A stretch of DNA of 64,000 nucleotides, from contig NZ_CP121017.1 of assembly GCF_041468085.1 (NCBI RefSeq), positions 2,335,501 to 2,399,500 of the forward strand. The letters run 5' to 3'. This document shows, in pieces, positions 1-64,000 of this stretch. Position 1 is the stretch's first letter. Each line of letters opens with the position of its first letter. Made by a program: the position numbers and the translations under genes. Origin of the DNA: Tistrella mobilis. GTDB lineage: Bacteria; Pseudomonadota; Alphaproteobacteria; Tistrellales; Tistrellaceae. The notes below the pieces were generated by a model. The model did no database searches. It was given only the letters and a program-made list of their open reading frames with translations, and was not told the origin of the DNA.

Positions 1-753
1 CATGTCTTTCGCCATCACCGAGGCACCGGTGACACGATTGAACAGCGTCGACTTACCGGCATTGGTATAGCCGACCAGGGCCACCACCGGATAGGGCACC
101 TCGCGGCGCTTCTTGCGATGCAGTTCCCGGGTGCGGACGACTTCGGCGAGCTGAAGCTTCAGCTTGGCCATCTTGTCGTCGATGATCCGGCGGTCGGTTT
201 CGATCTGGGTCTCACCAGGGCCGGCGAGGAAGCCGCGGCCACCGCGCTGCCGCTCCAGATGGGTCCAGCTGCGGACCAGACGGCTGCGCTGATAACCCAG
301 GCGGGCAAGCTCGACCTGCAGCCGCCCCTCACGGGTACGGGCACGGTCGGCGAAAATTTCCAGAATCAGCCAGATCCGGTCGATGACCTTGACGTTCCAG
401 GCCTTCTCCAGATTGCGCTGCTGGATGGGCGTCAGCGGCCGGTTCATCACCACCAGATCGACCGGTGCGGCTTCGAGCCTGGCCTTGATCTCCTCAACCT
501 TGCCCGACCCCAGCAGGGTGGAAGGCCGCATGCGCGCAACCGGCACCACCAGCCCCTCGGCCACATCCAGGCCGAGCGCGCCGGTCAGTGCAACCCCTTC
601 CTCCAGCCGCGCACGGATGCTGCGGACCGCTTCGGGATCATCCTCGACCGGGGCCGGCGCACCGCGCCGCTGCTCCTTGACGTCGGGCTGCAAAACCAGG
701 GCCCGGGCCGGCAGATCGCCGTCGGGCCGGAAAATGATCTTATCGTCGGACAA
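1..753 (-). CDS. hflX: GTPase HflX (partial, C-terminus outside window)
   Basis: Ribosome-associated GTPase of the HflX family, which acts on stalled or damaged ribosomes. The window holds the N-terminal 251 codons. Visible are the glycine-rich N-terminal domain (LLGSGKVEEIK), the family signature GPGETQIETDRR, and the Walker A motif GYTNAGKST near the window edge; the rest of the G domain lies outside. The start is a TTG at 751-753, chosen because AAGGAG (758-763) sits 4 nt upstream and the reading begins LSDDKIIFRPD; there is no better ATG in this frame. It lies downstream of hfq on the same strand, the classic hfq-hflX order, here with a gap of 185 nt. Family assignment is very secure; the start is likely but not proven. 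Confidence 0.95.
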   Translation of the reverse strand, partial: MSDDKIIFRPDGDLPARALVLQPDVKEQRRGAPAPVEDDPEAVRSIRARLEEGVALTGALGLDVAEGLVVPVARMRPSTLLGSGKVEEIKARLEAAPVDLVVMNRPLTPIQQRNLEKAWNVKVIDRIWLILEIFADRARTREGRLQVELARLGYQRSRLVRSWTHLERQRGGRGFLAGPGETQIETDRRIIDDKMAKLKLQLAEVVRTRELHRKKRREVPYPVVALVGYTNAGKSTLFNRVTGASVMAKDM

Positions 754-938
754 ACCGCTCCTTCATGCGCCGGGCGCAAAGGACAGGAAAGGTTGCGACA
801 TGATGTCGCCGGCGGTCGCCACCCCGCCCCCAGAAGGCGATGACAGGCCGCACGCGCAACCGCGGCGGCCTGGTCGGGAACCCTGCCGGACAGGGGAACC
901 GCGCGGGCAGAGCACGTGTTCCCCGTCCGTCTCGACCA

Positions 939-1208
939 TCAATGGTCGCCGTGATCCTTGTCGCGATCGCCCTGAGCCTGGGCATCGAACAGCTGGACCG
1001 GCACCGTCGGCATGACGGTCGAGATGGCATGCTTGTACACGAGCTGACTGTGCCCGTCCCTCCGCAGCAGCACGGAGAAGTTGTCGAACCAGGTCACGAC
1101 ACCTTGAAGCTTGACACCGTTGACCAGGAATACGGTCACCGGGGTCTTGTTCTTCCGGATGTAGTTCAGAAACACATCCTGGAGGTTCTGGTTCTTTTCA
1201 GACGCCAT
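939..1208 (-). CDS. hfq: RNA chaperone Hfq
   Basis: Sm-like hexameric RNA chaperone that pairs small RNAs with mRNAs in the cytoplasm. The 89-residue protein starts [11 protein letters not shown] and shows Sm1 ([23 protein letters not shown]) and Sm2 (YKHAIST) blocks, with a short C-terminal tail as is usual in alphaproteobacteria. An upstream in-frame codon would add eight residues, but the ATG at 1206-1208 has an AGAAGGGG ribosome binding site and matches the family start. A 7-bp inverted repeat (893-899 with 918-924) follows the stop and may weaken read-through into hflX. Confidence 0.97.
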
Positions 1209-1381
1209 GGAGGCACCCCTTCTTGTTATCATGCGGCGATTTTGGTCTGTCTCCCGGCCGCCGCGACCGCTTTTCGGGTCTTAGCCGGGATCTTTGTCGA
1301 GCCGGTTGCCGGGCGTCCCCCGCCCGGGTACCGCGTGCCATCACACGCCGGCCCGGAGCCATACCATATCGGACCGCCCGA
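1209..1381. other. Intergenic region upstream of hfq with a hairpin
   Basis: This 173-nt gap separates the phosphatase gene from hfq. It contains a perfect 7-bp inverted repeat, CCGGGCG at 1309-1315 and CGCCCGG at 1321-1327 with a 5-nt loop. It has no T-tract, so it may be a weak terminator for the ntr/trkA transcript or an RNA stability element. An hfq promoter is expected here, but I see no convincing -35/-10 pair. Confidence 0.4.
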
Positions 1382-2098
1382 TCAGGTAAGACCCATCGCC
1401 GAAGTTACAAGGTCGTGCAGGTGGCGGCAATCGACAACCCGGAGATCTGCGCGCGTAAGCACACCCTCGTCCAGGCTGGTGCCGTCATGGACCAGGAGGA
1501 TACCGGTGCAGCCGGCCGCCCGGGCGCAGTCCATGTCGACCAGCGCATCGCCGACAAACCAGACATTCGGACCGGCTTCACGACCGACCGATGCCAAGGC
1601 CTCAATGACCGGTGCCGCATCCGGTTTGTCACGGGCGGCATCACCGGCCCCCAGCAAGGCCCCGAACCGATCCCCCCAGCCCAGATGCGCCACCTCCGCG
1701 CGCAGAAAAGGCCCCTGCTTGTTGCTGACCACACCGAGCGGGATTCCCTGCCCCGCCAGCAGGTCGAGCAGGTCTGCGGCGCCATCCATGGCCGCCACGG
1801 TTTCGAGATGCCGCTTGGCGTAGGCTGCCTTGAAACGCAGCGCCGCCTCCTGCCAGCGGTCTCCGAAGATTTCGGGAAAGGTATCGCGCATCGAGCGCCG
1901 GATGCGCAGCCGCCCCTCTTCCGGTGTCAGGGCCGGCGGCTTGTCATAGGCGATCATGACATCGTTATAGGCGGCGAGAATCGCCCCCCAGGCATCGACC
2001 AGGGTATGATCCCAGTCGAACAGCACGGCATTGGGACGGCCGAGCCGGGCAAAGGCCTCGGCATCGTCGATCCCGGTCACAGGCGCAGTCATGGTCAT
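1382..2098 (-). CDS. HAD-superfamily phosphatase (phosphoglycolate phosphatase-like)
   Basis: Predicted cytoplasmic phosphohydrolase of the haloacid dehalogenase superfamily, about 238 residues. The four HAD motifs are visible: motif I DWDHT (nucleophile Asp and acid-base Asp), motif II VVSNK, motif III Lys in RDKPD, and motif IV VGDALVDMD. A helical cap of subclass I type lies between motifs I and II. The overall shape matches Gph-like phosphatases, but substrate cannot be read from sequence. The ATG at 2096-2098 is preferred (GGAG 12 nt upstream); a TTG at 2131 would add 11 residues without a ribosome binding site. It follows trkA closely and is probably co-transcribed with it. Confidence 0.8.
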   Translation of the reverse strand: MTMTAPVTGIDDAEAFARLGRPNAVLFDWDHTLVDAWGAILAAYNDVMIAYDKPPALTPEEGRLRIRRSMRDTFPEIFGDRWQEAALRFKAAYAKRHLETVAAMDGAADLLDLLAGQGIPLGVVSNKQGPFLRAEVAHLGWGDRFGALLGAGDAARDKPDAAPVIEALASVGREAGPNVWFVGDALVDMDCARAAGCTGILLVHDGTSLDEGVLTRADLRVVDCRHLHDLVTSAMGLT

Positions 2099-2142
2099 AC
2101 GAGGGCGAGGCTCCGGGTCGGGGCGGTTCAAACGGGGATGGA

Positions 2143-3519
2143 TCAGAAGAATTCGAGGCGGACGGAGAACAGCTTCTCGACTTTGCGGATGCTGTCGGCC
2201 AGCGCAAAGAGCACGATCCGGTCCCGAGCCTTGATCACCGTGTCGCCATCGGGGGCAATCACCCTGCCCTCGCGGACCACCGCGCCAATGATAACGCCTT
2301 GCGGCAGGCCGGTTTCCCTGAGCGGTCGACCGACCAGGGGCGACGTTTCCAGCGCATCTGCCTCGATGATTTCGCCACCGCCGTCCTGAAGACTGTAGAC
2401 CGCATGGATGCGGCCGCGGCGGACATGCTGCAGGATCCGCGACACGGTCACCGCGCGCGGATTGATCACCACGTCGACGCCCAGAGAGCTGATCAGCGGC
2501 GGGTAGGTCGGGTTGTTGACCAGCGCCATCGCCCGCTTGCAGCCCATGCGCTTGGCCAGCAGGGCCGAAAGAATGTTGGATTCGTCGTCATTGGTGACGG
2601 TGACGATCGTTTCGGCACCGCCGGTATTGGCATCACCCAGCAGATCCGGGTCGAGCCCGCTGCCCGAAAGCACCAGGCTGTGGGTCAGCTGATCGGCGAT
2701 CCGCTCCGCCCGATGGCGATCCGCCTCGATCAGTTTAATGTTCAGCCGCGGCTGGAGCTTTTCGAGCTGCGAGACCAGGAACAGGCCGATATTGCCGCCG
2801 CCCACCACGATGATCCGGCGTGCCTCGCGCTCTTCGAAGCCGAAGATCGCCATGGCCCGCGGCACGTGCTCACGATCGGCAACGAAATAGATCTGATCGC
2901 CGGCAATGATCTGGTCGCGCGGGGTCGGCACGATCATCCGGTCCCCGCGGATGATCGAAACGATCCGGAGGGTGAGATCGGGAAACAGCTCGGTCAGCTG
3001 GGAGAGCGGTGTGTTGACCACCGGGCAGGAGGCGTCTGCCTTCAGGCTGACCAGATAGACACGGTCGCCCGCAAACGGGATCACATCCGTCGCCCCCGGC
3101 ACCTTCAGGCGCCGGCCGATCGCCCGCGCAACCTCCAGCTCCGGCGAGATGATCACGTCGATGGGCAGGTTCTCACGGCTGAACAGATCCGCCCACATCG
3201 GCTGCAGATAGCCCTGATGGCGGACGCGCGCGATCTTGGTCGGCACGTTGAACAGCGCATGCGCCACCTGGCAGGCGACCATATTGACCTCGTCCGAGGC
3301 CGTAACCGCGATCAGCATATCAGCATCGGCGGCACCCGCCTGCTCGAGCACGTCCGGATGCGAGGCATAGCCGATCAGCCCCTTGATCTCGAGCGATTCC
3401 GACAGCTTGCGGATCAGGTCTTCCGACTGATCGATGACGGTGATGTCGTTCTCTTCACGCACCAGAGAGCGCGCGATGTTGTGTCCCACCTGGCCGGCGC
3501 CGCAGATGATGACCTTCAT
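2143..3519 (-). CDS. trkA: Trk potassium uptake regulatory subunit TrkA
   Basis: Peripheral membrane NAD(H)-binding subunit that gates the TrkH/TrkG potassium channel. The 458-residue protein has the duplicated layout of full-length TrkA: a first Rossmann fold (GAGQVGHNIA near residue 7) with RCK_C, then a second Rossmann fold (GGGNIGLFLVSQLE near residue 240) with a second RCK_C ending at the C-terminus. Position just downstream of ntrYX is the standard alphaproteobacterial order. No trkH is present in the window. Confidence 0.96.
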   Translation of the reverse strand: MKVIICGAGQVGHNIARSLVREENDITVIDQSEDLIRKLSESLEIKGLIGYASHPDVLEQAGAADADMLIAVTASDEVNMVACQVAHALFNVPTKIARVRHQGYLQPMWADLFSRENLPIDVIISPELEVARAIGRRLKVPGATDVIPFAGDRVYLVSLKADASCPVVNTPLSQLTELFPDLTLRIVSIIRGDRMIVPTPRDQIIAGDQIYFVADREHVPRAMAIFGFEEREARRIIVVGGGNIGLFLVSQLEKLQPRLNIKLIEADRHRAERIADQLTHSLVLSGSGLDPDLLGDANTGGAETIVTVTNDDESNILSALLAKRMGCKRAMALVNNPTYPPLISSLGVDVVINPRAVTVSRILQHVRRGRIHAVYSLQDGGGEIIEADALETSPLVGRPLRETGLPQGVIIGAVVREGRVIAPDGDTVIKARDRIVLFALADSIRKVEKLFSVRLEFF

Positions 3520-3552
3520 ATGGCCCTGCCCTTTCGACGGTCTGCCAGTGGG

Positions 3553-4938
3553 TTACGATGAAGTATTGATGCCGAGGCTCTTGAGCTTGCGGTGCAACGC
3601 CGAGCGTTCCATACCCACAAAGCTCGCCGTCCGCGACACGTTGCCGTTGAAACGGGCGACCTGGGCCTTCAGGTAATTGCGCTCGAACACCTCGCGCGCA
3701 TCGCGCAGCGGCAGGCCCATGATCTCGCCGTCCTCCGAGGGATTGACCAGGGCAGGCGCCCCCGCTCCCAGCTCCGGCGGCAGCATTTCGGCACGGATCT
3801 CGGTCTGGGCATCACCCGGCGCCATGATCAGCAGCCACTCGATGACGTTACGCAGCTGACGGACATTGCCCGGCCATTCCCCGGCCTGAAGCACGGCCAG
3901 CGCATCGGCGCCCAGACTGCGCGGCGGCAGCCCTGACATCGCGGCAGCCCGCGCCATGAAGTGACGTGCCAGCTCCGGGATGTCGTCGCGACGCTCTTTC
4001 AGGCTTGGCACCTTGAGCGGCACGACGTTCAGCCGATAGAACAGATCTTCACGGAAACGGCCGGACTGGATCTCGCTCGCCAGATCGCGGTTGGTGGCAG
4101 CCACCACCCGCACATCCACCTCGATCGGCCGCTCACCGCCAAGCCGGGTGAAGCGCTGTTCATGCAGGGCGCGCACCACCTTGCCCTGGGTTTCCATCGG
4201 CAGGTCCGAAACCTCGTCCAGGAACAGCGTGCCGGAATGTGCCTGCTCGAACAGCCCGAGCTTACGCGGCGTGTCGGGGCCGAGCGCACCCGGCTCCGCA
4301 CCGAACAGCTCCGCCTCCACCCGATCGGGCGTCATGATGGCGCAGTTCAGCACCACGAACGGAGCATCGGCACGGCGCGACTGCGTATGGATCCGCCGGG
4401 CCGCCACTTCCTTGCCGGCGCCGGCGGGACCGGTCACGAGCACGCGACTGTTGGTCGGCGCGACCCGCTCGATCGTGTGCCGCAGCTGACGCACCGCTGC
4501 CGATGTGCCGATCAGCTCGGCGTCACCGCCGGTACGCTTCTTAAGGTCGGCAACCTCGCGGCGCAGCTTGGCATGTTCGATGGCGTTGCGCACCACCAGC
4601 AGCAGACGGTCTGATTTGAAGGGTTTCTCGATAAAATCATAGGCACCTTCGCGGATGGCGGTGACCGCCGTCTCGATGGTGCCATGACCGCTGAACATCA
4701 CCACCGGCAGGCCGGGATGATCACGTACGATCTCGGACAGAATGCCCATACCGTCGAGCCGGCTGCCATCGAGCCAGATGTCGAGCAGCACCATATCGGG
4801 CAGCCGGGCCGCGACCTCGGCCAGCGCCTCGTCGCTGTTGCGCGCCGTCCGGGCGGTGTAGCCCTCGTCGCGGAGCAGTTCAGCGACAAGGTGCCGGATG
4901 TCGTCTTCGTCATCGACGATCAGAATGTCCGATGGCAT
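3553..4938 (-). CDS. ntrX: Nitrogen/redox response regulator NtrX
   Basis: Response regulator partnered with NtrY. The 461-residue protein has a receiver domain with phospho-acceptor Asp53 (LLDIW), an AAA+ domain with Walker A GPAGAGKE and Walker B-like LFLDEV, and a C-terminal Fis-type helix-turn-helix (NVSRTASFVGMERSALHRKL). The loop that contacts sigma-54 reads GAEPGALGPDT instead of GAFTGA, which argues against direct sigma-54 activation; this is known for many alphaproteobacterial NtrX proteins. The start MPSDILIVDD (4936-4938) is chosen because the receiver begins there; the longer frame adds 32 unmatched residues. It starts 4 nt after the ntrY stop, so the two are coupled. Confidence 0.95.
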   Translation of the reverse strand: MPSDILIVDDEDDIRHLVAELLRDEGYTARTARNSDEALAEVAARLPDMVLLDIWLDGSRLDGMGILSEIVRDHPGLPVVMFSGHGTIETAVTAIREGAYDFIEKPFKSDRLLLVVRNAIEHAKLRREVADLKKRTGGDAELIGTSAAVRQLRHTIERVAPTNSRVLVTGPAGAGKEVAARRIHTQSRRADAPFVVLNCAIMTPDRVEAELFGAEPGALGPDTPRKLGLFEQAHSGTLFLDEVSDLPMETQGKVVRALHEQRFTRLGGERPIEVDVRVVAATNRDLASEIQSGRFREDLFYRLNVVPLKVPSLKERRDDIPELARHFMARAAAMSGLPPRSLGADALAVLQAGEWPGNVRQLRNVIEWLLIMAPGDAQTEIRAEMLPPELGAGAPALVNPSEDGEIMGLPLRDAREVFERNYLKAQVARFNGNVSRTASFVGMERSALHRKLKSLGINTSS

Positions 4939-4942
4939 CGCG

Positions 4943-7390
4943 TCAGGGCCTTGTAGAACCAGAAGAGCTGTTGGGACCGTCCTGCGGTGGCGTGGAGTGC
5001 CGGTTATCTGACGCGGCCGCGCCGGGGACGGCACCCGGATCGGCCAGGGGCAGCTCCAGTGTCGCCACTGCCCCGATGATACGCCCGTCCGCCGATCGAC
5101 GGTCGTCGATCGACAGGCGGCCGCCGTGATCTTCCATGATCTTGCGCACGATGGCGAGGCCCAAACCCGTTCCCTTCACCTTGGTCGTGACGTAAGGCTC
5201 GGTCAGGCGCCCGCGGAACGCCTCGGGCAGGCCCTTGCCGGCGTCCTCGACCGTGATCACGGCCCGCTTGTCCTGCGCATCCAGAGCGATCCGGATCATC
5301 CGACGCTCTTCGGGAAGGTCCTTGACCGCCACACCCTCGCCCTCGGCGACACCATCGACCGCCTGGGCGGCATTGACCAGCAGATTGGTCAGGGCCTGCC
5401 CCAGCAATCGCGCATCCGCCCGCACCATCACCGGCCCGTCCGGGCGTTCCAGCTCGAACTTCAGCTCCGGCCTGCCCATGCGCTGGGTAATCGACGCCTC
5501 GCGCAGCAGCGGTCCCAGATCGACATCCGCCATCACCGGCTGCGGCATGCGGGCAAAGGACGAGAATTCGTTCACCATCCGCCCGATATCGCCGACCTGC
5601 CGGATGATGGTTTCGGTACAGGCGACGAAAGTGTCGGGATCGGAGGTGATCTCCTTCAGGTATTTCCGCTTCAGCCGCTCGGCCGAAAGCTGGATCGGGG
5701 TCAGCGGGTTCTTGATCTCATGAGCGATACGCCGTGCCACATCCGACCAGGCCGCCGTGCGCTGCGCCACCATCAATTCGGTGATGTCGTCGAAAGTCAC
5801 CACGACGCCGACGGTTGCCGCCGCCCCTTCCCCGCCGCGCGGAGCCACCAGATCAGCCGCAAGGCGCACCATCAGATTGCGATGATTGCCGCCGGCGATC
5901 GCCTCGATCTGGGCCTGGACCACCCGATCCGGCCGCTCCGCCAGGCGGGCGAGCAGCGGTTCAAGTGCCGGCAGAAGCTCGGTCACCGGCCGGTCGACCG
6001 CCTGATCGAAATCCACGCCCAGAAGCGCCAGCGCCGACCGGTTGGCCAGGTTGACCCGGTTTTCGGCATCAAGGCCGATGACACCCGCAGAAACGCCTTC
6101 CAGCACCTTCTCCGTGAAACGGCGGCGGGTGTCGATCTGGCGGTTGGCCGCCAGCAGGGCCTCGCGCTGCGCCGCCAGCTGACGGGTCATGCGGTTGAAG
6201 GCCCGGGCCAGGATGCCGACTTCGTCATCCTCCCGCCCCTCGGGCACCTGAGCGGTCAGATCGCCGCCCCGCACCCGTTCAGCGGCGCCGACCAGCTGAC
6301 TGACCGGCCGGGCGATCGAGCGCGCGACCAGAAAGCCGATCCACACCGCCGCAAGCAGCAAGAGAAGTGCGATCAGCACGAACAGCCCGGTGAAGCTGAG
6401 CTGAATGCCCGACCGACGGCTGTCGGCTTCCTCGTACTGCGAAACCGCCCGGTTGACCTGCTCCATATGGTCGAGAACGGTGCTGTCGACGAAGCGGCCG
6501 ACATAGAGGAAAACATCCCCAAGGCTCGGGACCTGAACCAGCGCACGCACCCGGTCATCCTGACGGTCGGTCAGCAGCACGACCTCGCCCCGCCTGGCCT
6601 CGTCGAGCAGTGGCTGCGGCACGGTGGCGAACTCCAGGCTGAAGCTCAGTTCCGTGCGGGCAAGGATGCGGCCGTCACCACGGAAGACCATCGCCTCCGG
6701 CAGGTTGCGAAGCGCTGCCTGGATCTCGATCAACCGCTGAAGCCGGCCATTGGCATCAAAGGTGGTGAGGGCCTCGCGGTCGATGTCGCCGGCCATGGCA
6801 ATGACGTCGGCGCGGATGGTGCGCTGATGCTCCAGCAGATAGGCCTGCGCCACCTCACGCGACTGGCTGAGGGCGGTGCGGACCCGCTCGTTGAACCAGG
6901 TCTGGACACCAAAATCGAAGAACAGCGCCGAGAATACCATCACCACGATCGCGGGCAGGGCGGCGACCAGGGCGAACAGTGTCACCAGCCGCAACTGCAG
7001 GCGCGATGCCGTCGACTGCCGACGTCGCTGGAGCCACAAGCGGACCAGACCATGGGCCAGCAAGCCGACCAGCAGCAGCAGCAGCGCCAGATCGATGTTC
7101 AGCAGAATGAACACCGTGCCGGCATCGGCACGGGCTTCGTTCCCCCAGTTGTTGCCGAAGAAGGACAGGCCGGTCAACGCCAGATAGGTCGCGACACCGG
7201 CGCCCAGGGCGGCAATCAGCACAGCAATGGTGAAAATCCGGCCGGGGCGGATACGGGCCGCCAGCACCGTCATGCGGCGGCCGAAATTGCCGGCGATGCG
7301 GCCGGCAAAGCGCTGATGCCGCGCCTCGGGCGCACGTGACGGCTGGGGCCGTTCTTTCTCTACGCCCTCCCCGGCGGATCCGGTGGTCAT
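4943..7390 (-). CDS. ntrY: Nitrogen-sensing histidine kinase NtrY
   Basis: Membrane sensor kinase for NtrX, 815 residues. An N-terminal basic tail is followed by three transmembrane helices (about 52-72, 93-115, 134-160), an extracytoplasmic domain, a fourth helix near 335-355, HAMP, a PAS domain, the HisKA box with the phospho-acceptor in [13 protein letters not shown], and the ATPase domain ([27 protein letters not shown]). The ATG overlaps the ntrC stop by 4 nt (ATGA), so translation is coupled. The C-terminal 40 residues are Pro/Ser-rich and probably disordered. Confidence 0.96.
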
Positions 7391-8871
7391 CTGCCGGCCA
7401 CGCTGCCGCCGATGCGGGTGGGCTCGCCCCCGCGGGTGACCTCGATCGACAGGTCGCGAATCTTCTTGCGCAAGGTGTTGCGGTTCAACCCCAGCACCTG
7501 GGCCGCCTTGATCTGGTTGCCGCGGGTGGCGACCAGGGTACGCTCGATCAGCGGCCGCTCCACCTCACGCAGGATCCGGTCATAGAGGCCCGCCGGCGGC
7601 AGGCCGTCGTCATGGGCATCGAAATACTCGGCCAGGTGGAAGTCGATCGCCTCGCCAAGACTGCCACCACGCCGCCGGTCATCATCCGCCGGCATCGGCT
7701 CGGCGAACTCACCCTCGATGTCCGGACGATAGATGACATCCTCCGCCGAGAGTGCAGCCAGACGGCGCATCAGGTTCTCAAGCTCGCGGACATTACCGGG
7801 CCAGTGATAGGCCGTCAGCACCTCGATCGCATCCGCCGACAGGGTCTTGAGCGGCAGCCCCTGGTCGCAGGCCAGTTTCAGGAAATGGCGGGCCAGATCG
7901 GCGATGTCCTCCCGCCGCTCGCGCAATGGCGGCAGGCGCACCGGCACCACATTCAGGCGATAGAACAGATCCTCGCGGAACAGACCCTGCTGAATCAGCT
8001 GACGGAGATCGCGGTGGGTCGCCGCGATGATCCGGACATCCGCCCGGATCGGCGTACGCCCGCCGACGGTGGTGAACTCCCCCTCCTGAAGCACGCGCAG
8101 CAGTCGTGTCTGGGCGTCCAGCGGCATGTCACCGATTTCGTCCAGAAACAGCGTGCCGCCCTGGGCCTGCTCGAACCGACCGGTCTTGCGCTGAGCTGCA
8201 CCGGTGAAGGCCCCCTTTTCGTGGCCGAACATCTCGGATTCGATCAGATCCCGCGGGATCGCCGCCATGTTGATCGCAACGAACGGGCCGCCTCGACGCT
8301 TGCCGTAATCATGCAGCGCACGCGCGACCAGCTCCTTGCCGGTGCCGCTTTCACCGGTGATCATCACGGTCAGATCAGTGCCCATGATCCGGGCCATGAC
8401 CCGGTAGACTTCCTGCATAGACGGCGACCGGCCGACCAGCGGCATCTCCTCTTCGGCCTGCGGCTGGCCACGCTGATCCAGTGCCGGTGGCGGCGCATCG
8501 CCGCGCCGGGTGTTGAGCGCCCGCTGGACGATGCGGAGAAGTTCGTTCAAATCGAATGGCTTGGGGAGATATTCGAACGCCCCGCGTTCAGTCGCCTTGA
8601 CCGCGGTCAACAGCGTCTTCTGTGCGGTCATCACGATGACCGGCAGGTTGGGGCGCAGGCGCTTGATCCGGGGCAAAAGGTCGAGCGCGTTCTCGTCCGG
8701 CATCACCACATCGGTGATCACCAGATCGCCGTCGCCGTCCTCGACCATCCGCCAGAGCGAGGCAGCGGTCCCGGTGGTACGCACCGTGTGCCCGGCCCGG
8801 CTGAGTGCCTGATGCAGAACGGTACAGATGCTACGGTCGTCATCGGCGACCAGGATGGTTGCGGGCTCCAT
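7387..8871 (-). CDS. ntrC: Nitrogen regulator NtrC (sigma-54 activator)
   Basis: Enhancer-binding protein that activates sigma-54 promoters under nitrogen limitation. The 494-residue protein has a receiver with Asp54 (VITDVVMPD), an AAA+ domain with Walker A GESGTGKE and an intact sigma-54 contact loop GAFTGA, and a Fis-type DNA-binding helix-turn-helix at the end ([16 protein letters not shown]). It lies 16 nt after ntrB and overlaps ntrY. A sigma-54 type promoter candidate in front of urtA in this window is a plausible target. Confidence 0.97.
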
Positions 8872-8887
8872 CGCGTCCGTCGTTCCT

Positions 8888-10192
8888 TCAGGCCTTGGGG
8901 TTGTACATGGGCAGCATCACCTTGAAGACGGTGCGCCGGGGGCGGCTGTCGACCTCGATCACCCCGCCATGATCGTTGACCGCCTTGGCGACCAGCGACA
9001 GGCCGAGGCCGGTACCCGAGGGTTTGGTGGTGACGAAAGGATCGAACAGATTGGCCCGGATATCCTCGGGCACACCCTGGCCGTTATCCTGCACCGTCAC
9101 CACGAGTGGCAGGTCCAGCCGGTCGCGGCTGCCGGGCACCTGGACACGCAGGCCATGCTGGAAAGCGGTGGTGAGGGTGATTTCTCCACCTTCGTCCGGA
9201 ACCGCCTCGGCTGCATTCTTCACCAGGTTCAGAAAGATCTGGACCAGCATGTCGTGGTGGCCGTAGACCGGCGGCAATGACGGATCGTACTGCTCGATGA
9301 AACGGACATGGGCAGCGAAGCCGTTCTGGGCCAGACGGCGGACATGTTCCAGCACCACATGAATATTCACCGGCTCGCGCTCGATCGGCCGCCCGTCGGA
9401 GAACTGTTCCATCCGGCCGATCAGGTTCACGATCCGGTCGGCCTCCTTGCAGATCAGCTGGGTGAGCATGCGGTCGCCCTCGGCGACATTGTACTCCAGC
9501 AGCTGGGCGGCGCCGCGAATCCCCGACAACGGGTTCTTGATCTCGTGGGCCAGCGCCATGGCCATCCCGGTGATCGAGCGTGCGGCGCCACGATGGGTCA
9601 GCTGACGATCGATCTTATGGGCCATCGACCGCTCGATCAGCGACAGCAGCACCGCCGGCGCACCGGTGGCAGCCTGGTCGGGAAGCGGGGCCACCTGCAC
9701 ATCGACCAGCCGGCTGCCGGTGCGGGGACCGTCGATCACGATGTCGTATTCGTTCAGGCTCGACCCGCCATGCAGGAAGCATTTGCGGGTGATGTCCATC
9801 AACGGGCTGTCATAGCGGATGAACTCGGTCAACGCCGAGCCGATCAGCACCGAGATGCCGGTGCCGAAAAACTGCTCTGCAGCGGGATTGCCATAGAGAA
9901 TCCGGTCGTCATTGGCCACCACCAGAACCGGGTGCGGCAGGGCGTCGAGGATCGCATCGCCGGGGACGGGCGATTTGGAGGGCCGGCGTTTCCGGCCGAA
10001 GCTGGTCAGAGCCATGGTCTGGGCCAGACCTTTCCACATGCGCTGGCGGGGGCTGCCGACAGGGTCCTGGACCCCGTCCGCGGGCGTGGATGGGCCTTCG
10101 TCCGCGGTCCCGTCCACATAGCGGACGGGATCCTCGGGATCGGGGGCGTCGTGGTTAAGAAGATCGGGGTGCCGAAGGCTCGGATCACTCAT
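8888..10192 (-). CDS. ntrB: Nitrogen regulation histidine kinase NtrB
   Basis: Soluble kinase/phosphatase controlling NtrC, itself controlled by PII proteins. The 434-residue protein has no membrane helices. A PAS domain ([21 protein letters not shown]) precedes the HisKA box [21 protein letters not shown] and the ATPase domain ([28 protein letters not shown]). The N-terminal 85 residues are variable and rich in Pro/Asp. Its ATG overlaps the dusB stop by 4 nt (ATGA), consistent with the classic nifR3(dusB)-ntrBC operon. Confidence 0.96.
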
Positions 10193-11187
10193 GCGGCCAC
10201 TCCGAAATCTGCCGGAAGATCGCCCAGCGCAAGGCGATCGAGCACGGCACGTACGTCGTCCGGCTGCTCGGCACGGACAAGACGGTCGCGTATCGTCCGG
10301 CCGGCACCGGCAACGGCCGCATAGGCGTCGAGATGCTTGCGGACCACCCGGCGGCCATGCGCCTCGCCATAATGGTCGAGCGCCAGATCATAATGCTGCC
10401 GGGCAAGTGCCCAGATCGCCCCCGCATCCGGCACGGTGGCGGTCAGGCCGGCCAGCGCCGCCATCACCAGTGCCGGCAGCCAGGGCCGCCCCATGGCGGC
10501 GCGACCGATCATCACCCCGTCTGCCCCGGTCAGGTCCAGAAGCCGTCGCGCATCGGCAGGGCTTGCGACATCGCCATTGGCGATCAGAGGCACACGGACC
10601 CGCCGCCGCACCGCCGCAATGCCCGCGGGATCGGCGGATCCCCGGTAGAGCTGGGCACGTGTACGGCCATGCACGGTGATCATCGCCACGCCGGTCTGTT
10701 CAAGCCGTGCAGCCAGATCGGGCGCCGAGAGTTCACCTTCGGCCCAGCCCAGCCGCATCTTGACGGTGACCGGCACCGGGCCCGCCGCGCGGATCACCGC
10801 CCGCACGATTGCCTCGGCACGCTCAGGCTCACGCATCAGCGCGGCGCCACAGGCGCCACTGGTCACCTTCTTCGCCGGACAGCCCATGTTGACATCGATC
10901 CACGCCGCTCCCGCCTCAACCGCCTTTTCCGCCGCCTCGGCCATCAGTCCCGGCTCGCGCCCGGCCAGCTGGACGGCGACCGGCCCCGGCTCACCGGCAA
11001 GATCGATCATGGACAAGGTACGGCTGCGTCCTTCCACCAGCGTACCGCCGGCAATCATCTCCGAGACCGTCGCCGACACGCCAAACCGGCGCACCATCGC
11101 CCGGAACGGGCGGTCGGTGACGCCGGCCATGGGCGCCAGAAGCACCGGAGGCAAAGATGTGTCGGGCGAGAAAAGCCGGTCGATCAT
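10189..11187 (-). CDS. dusB: tRNA-dihydrouridine synthase DusB (NifR3)
   Basis: FMN-dependent enzyme that reduces uridines in the D-loop of tRNA. The 332-residue protein begins MIDRLFSPDTSLPPVLLAPMAGVTDRPFR and has the catalytic region DVNMGCPAKKV and the phosphate-binding loop GADGVMIGRAAMG. The ATG at 11185-11187 is preferred because AGGAA lies just upstream; ATGs at 11202 and 11232 have no ribosome binding site. It is the first gene of the dusB-ntrB-ntrC operon and probably of the whole minus-strand run to hflX. Confidence 0.93.
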   Translation of the reverse strand: MIDRLFSPDTSLPPVLLAPMAGVTDRPFRAMVRRFGVSATVSEMIAGGTLVEGRSRTLSMIDLAGEPGPVAVQLAGREPGLMAEAAEKAVEAGAAWIDVNMGCPAKKVTSGACGAALMREPERAEAIVRAVIRAAGPVPVTVKMRLGWAEGELSAPDLAARLEQTGVAMITVHGRTRAQLYRGSADPAGIAAVRRRVRVPLIANGDVASPADARRLLDLTGADGVMIGRAAMGRPWLPALVMAALAGLTATVPDAGAIWALARQHYDLALDHYGEAHGRRVVRKHLDAYAAVAGAGRTIRDRLVRAEQPDDVRAVLDRLALGDLPADFGVAA

Positions 11188-11374
11188 CGGGTTCCTGGTC
11201 ATGGGCTGGGCAATTGCCCGAGCTGAGTGCATAAAGTTTAGGCGAAGTGTATTGAGCCGGCCCGCGCCGTGCAAGCGTCGGCCGCGCTTGCAACCACCGG
11301 CCAGCCCCGGTATCGAAAGACACTGCAGTGTTTCGAAGCCCCGGACCGCCCTGCCCGACCAGGAGATGCGCCAG
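11188..11374. promoter_or_regulatory. Divergent control region between dusB-ntr and ispDF
   Basis: A 187-nt region between two divergent operons. It holds a perfect 8-bp inverted repeat (TGCAAGCG 11270-11277, CGCTTGCA 11285-11292, 7-nt spacer) and a 12-bp palindrome ACACTGCAGTGT at 11320-11331. Neither matches a consensus I recognise. Either could be an operator for the ntr operon or for ispDF. Confidence 0.4.
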
Positions 11375-12622
11375 ATGATCCCGACCCGGCCGCAGCCATC
11401 CGACGATCCCGCCGGCGATGTTCCGCCGCGCGGCCGTGCGGCGGCTCTGATCGTCGCGGCCGGACGCGGCCGGCGGTTCGGCGGCGGTGTTCCCAAGCAG
11501 TATCAGACGCTTGGTGGACGCGCCATGCTCGCCCACGCCGCGGCGGCCTTTCTGGCCCATCCGCGAATCGACCTCGTTCAGATCGTGATCGGCCCAGATG
11601 ACCAGGAACTTCACGACCGGGCACTTGCCGGGCTGGAGGTGGCACCGCCGGTGATCGGCGGTGCGGAGCGACAGGATTCAGTGCGGCTTGGCCTGGAAGC
11701 ACTGGCGGCACGCGGTGACATCGATCTCGTGCTGGTCCACGACGCCGCCCGCCCTTTCCTCCCGGCTGCGATGATCGACCGGGTACTGGATGCCCTTGCC
11801 GATGCGCCGGCAGCCCTGCCGGCACTTGCCGTCACCGATACGCTGAAGCGCGGCGAGGCGATGACGGTCGCCGGCACCGTGCCCCGCGACGGGCTCTGGC
11901 GGGCACAAACCCCCCAGGGTGCGCAACTGAACCTGCTGCTTGCTGCCCATCGCGCCGCGGTCGGGCACGCGCTCACCGACGATGCTGCCGTGATGGAGGC
12001 AGCCGGTCATGCCGTCCGACTGGTCGACGGCGACGAAGCCGCCTTCAAGATCACCACGACCGCGGATCTGAACCGGGCCCGGCAGTTGCTGACGCAGCGC
12101 GGCCTAGGGGTCCCCCTCCTCCCCGCCACGGGCAGCGGCTTCGATGTCCATGCCTTCGGCCCTGGCGACCATGTCTGGCTCTGCGGCGTGAAGGTACCGC
12201 ATGATCAGGGTCTGTCCGGGCATTCCGATGCCGATGTCGCCCTGCATGCCCTGACCGATGCGGTGCTGGGCGCCGTTGCCGCAGACGATATCGGCCGCCA
12301 TTTCCCGCCAACGGACGAGCGCTGGCGCGGTGCCGCTTCCGATCGTTTCCTGATCCACGCCCTGGCCCTTATGGGTGCGATGGGGGGCCGTCTGGTTCAT
12401 TGCGACGTCACCATCATCGGCGAGCGGCCGAAGGTCGGCCCTCATCGCGAAGCCATGCGCCGACGTCTTGCAGATCTTACCGGCCTGCCGCCGGCGCGGA
12501 TCGGGGTCAAGGCCACAACTACGGAGCAACTGGGTTTCACCGGCCGCCGCGAGGGGCTGGCTGCCATGGCGACCGCCACCGTCCTGCTCCCCGATCTCTC
12601 CGTTCCGGAGCCGGTGGTTTGA
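11375..12622 (+). CDS. ispDF: Bifunctional IspD/IspF (MEP isoprenoid pathway)
   Basis: Fusion of 2-C-methyl-D-erythritol 4-phosphate cytidylyltransferase and 2-C-methyl-D-erythritol 2,4-cyclodiphosphate synthase, common in alphaproteobacteria. Of 415 residues, the first ~230 form IspD (nucleotide-binding loop AAGRGRRFGGGVPKQY, VHDAARPF) and the rest IspF (metal ligands in GFDVHAF, SGHSDADVALHALTDA). The ATG at 11375 is selected because AGGAG at 11361-11365 is 9 nt upstream; the ATG at 11366 abuts that site. The open frame extends further upstream without family similarity. Confidence 0.95.
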   Translation: MIPTRPQPSDDPAGDVPPRGRAAALIVAAGRGRRFGGGVPKQYQTLGGRAMLAHAAAAFLAHPRIDLVQIVIGPDDQELHDRALAGLEVAPPVIGGAERQDSVRLGLEALAARGDIDLVLVHDAARPFLPAAMIDRVLDALADAPAALPALAVTDTLKRGEAMTVAGTVPRDGLWRAQTPQGAQLNLLLAAHRAAVGHALTDDAAVMEAAGHAVRLVDGDEAAFKITTTADLNRARQLLTQRGLGVPLLPATGSGFDVHAFGPGDHVWLCGVKVPHDQGLSGHSDADVALHALTDAVLGAVAADDIGRHFPPTDERWRGAASDRFLIHALALMGAMGGRLVHCDVTIIGERPKVGPHREAMRRRLADLTGLPPARIGVKATTTEQLGFTGRREGLAAMATATVLLPDLSVPEPVV

Positions 12623-13140
12623 GCCCCCGCCGCCATCGCGAGCATCTGCCGGCCCATCATCCGGCAGAACTGATCGCGACCGTGCTCGGCAGCGGCAATG
12701 CGCCTCGCGCGCCCGGTACCGTCGGCACCGCCGCCGCACTGGTCATCGGCATTCCGGTCGCCTGGGCCGGCGGCGCACCGGCACTGCTGATCGGCGCCCT
12801 GCTGGCGGTGATCGCCGGCTGGTGGGCCATCCGCCTGGTCACCGCCCATGATGGTATCCACGATCCCGGTCGGGTGGTCATCGACGAACTGGCCGGTCTC
12901 TGGATCACGCTGGCGGCCCTCGCTCCTCTCGGACGGCTGGGCGACTGGCACTGGTGGCTCGCGGCCTTCCTGGCCTTTCGTGTCTTCGACATCGCCAAGC
13001 CCTTTCCGGTAGGATGGGCCGACCGCCATGTGCGCGGCGCATCGGGCGTGATCCTCGACGACCTGATCGCCGGGGTCTATGCCATCCTGCTGCTTGTCGC
13101 TCTGGCCTCCGGCCTCGACATGGCCGGCCTCGCCCTCTGA
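12619..13140 (+). CDS. pgpA: Phosphatidylglycerophosphatase A
   Basis: Membrane enzyme that dephosphorylates phosphatidylglycerophosphate to phosphatidylglycerol. The 173-residue protein has the PgpA signatures GSGNAPRAPGTVGT, HDPGRVVIDELAG and FDIAKPFPVGWADR, with hydrophobic helices around 50-75, 105-130 and 150-170. The start is a TTG at 12619 overlapping the ispDF stop (TTGA), with GGAG at 12607-12610 eight nt upstream; no ATG is available in the right place. The overlap implies translational coupling to ispDF. Confidence 0.9.
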   Translation: MSPRRHREHLPAHHPAELIATVLGSGNAPRAPGTVGTAAALVIGIPVAWAGGAPALLIGALLAVIAGWWAIRLVTAHDGIHDPGRVVIDELAGLWITLAALAPLGRLGDWHWWLAAFLAFRVFDIAKPFPVGWADRHVRGASGVILDDLIAGVYAILLLVALASGLDMAGLAL

Positions 13141-13160
13141 CTGCCCCGGAGCCCCCGCCA

Positions 13161-13652
13161 ATGCCCACCGACAGCCTGATCGAAACCGCAGAGCTCGTTC
13201 TGTCCCGCGCACGGGACCGCGGCCTGAAGATCGCCACCGTCGAGAGCTGCACCGGCGGGCTGGTTGCCGGCACGCTGACTGCCGTAGCAGGCTCTTCAGA
13301 CGTGGTGGATCGTGGTTTCGTGACCTACTCCAACCAGGCGAAGACCGAGATGGTCGGCGTGCCGGCAGCGCTGATCGAGGCCGAGGGCGCCGTCAGCCGG
13401 CCCGTGGCCGAAGCCATGGCGACCGGCGGCATCGCCCGGTCGCTGGCCGATCTGGCCGTGTCCATCACCGGCATCGCCGGGCCGGGCGGTGCGACACCGA
13501 CCAAGCCCGTCGGCCTGGTTTATCTCGCCTGCGCGCGTCGCGGCGGCACCGTCATCCATCGCCGGCATGTTTTTCCGGGTGACCGGCAGGCCGTGCGGGC
13601 GCAGAGCGTGGCCGCAGCGCTGGACATGCTGCTCGACGCCCTGGCGGACTGA
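13161..13652 (+). CDS. pncC: CinA C-terminal family protein (NMN amidohydrolase PncC)
   Basis: Stand-alone CinA C-terminal domain, 163 residues, the size of nicotinamide-nucleotide amidohydrolases that convert NMN to NaMN in the pyridine nucleotide cycle. Diagnostic blocks are VESCTGGLVAGTLT (catalytic Ser region), FVTYSNQAK and ITGIAGPGG. The start has GGAG at 13148-13151. It follows pgpA by 20 nt and ends the ispDF-pgpA-pncC run, convergent with the ECF41 gene 38 nt away. Confidence 0.88.
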   Translation: MPTDSLIETAELVLSRARDRGLKIATVESCTGGLVAGTLTAVAGSSDVVDRGFVTYSNQAKTEMVGVPAALIEAEGAVSRPVAEAMATGGIARSLADLAVSITGIAGPGGATPTKPVGLVYLACARRGGTVIHRRHVFPGDRQAVRAQSVAAALDMLLDALAD

Positions 13653-13690
13653 AGATCTGGCGGACTGAAAGTCCGGCGGGCCGATCGGGA

Positions 13691-14665
13691 TCAGTCGCGC
13701 CCGTCGAACAGGCGGCGCGCGGCGCCCAGCTTGTCGGGGTTGCGCATCGTCAGGATGGCGCCCACCCGCCCCTGCCCGTCGGGCACCAGGGCGCTGACGC
13801 TCATACTACCGTCGGGGAAGCCCTGGATGAACCCGGGCGCACCGTTGACCAGGGCCAGCCGCACGCTGCGGGCCGGGTTCTTGCGGGTGATCGAAAGCAG
13901 GAGCCGCACCACCTTGTCGACACCACGAATCGGGTTCAGCGCTGCCGACGCCTTGCCGCCGCCATCGCTTTCCAGCACGATTTCAGGAGCGAGCAGGCGC
14001 CGGAGCATGGCCTCGTCACCATCTGCCACCGCTTTCAGCACCGCCTCGGCGAGCGCGCGCGCCGCCTCTGGATCGGCATGGCTGCTGCCGGGGCTGCGGT
14101 CGAGCAGCGGATCAGCCGCCGCCGGCAGCTCCGCCCGGGCTGCCGTAAGGCGCCGACGTGCCCGAGACAGCCGCTGACGCAGCGCCACAGGTGTAATCCC
14201 AAGCGCCTCAGCCGCCTCGTCTGCCTCCATCTCCGCCACCTCGACCAGAAGCAGAGCCGCACGTTCCGAGGGCGGCACACGCTCCATCAGCCGGAGCAGC
14301 GCAAGCGACACCGTCTCGGTCGTTTCGGTTGCGCCGGTCTCAGGCGCTACGATGTCGGAGATCAGCGGCTCCGGCAGCCAGGGTCCGGGGTAGCCGGTGC
14401 GGGCCCGCCTGCGGCTGCGCAGGCGATCGAGGGCAAGCCGGGTCGCCACCGACAGCAGAAAGGCGCGCGGTTCGCGCGGCCGGCCGGCCTCACCGCCGGT
14501 TTCCGCCCGCTGCCAGCGCAGCCAGGCATCCTGCATGACGTCGTCTGCATCGGCCGAACTGCCGGTCAGGCGGTAGGCCTGCGCCCAGGCCGCCGGTGCA
14601 TGGGCGAGAAAGGCATCGGTCCGGGTTGCGGAGGTTCCCGGCATGGCGCTTGTCGTCATGCTCAT
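13691..14665 (-). CDS. ECF41-group sigma factor with C-terminal SnoaL-like domain
   Basis: Extracytoplasmic-function sigma factor of the ECF41 (SigJ-like) group, 324 residues. Region 2 (DADDVMQDAWLRWQR) and region 4 (EADEAAEALGITPVALRQRLSRARRRL) are followed by a fused regulatory domain. All three ECF41 hallmarks are visible: WLPEPL between regions 2 and 4, DGGGK in the SnoaL-like extension, and NPDKL near the end. In this group the extension replaces an anti-sigma factor. The start at 14663-14665 overlaps the stop of the upstream gene (ATGA), with GGAG 8 nt before it. Its expected promoter type is found upstream of the partner gene, suggesting autoregulation. The usual ECF41 partners (carboxymuconolactone decarboxylase, oxidoreductase or epimerase genes) are absent. 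Confidence 0.92.
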   Translation of the reverse strand: MSMTTSAMPGTSATRTDAFLAHAPAAWAQAYRLTGSSADADDVMQDAWLRWQRAETGGEAGRPREPRAFLLSVATRLALDRLRSRRRARTGYPGPWLPEPLISDIVAPETGATETTETVSLALLRLMERVPPSERAALLLVEVAEMEADEAAEALGITPVALRQRLSRARRRLTAARAELPAAADPLLDRSPGSSHADPEAARALAEAVLKAVADGDEAMLRRLLAPEIVLESDGGGKASAALNPIRGVDKVVRLLLSITRKNPARSVRLALVNGAPGFIQGFPDGSMSVSALVPDGQGRVGAILTMRNPDKLGAARRLFDGRD

Positions 14666-15126
14666 GCGCGCAGCTCCACATAAATGTCCACCCGGTCCGG
14701 CTCGGCATCCGGCCATCTGTCGAAATCGGCCCGAAAGGCACGGTTCGGCAGGGTTTGCCAGATCCTGGCCCAGCCTGCGGCCAGCGCCGCCGGCTGCGGG
14801 CCGGCGGTCTGCAGCACCAGAAAATCGGCCGCGGCCAGATCGACCCGGATCAGCCCGTCCGGCACCGCCAGACCGGGCACCAGAACCCGGCCGATGGTCA
14901 GCCGAAAGGGGGCGCAGTGGTCGCCCTGATACTGATCATAGACGGCATAGGTCGCAGCCTCGATGCAGGGCTGCCCCTCCAGCGGCCGCTCCGCAAACCA
15001 GCGCCCCCACAGGGCGCCGATCGCATCCGGATCGTTATTCGAAACAATGGCAGCAAGGCCGGTCACGGCAAAACCGCCGGAGCGGCAGCGGCTGAAGCCC
15101 GCAGGCGGCGTGGCGATGTCGGTCAT
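14662..15126 (-). CDS. GyrI/Cass2-like effector-binding domain protein
   Basis: Stand-alone small-molecule-binding protein of the GyrI-like (AraC effector-binding, Cass2-type) fold, 154 residues and without a DNA-binding domain. The pattern FAVTGLAAIVSNND, YAVYDQYQGDHCAPFRLTIG, AWARIWQ-like and RVDIYVEL blocks fit this fold; I cannot name a ligand. The start MTDIATPPAG is preferred because AAGGA lies 7 nt upstream; the longer frame begins inside the promoter. Its stop overlaps the ECF41 start by 4 nt, so the two are a translationally coupled pair behind one promoter. This suggests it either senses a ligand for, or is an effector target of, the sigma factor. Confidence 0.7.
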   Translation of the reverse strand: MTDIATPPAGFSRCRSGGFAVTGLAAIVSNNDPDAIGALWGRWFAERPLEGQPCIEAATYAVYDQYQGDHCAPFRLTIGRVLVPGLAVPDGLIRVDLAAADFLVLQTAGPQPAALAAGWARIWQTLPNRAFRADFDRWPDAEPDRVDIYVELRA

Positions 15127-15161
15127 CGGATCGTCCTTCGACAGGGAGACGCTGCCGGAAA

Positions 15162-15188
15162 GACGCCCACCCCGGACATCCTGTGACA
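15162..15188 (-). promoter_or_regulatory. ECF41-type promoter
   Basis: On the minus strand the sequence reads TGTCACA, 16 nt, then CGTC: the -35 element is at 15182-15188 and the -10 element at 15162-15165. This is the target motif reported for ECF41 sigma factors. It lies 36 nt upstream of the effector-binding gene and points at the effector gene and the ECF41 gene, which is the arrangement expected for autoregulation. Confidence 0.75.
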
Positions 15189-15208
15189 TCCCCGATCGCG
15201 ATGTCACA
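15182..15208. promoter_or_regulatory. Inverted repeat overlapping the ECF41 -35 element
   Basis: Perfect 9-bp arms TGTGACATC (15182-15190) and GATGTCACA (15200-15208) with a 9-nt spacer. The left arm contains the ECF41 -35 element on the minus strand. The right arm presents a second TGTCACA on the plus strand but no CGTC follows at N16. It may be an operator for a dimeric regulator at this promoter. Confidence 0.5.
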
Positions 15209-15261
15209 CCTAAAAATCGAGAGGCCGGGGAGAAAGGGAAGTCGGTGAGGAAGGGCCGGGA

Positions 15262-15762
15262 TCAGGGCTCGGCGGGGCGCGGCGCCTGACCGCGATGCAG
15301 ATGCTCGCGGCCATAAAGATCGGCGGCCCGGGCCTCGAAAGCCTTGACCATGCGCCGGGTGGCCTCGCCGAACAGTGCGCCCATCACATTGTCGAGCAGG
15401 CGTGAGCGGAATTTGAAATCGACTTCGAAATCGACCAGGCACCCCTCCGGATGCGGCTCGAAACACCAGCGATTGCGCAGATGTTCGAACGGCCCGGTGA
15501 CGTCGGTGACCAGTACCTCATGCGGACGCAGCAATTCGACCTTCGAGGTGAAGCGCTCGCGGATCATCTTGAAGCCGATCACCAGATCGGCCTCCATGCG
15601 TTCGCGCTTATGCCCCTCGGCATCGGCGAAGCTTTCACGCGTACGAATCCGCGAGGCAATGCACCAGGGGAGGAACTCCGGATAGCGGTCGACGGCGGCA
15701 ACGAGGTCGAAAAGCTGGTCGGGCGCGTAGGGCAGTACGCGCTTTTCGCTGAAGGACGGCAT
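15262..15762 (-). CDS. Coq10/RatA-type START-domain protein
   Basis: SRPBCC-fold protein of the Coq10/RatA family, 166 residues, thought to bind ubiquinone or related lipids in respiratory membranes; some bacterial members are annotated as ribosome association toxins. Visible family blocks are LPYAPDQLFDLVAAVDRYPEFLPWC at the start and FKFRSRLLDNVMGALFGEATRRMVKAFEARA at the end. The place next to lipA and the PDH genes is typical of alphaproteobacteria and favours the quinone role over a toxin role; no antitoxin gene is adjacent. Confidence 0.88.
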   Translation of the reverse strand: MPSFSEKRVLPYAPDQLFDLVAAVDRYPEFLPWCIASRIRTRESFADAEGHKRERMEADLVIGFKMIRERFTSKVELLRPHEVLVTDVTGPFEHLRNRWCFEPHPEGCLVDFEVDFKFRSRLLDNVMGALFGEATRRMVKAFEARAADLYGREHLHRGQAPRPAEP

Positions 15763-15813
15763 CGTCGAACGCTAACTCCGGTTGGCGAGAATCGTCTGAC
15801 ATACGGCAGCCGG

Positions 15814-15846
15814 GCAGCGGCCCCTGCTTCGTGCAGGCTCCGCTGC
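15814..15846. promoter_or_regulatory. Two-part hairpin after lipA
   Basis: GCAGCGG (15814-15820) pairs with CCGCTGC (15840-15846), enclosing CCTGC (15823-15827) and GCAGG (15833-15837). It begins 25 nt after the lipA stop. There is no T-tract, so it is a weak or factor-assisted terminator, or an mRNA end-stabilising stem. Confidence 0.45.
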
Positions 15847-15870
15847 CACCGTGCCGTGGCGGACGTCTCT

Positions 15871-16827
15871 CTATACGGTCTGAGCGGTGCCCGCTGCAAG
15901 CTGCGCCTCGCGTGCGGCCTTCAGCCGTGCGAAGTCCTTGTCCGCGTGATGCGACGAACGGGTCAGCGGGCTGGACGACACCAGCAGGAAGCCCTTGGCC
16001 CGCCCCATGGTCGCATAGGACTGGAACTCCTCGGGCGTGACGAAACGGTCGACCGGCAGATGCTTGGGCGTGGGCTGCAGATACTGGCCGATGGTCATGA
16101 AATCGACATCGGCGGCGCGCAGATCGTTCATCACCTGATGAACCTCGCCCTTGGTCTCACCAAGGCCGACCATGATGCCGGATTTGGTGAAGATCGACGG
16201 ATCGACGTCCTTCACCATCGACAGGATCTTGAGTGAGTGGAAATAGCGCGCGCCCGGCCGAACATCGGCATAGAGCCGCGGCACGGTTTCCAGATTGTGA
16301 TTGAAGACGTCGGGCCGCGCCTCGGCCACAGCCTGGAGAGCGCCCTTCTTGCGCTGAAAATCAGGGGTCAGCACCTCGATGGTGGTCTCGGGCGACATCT
16401 CGCGGATGCGGCGGATCACCTGCACGAACTGACCGGCACCGCCGTCATCGAGGTCGTCGCGATCGACCGAGGTGACCACCACATGAGCAAGCCCCATCTC
16501 GGCCACCGCTTCCGCCAGATGCGCCGGCTCGTCCGGATCGACTGCCCGGGGCATGCCGGTTGCGACATTGCAGAACCGGCAGGCGCGGGTGCAGATATCG
16601 CCCAGGATCATCACAGTGGCGTGCTTCTGGGTCCAGCACTCGCCGATATTCGGGCAGGCAGCCTCTTCGCAGACGGTGAAGAGGTTGAGGCGCCGCATGC
16701 GCTGGCGCATTTCCGCCACCTGTGGCGAGGTCGGCGCCTTGACGCGGATCCAGTCGGGCTTGCGCTGACGCTGGGCTGGCGTGGTGCTGGCTGGCGCCGT
16801 CTCGACGGGATGGATGATCACGGCCAC
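15871..16827 (-). CDS. lipA: Lipoyl synthase LipA
   Basis: Radical-SAM enzyme that inserts two sulfurs into octanoyl groups on lipoyl domains, directly serving the PDH complex encoded next door. The 318-residue protein has the auxiliary cluster motif [12 protein letters not shown], the radical-SAM motif CTRACRFC, and the C-terminal RSS (RSSHHAD) whose Ser ligates the auxiliary cluster. The start is a GTG (16825-16827), reading MAVIIHPVE, with a GGGGGA upstream. It is 132 nt downstream of lpdA on the same strand. Confidence 0.96.
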
Positions 16828-16856
16828 GTGCGATGTCCCCCGGCCTGGATGGGTTG

Positions 16857-16895
16857 AGGCCCGGCCCCGACCGGTGATCGGGAGCCGGGCCTTTT
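16857..16895. promoter_or_regulatory. Strong hairpin between lpdA and lipA
   Basis: Perfect 9-bp outer stem AGGCCCGGC (16857-16865) with GCCGGGCCT (16884-16892) plus an inner stem CCCGA/TCGGG. The T-tract (TTTT) follows on the plus strand, opposite to the gene direction. On the minus strand the stem is preceded by AAAA and has no T-tract. It may attenuate read-through from the pdh operon into lipA or stop antisense transcription. Confidence 0.55.
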
Positions 16896-16959
16896 GTCGA
16901 GCATACCACAGTCGACCGCGGCACGGATGTGCCTGTCGCGGGGCTGAGGATATTTCGGA

Positions 16960-18756
16960 CTAGAAATGGATGGCCCGTCCGAAGGCGTCAAGCACGGACT
17001 CGTGCATCATCTCCGACAGGGTGGGGTGTGGGAAGATGGTGTGCATCAGGTCGAGTTCGGTGCCTTCCATGGTCTTGGCGACGGTATAGCCCTGGATCAG
17101 CTCGGTCACCTCGGCGCCGATCATGTGGGCGCCCAGCAGTTCGCCGGTCTTTGCGTCGAACACCGTCTTGACCAGCCCCTCCGGTTCACCCAGCGCCAGG
17201 GCCTTGCCGTTGCCCCGATAGGGGAAGCGGCCGACCTTGACGTCGTAACCGGCCTCTTTCGCCTTGGCTTCGGTCATGCCGACCGATGCCACCTGCGGGG
17301 TGGCATAGGTGCAGCCCGGAATGTTCTCGCGGGTCATCGGGTGGACATGTTCGACGCCGGCGAAGGCCTCGACGCAGATGACACCTTCATGCGACGCCTT
17401 GTGGGCCAGCCAGGGCGCCCCGGCCACGTCGCCGATCGCATAGATGCCCGGCTCATCAGTTTCGAGATACGGACCGACCTGGATCTGGCCCTTCTCGACC
17501 TTCACCTTCGTCGTCTCCAGGCCCAGATCCTCGGTATTGCCGACGATGCCGATCGCCACGATCACCCGGTCGACCTTCAGGCTCTGGGTCTTGCCCTTGC
17601 CGTCCTCAAGCGTCGCCGTCACCCCGTCCTTGCCCTTGTCGAGGGCCTTGACCTGGGTACCGGTGAGGATCTTCATCCCCTGCTTCTCGAAGGCCTTGCG
17701 GGCGAGACCCGAAATCTCGGCATCCTCAACCGGCAGAATGCGGTCAAGCAGCTCGACCACGGTCACCTCGACGCCCAATGCGCGATAGAAGCTCGCGAAC
17801 TCGATGCCGATCGCACCGGAACCGACCACCAGCAGCGACTTGGGCAGGCTCTCGGGTACCATGGCTTCGCGATAGGTCCAGACCCGCTCGCCATCAGGCT
17901 CCAGCCCCTTGACCACACGGGCGCGGGCACCGGTCGCCAGGATGATGTGGTCGGCGGTCACGCTGCGCTTGCCCTTGGCGCCCTCGATCACGACCTTGCC
18001 GGGGCCGTTCAGCCTGCCACGGCCATCGGCGACCTCTACCTTGTTCTTCTTCAGCAGGTGGGCCACGCCCTGCGACAGGGTCTTGGCCACGTCGCGGCTG
18101 CGCTTCACGATCGCCGACAGATCGAAACTCGGCTTCTCGACCGTGATGCCGAATTCCTTGGCATGGTTGACCAGGGTCCACACCTCGGCCGCACGCAGCA
18201 GCGCCTTGGTCGGGATGCAGCCCCAGTTCAGGCAGATACCGCCCAGATGCTTCTCTTCGACCACCAGCGTGCGCAGGCCCAGCTGACCGGCGCGGATCGC
18301 CGCGACATAGCCGCCCGGGCCACCGCCGATCACAATCACGTCGTAATCGTCGCCGCTCTTCGGACCTGAGGACTTCTTCGGCTCGGCCTTGGGTGTCTCG
18401 GTCTTTTTCGGGGGCTCCGCCGCCTTCGGGACCTCGGCAGCCTTGGGCGCCTCGGCCGCCTTCGGCGCGTCACCGCCACCGGCCGCGGCCTTCGCCGCTT
18501 CGGCCGGATCCTCACCTTCATCGGCAAGGACGGCGATGAGGGCATTGACCGCGACGTTCTCGGTGCCTTCCGGCACAACGATCTTCGCCAGCACGCCCTC
18601 GTCGGCCGCCTCGACCTCCATGGTGGCCTTGTCGGTCTCGATCTCGGCGATCACCTGACCGCTTTCGATCGTGTCACCTTCCTTGACCAGCCAGCGGGCC
18701 AGGGTGCCTTCGGTCATGGTCGGCGACAGCGCCGGCATCAGAACCTTGATCGGCAT
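16960..18756 (-). CDS. lpdA: Dihydrolipoyl dehydrogenase (E3) with N-terminal lipoyl domain
   Basis: FAD-dependent E3 that reoxidises dihydrolipoamide in the PDH complex. The 598-residue protein is longer than ordinary E3 (about 465-480) because residues 1-80 form a lipoyl domain with Lys43 in [10 protein letters not shown], followed by an Ala/Pro/Lys-rich linker to about residue 135. The E3 part has the FAD site [10 protein letters not shown] (from 144), redox-active Cys175 and Cys180 in GGICLNWGC, and the C-terminal His-Glu dyad in HPHPTLSE. It is the last gene of the pdh cluster, 58 nt after pdhC. Its lipoyl domain closely resembles that of the neighbouring E2. Confidence 0.96.
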
Positions 18757-18814
18757 GGGATGGGTCTCCCGTCCGTCTCGTGTGTGTCTCGAAGGATGAA
18801 CCGCCGGATGCCGC

Positions 18815-20206
18815 TCAGAGCAGCATCGACAGCGGATCCTCGATCAGCTTCTTGAAGGCGGCCAGGAACTGGGCGCCGACGGCGCCGTCCACCACCCGGT
18901 GGTCGCAGGAGAGCGTGACCGTCATCACCGTCGCGATCGCCAGCGCACCATCCTTCACCACCGGCCGCTGCTCGGCAGCGCCGGCGGCAAGGATCGCCGA
19001 CTGCGGCGGGTTGATGATCGCCGAGAACTCCTTGATGCCGTACATGCCGAGATTCGACACCGAGAATGTGCCACCCTGGTATTCTTCCGGCTTCAGCTTG
19101 CCGTCCCGGGCACGGGTCGCAAGATCCCGCATTTCGGACGAAATCGCGGCCAGCCCCTTAGTATCGGCCTTGCGGATGATCGGGGTGATCAGCCCGCCAT
19201 CGATCGCAACCGCCACCGAGACGTCGACATCCTTGAAGCGCAACACCGCCTCGTCGGTCCAGGCGGCATTGGCCGCCGGCACCTTGCGCAGCGACAGGGC
19301 GCTGGCCCGCACGACGAAGTCGTTGACGCTGATCTTCACACCGTCGCCGGCACGCTCGTTCAGCTCCTTGCGCACCGCCAGCAGCCGGTCGATGACACAA
19401 TCCACCGTCAGGTAGAAATGCGGCACGGTCTGCTTGGCGTCGAGCAGGCGGCGAGCGATGGTCTTGCGCATGCCGTTATTGGCCTCGGCCTCGTACGGCA
19501 TGCCGAGCTTGTCGACCAGATCGCGGGTCTGAGCGGAGGCGGCGGCCGAGATTGCCGCCACGCTGTAACCGGCGACCGCCTGCTGGGCCGGAGCCGGGGC
19601 GGGCTTGGGTGCCTCGGCAGCCGGAGCAGCCTGACTGCGGCTTTCCGCCTTCGGCGCCTCGGCCGGCTTCGCACCGGACGCGATCGCGGCCTCGACATCG
19701 GCCTTGACGATCCGGCCATGCGGACCGGTGCCCTCGACACCCGAAAGGTCGAGACCGGCTTCCGACGCGATCCGGCGGGCAAGCGGGCTCGCCTTGATCC
19801 GGCCGCCCTCGTTTCCGGCTGCGGGCATCGCGGAGGCCTTGGTGACCGATGCCGTCGCGGGCTCAGTCTCCCCCTCCTCGTCACCGGCGGCCTCGGCCTC
19901 CTCGGCCTTCTCCGCAGCTGCGCCAGCGCCGGCGGCGGCTTCCGCCACCGCCGCATCGTCGTCACCCTCTTCCTTGAGCACGGCGATCGGCGTGTTCACG
20001 GCCACGTTCTCGGTGCCTTCCGGCACCAGGATCTCGGCCAGCACGCCTTCGTCGACCGCTTCCACCTCCATGGTGGCCTTGTCGGTCTCAATTTCGGCGA
20101 TCACCTGCCCGCTTTCAATCTTGTCGCCGGCGGCGACCAGCCACTTGGCGAGCGTGCCTTCGGTCATGGTCGGCGACAGGGCCGGCATCAGGATGGTCTG
20201 AGCCAT
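18815..20206 (-). CDS. pdhC: Pyruvate dehydrogenase E2 (dihydrolipoyllysine acetyltransferase)
   Basis: Core acetyltransferase of the PDH complex, 463 residues. One lipoyl domain (Lys43 in [10 protein letters not shown]) is followed by an acidic Ala/Glu linker (about 81-125), a peripheral-subunit-binding domain at about 137-175 ([29 protein letters not shown]), a Pro/Ala linker, and the catalytic domain ending with His436 and Asp440 in DHRVVDG. It lies 39 nt after pdhB. Confidence 0.97.
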
Positions 20207-20245
20207 GTTCGATCCTCGGTCTCGATGGGGTCCGGCGATGCCGGC

Positions 20246-21232
20246 TCAGAATTCGTAGCCGACGGCGCGCTTGGCGGCCTCGACGATGTCGTCGGGCTGC
20301 GGCAGGGCCAGCTTCTCGAGATTGGCGGCATAGGGCAGCGGCACGTCCTTGCCGCAGACCCGGATCACCGGCGCATCCAGATGATCGAAAGCGTGCTCCA
20401 TCATCAGCGCGGCCTGCTCGGCGCCCATGCCGGCGGTCGGCCAGCCTTCCTCGACCGTCACCAGACGGTTGGTCTTCTTCACCGAGGCGACGATGGTGTC
20501 GACGTCGAGCGGACGGATGGTACGCAGGTCGACGACCTCGGCCTCGATCCCCTCTTCCGCCAGTTTCTCCGCGGCTTCCAGCGCCTTGCCGACATTAATC
20601 GACCAGGCGGTGATCGTCACATCCCGGCCCTCGCGCACGATCGCGGCCTTGCCGATCTCGACCACATGGTCGTCATCGTCGGGGACCTCGAAGCTCTGAC
20701 CGTAGAGGATCTCGTTTTCGAGGAAAATCACCGGGTTCGGATTGCGGATCGCGGCCTTCAGCAGGCCCTTTGCATCCGCCGCGGACCAGGGGGCGATGAC
20801 GATCAGTCCGGGCACATGGGCATACCAGCTGGCATAGTCCTGGCTGTGCTGGGCCGCCACGCGCGCCGCCGCACCGTTCGGGCCACGGAACACGATCGGG
20901 CAGCGCATCTGGCCGCCGGACATGTAGTTGGTCTTCGCCGCGGAGTTGATGATCTGGTCGATCGCCTGCATGGCGAAATTGAAGGTCATGAACTCGACGA
21001 TCGGCTTCAGGCCGCGCATGGCAGCGCCGACGGCGAGGCCGGTAAAGCCGTGTTCGGTGATCGGGGTGTCGACCACACGCTTTGCCCCGAATTCGTCGAG
21101 CAGACCCTGGGTAACCTTATAGGCGCCCTGGTATTCGGCGACCTCTTCGCCCATCACGAAGACATCGCCGTCCCGGCGCATCTCTTCGGCCATGGCGTCG
21201 CGCAGCGCCTCGCGTACCGTGATCTTCGGCAT
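20246..21232 (-). CDS. pdhB: Pyruvate dehydrogenase E1 component, beta subunit
   Basis: Beta subunit of the thiamine-diphosphate-dependent heterotetrameric E1. The 328-residue protein begins directly with the transketolase-like fold ([38 protein letters not shown]) and includes the C-terminal transketolase domain ([26 protein letters not shown]). It lacks the N-terminal lipoyl domain that some alphaproteobacterial PdhB proteins carry; here that extra lipoyl domain is on E3. Confidence 0.96.
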
Positions 21233-21328
21233 GTATGGACCCGTTTCTCTCTGAAATCCGTCACCGGGGCGGCGCTGATGCGCCCCGCCCCGACATCCTG
21301 TGAAAACCTTGAGCCGGCAGAGCCTCGA

Positions 21329-22351
21329 TCAGCTCTCAACCAGCACGTCCGTCCACAGCTCCGACGGATCGGGCTCGGGGTTCTCCTGGGCGAAATCGGC
21401 GGCGTCGACGACGATGTCCTTGATCTCGCGATCGATGCCCTTGAGCTTCGCCTCGTCCCATTCGCCGCTGTCGATCAGCAGCTTCTTGACCAGCTCGATC
21501 GGGTCGCGCTCGGCCTTCATGCGGTTCAGTTCGTCCTTCGACCGGTACTTGGCCGGGTCGGACATCGAATGGCCGCGGAAGCGATAGGTCTTCATCTCCA
21601 GCAGGATCGGGCCCTTGCCGCTGCGGGCATGCTCGACCGCGAATTCGGCCGCACCGCGCACGGTCCGCACGTCCATGCCGTCGACCGCAAAACCCGGAAT
21701 GCCGAAGCTCTCGCCACGGCGATAGAGCTCCGTCACGGCACTGGCACGGGCCACCGAGGTGCCCATGCCGTAGAGATTGTTCTCGATGACGTAAACCACC
21801 GGCAGGTGCCAGAGGCTCGCCATGTTGAAGCTCTCGTACACCTGGCCCTGATTGACCGCGCCGTCGCCCAGATAGGTGACGGCGACCTTGCCGTCTTCCT
21901 TGTACTTGTGGGCGAAGCCGAGGCCGGTGCCGATCGGCACCTGGGCCGCCACGATGCCATGGCCGCCGAAGAAACCCTTCTCGACCGAGAACATATGCAT
22001 CGAGCCGCCCTTGCCGCGCGAATACCCGTCGCGGCGGCCGGTGAGTTCGGCCATCACGCCGCGGGCTTCCATGCCGCAGGCGAGCATATGGCCATGGTCA
22101 CGATAGCTGGTGACGACGCTGTCGCCATCGACCAGGCTGCCCTGCATGCCGATCACGACGGCTTCCTGGCCGATATAAAGGTGGCAGAAGCCACCGATCA
22201 GGCCCATGCCGTACATCTGGCCGGCCTTCTCCTCGAAGCGCCGGATCAGGAGCATCTCTCGGTAATAGTGGACCAGCTGTTCGATGGTGCTGTTCTCGGG
22301 CGCGAGCGCGTTGCTCTGCGAGCCCGAGGGCTTACGGCGCGAAGTCGCCAT
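21329..22351 (-). CDS. pdhA: Pyruvate dehydrogenase E1 component, alpha subunit
   Basis: Alpha subunit of E1, which decarboxylates pyruvate using thiamine diphosphate. The 340-residue protein shows the cofactor motif GDGAVNQG to ENN and the phosphorylation-loop-like YRFRGHSMSDP region. The start MATSRRKPSG is chosen because GGGGAGG lies 6 nt upstream of the ATG at 22349-22351. First gene of pdhABC-lpdA. Confidence 0.96.
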   Translation of the reverse strand: MATSRRKPSGSQSNALAPENSTIEQLVHYYREMLLIRRFEEKAGQMYGMGLIGGFCHLYIGQEAVVIGMQGSLVDGDSVVTSYRDHGHMLACGMEARGVMAELTGRRDGYSRGKGGSMHMFSVEKGFFGGHGIVAAQVPIGTGLGFAHKYKEDGKVAVTYLGDGAVNQGQVYESFNMASLWHLPVVYVIENNLYGMGTSVARASAVTELYRRGESFGIPGFAVDGMDVRTVRGAAEFAVEHARSGKGPILLEMKTYRFRGHSMSDPAKYRSKDELNRMKAERDPIELVKKLLIDSGEWDEAKLKGIDREIKDIVVDAADFAQENPEPDPSELWTDVLVES

Positions 22352-22490
22352 GCGGTCCTCCCCGGATGTGACGCGCGGGAGCCGCACGAGCCGGCTCCAG
22401 AGCGCCTAGGTGGAGTTGAACCTAAGCCCCACATCCGCGGCTGGCAAGCGAAACACGGCGCGCAAATCCTTGTGCTGCGTCGCAATATGG

Positions 22491-22517
22491 ACGATTAACT
22501 TATACTGAGTTAATCGT
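22491..22517. promoter_or_regulatory. AT-rich perfect inverted repeat between pdhA and lysR
   Basis: ACGATTAACT (22491-22500) and AGTTAATCGT (22508-22517) form perfect 10-bp arms around a 7-nt loop. It covers the last codons and stop of the LysR gene and lies about 140 nt upstream of pdhA. No T-tract follows on the minus strand. It could end the LysR transcript or serve as an operator for the pdh promoter. Confidence 0.5.
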
Positions 22518-23399
22518 CATATTCTTCCCTGGAATGAGCACCTGTGCAGACTGGGCATCCCGCAGCGCAGCAACCAGAGCGCCGGACAGGTGCTCATCCA
22601 GACCGACCGAGAGCTGCAGGCCAAGACGGCGCGTCAGCCCCAGATCTTCGACGGCAACGAAACCAAAGCCTTCCGGTATCAGCGTGCGCGGCGCAATGGT
22701 GACACCCAGGCCGGCCCGCACCGCAGCAAAAGCCCGGGCATCCTGATCGGTGGCAAAGGCCGGACGCAGCCTGATGCCGCGCGAATCGAGCAATCCCTGC
22801 GCATCCCTGCCCCGCTCACAATGCATGCGAAGGACAAAAGCTTTCCCGTCCAGATCGGCGGCCCGGATCGACCCGCGCCGGACGAAGTCATGGTCGACCG
22901 GACACACAACCACCAGAGGGTCGTCCCCGATCGGCAACCACCAGCCGTCGGCGACGCGATCCGAGATGGTCAGCGCTGCATCCATCCGACCCAAACCGAC
23001 AGCATCCGCCAATCGGGGTTCGCGCGCCTCCCTGACGGTCAGCTCCACCCCCGGCAGGTGCCGCTGCAAGGCATCAATCAGTCCCAGGACCAGCTCCATG
23101 GGCGCTGTCGGCAGCACACCGAGCGTCAGGACGCTTTGCTCCAGCCCACGCCGCACCTCCTGACGGGCGAGATCGGCATCGCGCACGATCCCAAGGGCAC
23201 GGCGGTGGAACCGTCGGCCCAGAGCCGTCAGCCGGACGGCTCCGCGCTGACGTTCCAGCAATGGCGTTCCCAGTTCGTCCTCAAGCGCCGCCAGACCTGC
23301 CGACAAGGCCGGCTGCGACACGTTCAGAGAGCGCGCCCCCTCGGTGATACTGCCAGCAGCCACCACGGCGATCAGATAGCGCAATTGCCTGAGGGTCAT
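22500..23399 (-). CDS. LysR-family transcriptional regulator
   Basis: LysR-type regulator, 299 residues. The N-terminal winged helix-turn-helix (MTLRQLRYLIAVVAAGSITEGARSLNVSQPALSAGLAALEDELGTPLLER) is followed by the two-lobed effector-binding domain. The ATG at 23397-23399 matches the usual LysR beginning; a TTG six codons upstream is the alternative. It is divergent from a crotonase-family gene across a 140-nt region rich in palindromes, the standard layout for a LysR regulator and its target. The inducer is unknown. Confidence 0.92.
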   Translation of the reverse strand: MTLRQLRYLIAVVAAGSITEGARSLNVSQPALSAGLAALEDELGTPLLERQRGAVRLTALGRRFHRRALGIVRDADLARQEVRRGLEQSVLTLGVLPTAPMELVLGLIDALQRHLPGVELTVREAREPRLADAVGLGRMDAALTISDRVADGWWLPIGDDPLVVVCPVDHDFVRRGSIRAADLDGKAFVLRMHCERGRDAQGLLDSRGIRLRPAFATDQDARAFAAVRAGLGVTIAPRTLIPEGFGFVAVEDLGLTRRLGLQLSVGLDEHLSGALVAALRDAQSAQVLIPGKNMTINSV

Positions 23400-23539
23400 C
23401 GCGGTTCTTTCATCCAAATTTTGGATCTATAGGATCCATATAATCCATTTTCCTTTAGTTTAGATCGTTTCCTATCATGGCGCCAGCGGGTGCCCCCCCT
23501 CGGCGGCAGCCCCATCATTGATCGGGAGGCCTCGGTACA
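23400..23539. promoter_or_regulatory. Divergent lysR/crotonase control region with LysR-type operators
   Basis: ATCCAAA (23412-23418) and TTTGGAT (23420-23426) form a perfect palindrome with a 1-nt spacer, 13 nt upstream of the LysR start. A second partly symmetric AT-rich block centred on GGATCC follows to about 23445. These stand out from the GC-rich background and are good candidates for the LysR recognition and activation sites, with autoregulation of lysR. Confidence 0.55.
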
Positions 23540-24343
23540 ATGTGCGACGATCTGGTGCTGTATGCGGTTGAGGACGGAATCGCCCGCATCGTCATGAACC
23601 GGCCAGAGGCGCTGAACGCCCTCGACGACCGGCTCAACCAGGCCTTGGCCGGAGCCTGGGAGCGCTTCGCCGCGGATGACGCGGCAGATGTCGCCGTTCT
23701 CTCGGGCGAAGGCCGGGCCTTCTGCACGGGCGCCGATCTGAAAAGCTTCATTCCGCGCTGGAAGGGCGCCGACATGATGGCCCCGCGACGTCATGCGCCG
23801 ACGGGCATCGGTGGCGGGCTCACCCGGGGTCGTCATCGCCTGGCCAAACCGGTGGTGGCCGCACTGCACGGCCACATCATCGGCGGTGGGTTCGAACTTG
23901 CCCTCGCCTGCGATATCCGCATCGCCGCGGAAGACGCAATCTTCGGCGTGTTCGAGCTGCGCTACGGCCTGCATCAAGGGGATGGCGGACTGGTGCGGCT
24001 CTCAGCCATCGCCGGGATCGGCACGGCACTCGACCTGACCCTCACCGGCCGGCCCGTCGATGCCGCGGAAGCACTGCGCCTGCACCTGGTCTCCAGGGTC
24101 GTGCCGCGCGCAGACCTCGCGGACGCGGCGCTGGAAACAGCTGCACGCATCCGGGATAACGGCCGCGCCGCCGTCCGCTCGGCCAAGGAGACCGTGCTGG
24201 AGTTGATCGGCCGGCCGCTCGATGATGCCCTCAGGCTGGAAACGCTCTACGGCTACTCAAGCCTCGGCGATTTCAGCGAGGCCGGACCGAGACTCGCCCG
24301 CTTTCTCGACAAGACGTCCCGGCCTGAGGATGGAGACCGGTGA
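23540..24343 (+). CDS. Enoyl-CoA hydratase/isomerase family protein (crotonase fold)
   Basis: Crotonase-superfamily enzyme acting on an acyl-CoA thioester, 267 residues. The oxyanion-hole segments FCTGADLKSF and HGHIIGGGFELALACDIRIA are present. Both Glu residues needed for hydration are conserved (Glu119 in GGFEL and Glu139 in FGVFE, spaced 20 apart as in mitochondrial enoyl-CoA hydratase). A loop of about 20 residues after the first segment is longer than in short-chain hydratases. A GGGAGG precedes the ATG. It is divergent from a LysR gene, its probable regulator. No other beta-oxidation genes are nearby, so the substrate is open. Confidence 0.85.
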   Translation: MCDDLVLYAVEDGIARIVMNRPEALNALDDRLNQALAGAWERFAADDAADVAVLSGEGRAFCTGADLKSFIPRWKGADMMAPRRHAPTGIGGGLTRGRHRLAKPVVAALHGHIIGGGFELALACDIRIAAEDAIFGVFELRYGLHQGDGGLVRLSAIAGIGTALDLTLTGRPVDAAEALRLHLVSRVVPRADLADAALETAARIRDNGRAAVRSAKETVLELIGRPLDDALRLETLYGYSSLGDFSEAGPRLARFLDKTSRPEDGDR

Positions 24344-24813
24344 TGGCAGCCAGGCTCGTCGGCCAGGCAGACGTGATGCTTGGCCACAAGATCAAGCGGC
24401 TGCGCCGCTTGCACGGTCTCAGCCAGAGCGACGTCGCCGATGTTCTGGAGATCACCTTCCAGCAGGTGCAGAAATACGAGCGGGGCGTCAACCGCATTCC
24501 AGCCGCAGCAATTCCGGTGCTTGCACGGTTGCTGAATACCACGGCGAACCATCTGCTCGACGCCGATGATCTCCGGCGGACACACGTGGCCGATGATCGC
24601 GAGGTAATAGCGCTGCAGGCCGCGCTTTCGACGCTGCCTGCAGATTCACCCGCCCGTCAGCAGTATCTGAAAGCTGTTGCCGCACTTGCGGCCGCCATCC
24701 GTGCCACCGGCGACGATCAGCAGGCACTGAACATGGTCGACAAGACCGGCCGGGTCTCCGTGTCGGGCGCCGGCACGACGTCGTCGGTTATGCCCCAATC
24801 GGCCAGGTCATAG
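24343..24813 (+). CDS. XRE-family helix-turn-helix regulator
   Basis: Small regulator of 156 residues with a Cro/C1-type helix-turn-helix at about 12-72 (LGHKIKRLRRLHGLSQSDVADVLEITFQQVQKYERGVNRIPAA), a form common in alphaproteobacteria. The C-terminal half has no recognised domain. The ATG at 24343 overlaps the crotonase stop by 1 nt, with GGAG 7 nt upstream; a GTG at 24340 is the alternative. Its last 97 nt overlap the 3' end of the convergent hydrolase gene, so its final 30 residues may be an accident of read-through. Confidence 0.85.
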   Translation: MAARLVGQADVMLGHKIKRLRRLHGLSQSDVADVLEITFQQVQKYERGVNRIPAAAIPVLARLLNTTANHLLDADDLRRTHVADDREVIALQAALSTLPADSPARQQYLKAVAALAAAIRATGDDQQALNMVDKTGRVSVSGAGTTSSVMPQSARS

Positions 24814-25697
24814 ACCGCGCCATGGACCGTGCCCCGACCGGTGGCGAAGGTCATCTTGCGGCTCAGCACGTCGTTCCGCCATTGGGCAGCCGCGTGATTG
24901 GCGATGACCTGCGCGAAAGCCGCACGACAGGCGGCGTTGTCGAGGCCTGTCATATCGACGGCCAGCAGGTCGGTCGAAACCGCGCTGCTCACCCCGGTCT
25001 GCACTGCGACGTCGAACCAGAAAGCGATATCGAGCAGCGAGACCTGCCTGCCCGGCATATACCGGTCGATATAGCCGACCGCACGGCCGAACCACGTCGC
25101 AAAGGCATGATCCATCTGAACCGCCTTGGCAGCCCCCCGGCCACCCAGTGCGGAGAAGTAGCCCGCCCAGGGCGCAACCAGCTGCGTATTGTCGGCACCT
25201 GTCGAAATCGTCTTCGCCCAATCGACGGCGGCCTGACCGCGCAGTGGCAGGGCCTGCATTAACTGGCCGTATTCGGCGCCGAAAATGCCGGCGATCAGCC
25301 CCGGAGCCCTGGTCTCGATATCCGAGAACAGCTCCTGCAACGCGCCCGAGGACAGGGTAAAGCCGAGAATGCCCCAGGTGAGCCCCCCGGAATCGAAGGC
25401 CCCCACCACGCCGGTGAAATAGGTCCCCTCGAAGGCAACGGTCGGATTCAACACCCGGTCGAAGGCGGTAAGCGGCCCCAGCGCCGAGAGGCGCTGCCAC
25501 TGGTCCTCGGAGAATGTGGGAGAGGACGGGAAGCCATTTCTGGCTTGCCAGTCATTCATGGCACGAGCGCTCGCCGGTCCAAACCGCCCATCGACGATCA
25601 GCCGCGCGCCGTCGCGGTCCAGCAGGGTCTGAACGGCATCCGCGAGCGGGCCGGATATCCTGGCTCGCCCCTGGGTAGCGGTGGAGAAGTAGATCAT
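24717..25697 (-). CDS. Peptidoglycan-binding domain protein with lysozyme-like domain
   Basis: Predicted cell-wall-active protein of 326 residues. Residues about 12-50 look like a PG_binding_1 domain (LADAVQTLLDRDGARLIVDGRFGPASARAMNDWQARNGF). The rest has a lysozyme-like glycosidase pattern: a Glu in VAFEG, then FDSGGLTWGILGF and a long helical region, reminiscent of GH46 chitosanase-like or phage lysozyme-like enzymes. No signal peptide is visible, so export would need another route. The ATG at 25695-25697 is chosen over a TTG at 25763. It is convergent with, and overlaps by 97 nt, the XRE gene. Confidence 0.6.
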   Translation of the reverse strand: MIYFSTATQGRARISGPLADAVQTLLDRDGARLIVDGRFGPASARAMNDWQARNGFPSSPTFSEDQWQRLSALGPLTAFDRVLNPTVAFEGTYFTGVVGAFDSGGLTWGILGFTLSSGALQELFSDIETRAPGLIAGIFGAEYGQLMQALPLRGQAAVDWAKTISTGADNTQLVAPWAGYFSALGGRGAAKAVQMDHAFATWFGRAVGYIDRYMPGRQVSLLDIAFWFDVAVQTGVSSAVSTDLLAVDMTGLDNAACRAAFAQVIANHAAAQWRNDVLSRKMTFATGRGTVHGAVYDLADWGITDDVVPAPDTETRPVLSTMFSAC

Positions 25698-25789
25698 CGC
25701 GGCAACAGCCCCCTCCCGTGATCCATCAAGGGAGAGCCTAGCGCAAAACGCCCCGACCTCCAATCACGGGTGGTCACATGGCAGTGCCG

Positions 25790-26215
25790 TCAGCGCGCTG
25801 CCTCGGGCAGCACATCCAGAACACTCGGCGTTCCGGAACCTGATGGGGCTGGAGCAGCCTGTTCCTGCGCGGCTTCCGGAGTGACGGGAGCAGCCGCGTC
25901 GTAAAATTCCACGCGATCGCGCGCATCGGTATACCCGAGCACCCGGCGCACCTGCTCGTCGAGCATGTCGGGATCCAGGCTTTCCGCCCGCATCAGGGCG
26001 ACCTGCTTTTCAAGCCGCTGCCGCTCCGCCCGGGCATCGTCGAGCTGATGGTCGAGCGCCGCCAGCTGCTGGCGCATCTGCAGCCAGGCAACGACCCCAC
26101 GGTCGCCCTGGACGGCATGGAAGGCAAAATAGCTGACCAGGCACCCCCAGAAAATCTGGGGCGCGATCTGGCGCAAGCGGCGCGTTATGTCCCTCTGCAT
26201 CGACATGGGGTGCAT
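25790..26215 (-). CDS. ftsB: Septum formation initiator FtsB/DivIC
   Basis: Bitopic division protein of the FtsQLB complex, 141 residues. A short cytoplasmic tail is followed by one membrane helix (about 20-38, IFWGCLVSYFAFHAVQGD), a coiled coil (about 45-75, LQMRQQLAALDHQLDDARAERQRLEKQV) and the FtsB-like segment ESLDPDMLDEQVRRVLGY. The Pro/Ala/Glu-rich tail is not conserved. Three ATGs (26215, 26206, 26200) are possible and none has a clear ribosome binding site. In related genomes this gene sits between eno and pdhA; here it is separated from eno by the urea block. Confidence 0.88.
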   Translation of the reverse strand: MHPMSMQRDITRRLRQIAPQIFWGCLVSYFAFHAVQGDRGVVAWLQMRQQLAALDHQLDDARAERQRLEKQVALMRAESLDPDMLDEQVRRVLGYTDARDRVEFYDAAAPVTPEAAQEQAAPAPSGSGTPSVLDVLPEAAR

Positions 26216-26559
26216 GGAATCACGCAGTCGTCACGGCGTCAATCGGCCTTCGCCGGCGCACTGCACCCCGACAGATATTTGTCATTCCCTGTTGCCCGGG
26301 CGCCGCGCGCTCCTTGCCTGCGCGACCCGTCACAAATATGGCTAAATTTTAACCATGCCATGTCATCTGACGGTTTTTTGAGCGAACCCAACACCGTTCG
26401 GACACCTGCGCGCCTGTCGCCACCTACGTAATCTTCCCCGGAGAGAATCGCGGAGCCCTGCGGACATGAGGAACAAGATCTCCTACTTGGGCATGTTTGG
26501 TCCGCTTCTTGCTGAATTTGTCCATGGATCGGAACAACGCGCCCTACCGGAGGCCGTCT
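26216..26559. promoter_or_regulatory. Divergent ftsB/urtA control region
   Basis: A 344-nt region without a gene. It has AT-rich symmetric elements rare in this genome: ATATTTGT (26275-26282) and ACAAATAT (26332-26339), inverted with centres 57 nt apart, and a 19-bp near-palindrome at 26338-26356 (ATGG-C-TAAA-T-TTTA-A-CCAT). A sigma-54 type promoter candidate for urtA lies near the right end. No riboswitch is recognisable. Confidence 0.5.
26498..26513 (+). promoter_or_regulatory. Candidate sigma-54 promoter of urtA
   Basis: TGG at 26498-26500 and TTGCT at 26509-26513 place GG (-24) and GC (-12) with exactly 10 nt between, as the sigma-54 consensus TGGCACG-N4-TTGCA requires. The TGG and TTGC cores match; the CACG part is TCCG. 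Transcription would start about 36 nt before the urtA ATG. Control of urea-transport operons by NtrC and sigma-54 is known, and ntrBC are in this window. Confidence 0.55.
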
Positions 26560-27831
26560 ATGAAACTCATCGTCCGCACCATCGCCAGCGGCGCCATTCT
26601 CGCCGCAGCCGCCGTCAGCACCGCCACTGCCGCAGAACCCATCAAGGTGGGCGTGCTGCACTCGCTGTCGGGCACCATGGCGATCAGCGAGACCACCCTC
26701 AAGGACACCGTGCTGATGCTGGTGGACGAGGTGAACAAGAGCGGCGGCCTGCTTGGCCGGCCGCTTGAAGCGGTCGTCGTCGATCCGGCGTCGAACTGGC
26801 CGCTGTTCGCCGAGAAGGCCCGCGAACTGATCGAAAAGGACAAGGTGGACGTCGTCTTCGGTTGCTGGACGTCGGTGTCGCGCAAGTCCGTCCTGCCTGT
26901 ATTCGAAGAACTGGACAGCCTGCTGTTCTATCCTGTGCAGTACGAGGGGGAGGAAAGCTCGCGCAACGTCTTCTATACCGGTGCCGCCCCCAACCAGCAG
27001 GCCATCCCGGCCGTCGAATACCTGATGAGCGAGGATGGCGGGGCGGCCAAGCGCTGGGTTCTGCTCGGCACCGACTATGTCTACCCGCGCACGACCAACA
27101 AGATCCTGCGGGCTTTCCTGAACTCCAAGGGTGTCTCGGATGGCGATATCATGGAGAGCTATACGCCCTTCGGCCACAGCGACTGGCAGACCATCGTCTC
27201 TGACGTGAAGAAGTTCGCCAGCGCCGGCAAGAAGACCGCCGTGGTCTCCACCATCAACGGCGATGCCAACGTGCCGTTCTACAAAGAACTGGCCAACCAG
27301 GGCATCGATGCCGCCGACATTCCGGTGGTTGCCTTCTCGGTGGGCGAGGAAGAACTGGCCGGCCTCGACACCGGCCCGCTGGTCGGCCATCTGGCTGCCT
27401 GGAACTATTTCATGTCGGTCGACACGCCCGAAAACGCCGAGTTCATCAAGAAGTGGCACGCCTTCATCAAGAGCGACAAGCGCGTCGTCAACGACCCGAT
27501 GGAGGCGACCTATATCGGCTTCAAGATGTGGACGCAGGCCGTTCTGCAGGCCGGCACCACGGATGTGGACGCCGTGCGTCAGGCCATGTACGGCCAGACG
27601 GTGCCGTCGCTGACCGGCACCACGGCCGTGATGAACGTCAACCACCACCTGTCGAAGCCGGTGCTGATCGGCGAGATCCAGGGTGACGGCCAGTTCTCGA
27701 CGGTGTGGAAGACCGACGGGCCCATCGTGGGCGACGCCTGGTCCGACTACATCCCGGAAAGCGCCAAGCTGACGGCCGACTGGACCTATCCCTGGGTCTG
27801 CGGCAACTGCGAAACGCCCAAATACAAGTGA
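26560..27831 (+). CDS. urtA: Urea ABC transporter substrate-binding protein UrtA
   Basis: Periplasmic binding protein (type I fold, amide/urea family) that delivers urea to UrtBC. The 423-residue protein starts with a signal peptide (MKLIVRTIASGAILAAAAVSTATAA, cleavage near residue 25) followed by EPIKVGVLHSLSGTMAISE. Typical UrtA blocks follow: FGCWTSVSRKSVLPVFEE, LLFYPVQYEGEE and GTDYVYPRTTNKILR. The ATG at 26560 has GGAGG 6 nt upstream; the longer frame precedes the signal peptide. First gene of urtABCDE-ureDABCEFG. Confidence 0.97.
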   Translation: MKLIVRTIASGAILAAAAVSTATAAEPIKVGVLHSLSGTMAISETTLKDTVLMLVDEVNKSGGLLGRPLEAVVVDPASNWPLFAEKARELIEKDKVDVVFGCWTSVSRKSVLPVFEELDSLLFYPVQYEGEESSRNVFYTGAAPNQQAIPAVEYLMSEDGGAAKRWVLLGTDYVYPRTTNKILRAFLNSKGVSDGDIMESYTPFGHSDWQTIVSDVKKFASAGKKTAVVSTINGDANVPFYKELANQGIDAADIPVVAFSVGEEELAGLDTGPLVGHLAAWNYFMSVDTPENAEFIKKWHAFIKSDKRVVNDPMEATYIGFKMWTQAVLQAGTTDVDAVRQAMYGQTVPSLTGTTAVMNVNHHLSKPVLIGEIQGDGQFSTVWKTDGPIVGDAWSDYIPESAKLTADWTYPWVCGNCETPKYK

Positions 27832-27847
27832 TGCGCTGACATCACGG

Positions 27848-27888
27848 CTGCCCCACCGGGCCACGCCGCCCGTGGCCCGGTGGGGCAG
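27848..27888 (+). promoter_or_regulatory. Perfect 18-bp hairpin between urtA and urtB
   Basis: The 18-nt arms 27848-27865 and 27871-27888 are exact complements around a 5-nt loop (CCGCC), beginning 17 nt after the urtA stop. There is no T-tract. Its position after a binding-protein gene and before the permease gene is typical of stems that protect the upstream mRNA or partly terminate, so that binding protein exceeds permease. Confidence 0.75.
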
Positions 27889-28098
27889 CAACCTTCACGG
27901 AAAGTCTTCACCGATCGGACGGTGGCCCGTGCCGCCCGATCGCGGAGGACGGGGCTTCGGCAGCCTGTCTGCGGCCGCGGTACGCTCTCCCGCCGTCGGA
28001 GCATCACGCAGGCCGAAGCCCCACCCTGCCAATGCCGCCCCGGGTCGGCCGGTGAGTTCGCCGGCAGCATCCTGACGCGGTCGCAGAAGACGAGCCCG

Positions 28099-29838
28099 AT
28101 GCCCGGACAAGCGATATCTCCCCGCCGGCCCGCCGGCGGCCCCGCCACGCTGCTGCGCGCGCTCGCGCTGGCCGCGGTGCTGCTGATCCTGCCGTTCGCC
28201 ACCGGCCCATCCACTTTCTCACCCGTAGGCATGGCCGTCGCGCAAACCGCTGACGACGCCCCCACGGCGGAAGAAGATGCACAGCTGCGCGCAGCACTCG
28301 CAACCGAGGGCAGCGGCTTCGACGGCGCACTTGCGCTTATCCGCGCCCTGGCCGCCACCGGTGATGCCCGTGCAGCCCGTGCGATCGACGCCCTTCAATC
28401 CGGCAGCCTCGGCCGGCGCAGCGACGGCAGTCTGGTGATTCTGGAAGGTCGTGCCAGCGACGCCAGCATGCGTGATCCGGTAACCGGCGAGGATCTCGGC
28501 AAAGCGGAGGCCGGCCAGGTCGATCGGATCCGGGTCAACAACCGTGTGCGGGTCGAAGCCCGCGCTGCGATGGGCCTGATCGACCTCAGGGCCAAAAGGC
28601 CGGAACGCCGGATTGCTGCCGCAGACGGGCTGGTCAAGACTCCGGACGCCGCTGCCCTGCCACTGCTCACGCAAGCCATCGAGACCGAGACCAACGGCCG
28701 GGCCCGCGAAGCGCTGACCAAAGCACTGGCCGCCGTGCAGGCCTTTTATGCCGAAAACCCGGAAGAGCGGCTCCAGGCGATCGAAACTCTCGGCGACTAT
28801 GCGGATCCGCAGGTCCGCAGCCTGCTCGGCCGGATCGCCGACGGCACGCCCGAAGGTCTGCCGCCGGATGCCGCCCAGGCGGTCAAGGGCGCCGCGATCG
28901 ATGCGCTCGCCGCCGTGGAAGCCAAGCTCGAAATGTGGGCCCTGGTCGGCAACGTCTATCAGGGGCTGAGCCTCGGCTCCGTGCTCGTCCTTGCCGCCAC
29001 CGGTCTTGCCATCACCTTCGGCGTGATGGGCGTGATCAACATGGCCCATGGCGAGATGGTCATGCTCGGCGCCTATACGACCTTTCTGGTTCAGCAGGGC
29101 ATCGCAGCCGCCGCACCGGCCCTGATGCCGGTCTCGCTGCTGATCGCCCTGCCCGCGGCCTTTCTGGTGTCGGGGGCCGCGGGCTTCGCGATCGAGCGCA
29201 GCGTGATCCGCTGGCTCTACGGTCGGCCGCTCGAAACCCTGCTTGCGACCTGGGGGCTCAGCCTGATCATTCAGCAGGCGGTACGGTCAGTCTTCGGGCC
29301 CACCAACCGGGAGGTCTCCAGCCCCGACTGGATGAGCGGCGCCTTCGAGATCGCCGGCGGTATCACGCTGACCTATAACCGGCTCTGGATCCTGGCCTTC
29401 TCCCTGGTCGTAGTGGCGGGCGTCGCCCTGCTGCTGCGCAAGACCTCCCTCGGCCTGCATGTCCGCGCCGTCACCCAGAACCGCGCCATGGCCTCGTCCA
29501 TGGGCATCCGCACCGGCCGGATCGACGCGCTGACCTTCGCGCTCGGTTCCGGTATCGCCGGCATTGCCGGCGTGGCGCTCAGCCAGATCGACAATGTCAG
29601 CCCCAATCTCGGCCAGGGCTACATCATCGACAGCTTCATGGTGGTGGTGTTCGGCGGTGTCGGCACGCTCTGGGGCACACTGATCGGCGGTTTCGCCCTG
29701 GGTGTGGTGAACAAGCTGCTGGAACCCTTCGCCGGTGCGGTGCTCGCCAAGATCCTGGTGCTGATCGCGATCATCCTGTTCATCCAGAAGCGGCCGCGCG
29801 GTCTGTTCGCGCTCAAGGGCCGCGCGGTGGAGGCCTGA
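28099..29838 (+). CDS. urtB: Urea ABC transporter permease UrtB
   Basis: LivH-type inner-membrane permease of the urea transporter, 579 residues. As is usual for UrtB, a signal-like helix (about 18-40) and an extracytoplasmic helical domain of about 250 residues precede the permease domain (from about residue 290: GNVYQGLSLGSVLVLAATGLAITFGVMGVINMAHGEMVMLGAY) with about eight membrane helices. The start MPGQAISPRR is chosen because it directly precedes the leader helix; its ribosome binding site is weak and the frame is open further upstream without similarity. It is followed by urtC after 3 nt. Confidence 0.93.
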   Translation: MPGQAISPRRPAGGPATLLRALALAAVLLILPFATGPSTFSPVGMAVAQTADDAPTAEEDAQLRAALATEGSGFDGALALIRALAATGDARAARAIDALQSGSLGRRSDGSLVILEGRASDASMRDPVTGEDLGKAEAGQVDRIRVNNRVRVEARAAMGLIDLRAKRPERRIAAADGLVKTPDAAALPLLTQAIETETNGRAREALTKALAAVQAFYAENPEERLQAIETLGDYADPQVRSLLGRIADGTPEGLPPDAAQAVKGAAIDALAAVEAKLEMWALVGNVYQGLSLGSVLVLAATGLAITFGVMGVINMAHGEMVMLGAYTTFLVQQGIAAAAPALMPVSLLIALPAAFLVSGAAGFAIERSVIRWLYGRPLETLLATWGLSLIIQQAVRSVFGPTNREVSSPDWMSGAFEIAGGITLTYNRLWILAFSLVVVAGVALLLRKTSLGLHVRAVTQNRAMASSMGIRTGRIDALTFALGSGIAGIAGVALSQIDNVSPNLGQGYIIDSFMVVVFGGVGTLWGTLIGGFALGVVNKLLEPFAGAVLAKILVLIAIILFIQKRPRGLFALKGRAVEA

Positions 29839-29841
29839 CCC

Positions 29842-31044
29842 ATGGCATCGACCACCGAACCCACCACCGCTCCCCGTCAGGCCTTGCGCGGGCTGGCGCG
29901 CGGCCCGCGCAGGCCGATCCTGCTGGCCCTGCTCGGCGATCGCGGCGGGCTGATCTTCATGGGGCTCATCGCAGCCTCGGCCGTGCTGATGCCGATCTCG
30001 GCCCTGGTGCTGCCCGCGGAGCATCCGCTGGCGATCCCGTCCTACATGGTATCGCTGTTCGGGAAGTATCTCTGCTACGCGCTGCTCGCACTCGCCCTCG
30101 ACCTGGTCTGGGGCTATTGCGGCATCCTCAGTCTGGGACACGGCGCCTTCTTCGCCCTCGGCGGCTATGCCATGGGCATGCATCTGATGCGCGAGATCGG
30201 CCCGCGCGGCGTCTATGGCAACCCGATCCTGCCCGATTTCATGGTCTTCCTGAACTGGCAGGAACTGCCCTGGTACTGGTACGGCTTCGACATGGCATGG
30301 TTTGCGATCCTGATGGCGCTGGTCGTCCCCGGCCTGCTCGCCTTCGTGCTCGGCTGGCTGTGCTTCCGCTCACGGGTGACCGGCGTCTATCTGTCGATCA
30401 TCACCCAGGCCATGACCTACGCCCTGCTGCTCGCCTTCTTCCGCAACGACATGGGCTTCGGCGGCAATAACGGCCTCACCGACTTCAAGGACCTGTTCGG
30501 CTACAGCCTTCAGGCACCCGAGATGCGGGTGGCACTCTATTCCGCCACCGCCATCGCCCTGGTCGGCGCCTATGCGCTCTCGCGCATCGTCGTCACATCG
30601 AAGCTCGGCAAGGTGCTGGTCTCGATCCGCGACGCCGAAAGCCGGGTGCGCTTCCTGGGTTACCGGGTGGAGCACTACAAGCTCTTCGTCTTCGTCCTCT
30701 CGGCCATGCTGGCCGGCATCGCCGGCGCGCTCTATGTCCCCCAGGTCGGCATCATCAATCCGGGCGAGTTTGCACCTGCCAACTCGATCGAGGCCGTGAT
30801 CTGGGTGGCGGTCGGCGGCCGCGGCACGCTCTGGGGCGCCGCCCTCGGCGGCATCACGGTCAATTGGGCCAAGACCTGGTTCACCGGCGCCCTGCCCGAA
30901 TTCTGGCTCTTCGCGCTCGGAGCGCTCTTCATTGCGGTGACACTGTTCCTGCCCAAGGGGCTGGTGGGCAGACTGCCTGCCTTCCCCTCCTTCGGCCGCC
31001 GTCGCGAGAGTGCTTCCCCTGCCGTCACGGAGGATCGCGGATGA
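29842..31044 (+). CDS. urtC: Urea ABC transporter permease UrtC
   Basis: LivM-type second permease of the urea transporter, 400 residues with about ten membrane helices. Family blocks include LCYALLALALDLVWGYCGILSLGHGAFFALGGYAMGMH and FLGYRVEHYKLFVFVLSAMLAGIAGALYVPQVGIINP. It overlaps urtD by 4 nt (ATGA). The last 30 residues are a charged cytoplasmic tail. Confidence 0.96.
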   Translation: MASTTEPTTAPRQALRGLARGPRRPILLALLGDRGGLIFMGLIAASAVLMPISALVLPAEHPLAIPSYMVSLFGKYLCYALLALALDLVWGYCGILSLGHGAFFALGGYAMGMHLMREIGPRGVYGNPILPDFMVFLNWQELPWYWYGFDMAWFAILMALVVPGLLAFVLGWLCFRSRVTGVYLSIITQAMTYALLLAFFRNDMGFGGNNGLTDFKDLFGYSLQAPEMRVALYSATAIALVGAYALSRIVVTSKLGKVLVSIRDAESRVRFLGYRVEHYKLFVFVLSAMLAGIAGALYVPQVGIINPGEFAPANSIEAVIWVAVGGRGTLWGAALGGITVNWAKTWFTGALPEFWLFALGALFIAVTLFLPKGLVGRLPAFPSFGRRRESASPAVTEDRG

Positions 31045-31844
31045 CCGTGCACACCGCCGACCTGCTGGCCGATACCGGCACCGCGCCCGACGGTACCCGC
31101 AATCCCAGAGGCAGCGCTCTCTATCTCGACGGCGTGACCGTCAGCTTCGACGGCTTCCGGGCGCTGAACGAACTGTCGCTGGTGGTCGATCATGGCGAGC
31201 TACGCGCCGTGATCGGCCCCAACGGCGCCGGCAAGACCACCATGATGGACGTGATGACCGGCAAGACCCGGCCGGACAAGGGCAAGGTCCTGCTCGACGG
31301 CTCGATCGACCTCACCAGACTCGACGAGGCGCGCATCGCAACCCTCGGCATCGGCCGCAAGTTCCAGAAACCCAGCGTCTTCGAAACCCACACGGTGGTC
31401 GACAATCTGGAACTCGCCCTTGCCGGCGACCGCAGCCCGTTCGCCGCGCTCAAATTCCGGCGAACGGCCGAGAAGGCGGCGCGAATCGAGGCGGTTCTGG
31501 AAGACATCGCCCTCGCCCATCGCGCTCACGAGCCCGCAGGCCGGCTCAGTCATGGCCAGAAACAATGGCTGGAAATCGGCATGCTGCTGATGCAGCAACC
31601 GCGGGTGCTGCTGGTCGACGAGCCGGCGGCCGGCATGACCGATGCCGAGACCTCGCAGACCGCCGTGCTGCTGAAGCGCCTGGCGCAGTCTCATGCGGTA
31701 ATCGTGGTCGAACACGATATGGGCTTCGTGCGTGATCTGGACTGCAAGGTGACCGTACTGCACGAAGGCTCGGTGCTCGCCGAAGGCTCTCTCGACCATG
31801 TCCAGGCCGACCAGCGGGTCGTGGACGTCTATCTCGGCCGCTGA
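31041..31844 (+). CDS. urtD: Urea ABC transporter ATP-binding protein UrtD
   Basis: LivG-type ATPase subunit, 267 residues. Walker A GPNGAGKTT, signature SHGQKQ (the motif seen in UrtD instead of SGGQ), Walker B VLLVDEPAAGM and switch His in VVEHDM are visible. The start overlaps the urtC stop. A 25-residue N-terminal extension precedes the ABC domain. Confidence 0.96.
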   Translation: MTVHTADLLADTGTAPDGTRNPRGSALYLDGVTVSFDGFRALNELSLVVDHGELRAVIGPNGAGKTTMMDVMTGKTRPDKGKVLLDGSIDLTRLDEARIATLGIGRKFQKPSVFETHTVVDNLELALAGDRSPFAALKFRRTAEKAARIEAVLEDIALAHRAHEPAGRLSHGQKQWLEIGMLLMQQPRVLLVDEPAAGMTDAETSQTAVLLKRLAQSHAVIVVEHDMGFVRDLDCKVTVLHEGSVLAEGSLDHVQADQRVVDVYLGR

Positions 31845-31859
31845 CGGAGGCTCGCCCCC

Positions 31860-32555
31860 ATGCTCGACGTTCATGCGCTGGATGTGCATTACGGTTCGGC
31901 CCAGGCGCTCAAGGGCGTCTCGATCGAGGCGCGCGCTGGCGAGATCACCTGCGTGCTCGGACGCAACGGCGTCGGCAAGACCACGCTGATGCGTGCCATC
32001 ACCGGTCATCTGAAACCCTCGGCCGGCAGCATCAAGCTGGATGGCGCCGATCTCGCCGGCCGCGCGCCCTATGACCGGGCCCGATCCGGCATCGGTTTCG
32101 TGCCGCAGGGCCGCGAGGTGTTTCCCCTGCTGACGGTGGAAGAGAACCTGCGCACCGGCCTCGCCGCCCGGCCGCGCAAGCTGGAGCGGAAGATCCCCGA
32201 CGACATCTTCGCGCTCTTCCCCGTGCTCAAATCCATGCTCGGCCGGCGGGGTGGCGACCTGTCGGGCGGACAGCAGCAGCAGCTCGCCATCGGCCGCGCG
32301 CTCGTCACTGCGCCAAAACTGTTGGTCCTGGACGAGCCGACCGAGGGCATCCAGCCCTCGATCATCAAGGATATCGGCCGGGTGATCCGGCTTCTCGCCC
32401 GGGAACGGGGGCTTGCAGTGGTGCTCGTGGAGCAGTATTTCGATTTCGCCCAGGAGCTTGCGGATCGCTTCATCGTGCTGGATCGCGGTGAGGTCATCGC
32501 CGCCGGAGACGGGGCGGCCCTCGACGACGACATCCGTCGCCACCTCACCGTCTGA
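31860..32555 (+). CDS. urtE: Urea ABC transporter ATP-binding protein UrtE
   Basis: LivF-type ATPase subunit, 231 residues. Walker A GRNGVGKTT, signature LSGGQQQQL, Walker B LLVLDEPTEGIQPSII and switch region VLVEQYFDFA are visible. It follows urtD by 15 nt with GGAGG upstream, and ureD begins 18 nt downstream, so transporter and urease genes probably share one transcript. Confidence 0.96.
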   Translation: MLDVHALDVHYGSAQALKGVSIEARAGEITCVLGRNGVGKTTLMRAITGHLKPSAGSIKLDGADLAGRAPYDRARSGIGFVPQGREVFPLLTVEENLRTGLAARPRKLERKIPDDIFALFPVLKSMLGRRGGDLSGGQQQQLAIGRALVTAPKLLVLDEPTEGIQPSIIKDIGRVIRLLARERGLAVVLVEQYFDFAQELADRFIVLDRGEVIAAGDGAALDDDIRRHLTV

Positions 32556-32573
32556 TACCGGTAGCCCCCGAAG

Positions 32574-33530
32574 GTGCAGATTCCCAAAGACGATGCGGCT
32601 CGTGCCCGGCGCGCCGCCCTGGATCACGGCCGTTTGACCCTGGTGATGGGCCCCGCCCCCACGGCCAGGCGTGGCCTGCGCGACCTTGTCCAGCAGGTGC
32701 CCTATCGGGCGCTCTTCCCCCATGCCGAGCCTGGTGAGCCACCGATGGTGGTGGTCACCAGCACCTCCGGCGGCATCGTCGGCGGCGACCGGCTGGGCCT
32801 CGACGTGACGGTCCAGGACGGCGCCCGGCTGCTGCTGATGCCGCAGGCGGCAGAGCGGGTCTATCGCACCACCGGCCCGGTCTCGACCATCGACAACCTG
32901 TTCCGGATCGGCAGCGGCGCCAGCTTCGAGTGGCTGCCGCAGGAAACGATCATCTACGATCAGGCGCGTTTCGAGCGCCGCACCCGGCTGGTGCTTGCCG
33001 ATCACACCTCTCATGCGCTGTTCGGCGAGATGCTCGTGCTGGGGCGGACTGCCCATGGCGAGAGCGTCATGCGTGCCCGATTGCGCGATGCCTGGGCAGT
33101 CGAGCGTGCAGGAAGGCTTCTGCTCGCCGATGCCTTCGATATTGCCGAGGAGGATTTCGCTGCGGCCCTCACCAGCCCGTCGGCGCTGGGCGGCATGACC
33201 GCAATCGCAGGATTCTGCGGGATCGGCAGTTCCGACGAAGCCGCACGCCAGGCGCTCCGCGACCGGCTGCGGCAGGAGCTGGAGGCAGCCGAAGGTCCGG
33301 AACCGGCTTTCGGCACGAAACATGCATCGAATTCGGCAGGGTCTGTTGCGGATCCGGATGCTCTGACCCGCCCCGTGGTGGGGATCGGTCTGGTCGACGG
33401 GTGTCTGGTGGTGCGGATGGCGGGGAGAGATGCCGCCCGTCTGAAACGGGTCTTCGATCGGCTGTGGGTGGTGGCGCGATCGGAACTTCTTCATCATCCA
33501 CCGCGTTTACCGCGCATCCGCCGCGGCTGA
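32574..33530 (+). CDS. ureD: Urease accessory protein UreD
   Basis: Scaffold protein that, with UreF and UreG, delivers nickel to apo-urease. The 318-residue protein has UreD blocks [23 protein letters not shown] and [23 protein letters not shown]. It is somewhat longer than usual (about 270-290), with an insertion of about 25 Ala/Glu/Gly-rich residues near 245-270. The start is a GTG at 32574 without a strong ribosome binding site; the next in-frame start would cut conserved sequence. Confidence 0.9.
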
Positions 33531-33597
33531 ACCGAAACCCGCCCGTCAGAGGCGACAGGTTGAACGATACAGGGAATGGCCAGGGAGCGTCCGCCGC

Positions 33598-33900
33598 ATG
33601 CATCTGAGCCCTCGGGAAACGGAAAAACTGCTGATCGCCATGGCGGCAGAGGTGGCGCGTAAGCGCCGTGCCCGCGGCGTGAAGCTCAACTATCCGGAAG
33701 CAATTGCGCTGATCACCGATTTCGTGGTCGAAGGCGCCCGCGACGGCCGCAGCGTCGCTGATCTGATGGCGGCCGGCGGCCGGGTACTCACCCGCGACGA
33801 GGTGATGCCCGGCATTCCCGAGATGATCGAGCAGATCCAGGTCGAAGCGACCTTCCCCGACGGGACCAAGCTGGTCACCGTCCACAACCCGATCCGCTGA
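33598..33900 (+). CDS. ureA: Urease gamma subunit
   Basis: Smallest structural subunit of urease, exactly the family length of 100 residues. It begins [39 protein letters not shown] and ends with [15 protein letters not shown]. It follows ureD by 67 nt and precedes ureB by 10 nt. Confidence 0.98.
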
Positions 33901-33910
33901 GGGCATCAGG

Positions 33911-34309
33911 ATGACCGAGACCACCCTGCCCCTCTCTTCCGCGGACGCGCCGTTTTCGCCCGATGCCGAGGGTCTGGCCCCCGGTGCGATCATCCCTGCC
34001 GCCGGTGTGATCACCCTCAATGCCGGCCGCCCGACCGTAGAGATCGAGGTTGCCAATACCGGTGACCGGCCGGTGCAGGTCGGGTCGCACTATCATTTCT
34101 ACGAGACCAATACCGGCCTCGTTTTCGATCGTGCCGCAGCCTGGGGCATGCGGCTCGACGTTCCCGCCGGCTCGGCAGTCCGCTTCGAGCCCGGTCAGAC
34201 CCGCAGCGTGCGCCTGGTCGCCTATCAGGGTGACCGCGTGGTGCATGGTTTCGACGGCAAGGTGTCGGGCGCGCTTGGCGCCGCAGCGCCCAAGGGCGGG
34301 GAGGGCTGA
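33911..34309 (+). CDS. ureB: Urease beta subunit
   Basis: Structural subunit of urease, 132 residues. The core [40 protein letters not shown] is preceded by an N-terminal extension of about 22 residues relative to the common 101-105 residue form. ureC starts 4 nt after its stop, with the ribosome binding site GGGGAGGG inside its last codons. Confidence 0.97.
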
Positions 34310-34313
34310 ACAC

Positions 34314-36023
<1,710 letters not shown>

Positions 36024-36134
36024 CACAGAATTTACAGGGAGATACACCGAAAGATCACCGATCAAACCCCCCGTCCCGATGCACGATCCGCATGCGACAG
36101 CCGCATCGCGTCGCCACGCAGGAGACCGGTTCCC

Positions 36135-36977
36135 ATGAAGATGACCCAGCTTTCCGCCACTGCCGCCGCCGTCGAGAAGATCACGCCCCTGATTCCGGAG
36201 GTCCCTCAGTCGGTCATGCCCAGGGCCGTGCAGGTGGTGACCGCCGCTTTGCCGGTTCTGGGATCCGATGCCGCCTGGGGCACCATCACCCTGCCGCATG
36301 CCGACCGTCATCGCCGGCGGATCCGGCTTGCCACCGATGACGGCCGCGCTTTCCTTCTGGATCTGCGCGAGGCCGTAAGGTTGGCGGATGGCGACCGGCT
36401 GATGCTGGATCAGGGCGGCCATGTCGTGGTCCGGGCTGCGCCAGAGGCGGTGATCGAGGCCGAAACGGCGGACCGTCGAGATCTCGTCCGCATCGCCTGG
36501 CACCTGGGCAACCGGCATGTTCCGCTTGCTGTGACCACCCACGTCGTAACGCCGCGACTGCTCATCTCCCGGGACCTGGTCGCACGCGATCTGCTCGGCC
36601 GCCTGGGCGCACATCTGACGGAAACGGTAGCACCCTTTGATCCCGAACCAATACTGGGCGCCGCCGGGATGGCCGCGGGTGAAGATCCCGGCCACAGCCA
36701 TGATCACGGGCATGGGCATCACGACCACGGCCATGCCACGAAGGTGACCACAGCCGTCGATCTGGTTGGCGGCACAGGTGCCGACACGGCCCGCGCCGCC
36801 TGGCAGATCGGCAACCGCCATCGGCCGGCGCAGGTGGTCGACGGCTGGCGGATCCGCACGGCGGATGAGCCGCTGGTCCGCCGTATCGCCGCCGCCCTGG
36901 GTTTGCGGATCCTGCCCGCCGCGGACACCTTCGAGCCTGAACCCGGTGCCTATGCCGATCACGCCCATCACCACTGA
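36135..36977 (+). CDS. ureE: Urease nickel metallochaperone UreE with duplicated C-terminal domain
   Basis: Nickel-binding chaperone that supplies Ni to UreG. The 280-residue protein is much longer than ordinary UreE (about 150-200). Residues ~30-105 are the UreE N-terminal domain. The C-terminal nickel-binding domain appears twice: residues ~113-172 (RIAWHLGNRH at 119-128, ending APFDPEP) and ~214-273 (RAAWQIGNRH at 220-229, ending DTFEPEPGAY). The copies are joined by a His-rich linker at 187-200 (HSHDHGHGHHDHGH), and the protein ends in HAHHH. GGAG lies 10 nt before the ATG. It is preceded by a 111-nt gap after ureC and followed by ureF after 7 nt. Confidence 0.93.
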   Translation: MKMTQLSATAAAVEKITPLIPEVPQSVMPRAVQVVTAALPVLGSDAAWGTITLPHADRHRRRIRLATDDGRAFLLDLREAVRLADGDRLMLDQGGHVVVRAAPEAVIEAETADRRDLVRIAWHLGNRHVPLAVTTHVVTPRLLISRDLVARDLLGRLGAHLTETVAPFDPEPILGAAGMAAGEDPGHSHDHGHGHHDHGHATKVTTAVDLVGGTGADTARAAWQIGNRHRPAQVVDGWRIRTADEPLVRRIAAALGLRILPAADTFEPEPGAYADHAHHH

Positions 36978-36984
36978 TCCTGCC

Positions 36985-37740
36985 ATGACCACCGAAGGAC
37001 AGGTTCTGCTGTATGGCTGGCCGGGTGGCCCGGAGGCCCCCTTAGTGGCGGCAGGCCCACGGGCTCTGCACCGGCTGCTTGCCTGGACCAGCCCCAGCTT
37101 CCCCATCGGGGCCTTCAGCTACAGCCATGGGCTGGAACAGGCGATCGAGGATGGCACAGTCGGCACGGCAGAGACCCTGGCCGGCTGGATCGGTGGCGTC
37201 CTGCGTTTCGGGGCCGGGCGGACCGATGCCGGCTTCGCCGTGCGTGCAGCCCGCCAGGCACAGGCGGGTGACATGGCCGGGCTCGTCGAGACCGCGATCG
37301 TCTCCTCAGCCCTGACGCCTGCCGGCGAGCGGGCATTGGAAGCGCGACAGCAGGGTCGGTCATTTCTGGAAGCCGTGGCGCGTGGCTGGGCGCTGAACGA
37401 AGCCGCGGACTTGGCGGCACGGCTCGACGCCGCAGAAGTACCGGCCACCCTGCCGATCGCCGCGGGCGCCTGCGGCGGATGGGCAGGTCTGCCCGAAGAC
37501 ATGCTGATCGAAGCCTTCGTTCACGCTTTCGCCGCCAATCTCGTCTCCGCCGGGGTCCGGCTGGTGCCACTGGGACAGACCGATGGCCAGCGGGTGCTGG
37601 CAGCGCTGGGTCCCGTGATCGGTGCGGTGGCCGCTGCGGCCCGCGCCGGCCCCGAGGCCGCTCCGGGTGGGGCTGCGATCCTCGCCGACATTGCCGCTCT
37701 CAGACACGAAACCCTTTATTCCAGGCTGTTCCGCTCATGA
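36985..37740 (+). CDS. ureF: Urease accessory protein UreF
   Basis: Regulator of UreG GTPase in the UreDFG maturation complex, 251 residues, all-helical. Family blocks are [27 protein letters not shown] and [35 protein letters not shown]. The ATG at 36985 lies 7 nt after ureE; an ATG at 36952 would overlap ureE. Neither has a clear ribosome binding site, so translation is probably coupled. The first 25 residues are not conserved. Confidence 0.93.
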
Positions 37741-38453
37741 CGACGCTCGCCCCCGCGCCCATCCCGCTCACCCCTCAGGGCAGCTCCCGGCCGTTGCGCA
37801 TCGGCGTCGGTGGCCCCGTCGGCTCCGGCAAGACCGCCCTTCTCGAAGTGCTCTGCCGCAGGCTGCGCGACAGCTATCGGATCGCGGCGATCACCAACGA
37901 CATCTACACCCAGGAGGACGCGCAGATCCTGACCCGGGCCGGCGCCCTGGCGCCGGAGCGGATCATGGGGGTGGAAACGGGCGGATGCCCGCATACCGCC
38001 ATCCGGGAAGATGCCTCGATCAACCTCGCGGCCGTGGCCGAGATGAGCATACGCTTTCCCGATCTCGAACTCATCTTCGTTGAAAGCGGCGGCGACAATC
38101 TGTCGGCCACTTTCTCGCCCGAACTTGCCGACATCACGATCTATGTGATCGACGTGGCGGCAGGCGAGAAGATCCCGCGCAAGGGCGGCCCCGGCATCAC
38201 CCGCTCGGATCTGCTGGTGATCAACAAGGTCGATCTGGCCCCCCTGGTCGGCGCCGATCTCGGGATCATGGAGCGGGATGCCGCCCGCATGCGCGGCCGC
38301 CGCCCCTTCCTGTTCACCAACATGAAGAGTGGCGCCGGAGTCGACGCCCTGATCGCCCGCCTGCTGGACCTGGGCGGGCTGGATGATCGTCTCGGCGTGT
38401 CGTCCGCGGCGCCGCTGGATGTCGCAGCGGCCAGAGCCGAGGCCGCTGCCTGA
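37737..38453 (+). CDS. ureG: Urease accessory GTPase UreG
   Basis: SIMIBI-class GTPase that carries nickel to urease, 238 residues. P-loop [13 protein letters not shown] (about 25-37), the nickel-binding CPH motif (Cys84-His86 in [11 protein letters not shown]), and guanine-specificity NKVDLAP are visible. The ATG overlaps the ureF stop by 4 nt. It is the last gene of the urea cluster. The first 18 residues are a Pro-rich extension without the His-rich stretch some UreG proteins have. Confidence 0.97.
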
Positions 38454-39027
38454 TACGGATCAGAACCGGACGACGCCACCACGGCCGGGCACCGGGACGT
38501 GGTCGTTCGGCTGGAGCGTCGTGCGCGGCCCCATTGCGGCCTGGGTCGACCAGACCCCTCGCAGATAGACGAGAAGCGCCGTCACCGTGGCGAGTTCACC
38601 CGGTGTGAAGACAGCCTGTCGCTACCCGTTTCGCCGTGGCTGCTCTGTGTGGCGCTCTATCTGGCCAAGCTGGTCACGATGGTCGTCTTCAGGCAGCAGG
38701 TCAGCGCCCGAGTACTCGACCACGAGTCGCAGCGACGGAGGGCGGACTGGATCTCACCGCAACCGGGCTACAGGCGCCGGTTGCGGGTCTTGTGTTCGCC
38801 GATGCCGTCAAGGCACGCACCACGCCTGGGGAGCAGGGAGCAGGGAGTAGGCCAGTGTGATGGGTTTGCGGCAGCTGGGTACACCACCCTCGGGCCCGCA
38901 TGCTGCTATCCCCAGCGACAGCACCACGATACGGGCTGTCTGTGAAGGCTTTGCGCGCGACGGATGTGACGCCCCGCTGCCCTGAGCAGACCTGTTCCAT
39001 ACAGGGAGGGAGCCGGAACCAACGGGA
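38454..39027. other. Gene-poor stretch after ureG
   Basis: 574 nt without a convincing gene. A perfect 10-bp inverted repeat (CCGCAACCGG 38757-38766, CCGGTTGCGG 38777-38786, 10-nt loop) lies inside. On the minus strand an open frame of about 50 codons ends at 38460 and reads like the tail of a protein (FTPGELATVTALLVYLRGVW near its start) but lacks a start and has a stop just upstream, so it may be a gene remnant. Short plus-strand frames here show no recognisable protein. Confidence 0.5.
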
Positions 39028-39918
39028 TCAGGCGGAGATCACCGGACCGTAAGCCGCCTCCAGCCGGGCCAGGGGCTCCGGCCGTGCGACGAAAATGAAG
39101 TTGTTGACATAGACCCTGTCCGGCAGCCGGCGGGTTCCTTCTGCATTCAGGGCCGAGCAATCCTGAAGCCGGGCGATATCAAAACCCGCCATATCATGCA
39201 GACGACCGTCAAGCAGATAGAGGCCGCGATAGCCGATCGGCCCCAGCAATGCCTGAAGCTCCGCCAGGGTGCCCGGGGTATGGCGCTCTTCGGCCTCAAT
39301 CAGCAGGGTGGGCCGATTCGCCTTCAGAGTCTCGATGGCTCCGCGAAGTGCCGTGCCCTCGAAGCCCTCCACGTCGATCTTGACGAATCCCACGCGTCGA
39401 CCGCGGCCGATATCTGCCTTGAGATCGTCAAGCCGCCGGACAGCGACGGCAATGTGCAGCATGCCCGGCGTACTGACGCTTCGCACGGCCTCCTCCTTCA
39501 TTGAGGCGAGGCCGGATCCGGCCTCGGGCACATGCAACACCGCTTCTCCCTCGGCATCACCGAGCGCCATCGGCATGAGCACCAGCCGCCCCTCGCGAAA
39601 ATCCCGGGCGAAGCGGGCTTTCAGCACCTTGCTCATGGTCGGATTCGGCTCGAAGGCCACGACGCGTCCGGCGGTCTGCAGCATGGGCGCCGTATAGGCG
39701 CCGTAATTGGCGCCGATGTCATAGGCATCGGCATCCGCCTCGGCCAGAATCGGCACCAGCTCCAGTTCCTTCTCGCCGTAATCCGGGGCCATACGGTCGC
39801 GGAAGTCTATCAACCGGGCATAGAGCCGGGGCATCCGTCGTTCGATGATGGTTTTCAGGCCGGCCACGGCAGAGAATCCCTTGATCGTATGAGCGATAAC
39901 GACGAACTCCCTAATCAT
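39028..39918 (-). CDS. FkbM-family SAM-dependent methyltransferase
   Basis: Methyltransferase of the FkbM (Methyltransf_21) family, 296 residues. The SAM-binding core is DADAYDIGANYGAYTAPM and VVAFEPNPTMSKVLKARF, followed by the family block GFVKIDVEGFEGTALRGAIETLKANRPTLLIEAEERH. Members act on sugars, polysaccharides or secondary metabolites; the substrate here is unknown. The start MIREFVVIAHTI at 39916-39918 is tentative, since no ribosome binding site is visible and a frame extension to 40014 overlaps the divergent PAS gene. Confidence 0.85.
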   Translation of the reverse strand: MIREFVVIAHTIKGFSAVAGLKTIIERRMPRLYARLIDFRDRMAPDYGEKELELVPILAEADADAYDIGANYGAYTAPMLQTAGRVVAFEPNPTMSKVLKARFARDFREGRLVLMPMALGDAEGEAVLHVPEAGSGLASMKEEAVRSVSTPGMLHIAVAVRRLDDLKADIGRGRRVGFVKIDVEGFEGTALRGAIETLKANRPTLLIEAEERHTPGTLAELQALLGPIGYRGLYLLDGRLHDMAGFDIARLQDCSALNAEGTRRLPDRVYVNNFIFVARPEPLARLEAAYGPVISA

Positions 39919-40012
39919 AACACGGTTGTCGGCAGGGAGGATGTCTATCGATGCCGCAGTGCGACAGCATGGGATACTTGCCCCGGGGCCCGGGCCAGCC
40001 GATGATCGGATC

Positions 40013-40531
40013 ATGACCCAGAGATCCGCAGATACCAGCTTCGATGGCCGAGGCCCCCACGCCCCAGATCCACGGATCCAGGCGCTGATCGCCTATTGGC
40101 GATCACGGCGCATGGGACGCCCGATACCGCTCAGACGGGATTTCGATCTGCTGGTCGATATGCCAAGGGTTCTCCCCAGCCTTCTGATCATCGAGCGCAT
40201 GGCCGATGGCGCCTTCCTGCACCGCTATGTCGGCAGCGTCATCGTCGCCCTGGCCAAACGCGATGCCACCGGCCATCTCGTCGACGGTATCTGGTACGGC
40301 CATCGCTGCGCCGACATCCTGCGCGCCTATGATCGTGCGATTGATGAGGGCACCCTCATCTGGGGCGTCGATCGCGCAACCTGGCCGGATGGAGAGTGGC
40401 GCATGGCAGAGTGGCTGATCATGCCGCTTGCCCGCGTGGATGGCACGCCGGCCTGGATCGCCACCTATACCGTCGTGCTTGACGGGCCGGTGACGTCATA
40501 TCGGCCGCAGGTTCGCATCCTGAGAGACTGA
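40013..40531 (+). CDS. PAS_5-type domain protein
   Basis: 172-residue protein consisting almost wholly of a PAS-like domain of the kind annotated PAS_5 in alphaproteobacteria: RIQALIAYWRSRRMGRPIPLRRDFDLLVDMPRVLPSLLIIERMADGAFLHRYVGSVIVALAKRDATGHLV. No output domain is present, so it may be a sensor partner or regulator of unknown function. It is divergent from the FkbM gene across 94 nt. Confidence 0.75.
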   Translation: MTQRSADTSFDGRGPHAPDPRIQALIAYWRSRRMGRPIPLRRDFDLLVDMPRVLPSLLIIERMADGAFLHRYVGSVIVALAKRDATGHLVDGIWYGHRCADILRAYDRAIDEGTLIWGVDRATWPDGEWRMAEWLIMPLARVDGTPAWIATYTVVLDGPVTSYRPQVRILRD

Positions 40532-40844
40532 TACCGTCGCCGCTGCCACCGGAAATGCTGGACCAGGATCGAGCCGATGATGCCACCGGTGTCACCTTCT
40601 TCGGTCGTCAGATGACGGCGCGGGGCCGGGCCGGCCTCTTCGCTGGCAGCATCGGCGCCGGCATCGCCGGCCAGGATGCCGCTGACATCGGGCGAGCTGC
40701 CACTTCTCGTGCTTCTGCTGCCGCCCGGCGGCATGGTTGCGCTGGCACTTACCCCCTGCCGGGCCCCGGCCTGCGCCCGAAGACGGCGAAGGCCCGTCCG
40801 GATCACTCCGAACGGGCCTCCAGACAGGTCCTGATCGCCGACGA
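40532..40844. other. Gap between PAS gene and eno
   Basis: 313 nt with no recognisable gene; frames on both strands give low-complexity Ala/Arg/Gly peptides. Its only clear structure is the hairpin after eno. Confidence 0.45.
40790..40819 (-). terminator. Candidate terminator of eno
   Basis: A 13-bp stem with one G-U pair (40790-40802 with 40807-40819) and a 4-nt loop, 26 nt after the eno stop on the minus strand. The sequence after it (TTCGCCGTCTTC) is only moderately T-rich. Confidence 0.6.
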
Positions 40845-43119
<2,275 letters not shown>

Positions 43120-43162
43120 CTCGGGCCTTCCATGGGATGTCCGCAGGAGGGGAATGTGTCGG

Positions 43163-44845
<1,683 letters not shown>

Positions 44846-44961
44846 TCAACGGGCGAAGGCCACGCTCCTAAAGCGCGGCCCGGCCGGCGATCGACACACC
44901 GGCCCGTCCTCGAAGTCCTTGAGCGGACCTGCCCCGACGGGCCCGGTCCATCAAGCTCCGA

Positions 44962-44987
44962 GCCCCGCGGCCGAAGCGGCGCGGGGC
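44962..44987 (-). terminator. Hairpin after secG
   Basis: GC-rich stem (GCCCCGCG with CGCGGGGC, extended inward by CCG/CGG with one bulge) 14 nt downstream of the secG stop. No T-tract, so termination may be partial. It separates tpiA-secG from pyrG. Confidence 0.45.
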
Positions 44988-45001
44988 CCGAAGCAGTGTC
45001 G

Positions 45002-45427
45002 TCAGTTGGCGGCCGGGGCGGCCGGTGCCGAAGGCGGCGTCACCGTGTCGCCCGACGGCGCCGGTGCCGCAGGCGCGGCCGGCGTTTCAGCGGGCGCGGC
45101 CGGCGCCACGGGCGCGGTCGGCGTCGCCGGGGTGATCGGCGCTGCCGGACCTGCGGGCGCAGTGGTGTCGATGCGGTCGAGGACCGAGCCACCCCGGTTA
45201 TGAGTGCCGCCGAGGATGGCGAGGCCCAGGCTGGTCAGGATGAACAGCGTGGCCAGCACGGCGGTCGCGCGGGTCAGCAGATTGGCCTGGCCGCGCACCG
45301 ACATCAGCCCGCCGCCGCCACCGCCACCGCCGATGCCGAGCGCACCGCCTTCGCTGCGCTGCAGAAGAATCGTGATGATCAGCGCGATCGCCAGCAGCAG
45401 GTGGATGACCAGCAGAACACTTTCCAT
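45002..45427 (-). CDS. secG: Protein translocase subunit SecG
   Basis: Small auxiliary subunit of the SecYEG translocon, 141 residues. Two membrane helices (about 3-22 and 53-73) flank the conserved loop LLQRSEGGALGIGGGGGGGGLMSVRGQANLLTRATA. A long Ala/Pro-rich C-terminal tail of about 60 residues is low-complexity and probably disordered, as in other alphaproteobacterial SecG proteins. 88 nt after tpiA. Confidence 0.95.
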   Translation of the reverse strand: MESVLLVIHLLLAIALIITILLQRSEGGALGIGGGGGGGGLMSVRGQANLLTRATAVLATLFILTSLGLAILGGTHNRGGSVLDRIDTTAPAGPAAPITPATPTAPVAPAAPAETPAAPAAPAPSGDTVTPPSAPAAPAAN

Positions 45428-45515
45428 GGGGCGTGTGGTCCGTTCTCGAAAGTGTGGTCGCGAGGCCCGGAGTTCTGCCGGACCGCACGGGTTTCGTCAG
45501 GGGGGAGCCGCCGCC

Positions 45516-46274
45516 TCAGCGGGCCGGCGCCGCCGCCCCGATTGCCAGGAAGTCTGCGGCCTTGAGACTGGCACCGCCGACCAGGGCACCGTCGACATCG
45601 TCGACGCCCAGAATCTCGGCCGCGTTGCCGGGCTTCACCGAACCGCCATAGAGGATGCGGATGCCCTGGGCGGCATCGCCGAAGCGCGCCGCCAGACGTG
45701 CACGGATCGCACCATGCACCGCACGGATGTCGTCAGTGGTGGGCACGAGACCCGAGCCGATCGCCCAGACCGGCTCATAGGCCACGACCAGACGGTCGGC
45801 CGAGGCGGAAGCAGGGACGGAACCGTCGACCTGCGCCTCCACCACGGCCACGCCCTGGCCGGCCTTATACTGCTCCAGAGTCTCCCCGACGCAGATGATC
45901 GGAACGAGCCCTGCGGCTGCCGCCGCTTCCGCTTTCGCAGCCACCACGGCATCGGTTTCGCCATGATCCTGGCGCCGCTCCGAATGACCGACGATAACAT
46001 AGGTGCAGCCGACATCCTTGAGCAGGACGGCGGCATGGTCACCGGTATGGGCGCCGGACGCCTTCGCATGGCAGTCCTGGCCACCCAGAGCAACGCGCGA
46101 GCCGCGGATGGCCTCACCCACGACGGGCAGCAGCGCGGCGGGCGGGCAGACGGCAAACTCGGCAGCCAGACCGTCTGCGCCCGCGGCAACTTCGGCCGCA
46201 AGCGCACGGCCATCGGCCACCAGCATGTTCATCTTCCAGTTCCCGGCGACCAGCGGCGTCGGACGATGCGGCAT
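45516..46274 (-). CDS. tpiA: Triosephosphate isomerase
   Basis: Glycolytic isomerase, 252 residues, TIM barrel. Catalytic Lys14 in GNWKMN, His in YVIVGHSERRQ, Glu in VAYEPVWAIG and the phosphate loop ILYGGSVKPGNA are present. First gene of the minus-strand tpiA-secG-pyrG-kdsA-eno series, divergent from the SurA/PpiD-like gene. Confidence 0.97.
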   Translation of the reverse strand: MPHRPTPLVAGNWKMNMLVADGRALAAEVAAGADGLAAEFAVCPPAALLPVVGEAIRGSRVALGGQDCHAKASGAHTGDHAAVLLKDVGCTYVIVGHSERRQDHGETDAVVAAKAEAAAAAGLVPIICVGETLEQYKAGQGVAVVEAQVDGSVPASASADRLVVAYEPVWAIGSGLVPTTDDIRAVHGAIRARLAARFGDAAQGIRILYGGSVKPGNAAEILGVDDVDGALVGGASLKAADFLAIGAAAPAR

Positions 46275-46629
46275 ACCCGGTAGCTCCCGTTAATCTTAAG
46301 AGGCGGCTGCGGAAACGAGTCGATCTCTTGGCCGGTCCGGCACGCCACGGTCGCCGGCGGGTTTGCGGAGCGGCCATCATCGGTCGTCAGGTCCACGCAC
46401 GCATTCACGCCCGGCAAACGCGTCTTCGCGTCCGGTCGGGGCTGCTATAACACGCCTCGCAGGGCATTTCCAGTCGGTGCGGCGGCACATAACGCAGGCC
46501 CGACATGCGGCAGGCGGGTTTCAAGATTGCGACGCGGAGGTCCCGCCTTCTATTATGCGCGCGACCGTGACCCCGGCCATGCCCCTATGCCGTGCCGCCG
46601 GGCCGAACAGAGATCAGGATCCGTCCCGC
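46275..46629. promoter_or_regulatory. Divergent tpiA / ppiD-trpE control region
   Basis: 355 nt without a gene. A sigma-70-like promoter for the plus-strand operon is visible: TTGCGA at 46527-46532, 18-nt spacer, TATTAT at 46551-46556, about 70 nt before the ppiD start. The tpiA promoter is not obvious. No trp leader peptide is seen. Confidence 0.5.
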
Positions 46630-48543
46630 ATGCTTAACCAGCTTCGCACCGCGTCCCGCCACTGGCTGTTCCGCGTGTTCCTTATCGCGCTTGCAGCCAG
46701 CTTCGCGGTCTGGGGAATCGGCGACATCTTCCGCGGCCGCAATTCCACCGTCGTGGCCGAGGCGGGCGGCGTGGAGGTGACACCGCAGGAGCTGGACCGG
46801 ATCTATCAGGGTGAGATCCAGCGCGCCCGCCAGATCTTTGGTCCGACTTTCGACCAGAACATGGCCCGCAGCATGGGCCTGCTGGAACGGTCGGTGGGCA
46901 TGGCGGTCGGCGATGCGATGATCCGTGCCGAAACTGCGCGCCTGGGCCTTGGTGTTACCGACGACATGATCGCCCGCTCGATCACCGAGGCGCCTGCCTT
47001 CCGCGGCATGGGCGGCCGGTTCGACCGGATGGTCTATGAGCAGGTCCTGGCCCGCAACGGCTACACGCCCGCCACCTATGAGGCTTCGCTTGCGGACGAT
47101 CTGCGTCGCCAGCAGCTGATCTCGGCCCTGGCTGCTCCCGTCCCGGCTCCCGAGCCGCTGGTGACGCTGGAACACATGTTCCAGGGTGAAAGGCGCCGGC
47201 TGATCACGGTGCGGGTCCCGGCCGATCCGGCCATGATCGAGGCGCCGTCGGACGAAATGCTGGCGACGTATTACGACGCCAACAAATCGACCTATGCGAT
47301 CCCCGAACGGCGGTCGGTCAGTTTCGCGACGCTGACCCCCGAGGTGCTGGCATCCGAGATCACCATCGACGAGCCGGCGCTGCGCGAAGCCTATGAGGCC
47401 CATCTCGATCGTTACACCACGCCTGCCACCCGTCAGGTTCTGCAGATGACCTTCCCGGACGAGGCCGCCGCCAGGGCTGCCCGCGATCGGATCGGGGCGG
47501 GCGAGTCCTTTGACGATGTGGCAGCGGCGCTCGGCTTCGACGCCTCGACCATCGATCTTGGTGAAGTGACCCGCGAGCAGATGCTGCCCGAGCTCGCCGA
47601 TGCCGCCTTTGCACTCGACGATGGCGGGGTGTCGGCGCCGGTGCAGAGCCCGCTCGGCTGGCATGTGCTCACCGCCCGCAACATCATCGAGGGCCAGACG
47701 CAGAGCTTCGACGACGTGCGCCGCGGGCTTGAAGAGGATCTCAAGCTGGAGCGCGCCCTCGACAAGGTCTATGAGGAAGCGACCCAGATCGAGGATAGCA
47801 TCGCCGGCGGTGCGACCATCGAGCAGGTCGCCCAGCAGTTCGGCCTTGAGCTGGTGAAGATCGATGCGATCGCGGCCGACGGGACAGACGGCCTCGGCCG
47901 TCCGGTCGCCCGTGCGCCCGAAACCGACCGCTTCCCGGCCCTCGCCTTCTCCACCGATCAGGGTGCCACCACGCCGCTGACCGAATGGGAGAACGGCCGC
48001 TACTTCATTCTGCGCGTCGACGGCATCACCCAGCCACAGGACCGCCCGCTGGACGAGGTGCGTGAGCGCGTCGTTGCCGACTGGCGTGCCGACGAGGCCC
48101 GCAAGCAGGCGACCGATCGCGCGACGAAGCTGGTCGAGGCCGTGAAGAGTGGCGCGGCGCTTGCCGCGGCGGCAGCCGAATTCGGCCTGGATGTCGAGAC
48201 CCCGCCCGCGATCGACCGCCGCGGCCAGATCGCCGGTGCCGCTGGTGCACAGCCGCAGCGCGCAAATCTGCCGGCCCCGCTGGTCCGTGATGCCTTTGCC
48301 GCAAAGACCGGTGATGCCATTGCGGCCGACACCGGCGACGGCAGCCGGATCGTCGCGGTGATCGCCGATGTGATCGTGCCCACGGCACCGGAAGGTGCGG
48401 AAGCCGCCGCGCTGGGTGCTCGGCTGGAGCAGGCGCAGTCCCAGAGCATCCTTACCCAATATGAGAAGGTGCTGCGCGCCCGCCATCCCGCCTCCATCAA
48501 CCAGGGCCTGATCAACCAGATGTACCCGGCTGCCGGCTCCTGA
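46630..48543 (+). CDS. SurA/PpiD-like peptidyl-prolyl isomerase
   Basis: Membrane-anchored periplasmic folding factor of the PpiD type, 637 residues. A short cytoplasmic N-terminus and one membrane helix (about 13-33) are followed by a SurA-N-like helical domain (VTPQELDRIYQGEIQRARQIFG) and a parvulin-type PPIC domain at about 265-355 (RQVLQMTFPDEAAARAARDRI to SAPVQSPLGWHVLTA). The ATG at 46630 is weakly supported (AGGA 11 nt upstream), but the helix position agrees with it. It is followed by trpE after 71 nt; this pairing is common in alphaproteobacteria. Confidence 0.9.
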   Translation: MLNQLRTASRHWLFRVFLIALAASFAVWGIGDIFRGRNSTVVAEAGGVEVTPQELDRIYQGEIQRARQIFGPTFDQNMARSMGLLERSVGMAVGDAMIRAETARLGLGVTDDMIARSITEAPAFRGMGGRFDRMVYEQVLARNGYTPATYEASLADDLRRQQLISALAAPVPAPEPLVTLEHMFQGERRRLITVRVPADPAMIEAPSDEMLATYYDANKSTYAIPERRSVSFATLTPEVLASEITIDEPALREAYEAHLDRYTTPATRQVLQMTFPDEAAARAARDRIGAGESFDDVAAALGFDASTIDLGEVTREQMLPELADAAFALDDGGVSAPVQSPLGWHVLTARNIIEGQTQSFDDVRRGLEEDLKLERALDKVYEEATQIEDSIAGGATIEQVAQQFGLELVKIDAIAADGTDGLGRPVARAPETDRFPALAFSTDQGATTPLTEWENGRYFILRVDGITQPQDRPLDEVRERVVADWRADEARKQATDRATKLVEAVKSGAALAAAAAEFGLDVETPPAIDRRGQIAGAAGAQPQRANLPAPLVRDAFAAKTGDAIAADTGDGSRIVAVIADVIVPTAPEGAEAAALGARLEQAQSQSILTQYEKVLRARHPASINQGLINQMYPAAGS

Positions 48544-48614
48544 GCCGACCACCACCTGCATCGACCCCAGCACAAGCCCCCGCCCGGCCCCTCTTTGAAA
48601 GCACATGGTCGCCC

Positions 48615-50132
48615 ATGGACATCGCGCCCGATTTCGACCGCTTCGCGACGCTCTACGGCGAGGGCCGGGCACAGGTGGTCTCAACCACCCTGGCCGCGGA
48701 TCTGGAGACGCCGGTCTCGGCCATGCTCAAGCTTGCGGATCGGCGCCCCTATTCCTTCCTGCTTGAATCGGTCGAGGGTGGTGCGGTGCGTGGCCGCTAC
48801 TCCCTGATCGGCCTGAAGCCCGATCTGATCTGGCGGGTGGTCGACGGCAAGGTCGAGGTCAATCGCGACGCCCGGGCGGATCTCGACGCTTTCGTCCGCG
48901 AAGAGGGGGCCGATCCGATCGCCTCGCTGCGGGCACTGATCGCCGAAAGCCGTATCGACCTGCCTGAAGGCCTGCCGCCCATGGCGGCCGGCCTGGTCGG
49001 CTATCTGGGCTACGACATGGTTCGCTTCATGGAGCGCATGCCGGCCCCGAAGAACGATGCGCTGGGGATCCCCGACGGGGTGTTCACCCGGCCGACGGTG
49101 ATGGCGATCTTCGATGCGGTCGACAGCACCGTCACCCTGGTAACGCCCGTCCGCCCTGCCGAGGGCTGCGATGCCGCCATGGCGTGGCGGCTGGCCCGGG
49201 AGCGGCTGATGGATGTGGTGGCCGATCTGGGCCGCGGTCTGCCGGTGGGGCTTGCGCCGCCTGCAGCCGATCTCGGACAGGGGGCCGAGCCGCGCTCCAA
49301 TGTCGGTCAGGAGCGTTTCGAAGAGATGGTGCGGACGGCGAAGGAGTACATCCTGGCCGGCGATGCCTTCCAGATCGTGCCCTCGCAGCGGTTCACCCTG
49401 CCCTTCCGGCTGCCGCCCTTTGCCTTCTACCGGTCACTGCGCCGCCAGAACCCCTCGCCCTTCCTGTTCTATCTGGATTTCGGCACCTTCCAGGTGGCAG
49501 GGTCCAGCCCCGAGATTCTGGTCCGGGTCCGCGACGAGGTGATCACCGTCCGCCCGATCGCCGGCACCCGTCGGCGCGGCAAGGATGCGGCCGAGGATCA
49601 GGCGCTGGCCCATGAACTGGCGGCAGATCCCAAGGAAGTGGCCGAACATCTGATGCTCCTCGACCTCGCCCGCAATGATGTCGGCCGCTTTGCCGAGATC
49701 GGCACGGTCAAGGTCACCGAGAACATGATCATCGAGCGCTACAGCGCGGTGATGCACCTGGTCTCCAATGTCGAGGGCCGGCTTTCCAATCGCCATGACG
49801 CGCTCGACGCTCTGATCGGCGGCTTTCCCGCCGGCACGGTGTCCGGCGCACCGAAGGTGCGGGCGATGGAGATCATCAACGAGCTGGAGCCGGACCGCCG
49901 GGGCGTCTATGGCGGTGGTGTCGGCTATTTCTCAGCCGGTGGGGCCATGGACAGCTGCATCGTGCTGCGCACCGCGGTCATCAAGGATGGCGAGTTGCAC
50001 GTCCAGGCCGGCGCCGGGGTCGTCGCCGACAGCGACCCGACCTCGGAATATGAGGAAACCCGCGCCAAGGCCCGGGCTCTGATCCGCGCCGCCGGCGAAG
50101 CCTGGCGCTATGCCGGCGGTCTGGCCAGGTGA
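48615..50132 (+). CDS. trpE: Anthranilate synthase component I
   Basis: Synthase subunit that makes anthranilate from chorismate, 505 residues. The Trp feedback motif LLES (YSFLLESVEGG) and catalytic blocks PIAGTRRRGKDAAEDQAL, DLARNDVGR and YGGGVGYFSAGGAMDSCIVLRT are present. It is not fused to TrpG. Its glutaminase partner trpG lies 5.5 kb downstream, beyond a copper operon, although trpE-trpG are normally adjacent. Confidence 0.97.
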   Translation: MDIAPDFDRFATLYGEGRAQVVSTTLAADLETPVSAMLKLADRRPYSFLLESVEGGAVRGRYSLIGLKPDLIWRVVDGKVEVNRDARADLDAFVREEGADPIASLRALIAESRIDLPEGLPPMAAGLVGYLGYDMVRFMERMPAPKNDALGIPDGVFTRPTVMAIFDAVDSTVTLVTPVRPAEGCDAAMAWRLARERLMDVVADLGRGLPVGLAPPAADLGQGAEPRSNVGQERFEEMVRTAKEYILAGDAFQIVPSQRFTLPFRLPPFAFYRSLRRQNPSPFLFYLDFGTFQVAGSSPEILVRVRDEVITVRPIAGTRRRGKDAAEDQALAHELAADPKEVAEHLMLLDLARNDVGRFAEIGTVKVTENMIIERYSAVMHLVSNVEGRLSNRHDALDALIGGFPAGTVSGAPKVRAMEIINELEPDRRGVYGGGVGYFSAGGAMDSCIVLRTAVIKDGELHVQAGAGVVADSDPTSEYEETRAKARALIRAAGEAWRYAGGLAR

Positions 50133-50710
50133 CGGTGTCGGCGACCGACCCGCTGGCACCGCCAGAAGTGCCCCCGGCGAGGATCGAGACCGACCGGCTG
50201 ATCCTGCGCCAGTGGCAGCATCGCGACCTTGCACCCGTTGCCGCGCTCCGCGCAGATGCCAGAGTGGGCGAGATGCTCGGCGGTATACTCACCGAAGCGC
50301 AGGCACATGACTTTGCGCACCGGCAGGCAGTGGAGATCGCCAGGCGCGGCTGGGGCTTCTTTGCCATCGAGGACCGTCGCTCGGGAGCATTTGCCGGCTT
50401 CGGCGGTCTGCGGCCTGTCCCTTTCGAGGCGACCTTCACCCCGGCGGTCGAACTGGGCTGGACACTGGCCCCCGCCCTCTGGCGACAGGGGCTTGCAACC
50501 GAGGCCGCACATGCGGCGAGCCGCTTTGCCTTCAGCACCCTGGATCTGGACGACGTCGTGGCCTATACCGCTGCGTCGAATCAACGCTCACGGGCAGTGA
50601 TGCTACGCCTTGGCATGGTTCCGGATCCGGCGCAGGATTTCGACCATCCGCGCCTGGCTCCGGACCATCCCCTCGCCCGTCACGTGCTCTATCGCCTCAG
50701 GCGAGCGTGA
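50129..50710 (+). CDS. GNAT-family N-acetyltransferase (RimJ-like)
   Basis: Acetyl-CoA-dependent acetyltransferase of the RimJ/RimL-like GNAT group, 193 residues. Blocks TDRLILRQWQHRDLAPVAAL, FFAIEDRRSGAFAGFGGLRPV, VELGWTLAPALWRQGLATEAA (acetyl-CoA loop) and AYTAASNQRSRAVMLRLGM fit the family. The start is a GTG overlapping the trpE stop by 4 nt (GTGA), so it is translated with trpE. Its substrate is unknown; nothing links it to tryptophan synthesis except position. Confidence 0.88.
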   Translation: MTVSATDPLAPPEVPPARIETDRLILRQWQHRDLAPVAALRADARVGEMLGGILTEAQAHDFAHRQAVEIARRGWGFFAIEDRRSGAFAGFGGLRPVPFEATFTPAVELGWTLAPALWRQGLATEAAHAASRFAFSTLDLDDVVAYTAASNQRSRAVMLRLGMVPDPAQDFDHPRLAPDHPLARHVLYRLRRA

Positions 50711-50717
50711 TGCGACA

Positions 50718-50927
50718 TCACGCGGCCTTGCCCGCGAAGTCATAACCCGCGTCGTCGATCGCCTCGCGCACGACGGCCTCGTCATGGGCACCGGCGATCG
50801 TGACCAGGCCCGCCGGCCGGTCGATCTCGATCTCCGCCTCGGGCAGGCGGGCGCCCAAGGCGCGGCGGACCGCCTTTGCACAACCGTCGCAGGTCATGCC
50901 CTCGACACGATAGGTCCGGGTGGTCAT
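50718..50927 (-). CDS. copZ: CopZ-like copper chaperone (HMA domain)
   Basis: 69-residue cytosolic heavy-metal-associated domain with the Cu(I) site GMTCDGC (Cys13 and Cys16). It would pass copper to CopA. The start MTTRTYRVEGMTC is chosen because AAGGAG lies 8 nt upstream; ATG and GTG codons just upstream sit on top of that site. It begins 5 nt after the deacetylase stop and is the last gene of the minus-strand copper operon, convergent with the GNAT gene. Confidence 0.92.
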   Translation of the reverse strand: MTTRTYRVEGMTCDGCAKAVRRALGARLPEAEIEIDRPAGLVTIAGAHDEAVVREAIDDAGYDFAGKAA

Positions 50928-50932
50928 TTCCA

Positions 50933-52594
50933 TCACTCCTTCACAGCCGGCCCGTCCGCAAAGACAGGGCCTTCCTCGGCCCGTGCGGGGGCCGCCTCGT
51001 CCGACACGGTCCGGGGACCGGCCGGTTCACTGGCACCGGGGACCGCGACCAGCGCGGTCAGCGGCACGAAGACGACCCCTCGCGCCCGAGCCGCCGGCAA
51101 CCAGCGGTTCAAAACCCTCAGGGTCTCGGGATGCGGATGCCCGATGGCGATCGCAGCGCCGTGGCGCCGGGCAATCGCTTCCAGCCGATCGAGCTGGGCC
51201 GCAATCTTGCGCTCGTCGATCTCGTGATCCAGGAAAACGTCGCGCTGCGCATTCGGGATGCCCGCCGAGATAGCGGCCTTCGATCCCACCGACTTCGCCG
51301 TCGTCCGGCTGTCCAGGAACATCAGCCCCCGCGCCTTCAGTTCGGCCATGACCGCCGCCATGAGCGGCGTGTCCTCGGTTGCCCGGCTGCCCATGTGGTT
51401 GTTGATGCCGACATAGGCGCCGAAGGCATCCAGATTGTGCTTCAGCCGTTTGACGTTCTCGGCCACCGAAAGCGCGGGGTTCAGCGCACCGGGGCCCGGA
51501 TCGGCTGCGCCCTGCGGCTGCATCGGCATATGCACGATCAGTTCATGCCCGGCCGCCCGCGCCTTGGCCGCCTGGCCCGCGACATCCTGTGCATAGGGCA
51601 GGAAGGCGAAGGTGATCGGCGACGGCAAGCCGATTGCCGCCGCGGTCTGCGGCTTGTTCACGCCCATATCGTCGATGACGATGGCCACCCTTGGCCCCTT
51701 TGGTGCGGCGGGTGCAGGCACTGCATAGCGCTGCCAGGCGGGCTTGCCGTCGGCCGGTGGCCGGATGGCATCCGGCACCGGTGGCTGGATCGCCGCCAGC
51801 TGCTGCGGCCCCCGTTCGGGTACGGCCGCAGCCGGCGCCTCGGCCGGCTTGACAGGTGACGGTTTCGGGGTGGCCGTCGGCGATGGGGGTTTCGCGGACG
51901 CGGAGGCGACCGGTGCAGGCGACGCGGTCGCCGCAGCCTGGGGCTGCGACTCTCGGCTCGCATCGGCACCGGTGATCGTGTCACCGCTGCCGGCAAGGTC
52001 GGGCGTCCACTCCTTACGCGGTGCTTCCGGGCCTGAGGCGGGTACGGCAGGCGCGGCCTGGGCCTCCGGCCTGGCGGTTTCGGTCACGGCCGCGCCCGCA
52101 GGCAGGGTCGGCCGGGCAACCTGTTCGTAACGGGCCGGCTTGATCAGCGACCCGATCACGGCACCTGCCACCACCAGAACCGCGATACCCACCAGCCCAT
52201 AGCCCAGGAAACGTCGCCGGGCGAGCAGCGCAGTCCCAAATCGGGTAAGAGGTCCGGGTTCCGCAGCGGTTGAAGGTCGCACCGGCCCGCGCAGGCTGGG
52301 CAATGTGTTCCCGGCTGCGGGCTTGCGGGGGGCGGACTTCGGCTTGCGCGCACCGCCGGCAGCCGCTTCGGACCTGGCCGCGGCCGCTTTGGGGGCACCG
52401 CCCCTTGCTGCACCCGCTTTGGCCGCACCTGTCTTCGCCGCGCCCGTCTTTGAAGCCCCGCCGGTCGTGCTGCGCGGCCTGCCTCCGGCAGCCGCCTTCC
52501 GTCCTGCGGTGCCGGCCTCGTCGCCGCCCTTGCGGGTGCCACCACCCTTGCGGTCGGCGCCGCCACCGCGGCGTCCGTCCTCGCCCTTGCTCAT
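50933..52594 (-). CDS. Divergent polysaccharide deacetylase family protein with H1-like N-terminus
   Basis: Membrane-anchored protein of 553 residues. Residues 1-125 are Lys/Arg/Gly/Ala-rich with histone H1-like repeats (GAAKTGAAKAGAARGG). One membrane helix at about 129-150 is followed by a Pro/Ala linker (160-295) and a C-terminal divergent polysaccharide deacetylase domain from about 300, with AIVIDDMG (Asp308-Asp309), HELIVHMPMQP, GINNHMGSRAT and IGHPHPETL. By family knowledge such domains act in the periplasm on envelope glycans, but activity is little studied. It lies between cueR and copZ on the same strand, 54 nt after cueR and 5 nt before copZ, so it is probably part of the copper operon. 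Confidence 0.85.
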   Translation of the reverse strand: MSKGEDGRRGGGADRKGGGTRKGGDEAGTAGRKAAAGGRPRSTTGGASKTGAAKTGAAKAGAARGGAPKAAAARSEAAAGGARKPKSAPRKPAAGNTLPSLRGPVRPSTAAEPGPLTRFGTALLARRRFLGYGLVGIAVLVVAGAVIGSLIKPARYEQVARPTLPAGAAVTETARPEAQAAPAVPASGPEAPRKEWTPDLAGSGDTITGADASRESQPQAAATASPAPVASASAKPPSPTATPKPSPVKPAEAPAAAVPERGPQQLAAIQPPVPDAIRPPADGKPAWQRYAVPAPAAPKGPRVAIVIDDMGVNKPQTAAAIGLPSPITFAFLPYAQDVAGQAAKARAAGHELIVHMPMQPQGAADPGPGALNPALSVAENVKRLKHNLDAFGAYVGINNHMGSRATEDTPLMAAVMAELKARGLMFLDSRTTAKSVGSKAAISAGIPNAQRDVFLDHEIDERKIAAQLDRLEAIARRHGAAIAIGHPHPETLRVLNRWLPAARARGVVFVPLTALVAVPGASEPAGPRTVSDEAAPARAEEGPVFADGPAVKE

Positions 52595-52648
52595 GCGTCT
52601 GGTCCGTGATCACTCTGGTCCTGGGCCGACCGGCGGCCGGCGGGCGCA

Positions 52649-53113
52649 CTATAGCCCATCGCCCGGCCGCTGCCGATGGTCCCGCACGTCATGGCAGCCC
52701 GGCATATCCGGGCCGTCATGCTCGGCCAGATCGTCAAGGATCGGGCAGTCCGGGCGACCATCGCCATGACAGTTGGCGACCAGATGAGCGAGGGTCCGCC
52801 GCATACTCCCGAGTTCTGCCATCCGCCGGTCGATCTCGGCGATGCGGGCCTCGGCCAGCTGGCGGACGTCACGGCTGGCCCGCCCGCGATCATCCCAGAG
52901 CGCCAGCAGGTCCCGGACATCATCGACCGAGAAGCCCAGATGCCTGGCACGCAGCACGAAACGCAGGCGATCGAGTGTCGTCGTCGGATAGCTGCGATAG
53001 CCGTTGGCGGCCCGCGCAGGTTTCGGCAGCAGGCCGATCTCCTCGTAATAGCGCACCGTCTTCGGATTGGTTCCGGCCGCCTCGGCGAGCGCACCGATGG
53101 TCAGATCGCTCAT
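52649..53113 (-). CDS. cueR: Copper-responsive MerR-family regulator CueR
   Basis: MerR-type activator of copper efflux, 154 residues. The winged helix region (IGALAEAAGTNPKTVRYYEEIGLLPKPARAANGYRSY) is followed by the dimerisation helix and the Cu(I) site Cys115 and Cys123 in a C-x7-C spacing (CHGDGRPDCPIL), the CueR pattern. Its ATG overlaps the copA stop by 4 nt. A perfect CueR-type operator is found upstream of copA. Confidence 0.93.
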   Translation of the reverse strand: MSDLTIGALAEAAGTNPKTVRYYEEIGLLPKPARAANGYRSYPTTTLDRLRFVLRARHLGFSVDDVRDLLALWDDRGRASRDVRQLAEARIAEIDRRMAELGSMRRTLAHLVANCHGDGRPDCPILDDLAEHDGPDMPGCHDVRDHRQRPGDGL

Positions 53114-55374
53114 ACGGCCGTCTCCCTCCTCTCGGCCGGCCGCCAGCGGGCCAGCAGCAGGGCATTGCCAAGCACGCTGACGGAACTCGCCGCCATTGCC
53201 GCTCCGGCAAATACCGGATCCAGAATGCCCAGGGCCGCGAGCGGAATGCCGATCACATTGTAGCCGAAAGCCCAGGCCAGATTCTGGCGGATCTTCACCC
53301 GCGTCGCCCGGCAGATATCGAGCGTCGCCGGCAGCAGGGACGGGCTCTGCCGCATCAGCGTGACATCGGCCGCGGCCATCGCCACATCGGTGCCGCCACC
53401 GATCGCGACCGACAGATCCGCCCCGGCGAGTGCCGGTGCATCGTTGACGCCGTCGCCGACCATCATCACCCGCCGGCCGGCCGCCCTGGCTTCGGCCACG
53501 ACGGCGGCCTTGCGCGCCGGATCGGCGCCACCGACTACCTCGGTAATGCCCAGGCGCGCAGCCACGGCCCGGGCGGTCGCCGGTGCATCGCCGCTCAGCA
53601 TTTTGACGGTGATCCCGCGATCATTCAGCGCCGTCACTGCCGCCGCGGCATCGGACCGGGGTGCGTCGGCCAGCACGAAGCCGCCGAGGAGTTCGGGCGT
53701 ACCCTCCTCCGGTACCGTCGCCAGCCAGACGACCGTGGCCCCATCGGCTTCAGCCGCTTCTGCCTCCGCCGTCAGTCCGGCCGGTATCTCCACCCCCGCT
53801 TCGGCCATGAATCGGCGCGAACCCAGGCGATGGGGTAGTCCTGCGATCACACCTTCAACGCCGGCACCCGGGCGGTTTCGCCTCTGCACGACCTCTGCGG
53901 GCACCACCTCCCCGGTCTCCGCAGCCGCACGAATGGCCCGGGCGAGCGGATGCTCGCTCGCCTGCTGCAAGCCAGCCGCCCGGGCGAGCGCATGGCCCGT
54001 GGCGCCGATCATCCGCAGCAGCCGCGGCCGTCCTTCGGTCAGGGTGCCGGTCTTGTCGATCAGCGCCAGATCGATGCCGACACCGTGATCGAAGGCTGCC
54101 GGAGATCGCACCAGAATGCCGGCTTTCGCCGCGGCCCCCGTTCCGGCCACGATCGCGGCCGGTGTGGCGAGGCCCATGGCGCAGGGACAGGCGATGACCA
54201 GAACGGTCACCGCGTGAATGATCGCGTCGGGCCAGGGCGAACCGGCCGCCATCCACCCGGCGACGGTGGCGATGGCGATCAGGATCACCGCCGGCACAAA
54301 GACCGCGCTCACACGATCGACCAGCGCCTGCACCGGCGCGCGCGTCGCCTGGGCGTGTTCCACCATCCGCACCACCTGGGCGAGGGTGGTATCACGGCCG
54401 ACCCGGACGATGCGGGCAAGCAGAGGATCGAGACCATTCACCGTGCCGGCCGACAACGTGTCGCCGGCACGCTTCATGACCGGCAGGCTTTCCCCGGTCA
54501 GCATGGATTCGTCGGCGGCCCCCTCGCCTTCGATCACGCGTGCGTCTGCTGCGATACGCTCGCCCGGCCGGATCGACAACACGTCGCCCGGCCGGAGTGC
54601 GGTCACGGCGACCTCGACATCATTTCCGTCCGGCGTGCGGCGCAACGCCGTGTCGGGCCTGAGCGCCGCCAGGGCTCGTATTGCGGCGCCGGTGGCACGA
54701 CGCGCCCTGCCCTCCATCCAGCGGCCGAAGAGGACCAGCACGATCACCGCGGCCGCCGCCTCGAAATAAAGATGATGGACCCGGCCATGAACCGCCCAGA
54801 GATAGAGGCTGAGACCGAAGGCCGCCCAGGTGCCGAGAACCACCAGAAGATCCATGTTCCCCACCCCGGCGCGCAGCGCCCCCCAGGCGGGTTTCAGGAA
54901 CCGCCGGCCCAGGCCGACCTGCACCGGCACGGCCAGAGCCAGCTGCGCCCAGCCCGGCAGCGGACCGATACCGAACTGGGTCCAGACCATCTGACCGACC
55001 AGCGGCAGGGCCAGCAGAGCACCGATCAGGACCTCGATGCCCATCCGGCGGCTCTCGGCAAGCTCCTGGGCCTCACGCGCCTCGCGGGGGTCGACACCCA
55101 GGCCGCCATCCGCGGCGGCTTCGCGAATGATGTCACCCTCATAGCCGGCGCGGGTGAGTGCCTGAATCAGACGCTCATCGGTGACGCCCGGATCCAGCGT
55201 CACCAGCGCCTCGTGGGTGGCGAGGCTGACCTCGGCATCCCGGACCCCTTCAACCCGCTTCAGCGCCCGCCCCACCCGGGTGACGCAGGTGCCGCAGGTC
55301 ATGCCCTCGACGGCGATACGGCGTTCGACGGCATCCTGGTCCGGTTCCTGTTGCGCGGTGGTGATCGTATCCAT
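53110..55374 (-). CDS. copA: Copper-exporting P1B-type ATPase CopA
   Basis: Cu(I) efflux pump, 754 residues. One N-terminal HMA domain (Cys27 and Cys30 in GMTCGTC), eight membrane helices, the actuator TGES, the transmembrane metal site CPC (396-398), phosphorylation Asp440 in DKTGT, HPLARA in the nucleotide domain, GDGVNDAPAL, and C-terminal YN and MAASSVSV motifs of group 1B-1 are all visible. It is first in copA-cueR-deacetylase-copZ. An AAGGG precedes the ATG. Confidence 0.97.
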   Translation of the reverse strand: MDTITTAQQEPDQDAVERRIAVEGMTCGTCVTRVGRALKRVEGVRDAEVSLATHEALVTLDPGVTDERLIQALTRAGYEGDIIREAAADGGLGVDPREAREAQELAESRRMGIEVLIGALLALPLVGQMVWTQFGIGPLPGWAQLALAVPVQVGLGRRFLKPAWGALRAGVGNMDLLVVLGTWAAFGLSLYLWAVHGRVHHLYFEAAAAVIVLVLFGRWMEGRARRATGAAIRALAALRPDTALRRTPDGNDVEVAVTALRPGDVLSIRPGERIAADARVIEGEGAADESMLTGESLPVMKRAGDTLSAGTVNGLDPLLARIVRVGRDTTLAQVVRMVEHAQATRAPVQALVDRVSAVFVPAVILIAIATVAGWMAAGSPWPDAIIHAVTVLVIACPCAMGLATPAAIVAGTGAAAKAGILVRSPAAFDHGVGIDLALIDKTGTLTEGRPRLLRMIGATGHALARAAGLQQASEHPLARAIRAAAETGEVVPAEVVQRRNRPGAGVEGVIAGLPHRLGSRRFMAEAGVEIPAGLTAEAEAAEADGATVVWLATVPEEGTPELLGGFVLADAPRSDAAAAVTALNDRGITVKMLSGDAPATARAVAARLGITEVVGGADPARKAAVVAEARAAGRRVMMVGDGVNDAPALAGADLSVAIGGGTDVAMAAADVTLMRQSPSLLPATLDICRATRVKIRQNLAWAFGYNVIGIPLAALGILDPVFAGAAMAASSVSVLGNALLLARWRPAERRETAV

Positions 55375-55391
55375 GTTCGCAACCCTTATTC

Positions 55392-55440
55392 GGATGCTCC
55401 GCGGGGGCGATGCCGTCGGGCGGCATCGGATGGAGCATCC
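55392..55440 (-). promoter_or_regulatory. Leader hairpin of the copA operon
   Basis: Two nested perfect stems: GGATGCTCC (55392-55400) with GGAGCATCC (55432-55440), and inside it CGATGCCG (55408-55415) with CGGCATCG (55421-55428), loop of 5 nt. It starts right at the predicted transcription start and ends 17 nt before the copA ATG, so it fills nearly the whole 5' leader. Confidence 0.75.
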
Positions 55441-55451
55441 CTTCGCGGCTC

Positions 55452-55482
55452 AGTCTGCACCTTCCAGTCGCTGGAAGGTCAA
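55452..55482 (-). promoter_or_regulatory. CueR-controlled promoter of copA
   Basis: On the minus strand: -35 TTGACC (55477-55482), a 19-bp spacer, -10 CAGACT (55452-55457). The long spacer carries a perfect 9-3-9 dyad, arms ACCTTCCAG and CTGGAAGGT at 55459-55479. This is almost identical to the Escherichia coli copA promoter layout and is diagnostic of MerR-type activation by CueR. Confidence 0.92.
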
Positions 55483-55641
55483 GCGCCCCCGGTCGGTTGC
55501 GACCGCCTGTCGCGGCTTTCCGGTGATCGCCAGTCGATCCGGCAGCATCCCGCAGCTTGACGACGGCGGATGCAGGGGGTTTCCTGTGCCTCCGGCGGCC
55601 CGTATGGGCCGGTCTTCTTCCGCGCGAGGACCCTGACCCCG

Positions 55642-56247
55642 ATGATCCTGATGGTGGACAACTACGACAGCTTCACCTGGAACCTGGTCCACTATCTGGG
55701 CGAGGCCGGCGCGGAGGTCGAGGTGGTGCGCAACGACCAGATGACCGTGGACGAGGCCATGGCGCTTCGGCCCCAGGGCATTCTGCTCTCTCCGGGCCCC
55801 TGCGATCCCGATCGCGCGGGCATCTGCCTGGACATGGTGGCAGCAGCCGCACGAACCGGCACGCCGCTTCTTGGCGTCTGTCTGGGCCACCAGACCATCG
55901 GCCAGGCCTTCGGCGGGCATGTGGCGCGCGGACCAAAGCCGATGCACGGCAAGGTGACCCCTATCCACCATCATGGCGGCGCCCTGTTCGACGGCCTGCC
56001 CCGGACCTTCCCTGTGACCCGCTACCATTCCCTGGTGGTGGAGCGTGCCAGCCTGCCTGCCGCGCTGGTGGTGACGGCCGAGGATGACGACGGCATCATT
56101 ATGGGGCTGTCGCATCGCGAACTGCCGATCCATGGCGTGCAGTTCCACCCCGAAAGCATCGCATCCGCCCACGGTCACGAGCTTATCGGCAACTTCCTGA
56201 AGACGGTCCGCACCTCCGGGACCGCACGCGCTACGGAGACCGCATGA
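55642..56247 (+). CDS. trpG: Anthranilate synthase component II (glutamine amidotransferase)
   Basis: Supplies ammonia to TrpE, 201 residues. The catalytic triad is visible: Cys80 in [10 protein letters not shown] and the His-Glu pair in [11 protein letters not shown]. Oxyanion motif LSPGPCDP is present. The ATG at 55642 is chosen as the family start ([15 protein letters not shown]); GAGGA lies 12 nt upstream. It overlaps trpD by 4 nt. Its promoter must lie in the 160 nt shared with the copA control region. Confidence 0.97.
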
Positions 56248-57284
56248 CTTCCGACACCACCGGCCCGGATTTCCGGGCGCTGATCGCCCGCGCCGCCGAC
56301 GGCCATGCCCTGAACCGCGAAGAGGCCCGTCAGGCCTTCCGGTTGATGATGGGCGGCGAGGCGACGCCGGCGCAGATCGGCGGATTTCTGATGGCGCTCC
56401 GCGTGCGGGGCGAAACGGTTGAGGAAATCACCGCGGGCGCCGAAGTGATGCGGGCCAAGGCCACGACGGTCAAGGTACCGGCCGGAGCGATCGACACCTG
56501 CGGCACCGGCGGCGACGCACGCGGCACCTACAACATTTCGACCGCGGCCGCCCTGATCGTCGCGGCCTGTGGCGTGCCGGTGGCCAAGCATGGCAACCGC
56601 GCACTCTCCTCCAAATCCGGGTCGGCCGACGTGCTCAAAGCGCTGGGGCTTAACATCGATGCCGATCTGGAGCGCGTGGAACGGGCCGGGCGCGAGGCGG
56701 GTTTCTGCTTTCTGATGGCCCCGCGCCACCATGCCGCGATGCTGAACGTCGCCGGCCCCCGAGTGGAGCTCGGCACGCGGACCATCTTCAACCTGCTGGG
56801 CCCGCTTGCCAATCCGGCCGGCGCGACCCGCCAGTTGATCGGTGTCTTCGCCGAGCGCTGGGTGGAGCCGGTCGCCCAGGTTCTACGCAATCTCGGCTCG
56901 GAACGCGCCTGGGTGGTCCATGGCCGCGACGGCCTGGACGAGATCACCGTCACCGACGAAACCGCCGTCTCGGAACTGAAGGACGGCGAGGTCACGAGTT
57001 TCAAGGTCGCACCCGAAATGTTCGGCCTTTCGCGGCATCCGGCAGAGGCATTGAAGGGCGGTGACGCCCAGACCAATGCCGCGGCGATCCTGGCGATGCT
57101 GGATGGCGCGCCCGGCGCGCTCCGCGACATCGCCCTGCTCAATGCCGGTGCAGCCCTGCTGGTGGCCGGCGTTGCCGGCGATGTCGGCCAGGGCATCGCC
57201 ATGGCCCGCGACGCCCTGGATCAGGGCCGCGCCAAGGCGGTTCTGGACAGGGTCATCGCGATCACCAACGGCCGGGAGGGCTGA
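56244..57284 (+). CDS. trpD: Anthranilate phosphoribosyltransferase
   Basis: Transfers phosphoribose from PRPP to anthranilate, 346 residues. PRPP loop [36 protein letters not shown] and [17 protein letters not shown] are visible. The start overlaps trpG (ATGA). Confidence 0.97.
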
Positions 57285-57288
57285 GAAC

Positions 57289-58104
57289 ATGGCTGGAGAT
57301 ACGCTCGCCCGGATCTGCGCCGACAAGCGCGACCACATCGCCCGCATGAAGGCCGAAACGCCGCTGGCGGCCCTTGAGGCCCGGCTTGGTGAGGTTTCGG
57401 CACCTCGCGGCTTCCGCGACGCCCTGGCCGGTAGAACCGCCCAGGGCATGCCTGCGCTGATTGCCGAGGTCAAGAAGGCTTCGCCCTCCAAGGGCCTCAT
57501 CCGGGCCGATTTCGACCCGGCGTCGCTCGCCCGCGCCTATGCTGCCGCCGGGGCTGCCTGCCTGTCGGTGCTGACGGACACCCCCTATTTCCAGGGCGAA
57601 GATGCGTATCTGGTGGCAGCGCGTGGGGCGGTCGACCTGCCGGTGCTGCGCAAGGATTTCATGCTCGATCCTTATCAGGTCGTCGAAGCCAGGGCATTGG
57701 GTGCTGACTGCATCCTGCTGATCATGGCGGCGCTGGACGATGATCAGGCGGCTGAACTTGAGGCGGCAGCCTTCGATCTCGGCATGGATGTCCTGATCGA
57801 GGTTCATGATCGTGCCGAACTCGATCGTGCCCTTCGATTGAAAAGTCCGCTGCTCGGCATCAATAACCGCAATCTCAAGACCTTGGTGGTTAATCTTCAG
57901 ACGTCGATCGATCTTGCGGCCGCAGTGCCCGCCGATCGGGAACTGGTCTGTGAAAGCGGCCTCGACGGCCCTGACGCGCTTACCCGCATGATGGGCCACG
58001 GCATGTTCCGCTTCCTGGTCGGCGAAAGCCTGATGCGTCAGAGCGATGTTGAGGCGGCGACCCGCCATCTGCTCTCGGCGCGTGCGCCGGCTGCGGCGGA
58101 GTAA
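57289..58104 (+). CDS. trpC: Indole-3-glycerol-phosphate synthase
   Basis: TIM-barrel enzyme closing the indole ring, 271 residues, not fused to TrpF. Motifs [52 protein letters not shown] and [12 protein letters not shown] are present. The ATG at 57289, 4 nt after trpD, has GGGAGGG upstream. Confidence 0.97.
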
Positions 58105-58109
58105 CCGCC

Positions 58110-58604
58110 ATGACATCCGGCCTCACCCATTTTGACGAGAGCGGCGCCGCAGTCATGGTCGACGTATCGGCCAAGGAAATCACCGAGCGTGTGGCCGTGG
58201 CCGAAGCGCGGGTCCGCATGGCGCCCGAGACACTGGACGTGGTGAAGCGCGGCGATGCAAAAAAGGGGGACGTGATCGCGATCGCCCGCCTCGCCGGCAT
58301 CATGGGCGCCAAGCGCACCGCCGACCTCATTCCACTCTGCCATCCGCTGCCGCTGCAGTCGGTGACGCTTGATCTCGAAGCCGATGACGCGCTGCCCGGC
58401 CTGGTCATCCGGGCCACCGCCAAGGTCACGGCACGCACGGGGGTCGAAATGGAGGCGTTGACCGCCGCCAGTGTCGCAAGCCTTACGGTCTACGATATGC
58501 TCAAGGCGATCGATCGGGGCATGACCATCGAGAATGTCCGTCTGATCGAAAAACGCGGCGGCCGGTCCGGGCATTGGCAGGCGCCCGCCGACGGCGACCG
58601 CTGA
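58110..58604 (+). CDS. moaC: Cyclic pyranopterin monophosphate synthase MoaC
   Basis: Second step of molybdenum cofactor synthesis, 164 residues. Family blocks [51 protein letters not shown] and [23 protein letters not shown] are present. It starts 5 nt after trpC; the trpDC-moaC-moeA order is usual in alphaproteobacteria. Confidence 0.97.
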
Positions 58605-58642
58605 TCCACACCCCCCTCCTCATATACCGGGAGCCCGACAAG

Positions 58643-59878
58643 ATGCTCACCGTCGACGACGCCCGCGCCCGCATCCTTGCAGACGCCACGCCGCTCGGCG
58701 CCGAGACGGTACCGCTGGGGCTCGCCCGCGGTCGGGTGCTGGCACGCGATGTGATTGCCCGCCGCACTCAGCCGCCGCAGGCCATGTCGGCCATGGATGG
58801 TTGGGCGCTGCGGAGTACCGATCTTGCGAACGGGCGCCGCAGTTTCCGGGTGGTCGGCGAAGCCCGGGCGGGTCAGGGTTTCGATGGTGACGTCGGCACC
58901 GGAGAGGCGGTGCGGATCTTCACCGGGGCCCCGGTCCCCACAGGGGCCGATCTGGTCGTGATCCAGGAAGACACGCGGATCACCAGTCATCACGAGGACG
59001 GCACACCTGCGGCGATGTACATCACCGGCGAGCATCCCGACATGGAATCCGGCGACAATATCCGGCCGGCCGGCATTGATTTTCAGACCGGCGCGGTCGG
59101 TCTCCAGGCCGGCAGGGAGCTGGAAGCCCGCGCGATCGCACTTGCTGCGGCCATGGGACATCCCTGGCTGCCGGTGCACCGGCGCCCGCGGGTGGCGCTT
59201 CTCGCCACCGGCGATGAATTGGCCCGGCCGGGGGAGCCGCTCGGCCCGGATTCGATCGTCGATGCCGTCAGCCCCTGCCTCACCGCCCTTTTCACCGATG
59301 CCGGCGCCGATGTCGTCGATCTCGGTATCGCCCCTGATATACGCGACCAGATCGACGCTCAGATCGCCACGGCGCGGGGCGCCGACCTGCTGGTCACCAT
59401 CGGCGGAGCGTCGGTCGGTGACCATGACCTGGTTCAGGCCGCGCTGGTGGCCGCCGGCGCCGGGATCGACTTCTGGAAGATCGCCATGCGCCCGGGCAAG
59501 CCGCTGATGTATGGCCGGCTCGATGGCATGCCGGTGCTGGGACTGCCGGGCAATCCCGTCTCGGCCTATGTCTGCAGCGTGCTCTTCGCACTGCCGCTCA
59601 TTGACCGGCTGGCGGGCCGCGCGCCGCGCGCCGCCGCTTCCGAGCGGCTGCCGCTGGCAGCGCCGATCGCCGCAAATGCGATGCGTCAGCATTACATGCG
59701 GGCCCGTCTTTTGTGCGAGCCCAACGGCCAGGCGACAGTGCTGCCGGTTCGCGATCAGGACAGTTCGCTGCTGTCGGCCCTGGCCGACGCCGATGTCCTG
59801 ATTCTCCGCCGCCCGCATGCAGCTGCGGCGGAACCGGGCGAACTGGTCGATGTTCTGCGCCTTGATCGCCTCGGCTGA
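58643..59878 (+). CDS. moeA: Molybdopterin molybdenumtransferase MoeA
   Basis: Inserts molybdate into adenylylated molybdopterin, 411 residues. Motifs TQPPQAMSAMDGWALRS, GEAVRIFTGAPVPTGADLVVIQED, TGDELARPG, GGASVGDHD and PGLPVLGLPGNPVSAYV-type region are visible. The ATG at 58643 has GGGAG 8 nt upstream; the longer frame overlaps moaC. Confidence 0.97.
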   Translation: MLTVDDARARILADATPLGAETVPLGLARGRVLARDVIARRTQPPQAMSAMDGWALRSTDLANGRRSFRVVGEARAGQGFDGDVGTGEAVRIFTGAPVPTGADLVVIQEDTRITSHHEDGTPAAMYITGEHPDMESGDNIRPAGIDFQTGAVGLQAGRELEARAIALAAAMGHPWLPVHRRPRVALLATGDELARPGEPLGPDSIVDAVSPCLTALFTDAGADVVDLGIAPDIRDQIDAQIATARGADLLVTIGGASVGDHDLVQAALVAAGAGIDFWKIAMRPGKPLMYGRLDGMPVLGLPGNPVSAYVCSVLFALPLIDRLAGRAPRAAASERLPLAAPIAANAMRQHYMRARLLCEPNGQATVLPVRDQDSSLLSALADADVLILRRPHAAAAEPGELVDVLRLDRLG

Positions 59879-59993
59879 GAGGCTGGCGTAGAGCCACACC
59901 CAATGCTGGAATAACGCTCAAGATATCACCTCTTTTTGTTGCATTTTAGCGAACAGGTGCGAACAAGACTGAAACGAACAGACGACAAGCGCC

Positions 59994-60046
59994 TTGACGC
60001 AAGGCGCGTACGGGCGTAGCCTGAAATTGATGTTGCGCCTTTGTTC
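59994..60046 (+). promoter_or_regulatory. lexA promoter and candidate SOS box
   Basis: TTGACG (59994-59999), 17-nt spacer, TAGCCT (60017-60022). Just downstream, GTTG-N7-GTTC at 60032-60046 differs by one base from the alphaproteobacterial LexA box GTTC-N7-GTTC, in a position suited to repression. Further upstream GAAC repeats (59951, 59961, 59976) include GAAC-N7-AAAC, another one-mismatch site in the opposite sense. Confidence 0.55.
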
Positions 60047-60132
60047 TGTGTGACATCAGTCTCGTTCAAGCAGTCTGCGGTTTCGAGACCGGTCGGGGCC
60101 GGTCTCTGCCGCGCGATCACCGGGAGGCGCGG

Positions 60133-60990
60133 GTGCTCACACGCAAGCAGCACGAATTGCTGCGGTTCATCCTGGACCGGGTGCGGGCCACAGGGGTGGC
60201 GCCGTCCTTCGAAGAGATGAAGGACGCGCTGGACCTCAAGTCCAAATCGGGCATCCATCGCCTTATCCTTGGGCTTGAGGAGCGCGGTTTCATCCGCCGC
60301 CTCGCCCACCGGGCGCGGGCGATCGAGGTCATACGCCTGCCGGATGGCGGTCCGTTCCAGATGCCGGGGCAGATGCAGGGCGACAGCCCTACCCCGGCGC
60401 CGACTGCCATGGCCTCTGCAAATCCCTTCGTCAGCCAGGCCGCAGCCCAGCGTGGACCGCGTCTGGTTGAGATCGGGGGCGGACGAATGGCCAACCCCGT
60501 GCAGCAGGACACCCAGCCTCAGCAACAGCCCCAGCGCTTCCGCAGCCTGACCCGACCGCCGCTGAATGCGCCGCCGCGCCTGGGGCGGGCGGAAGACAGT
60601 GGCAATGTGGTACTGCCGCTCTACGGCAAGATTGCCGCCGGTACGCCGATCGAGGCCCTGTCCGATGGTGATCGGACCGTCGAAGTGCCGGCAACCATGA
60701 TCCCTGCGGGCTCTGAGTATTTCGCGCTCGAAGTCGAAGGCGATTCGATGATCGACGCCGGGATCATGAATGGTGACACCGTCATCATCCGCCGGACCGA
60801 TACCGCCGATAACGGGACCATTGTCGTTGCGCTGATCGATGGTGGCGAAGCAACGTTGAAGCGTCTGCGCCGCCGGGGGCAGTCGGTGGCGTTGGAGCCG
60901 GCGAACCAGCACTATGAAACCCGGATCTACCGGCCGGATCAGGTGAAGGTGCAGGGGCAGCTGATCGCCCTCTTCCGCCGCTACGCCTGA
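60133..60990 (+). CDS. lexA: LexA repressor with long linker
   Basis: SOS repressor that self-cleaves on contact with RecA filament, 285 residues. The winged helix-turn-helix ([45 protein letters not shown]), the cleavage bond Ala169-Gly170 (IAAGTPIEA), and the Ser205 (GDSMID) and Lys243 (ATLKRL) dyad are present. The linker from about 70 to 155 is some 45 residues longer than in most LexA proteins and rich in Pro, Gln and Ala. The start is a GTG at 60133 preceded by GGGAGG. Confidence 0.95.
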
Positions 60991-61013
60991 TCGACATCCC
61001 CGGACGACAGATT

Positions 61014-61050
61014 GCCGCCGTTCCGCAAACCTGCGGCCGGCGGCTTTTTT
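61014..61050 (+). terminator. Rho-independent terminator of lexA
   Basis: GCCGCCG (61014-61020) pairs with CGGCGGC (61038-61044), enclosing a second stem CCGCA/TGCGG, followed directly by six T residues (61045-61050). The only classic intrinsic terminator I see in the window; it also separates lexA from convergent comEC. Confidence 0.92.
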
Positions 61051-61088
61051 ATCGGATGCTCATTTTGCCGATGCCGGAAGGGGGATAT

Positions 61089-63233
61089 TCACCTGGTCCA
61101 AGGCCGGTCACCCCGCGGACCCACAACCCCTTCCATCACCGGCCGGGCCTCATCGAGACGAATCGTGACCGCGCCGCCCCCAAAGCCACGGCCGGTGCGC
61201 TCGACCAGCGTGATGGTGGCACAGCCGTCGGGCCGGCCGGGATGAGCGACATCACGGCGGGGATCGGCACCGGCGACCACAAGCTCCGCAGCGGCACAGG
61301 CCTCCGCCAGCCGGCTGCGTCCGCGGGTTATCGCGATCCGAAGTCCTGCCCGTTCAAGCCGGCACAGATCGTCGCCGTCACAATGAGCGACCTCTGCCAT
61401 ATCTCGGATGGCGAGCGTCCCGAGTTTTTCCGCCCATTGGTCGAGCACGAAACGGTCACGCTCCGGCGTCATGGCATAGAGGGCGCCATCGAACCCGCGG
61501 AGGGCTATGCTGCGCCCATCTCCTGACAGAAACAGGTCCGGCAATGCCGGCCGGGCCGCCAGCACGAGCCCCAGGGCGATGGCGGCGAGGCCCGCCCAGC
61601 GCCAGGCGCGCCGCCAGATCACCAGCCACAGCCCGCCGAAGGTCATCAACAGCAGGGCCGTCACGCTGAAACCCGCGACCGGTACCACCGCCCCCGGCCA
61701 GCCTGCAACGGTGGTTGCGGTCGCAATCACCAGTTCCATGCCGCGTGCCGCGAAGGCGAAGCAGATGCCGGCTGCGCTTTCCGAGACGAGGCTGAGCAGG
61801 CTGCCGGTCAGTGCGACGGGCATGATCCAGAAGCCGGTGACGGGCACGGCCACCAGATTCGAGACAAGGCCATAGCCGCTCGCCCGTCCGAAGGCATAGG
61901 CGGCATAAGGGGCCGTGGCCGCACCGGCGATCATCGAGGTCGCAAGCAGACCAAACACCCATGCGGCCGCCCGCATCGGCAGTCCACGGGTGGTGCCGGC
62001 GTCAAGGCCGGCGAGGCGCCGGACGGTCGGGCTTTCATAGAGCGCGATCAGCGCGACGACCGCCGCGAAGCTCATCTGAAAGCTGGGACCGATCAGCGCT
62101 GCCGGCTGCAGCACCAGCACGACGATCGCAGAGCTCGCCACGAGAGGCAAGGACAGCACCGGCCGGTCGGTCAGGATGGCAAGCAGGCCCAGCCCCGTCA
62201 TGACAAAGGCACGCTGGGTGGGCACGGCAAAACCGCCGACGGCAAGATAGGCCGCAGCCCCCAGCAGGGCGGCCAGGGCTGCGATCTTCCGCCCCGGCCA
62301 GCGGTCCGAGACGCGGGGCAGAAAAGCCATGACCAGTCGGACCGCGCCGAAGATCAGCCCCGCAACCATCGTCATGTGCAGACCCGAGATGGAGATCAGA
62401 TGGGCAAGACCGCTGTCGCGCATCGCCGTTTCCGTCTGGTCGCCGATCGCCCCTCTCAGTCCTGTGACCATGGCGGAGAGCACCGCCCCGCCCTCGCCCG
62501 GTGCGGCCGCGCGTATGACCGCATCCAGGTCGAGACGCAGCCGTTCCACGGCTTCGCGTATGGTCTGAAAGATTTCGGACGGTGGCGGTGTCGGCACGAT
62601 CTCCGGTCGGGCATAGGCGAAGCCAATACCGCCAAGCCCCTGAAAAAAGGCACTCCTGGCGAAATCATGGCCGCCCGGTACGACGGGCAGCGAGGGTGGC
62701 GACAGGCTCGCGCGCAGGCGCACCCCGTCGCCCGGTCGCGGTACCGGCCCCTGCCGGACGGTAATCCGCACCCGGGCCGGAAGAGCCCCGGCAGTAAGAC
62801 GGTCGATCGCGGTCGGGATGATCAGAAGCCGCCCGCCACCACGCCCGTCGGGCTCTACCGCCAGCACACGACCGATCACCTCCCCCTGAACCGGACGTAG
62901 CAGCATGGGAGCATCGACCAGCCGCGTGCCGGTGACCGCCGACCAGAAGCCCGCCGCCGTCCAGGCACAGGCGAAGAGCGCCAGGGCGACCCATGGCAGC
63001 CGGGATCTGAGGACGATGCCGAGGCCGAGGGCGCCCAGTGTGAGCACGGCCCCCAGCCAGACCGGCGGTTCCTCCACCATGCCGAAATAGCTTCCGCAGC
63101 CGGTCGCGAAAAAGACCGCACTCCACAGCCGCCATCTGTCCTGCTCGGCGATGAAGGCGCGATACAGCGGTTCCCCGATACTGCGACGGGGCGCCGCTGC
63201 CGGCTCTTCCCCCATCTCTTCCGCCAGGCTCAT
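61089..63233 (-). CDS. comEC: ComEC/Rec2-family membrane protein
   Basis: Predicted DNA-uptake channel of the ComEC/Rec2 family, 714 residues. An N-terminal membrane region with a DUF4131-like domain is followed by the Competence domain (MRDSGLAHLISISGLHMTMVAGLIFG, GPSFQMSFAAVVAL) with about ten helices. The C-terminal part that is a metallo-beta-lactamase domain in full ComEC is short here and shows no HxHxDH motif. Other competence genes are not in the window. The ATG at 63231-63233 is preferred over a TTG at 63266. Divergent from gltX by 120 nt. Confidence 0.88.
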   Translation of the reverse strand: MSLAEEMGEEPAAAPRRSIGEPLYRAFIAEQDRWRLWSAVFFATGCGSYFGMVEEPPVWLGAVLTLGALGLGIVLRSRLPWVALALFACAWTAAGFWSAVTGTRLVDAPMLLRPVQGEVIGRVLAVEPDGRGGGRLLIIPTAIDRLTAGALPARVRITVRQGPVPRPGDGVRLRASLSPPSLPVVPGGHDFARSAFFQGLGGIGFAYARPEIVPTPPPSEIFQTIREAVERLRLDLDAVIRAAAPGEGGAVLSAMVTGLRGAIGDQTETAMRDSGLAHLISISGLHMTMVAGLIFGAVRLVMAFLPRVSDRWPGRKIAALAALLGAAAYLAVGGFAVPTQRAFVMTGLGLLAILTDRPVLSLPLVASSAIVVLVLQPAALIGPSFQMSFAAVVALIALYESPTVRRLAGLDAGTTRGLPMRAAAWVFGLLATSMIAGAATAPYAAYAFGRASGYGLVSNLVAVPVTGFWIMPVALTGSLLSLVSESAAGICFAFAARGMELVIATATTVAGWPGAVVPVAGFSVTALLLMTFGGLWLVIWRRAWRWAGLAAIALGLVLAARPALPDLFLSGDGRSIALRGFDGALYAMTPERDRFVLDQWAEKLGTLAIRDMAEVAHCDGDDLCRLERAGLRIAITRGRSRLAEACAAAELVVAGADPRRDVAHPGRPDGCATITLVERTGRGFGGGAVTIRLDEARPVMEGVVGPRGDRPWTR

Positions 63234-63353
63234 GCCGCCCCCGCCGTCCGGTGTGGATGACGCCAAGCCCGGGGCTGCACCCGCGGGTTTTTCGTGCTAA
63301 GCAGAGGACCACTCGCCGTGCCCGCCGCGGCGCCCATTCGAAAGCCGTGTTCC

Positions 63354-64000
63354 ATGACCGTCGTCACCCGATTCGCCCCCTCACCCACCGGCTTCCTCCA
63401 TATCGGCGGCGCACGCACCGCGCTGTTCAATTGGCTGTATGCGCGTCATACCGGCGGACAATTTCTACTCCGGATCGAGGATACCGATCGACAGCGTTCG
63501 ACCAAAGAGGCGATCGACGCCATCCTCGACGGTCTGAAGTGGCTGGGCCTGAATTGGGACGCCCCGGAGATCTATCAGTTCGCCCGTGCAGAGCGTCATG
63601 CCGAGGTCGCGCGCGACATGCTGGCACGCGGCCGCGCCTATCACTGCTGGTGCACACCGGAAGAACTGGACGCCCAGCGGGCCGAGCAACGTGCAGCAGG
63701 CAAGCCGGTGCGCTATGACGGCCGCTGCCGCCATCGCGACCCGGCGACCGTTCCGGCCGGCGTGAAGCCGGTGGTTCGCCTGCTCGCGCCATCGGAAGGC
63801 GAGACCCTGGTCGATGACCAGGTCCAGGGCATGGTGCGCTTCTCGAACGATCAGCTGGACGATCTCGTTTTGCTGCGCGGGGACGGGACGCCCACCTATA
63901 TGCTGGCGGTGGTGGTCGATGATCATGACATGGGCATCACCCATGTGATCCGCGGCGACGATCATCTGACCAATACCGCGCGTCAGAGCCTGATCTACCA
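63354..64000 (+). CDS. gltX: Glutamyl-tRNA synthetase (partial, runs off window)
   Basis: Class I aminoacyl-tRNA synthetase for glutamate. The first ~215 residues are present: [31 protein letters not shown] (HIGH-type motif), [42 protein letters not shown] and [15 protein letters not shown]. The KMSKS part lies beyond the right edge. The lexA-comEC-gltX order is usual in related genomes. Confidence 0.96.

Follow-up and report, generated by a model that had tools for sequence, protein, structure and literature searches.

A UreE nickel chaperone with a duplicated C-terminal domain in the urease operon of Tistrella

The urease operon of Tistrella mobilis encodes a UreE protein of 280 amino acids in which the C-terminal domain, expected once per chain in the UreE architecture, is found twice in one chain (C1 and C2; Table 1). 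The operon is located in a window of 64,000 nucleotides, the whole stretch of DNA analysed here (NZ_CP121017.1, positions 2,335,501 to 2,399,500 of the forward strand). While UreE itself is already known, a UreE with a duplicated C-terminal domain that is conserved and so far genus-specific appears to be new. The two copies have diverged from one another in different ways, tentatively suggesting that they may have become partners in a single nickel site.

The gene is located within a complete ureD-ureA-ureB-ureC-ureE-ureF-ureG operon identified by Pfam, with genes encoding a urea transporter (urtC, urtD and urtE, identified by NCBIfam) found directly upstream. A run of ABC-transporter genes at positions 26497-32555 leads into the urease operon and includes frames read by eye as encoding a binding protein and a UrtB-like protein. 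Inspected by eye, the translation of urease alpha retains the known active-site motifs, and the urease of this operon is therefore probably functional.

Pfam analysis of the 280-residue open reading frame identifies one UreE_N domain and UreE_C in two stretches, and when the halves of the protein are separated both score above the PF05194 cut-off of 23 bits (64.3 bits for the first and 54.8 bits for the second), in agreement with the initial annotation of this DNA, which had described the C-terminal domain as occurring twice. The whole protein scores 149.1 bits against the NCBIfam equivalog NF009751.0 (cut-off 144), the first half alone scoring 99.1 bits, and scores under the cut-offs of the other NCBIfam UreE models. 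By these matches, the predicted product is UreE, the urease nickel chaperone of Tistrella. The motifs named in the initial annotation are located where it placed them (AWHLGNRH at residues 121-128, AWQIGNRH at 222-229, FDPEP at 168-172, FEPEP at 266-270 and HAHHH at 276-280), and the linker that it reported is indeed a His/Asp/Gly run, but one of 15 residues rather than 14. This run lies within a connector of approximately 35 residues between the folded C1 and C2, and histidines are found C-terminal to both domains, such that each copy has its own histidine stretch. Two start codons are possible for ureE. The one at position 36216 (M28) aligns with the ordinary UreE start and has GGAGG upstream, but in the comparison with T. 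mobilis KA081020-065 residues 1-44 have a dN/dS of 0.14, suggesting that the upstream ATG at position 36135 may well be the start used.

Table 1. Coordinates within the window of the urease operon genes and of the domains and motifs encoded by ureE.
Feature	Position	Strand	Basis or remark
ureD	32574..33530	+	Pfam
ureA (urease gamma)	33598..33900	+	Pfam
ureB (urease beta)	33911..34309	+	Pfam
Open frame containing ureC (urease alpha; gene start further in)	34050..36023	+	Pfam
ureE, 280 aa: UreE_N, C1 (UreE_C), His-rich connector, C2 (UreE_C), His tail	36135..36977	+	
UreE_N domain, residues 45-96	36267..36422	+	Pfam PF02814, 51.1 bits (cut-off 26.9)
C1, first UreE_C domain, residues 104-172	36444..36650	+	Pfam match and structure model
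GNRH of C1, residues 125-128	36507..36518	+	H128 is the putative interface nickel ligand, by homology (PMC13044922)
His/Asp/Gly run between C1 and C2, residues 186-200, 8 His	36690..36734	+	
C2, second UreE_C domain, residues 208-273	36756..36953	+	Pfam match and structure model
GNRH of C2, residues 226-229, including H229	36810..36821	+	
C-terminal tail, residues 274-280, 4 His	36954..36974	+	
ureF	36985..37740	+	Pfam; no NCBIfam match
Open frame containing ureG (gene start further in)	37479..38453	+	Pfam and NCBIfam

Structure prediction gives both copies the same order of elements, strand-helix-strand-strand-helix-strand, in C1 (residues 103-167) and C2 (residues 208-261) of a whole-chain AlphaFold2 model. 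This model was built from 47 aligned rows, only two of which, both from Tistrella, cover C2, where block means are 65-78 pLDDT. Modelled alone, C2 reaches a pLDDT of approximately 90 in the domain; the alignment used here adds 44 other rows, for the most part ordinary UreE domains, and itself steers the fold. The 14 PDB chains most similar to the C2-alone model are all UreE (Z 10.3 to 7.3), with the best match to 1gmv_B (Z 10.3, rmsd 2.5, 75 aligned); the best non-UreE chain, at Z 7.0, is tied with the last UreE rows. The initial annotation had named a second segment that does not fold as a UreE C-terminal domain as the result that would speak against its reading, and the fold predicted here is instead of the UreE type. 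Both its sequence and its predicted fold thus identify C2 as a genuine UreE C-terminal domain. The whole model aligns with 1gmv_B over residues 28-173 (Z 13.8, rmsd 1.7), and its alignments with the H. pylori UreE chains 3tj9_A and 3ny0_B end inside C2, at model residues 230 and 253. That these alignments reach C2 at the end of the C-terminal arm of the H. pylori protein is a weak hint at the placement of C2 in the model.

The resemblance between the copies is not due to chance, since the local alignment of C1 with C2 scores 78 against a maximum of 45 in 1000 shuffles (mean 25.4, sd 4.7). At the DNA level the best local alignment extends over only 31 bases, across the AW..GNRH codons, indicating that the duplication is old; a recent duplication is thereby ruled out, as the initial annotation had judged from the divergence of the repeats. 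The same two-domain UreE is encoded by the two other Tistrella genomes in our sample of three, which includes that of the window, with 92% and 93% identity; one of these is T. mobilis KA081020-065. Between the window and this strain, dN/dS is 0 in the N-terminal domain (no non-synonymous change), 0.017 in C1, 0.21 in the connector and 0.074 in C2, the last from 20 synonymous and 5 non-synonymous differences over 66 codons. The value for C2 points to purifying selection, and by this comparison both copies are under such selection. Synonymous divergence is uneven along ureE (36135-36977 compared with positions 3001-3843 of L067), with dS of 0.35 in the N-terminal domain, 0.83 in C1 and 0.49 in C2, possibly by chance or through recombination.

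The residues kept and lost by each copy were identified by comparison with 134 other UreE C-terminal domains and with a control set, consisting of 60 additional UreE loci taken from genome scans that had listed them without a locus. The first set is biased; 77 of its 134 rows come from a scan with patterns including AWHLGNRH, so that invariance in those rows is partly built in, and the remaining 57 are the best-scoring profile matches. The GNRH histidine is kept in both C1 (H128) and C2 (H229), and is found in 134/134 rows of the first set, 57/57 of its profile-found rows and 59/60 control loci. This position is the nickel ligand at the dimer interface (PmH103 = KaH96 = HpH102 = SpH100; PMC13044922). 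In each of the three Tistrella genomes C2 has an intact GNRH, together with GAY and the terminal histidines. Two residues before GNRH, C2 has Gln224 in place of a histidine that is likewise found in 134/134, 57/57 and 59/60; the sole control exception at both histidine positions is L182, a mis-cut row that actually reads HLGNRH. C2 also has Glu245 where 133/134 rows and 60/60 control loci have Asp, and Leu247 where 134/134 and 58/60 have Val. In C1, by comparison, four residues are inserted after β8, and the tyrosine of the GAY motif, which follows F-x-P-E, is absent while C2 keeps it (132/134, 57/57 profile-found and 57/60 control); if the tail of C1 is shifted by two residues in the alignment, its GA is retained and the loss is limited to the Tyr. 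As the counts for the invariant histidine and the GAY tyrosine hold in the control set, these main losses stand. The H110/H112 pair, which forms the second metal site of K. aerogenes, is numbered as in PMC13044922 and placed on the alignment by our own mapping. It is found in neither copy (R146/L148 in C1 and D244/P246 in C2), while the position of H112 is occupied by His in 118/134 rows and 44/60 control loci. The description of both domains as nickel-binding in the initial annotation can thus be upheld in part, for the GNRH histidine is kept in both, but C2 has Gln224 and Glu245 at conserved positions and neither copy has the H110/H112 pair; as read from the alignment, the description would apply to just the single ligand position that the two have in common.

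Scored by structural element, α3 is unremarkable in C1 (57th percentile among the 134, with 15/60 control loci as low), while α3 of C2 is poor, below all 134 and matched by only 1/60 control loci. The GAY tail is broken in C1 (0/60 control loci as low) and intact in C2. Reciprocal wear of β8 was also considered and is withdrawn; in the first set C1 is below all 134 and C2 at 6%, but 18/60 and 9/60 control loci are as low as or lower than C1 and C2, respectively, and against the 57 profile-found rows both copies are below all. Other elements are poor without being reciprocal, including α4 in both copies (each below all 134, with 1/60 control loci as low for C1 and 0/60 for C2), β10 in C2, and strand 1, which is poor in both copies against the 134 set although that of C1 is not poor against the control 60. 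Among 15 columns identical in at least 130 of the 134 rows, only a Met is lost in both copies by hand count, which is about what independence gives.

The losses therefore differ between the copies, C1 having kept α3 and lost the GAY tyrosine and C2 having kept GAY and lost the α3 histidine. In the P. mirabilis UreE dimer, α3 of one protomer meets β8 and the C-terminal region of the other (PMC13044922, section 3.1). A symmetric dimer contains this contact between α3 and the tail twice, so one of the two could have survived the loss of the other, and a helix kept by C1 and a tail kept by C2 are as would be expected if this happened as C1 and C2 came to pair with each other. The long stems of both copies in the domain tree described below, the purifying selection on both and, as a weak hint, the alignments with H. 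pylori UreE that end inside C2 are also counted in favour of such pairing. Because each copy lost a different interface element, we tentatively favour, at somewhat less than even confidence, an asymmetric pairing of C1 and C2 around one shared nickel site of H128 and H229 over a doubled capacity. The internal pseudo-dimer site suggested in the initial annotation would fit these different losses. Under the asymmetric pairing, C1 and C2 would have become unequal partners that bind each other, with one nickel site formed by H128 of C1 and H229 of C2, and the connector of approximately 35 residues would allow either a pseudo-dimer within one chain or a crosswise swapped dimer with two mixed sites. 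The histidine run and tail may collect nickel with low affinity, as they do in other UreE proteins, and UreG, to which the nickel would be handed, would dock at the single N-terminal domain; Tistrella would thereby gain an asymmetric nickel site within the protein itself, more than a doubled store. That the protein functions as a natural single-chain asymmetric UreE, with complementary C-terminal halves, one mixed site of H128 and H229, and a single N-terminal domain, is a doubtful extension of this reading, but if true would mean that nickel can reach UreG without a two-fold symmetric dimer.

Wear that is not confined to the interface (α4 in both copies, and β10 and strand 1 in C2) counts against the pairing. 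With β8 withdrawn, the reciprocal pattern is down to two elements, making chance or general relaxation a real alternative, and as the three genomes represent one genus each loss counts as one event. The failure of β8 in the control set lowered our confidence in the pairing and in the single-chain case to the levels given above, and raised that in a C2 that is no longer a metal site. Such a C2 would have been retained because it binds UreG, UreF-UreD or urease as a partner or adds stability, and the ordinary nickel-binding dimer would be formed by C1. This is a rather unlikely alternative that accounts for the invariant His, Asp and Val lost at Q224, E245 and L247, for the loss of much of α4 and β10, for a dN/dS higher in C2 than in C1, and for the ordinary α3 of C1. 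It sits less well with the GNRH, GAY and terminal histidines that are intact in C2 across the three genomes, and with a C1 that is without the GAY tyrosine of ordinary homodimers.

The doubled nickel capacity raised in the initial annotation would require an ordinary C1-C1 dimer and a second, C2-C2 interface with its own nickel site, giving two GNRH sites per dimer and more tail histidines. The GNRH histidine in both domains, the ordinary α3 of C1 and the histidines that follow each domain are consistent with this arrangement, but α3, the core of the homodimer interface, is in C2 among the poorest compared (below 134/134, with 1/60 control loci as low), the invariant histidine is lost, and other UreE proteins raise capacity by longer histidine tails, making doubled capacity unlikely and less likely than the asymmetric pairing. 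A neutral leftover, in which C2 is tolerated without a role as what is left of a tandem duplication or of a fused second ureE, would explain its very long stem (2.69 in the tree described below) and its presence in one genus only, yet is very improbable given the low dN/dS of C2 over its 66 codons and the fold and GNRH that it has kept. An assembly, frame or gene-call error, which the initial annotation had already discounted, is ruled out by the same stop-free two-domain architecture in 3/3 genomes of the genus, that of T. mobilis KA081020-065 among them.

In the domain tree, the stems of C1 and C2 measure 1.37 and 2.69, respectively, compared with a median end branch of 0.16 and a longest single row of 1.12. 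C1 groups with the UreE of a Geminicoccaceae bacterium (99/82), a family under which the NCBI labels of the tree also list T. mobilis, while C2, with its very long branch, is unplaced. Constraining C1 and C2 to group with each other costs 15.8 log units, but the constrained tree is not rejected (p-AU 0.286); bootstrap values had not converged. In pairwise searches C2 is closer to ordinary alphaproteobacterial C-terminal domains (best approximately 1e-11) than to C1 (0.0026 to 0.12). As each copy has its own trailing histidines, the added unit appears to have been a C-terminal domain together with its histidine tail, and C2 may have arisen either through duplication within the gene or through the fusion of a second ureE from which the N-terminal domain was lost. 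A second ureE elsewhere in the genome was considered and rejected, as a search of the window's genome found no other UreE_C.

The initial annotation had proposed searching UreE proteins for this architecture, and the search finds it only in Tistrella. Whole-genome searches for UreE_C (E up to 0.001), in which the adjacency of matches was examined, identified adjacent double domains in 3/333 different Pseudomonadota genomes with a UreE_C match, all three from Tistrella, the 333 being samples of one phylum and not a census. Matches were found in 106/385 genomes of the same class, 147/398 of the same phylum, 17/31 of the order to which G132 belongs (in the tree, one of the two closest relatives with a single domain) and 85/369 of the class of G432, a different one within the phylum. 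In 14 other genomes of the 333, two or three UreE_C matches are on different contigs or more than 100 kb apart, although in the fragmented assembly of G291 the two matches are on different small contigs and one of them lies at the end of its contig, such that adjacency there is not strictly excluded. These genomes (G164, G261, G282, G291, G433, G506, G513, G528, G613, G732, G744, G745, G761 and G1010) often have one strong and one weak match, suggesting second, diverged ureE genes. Among 146 loci, all two-domain frames are from Tistrella (10 loci, repeats of the three genomes). No second two-domain case was found among 80 examined of at least 353 candidates confirmed in a scan of named genome contigs, nor among the 60 further UreE loci, and none of the 74 plasmid records with a UreE match covers 80% of the query. 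Two candidates were rejected: L074, the longest match among the ordinary relatives, is an ordinary UreE of 162 amino acids followed by sequence without a UreE frame, and L182 (from G535), the one control row with two profile matches in a frame, has one ordinary domain interrupted by an insertion. In L182, approximately 20 residues are inserted C-terminal to the GNRH strand within the C-terminal domain, splitting the profile match of an otherwise ordinary-looking UreE. From these comparisons, the architecture with two C-terminal domains looks confined to Tistrella. Among the titles and abstract openings listed in searches of the open-licence PMC literature, none describes such a UreE.

The canonical UreE proteins of Klebsiella aerogenes, Proteus mirabilis, Helicobacter pylori and Sporosarcina pasteurii share with the Tistrella protein UreE_N and UreE_C domains, the GNRH interface histidine, a histidine-rich stretch after the domain, and a gene located between ureC and ureF. 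The Tistrella protein differs in adding a second UreE_C after the histidine run, in a C2 without the invariant His and Asp, in a C1 without the GAY tyrosine, and in having no pair of the H110/H112 type in either copy. Where other genomes with more than one UreE_C (14/333) have the matches apart, Tistrella has both in one chain and no other in the genome. In the UreE proteins described in PMC13044922 and PMC7055735, the conserved nickel site lies between the identical halves of a homodimer, making the role of each half hard to separate; in a natural chain with two unequal copies each histidine could be changed alone, and such a chain could test whether one or two N-terminal domains are needed for nickel transfer to UreG. 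The protein also illustrates clearly how a domain of a metal chaperone can be duplicated and diverge, as yet in a single genus, and would be of modest interest if C2 were only a spare domain.

Extra sequence after an ordinary C-terminal domain is shared with UreE proteins that have long histidine tails (e.g., L045, L055 and L137), in which the extra part is low-complexity and histidine-rich, whereas in Tistrella it is predicted to be a second folded domain. Ordinary UreE with very long histidine-rich tails were identified at L045, L055, L052, L137, L133, L130 and L145, and across 136 ordinary UreE frames the sequence after GNRH reaches 173 residues and the number of histidines beyond the domain reaches 55. 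Some of these long-tailed proteins also contain Cys-containing motifs, such as GCGHDH.
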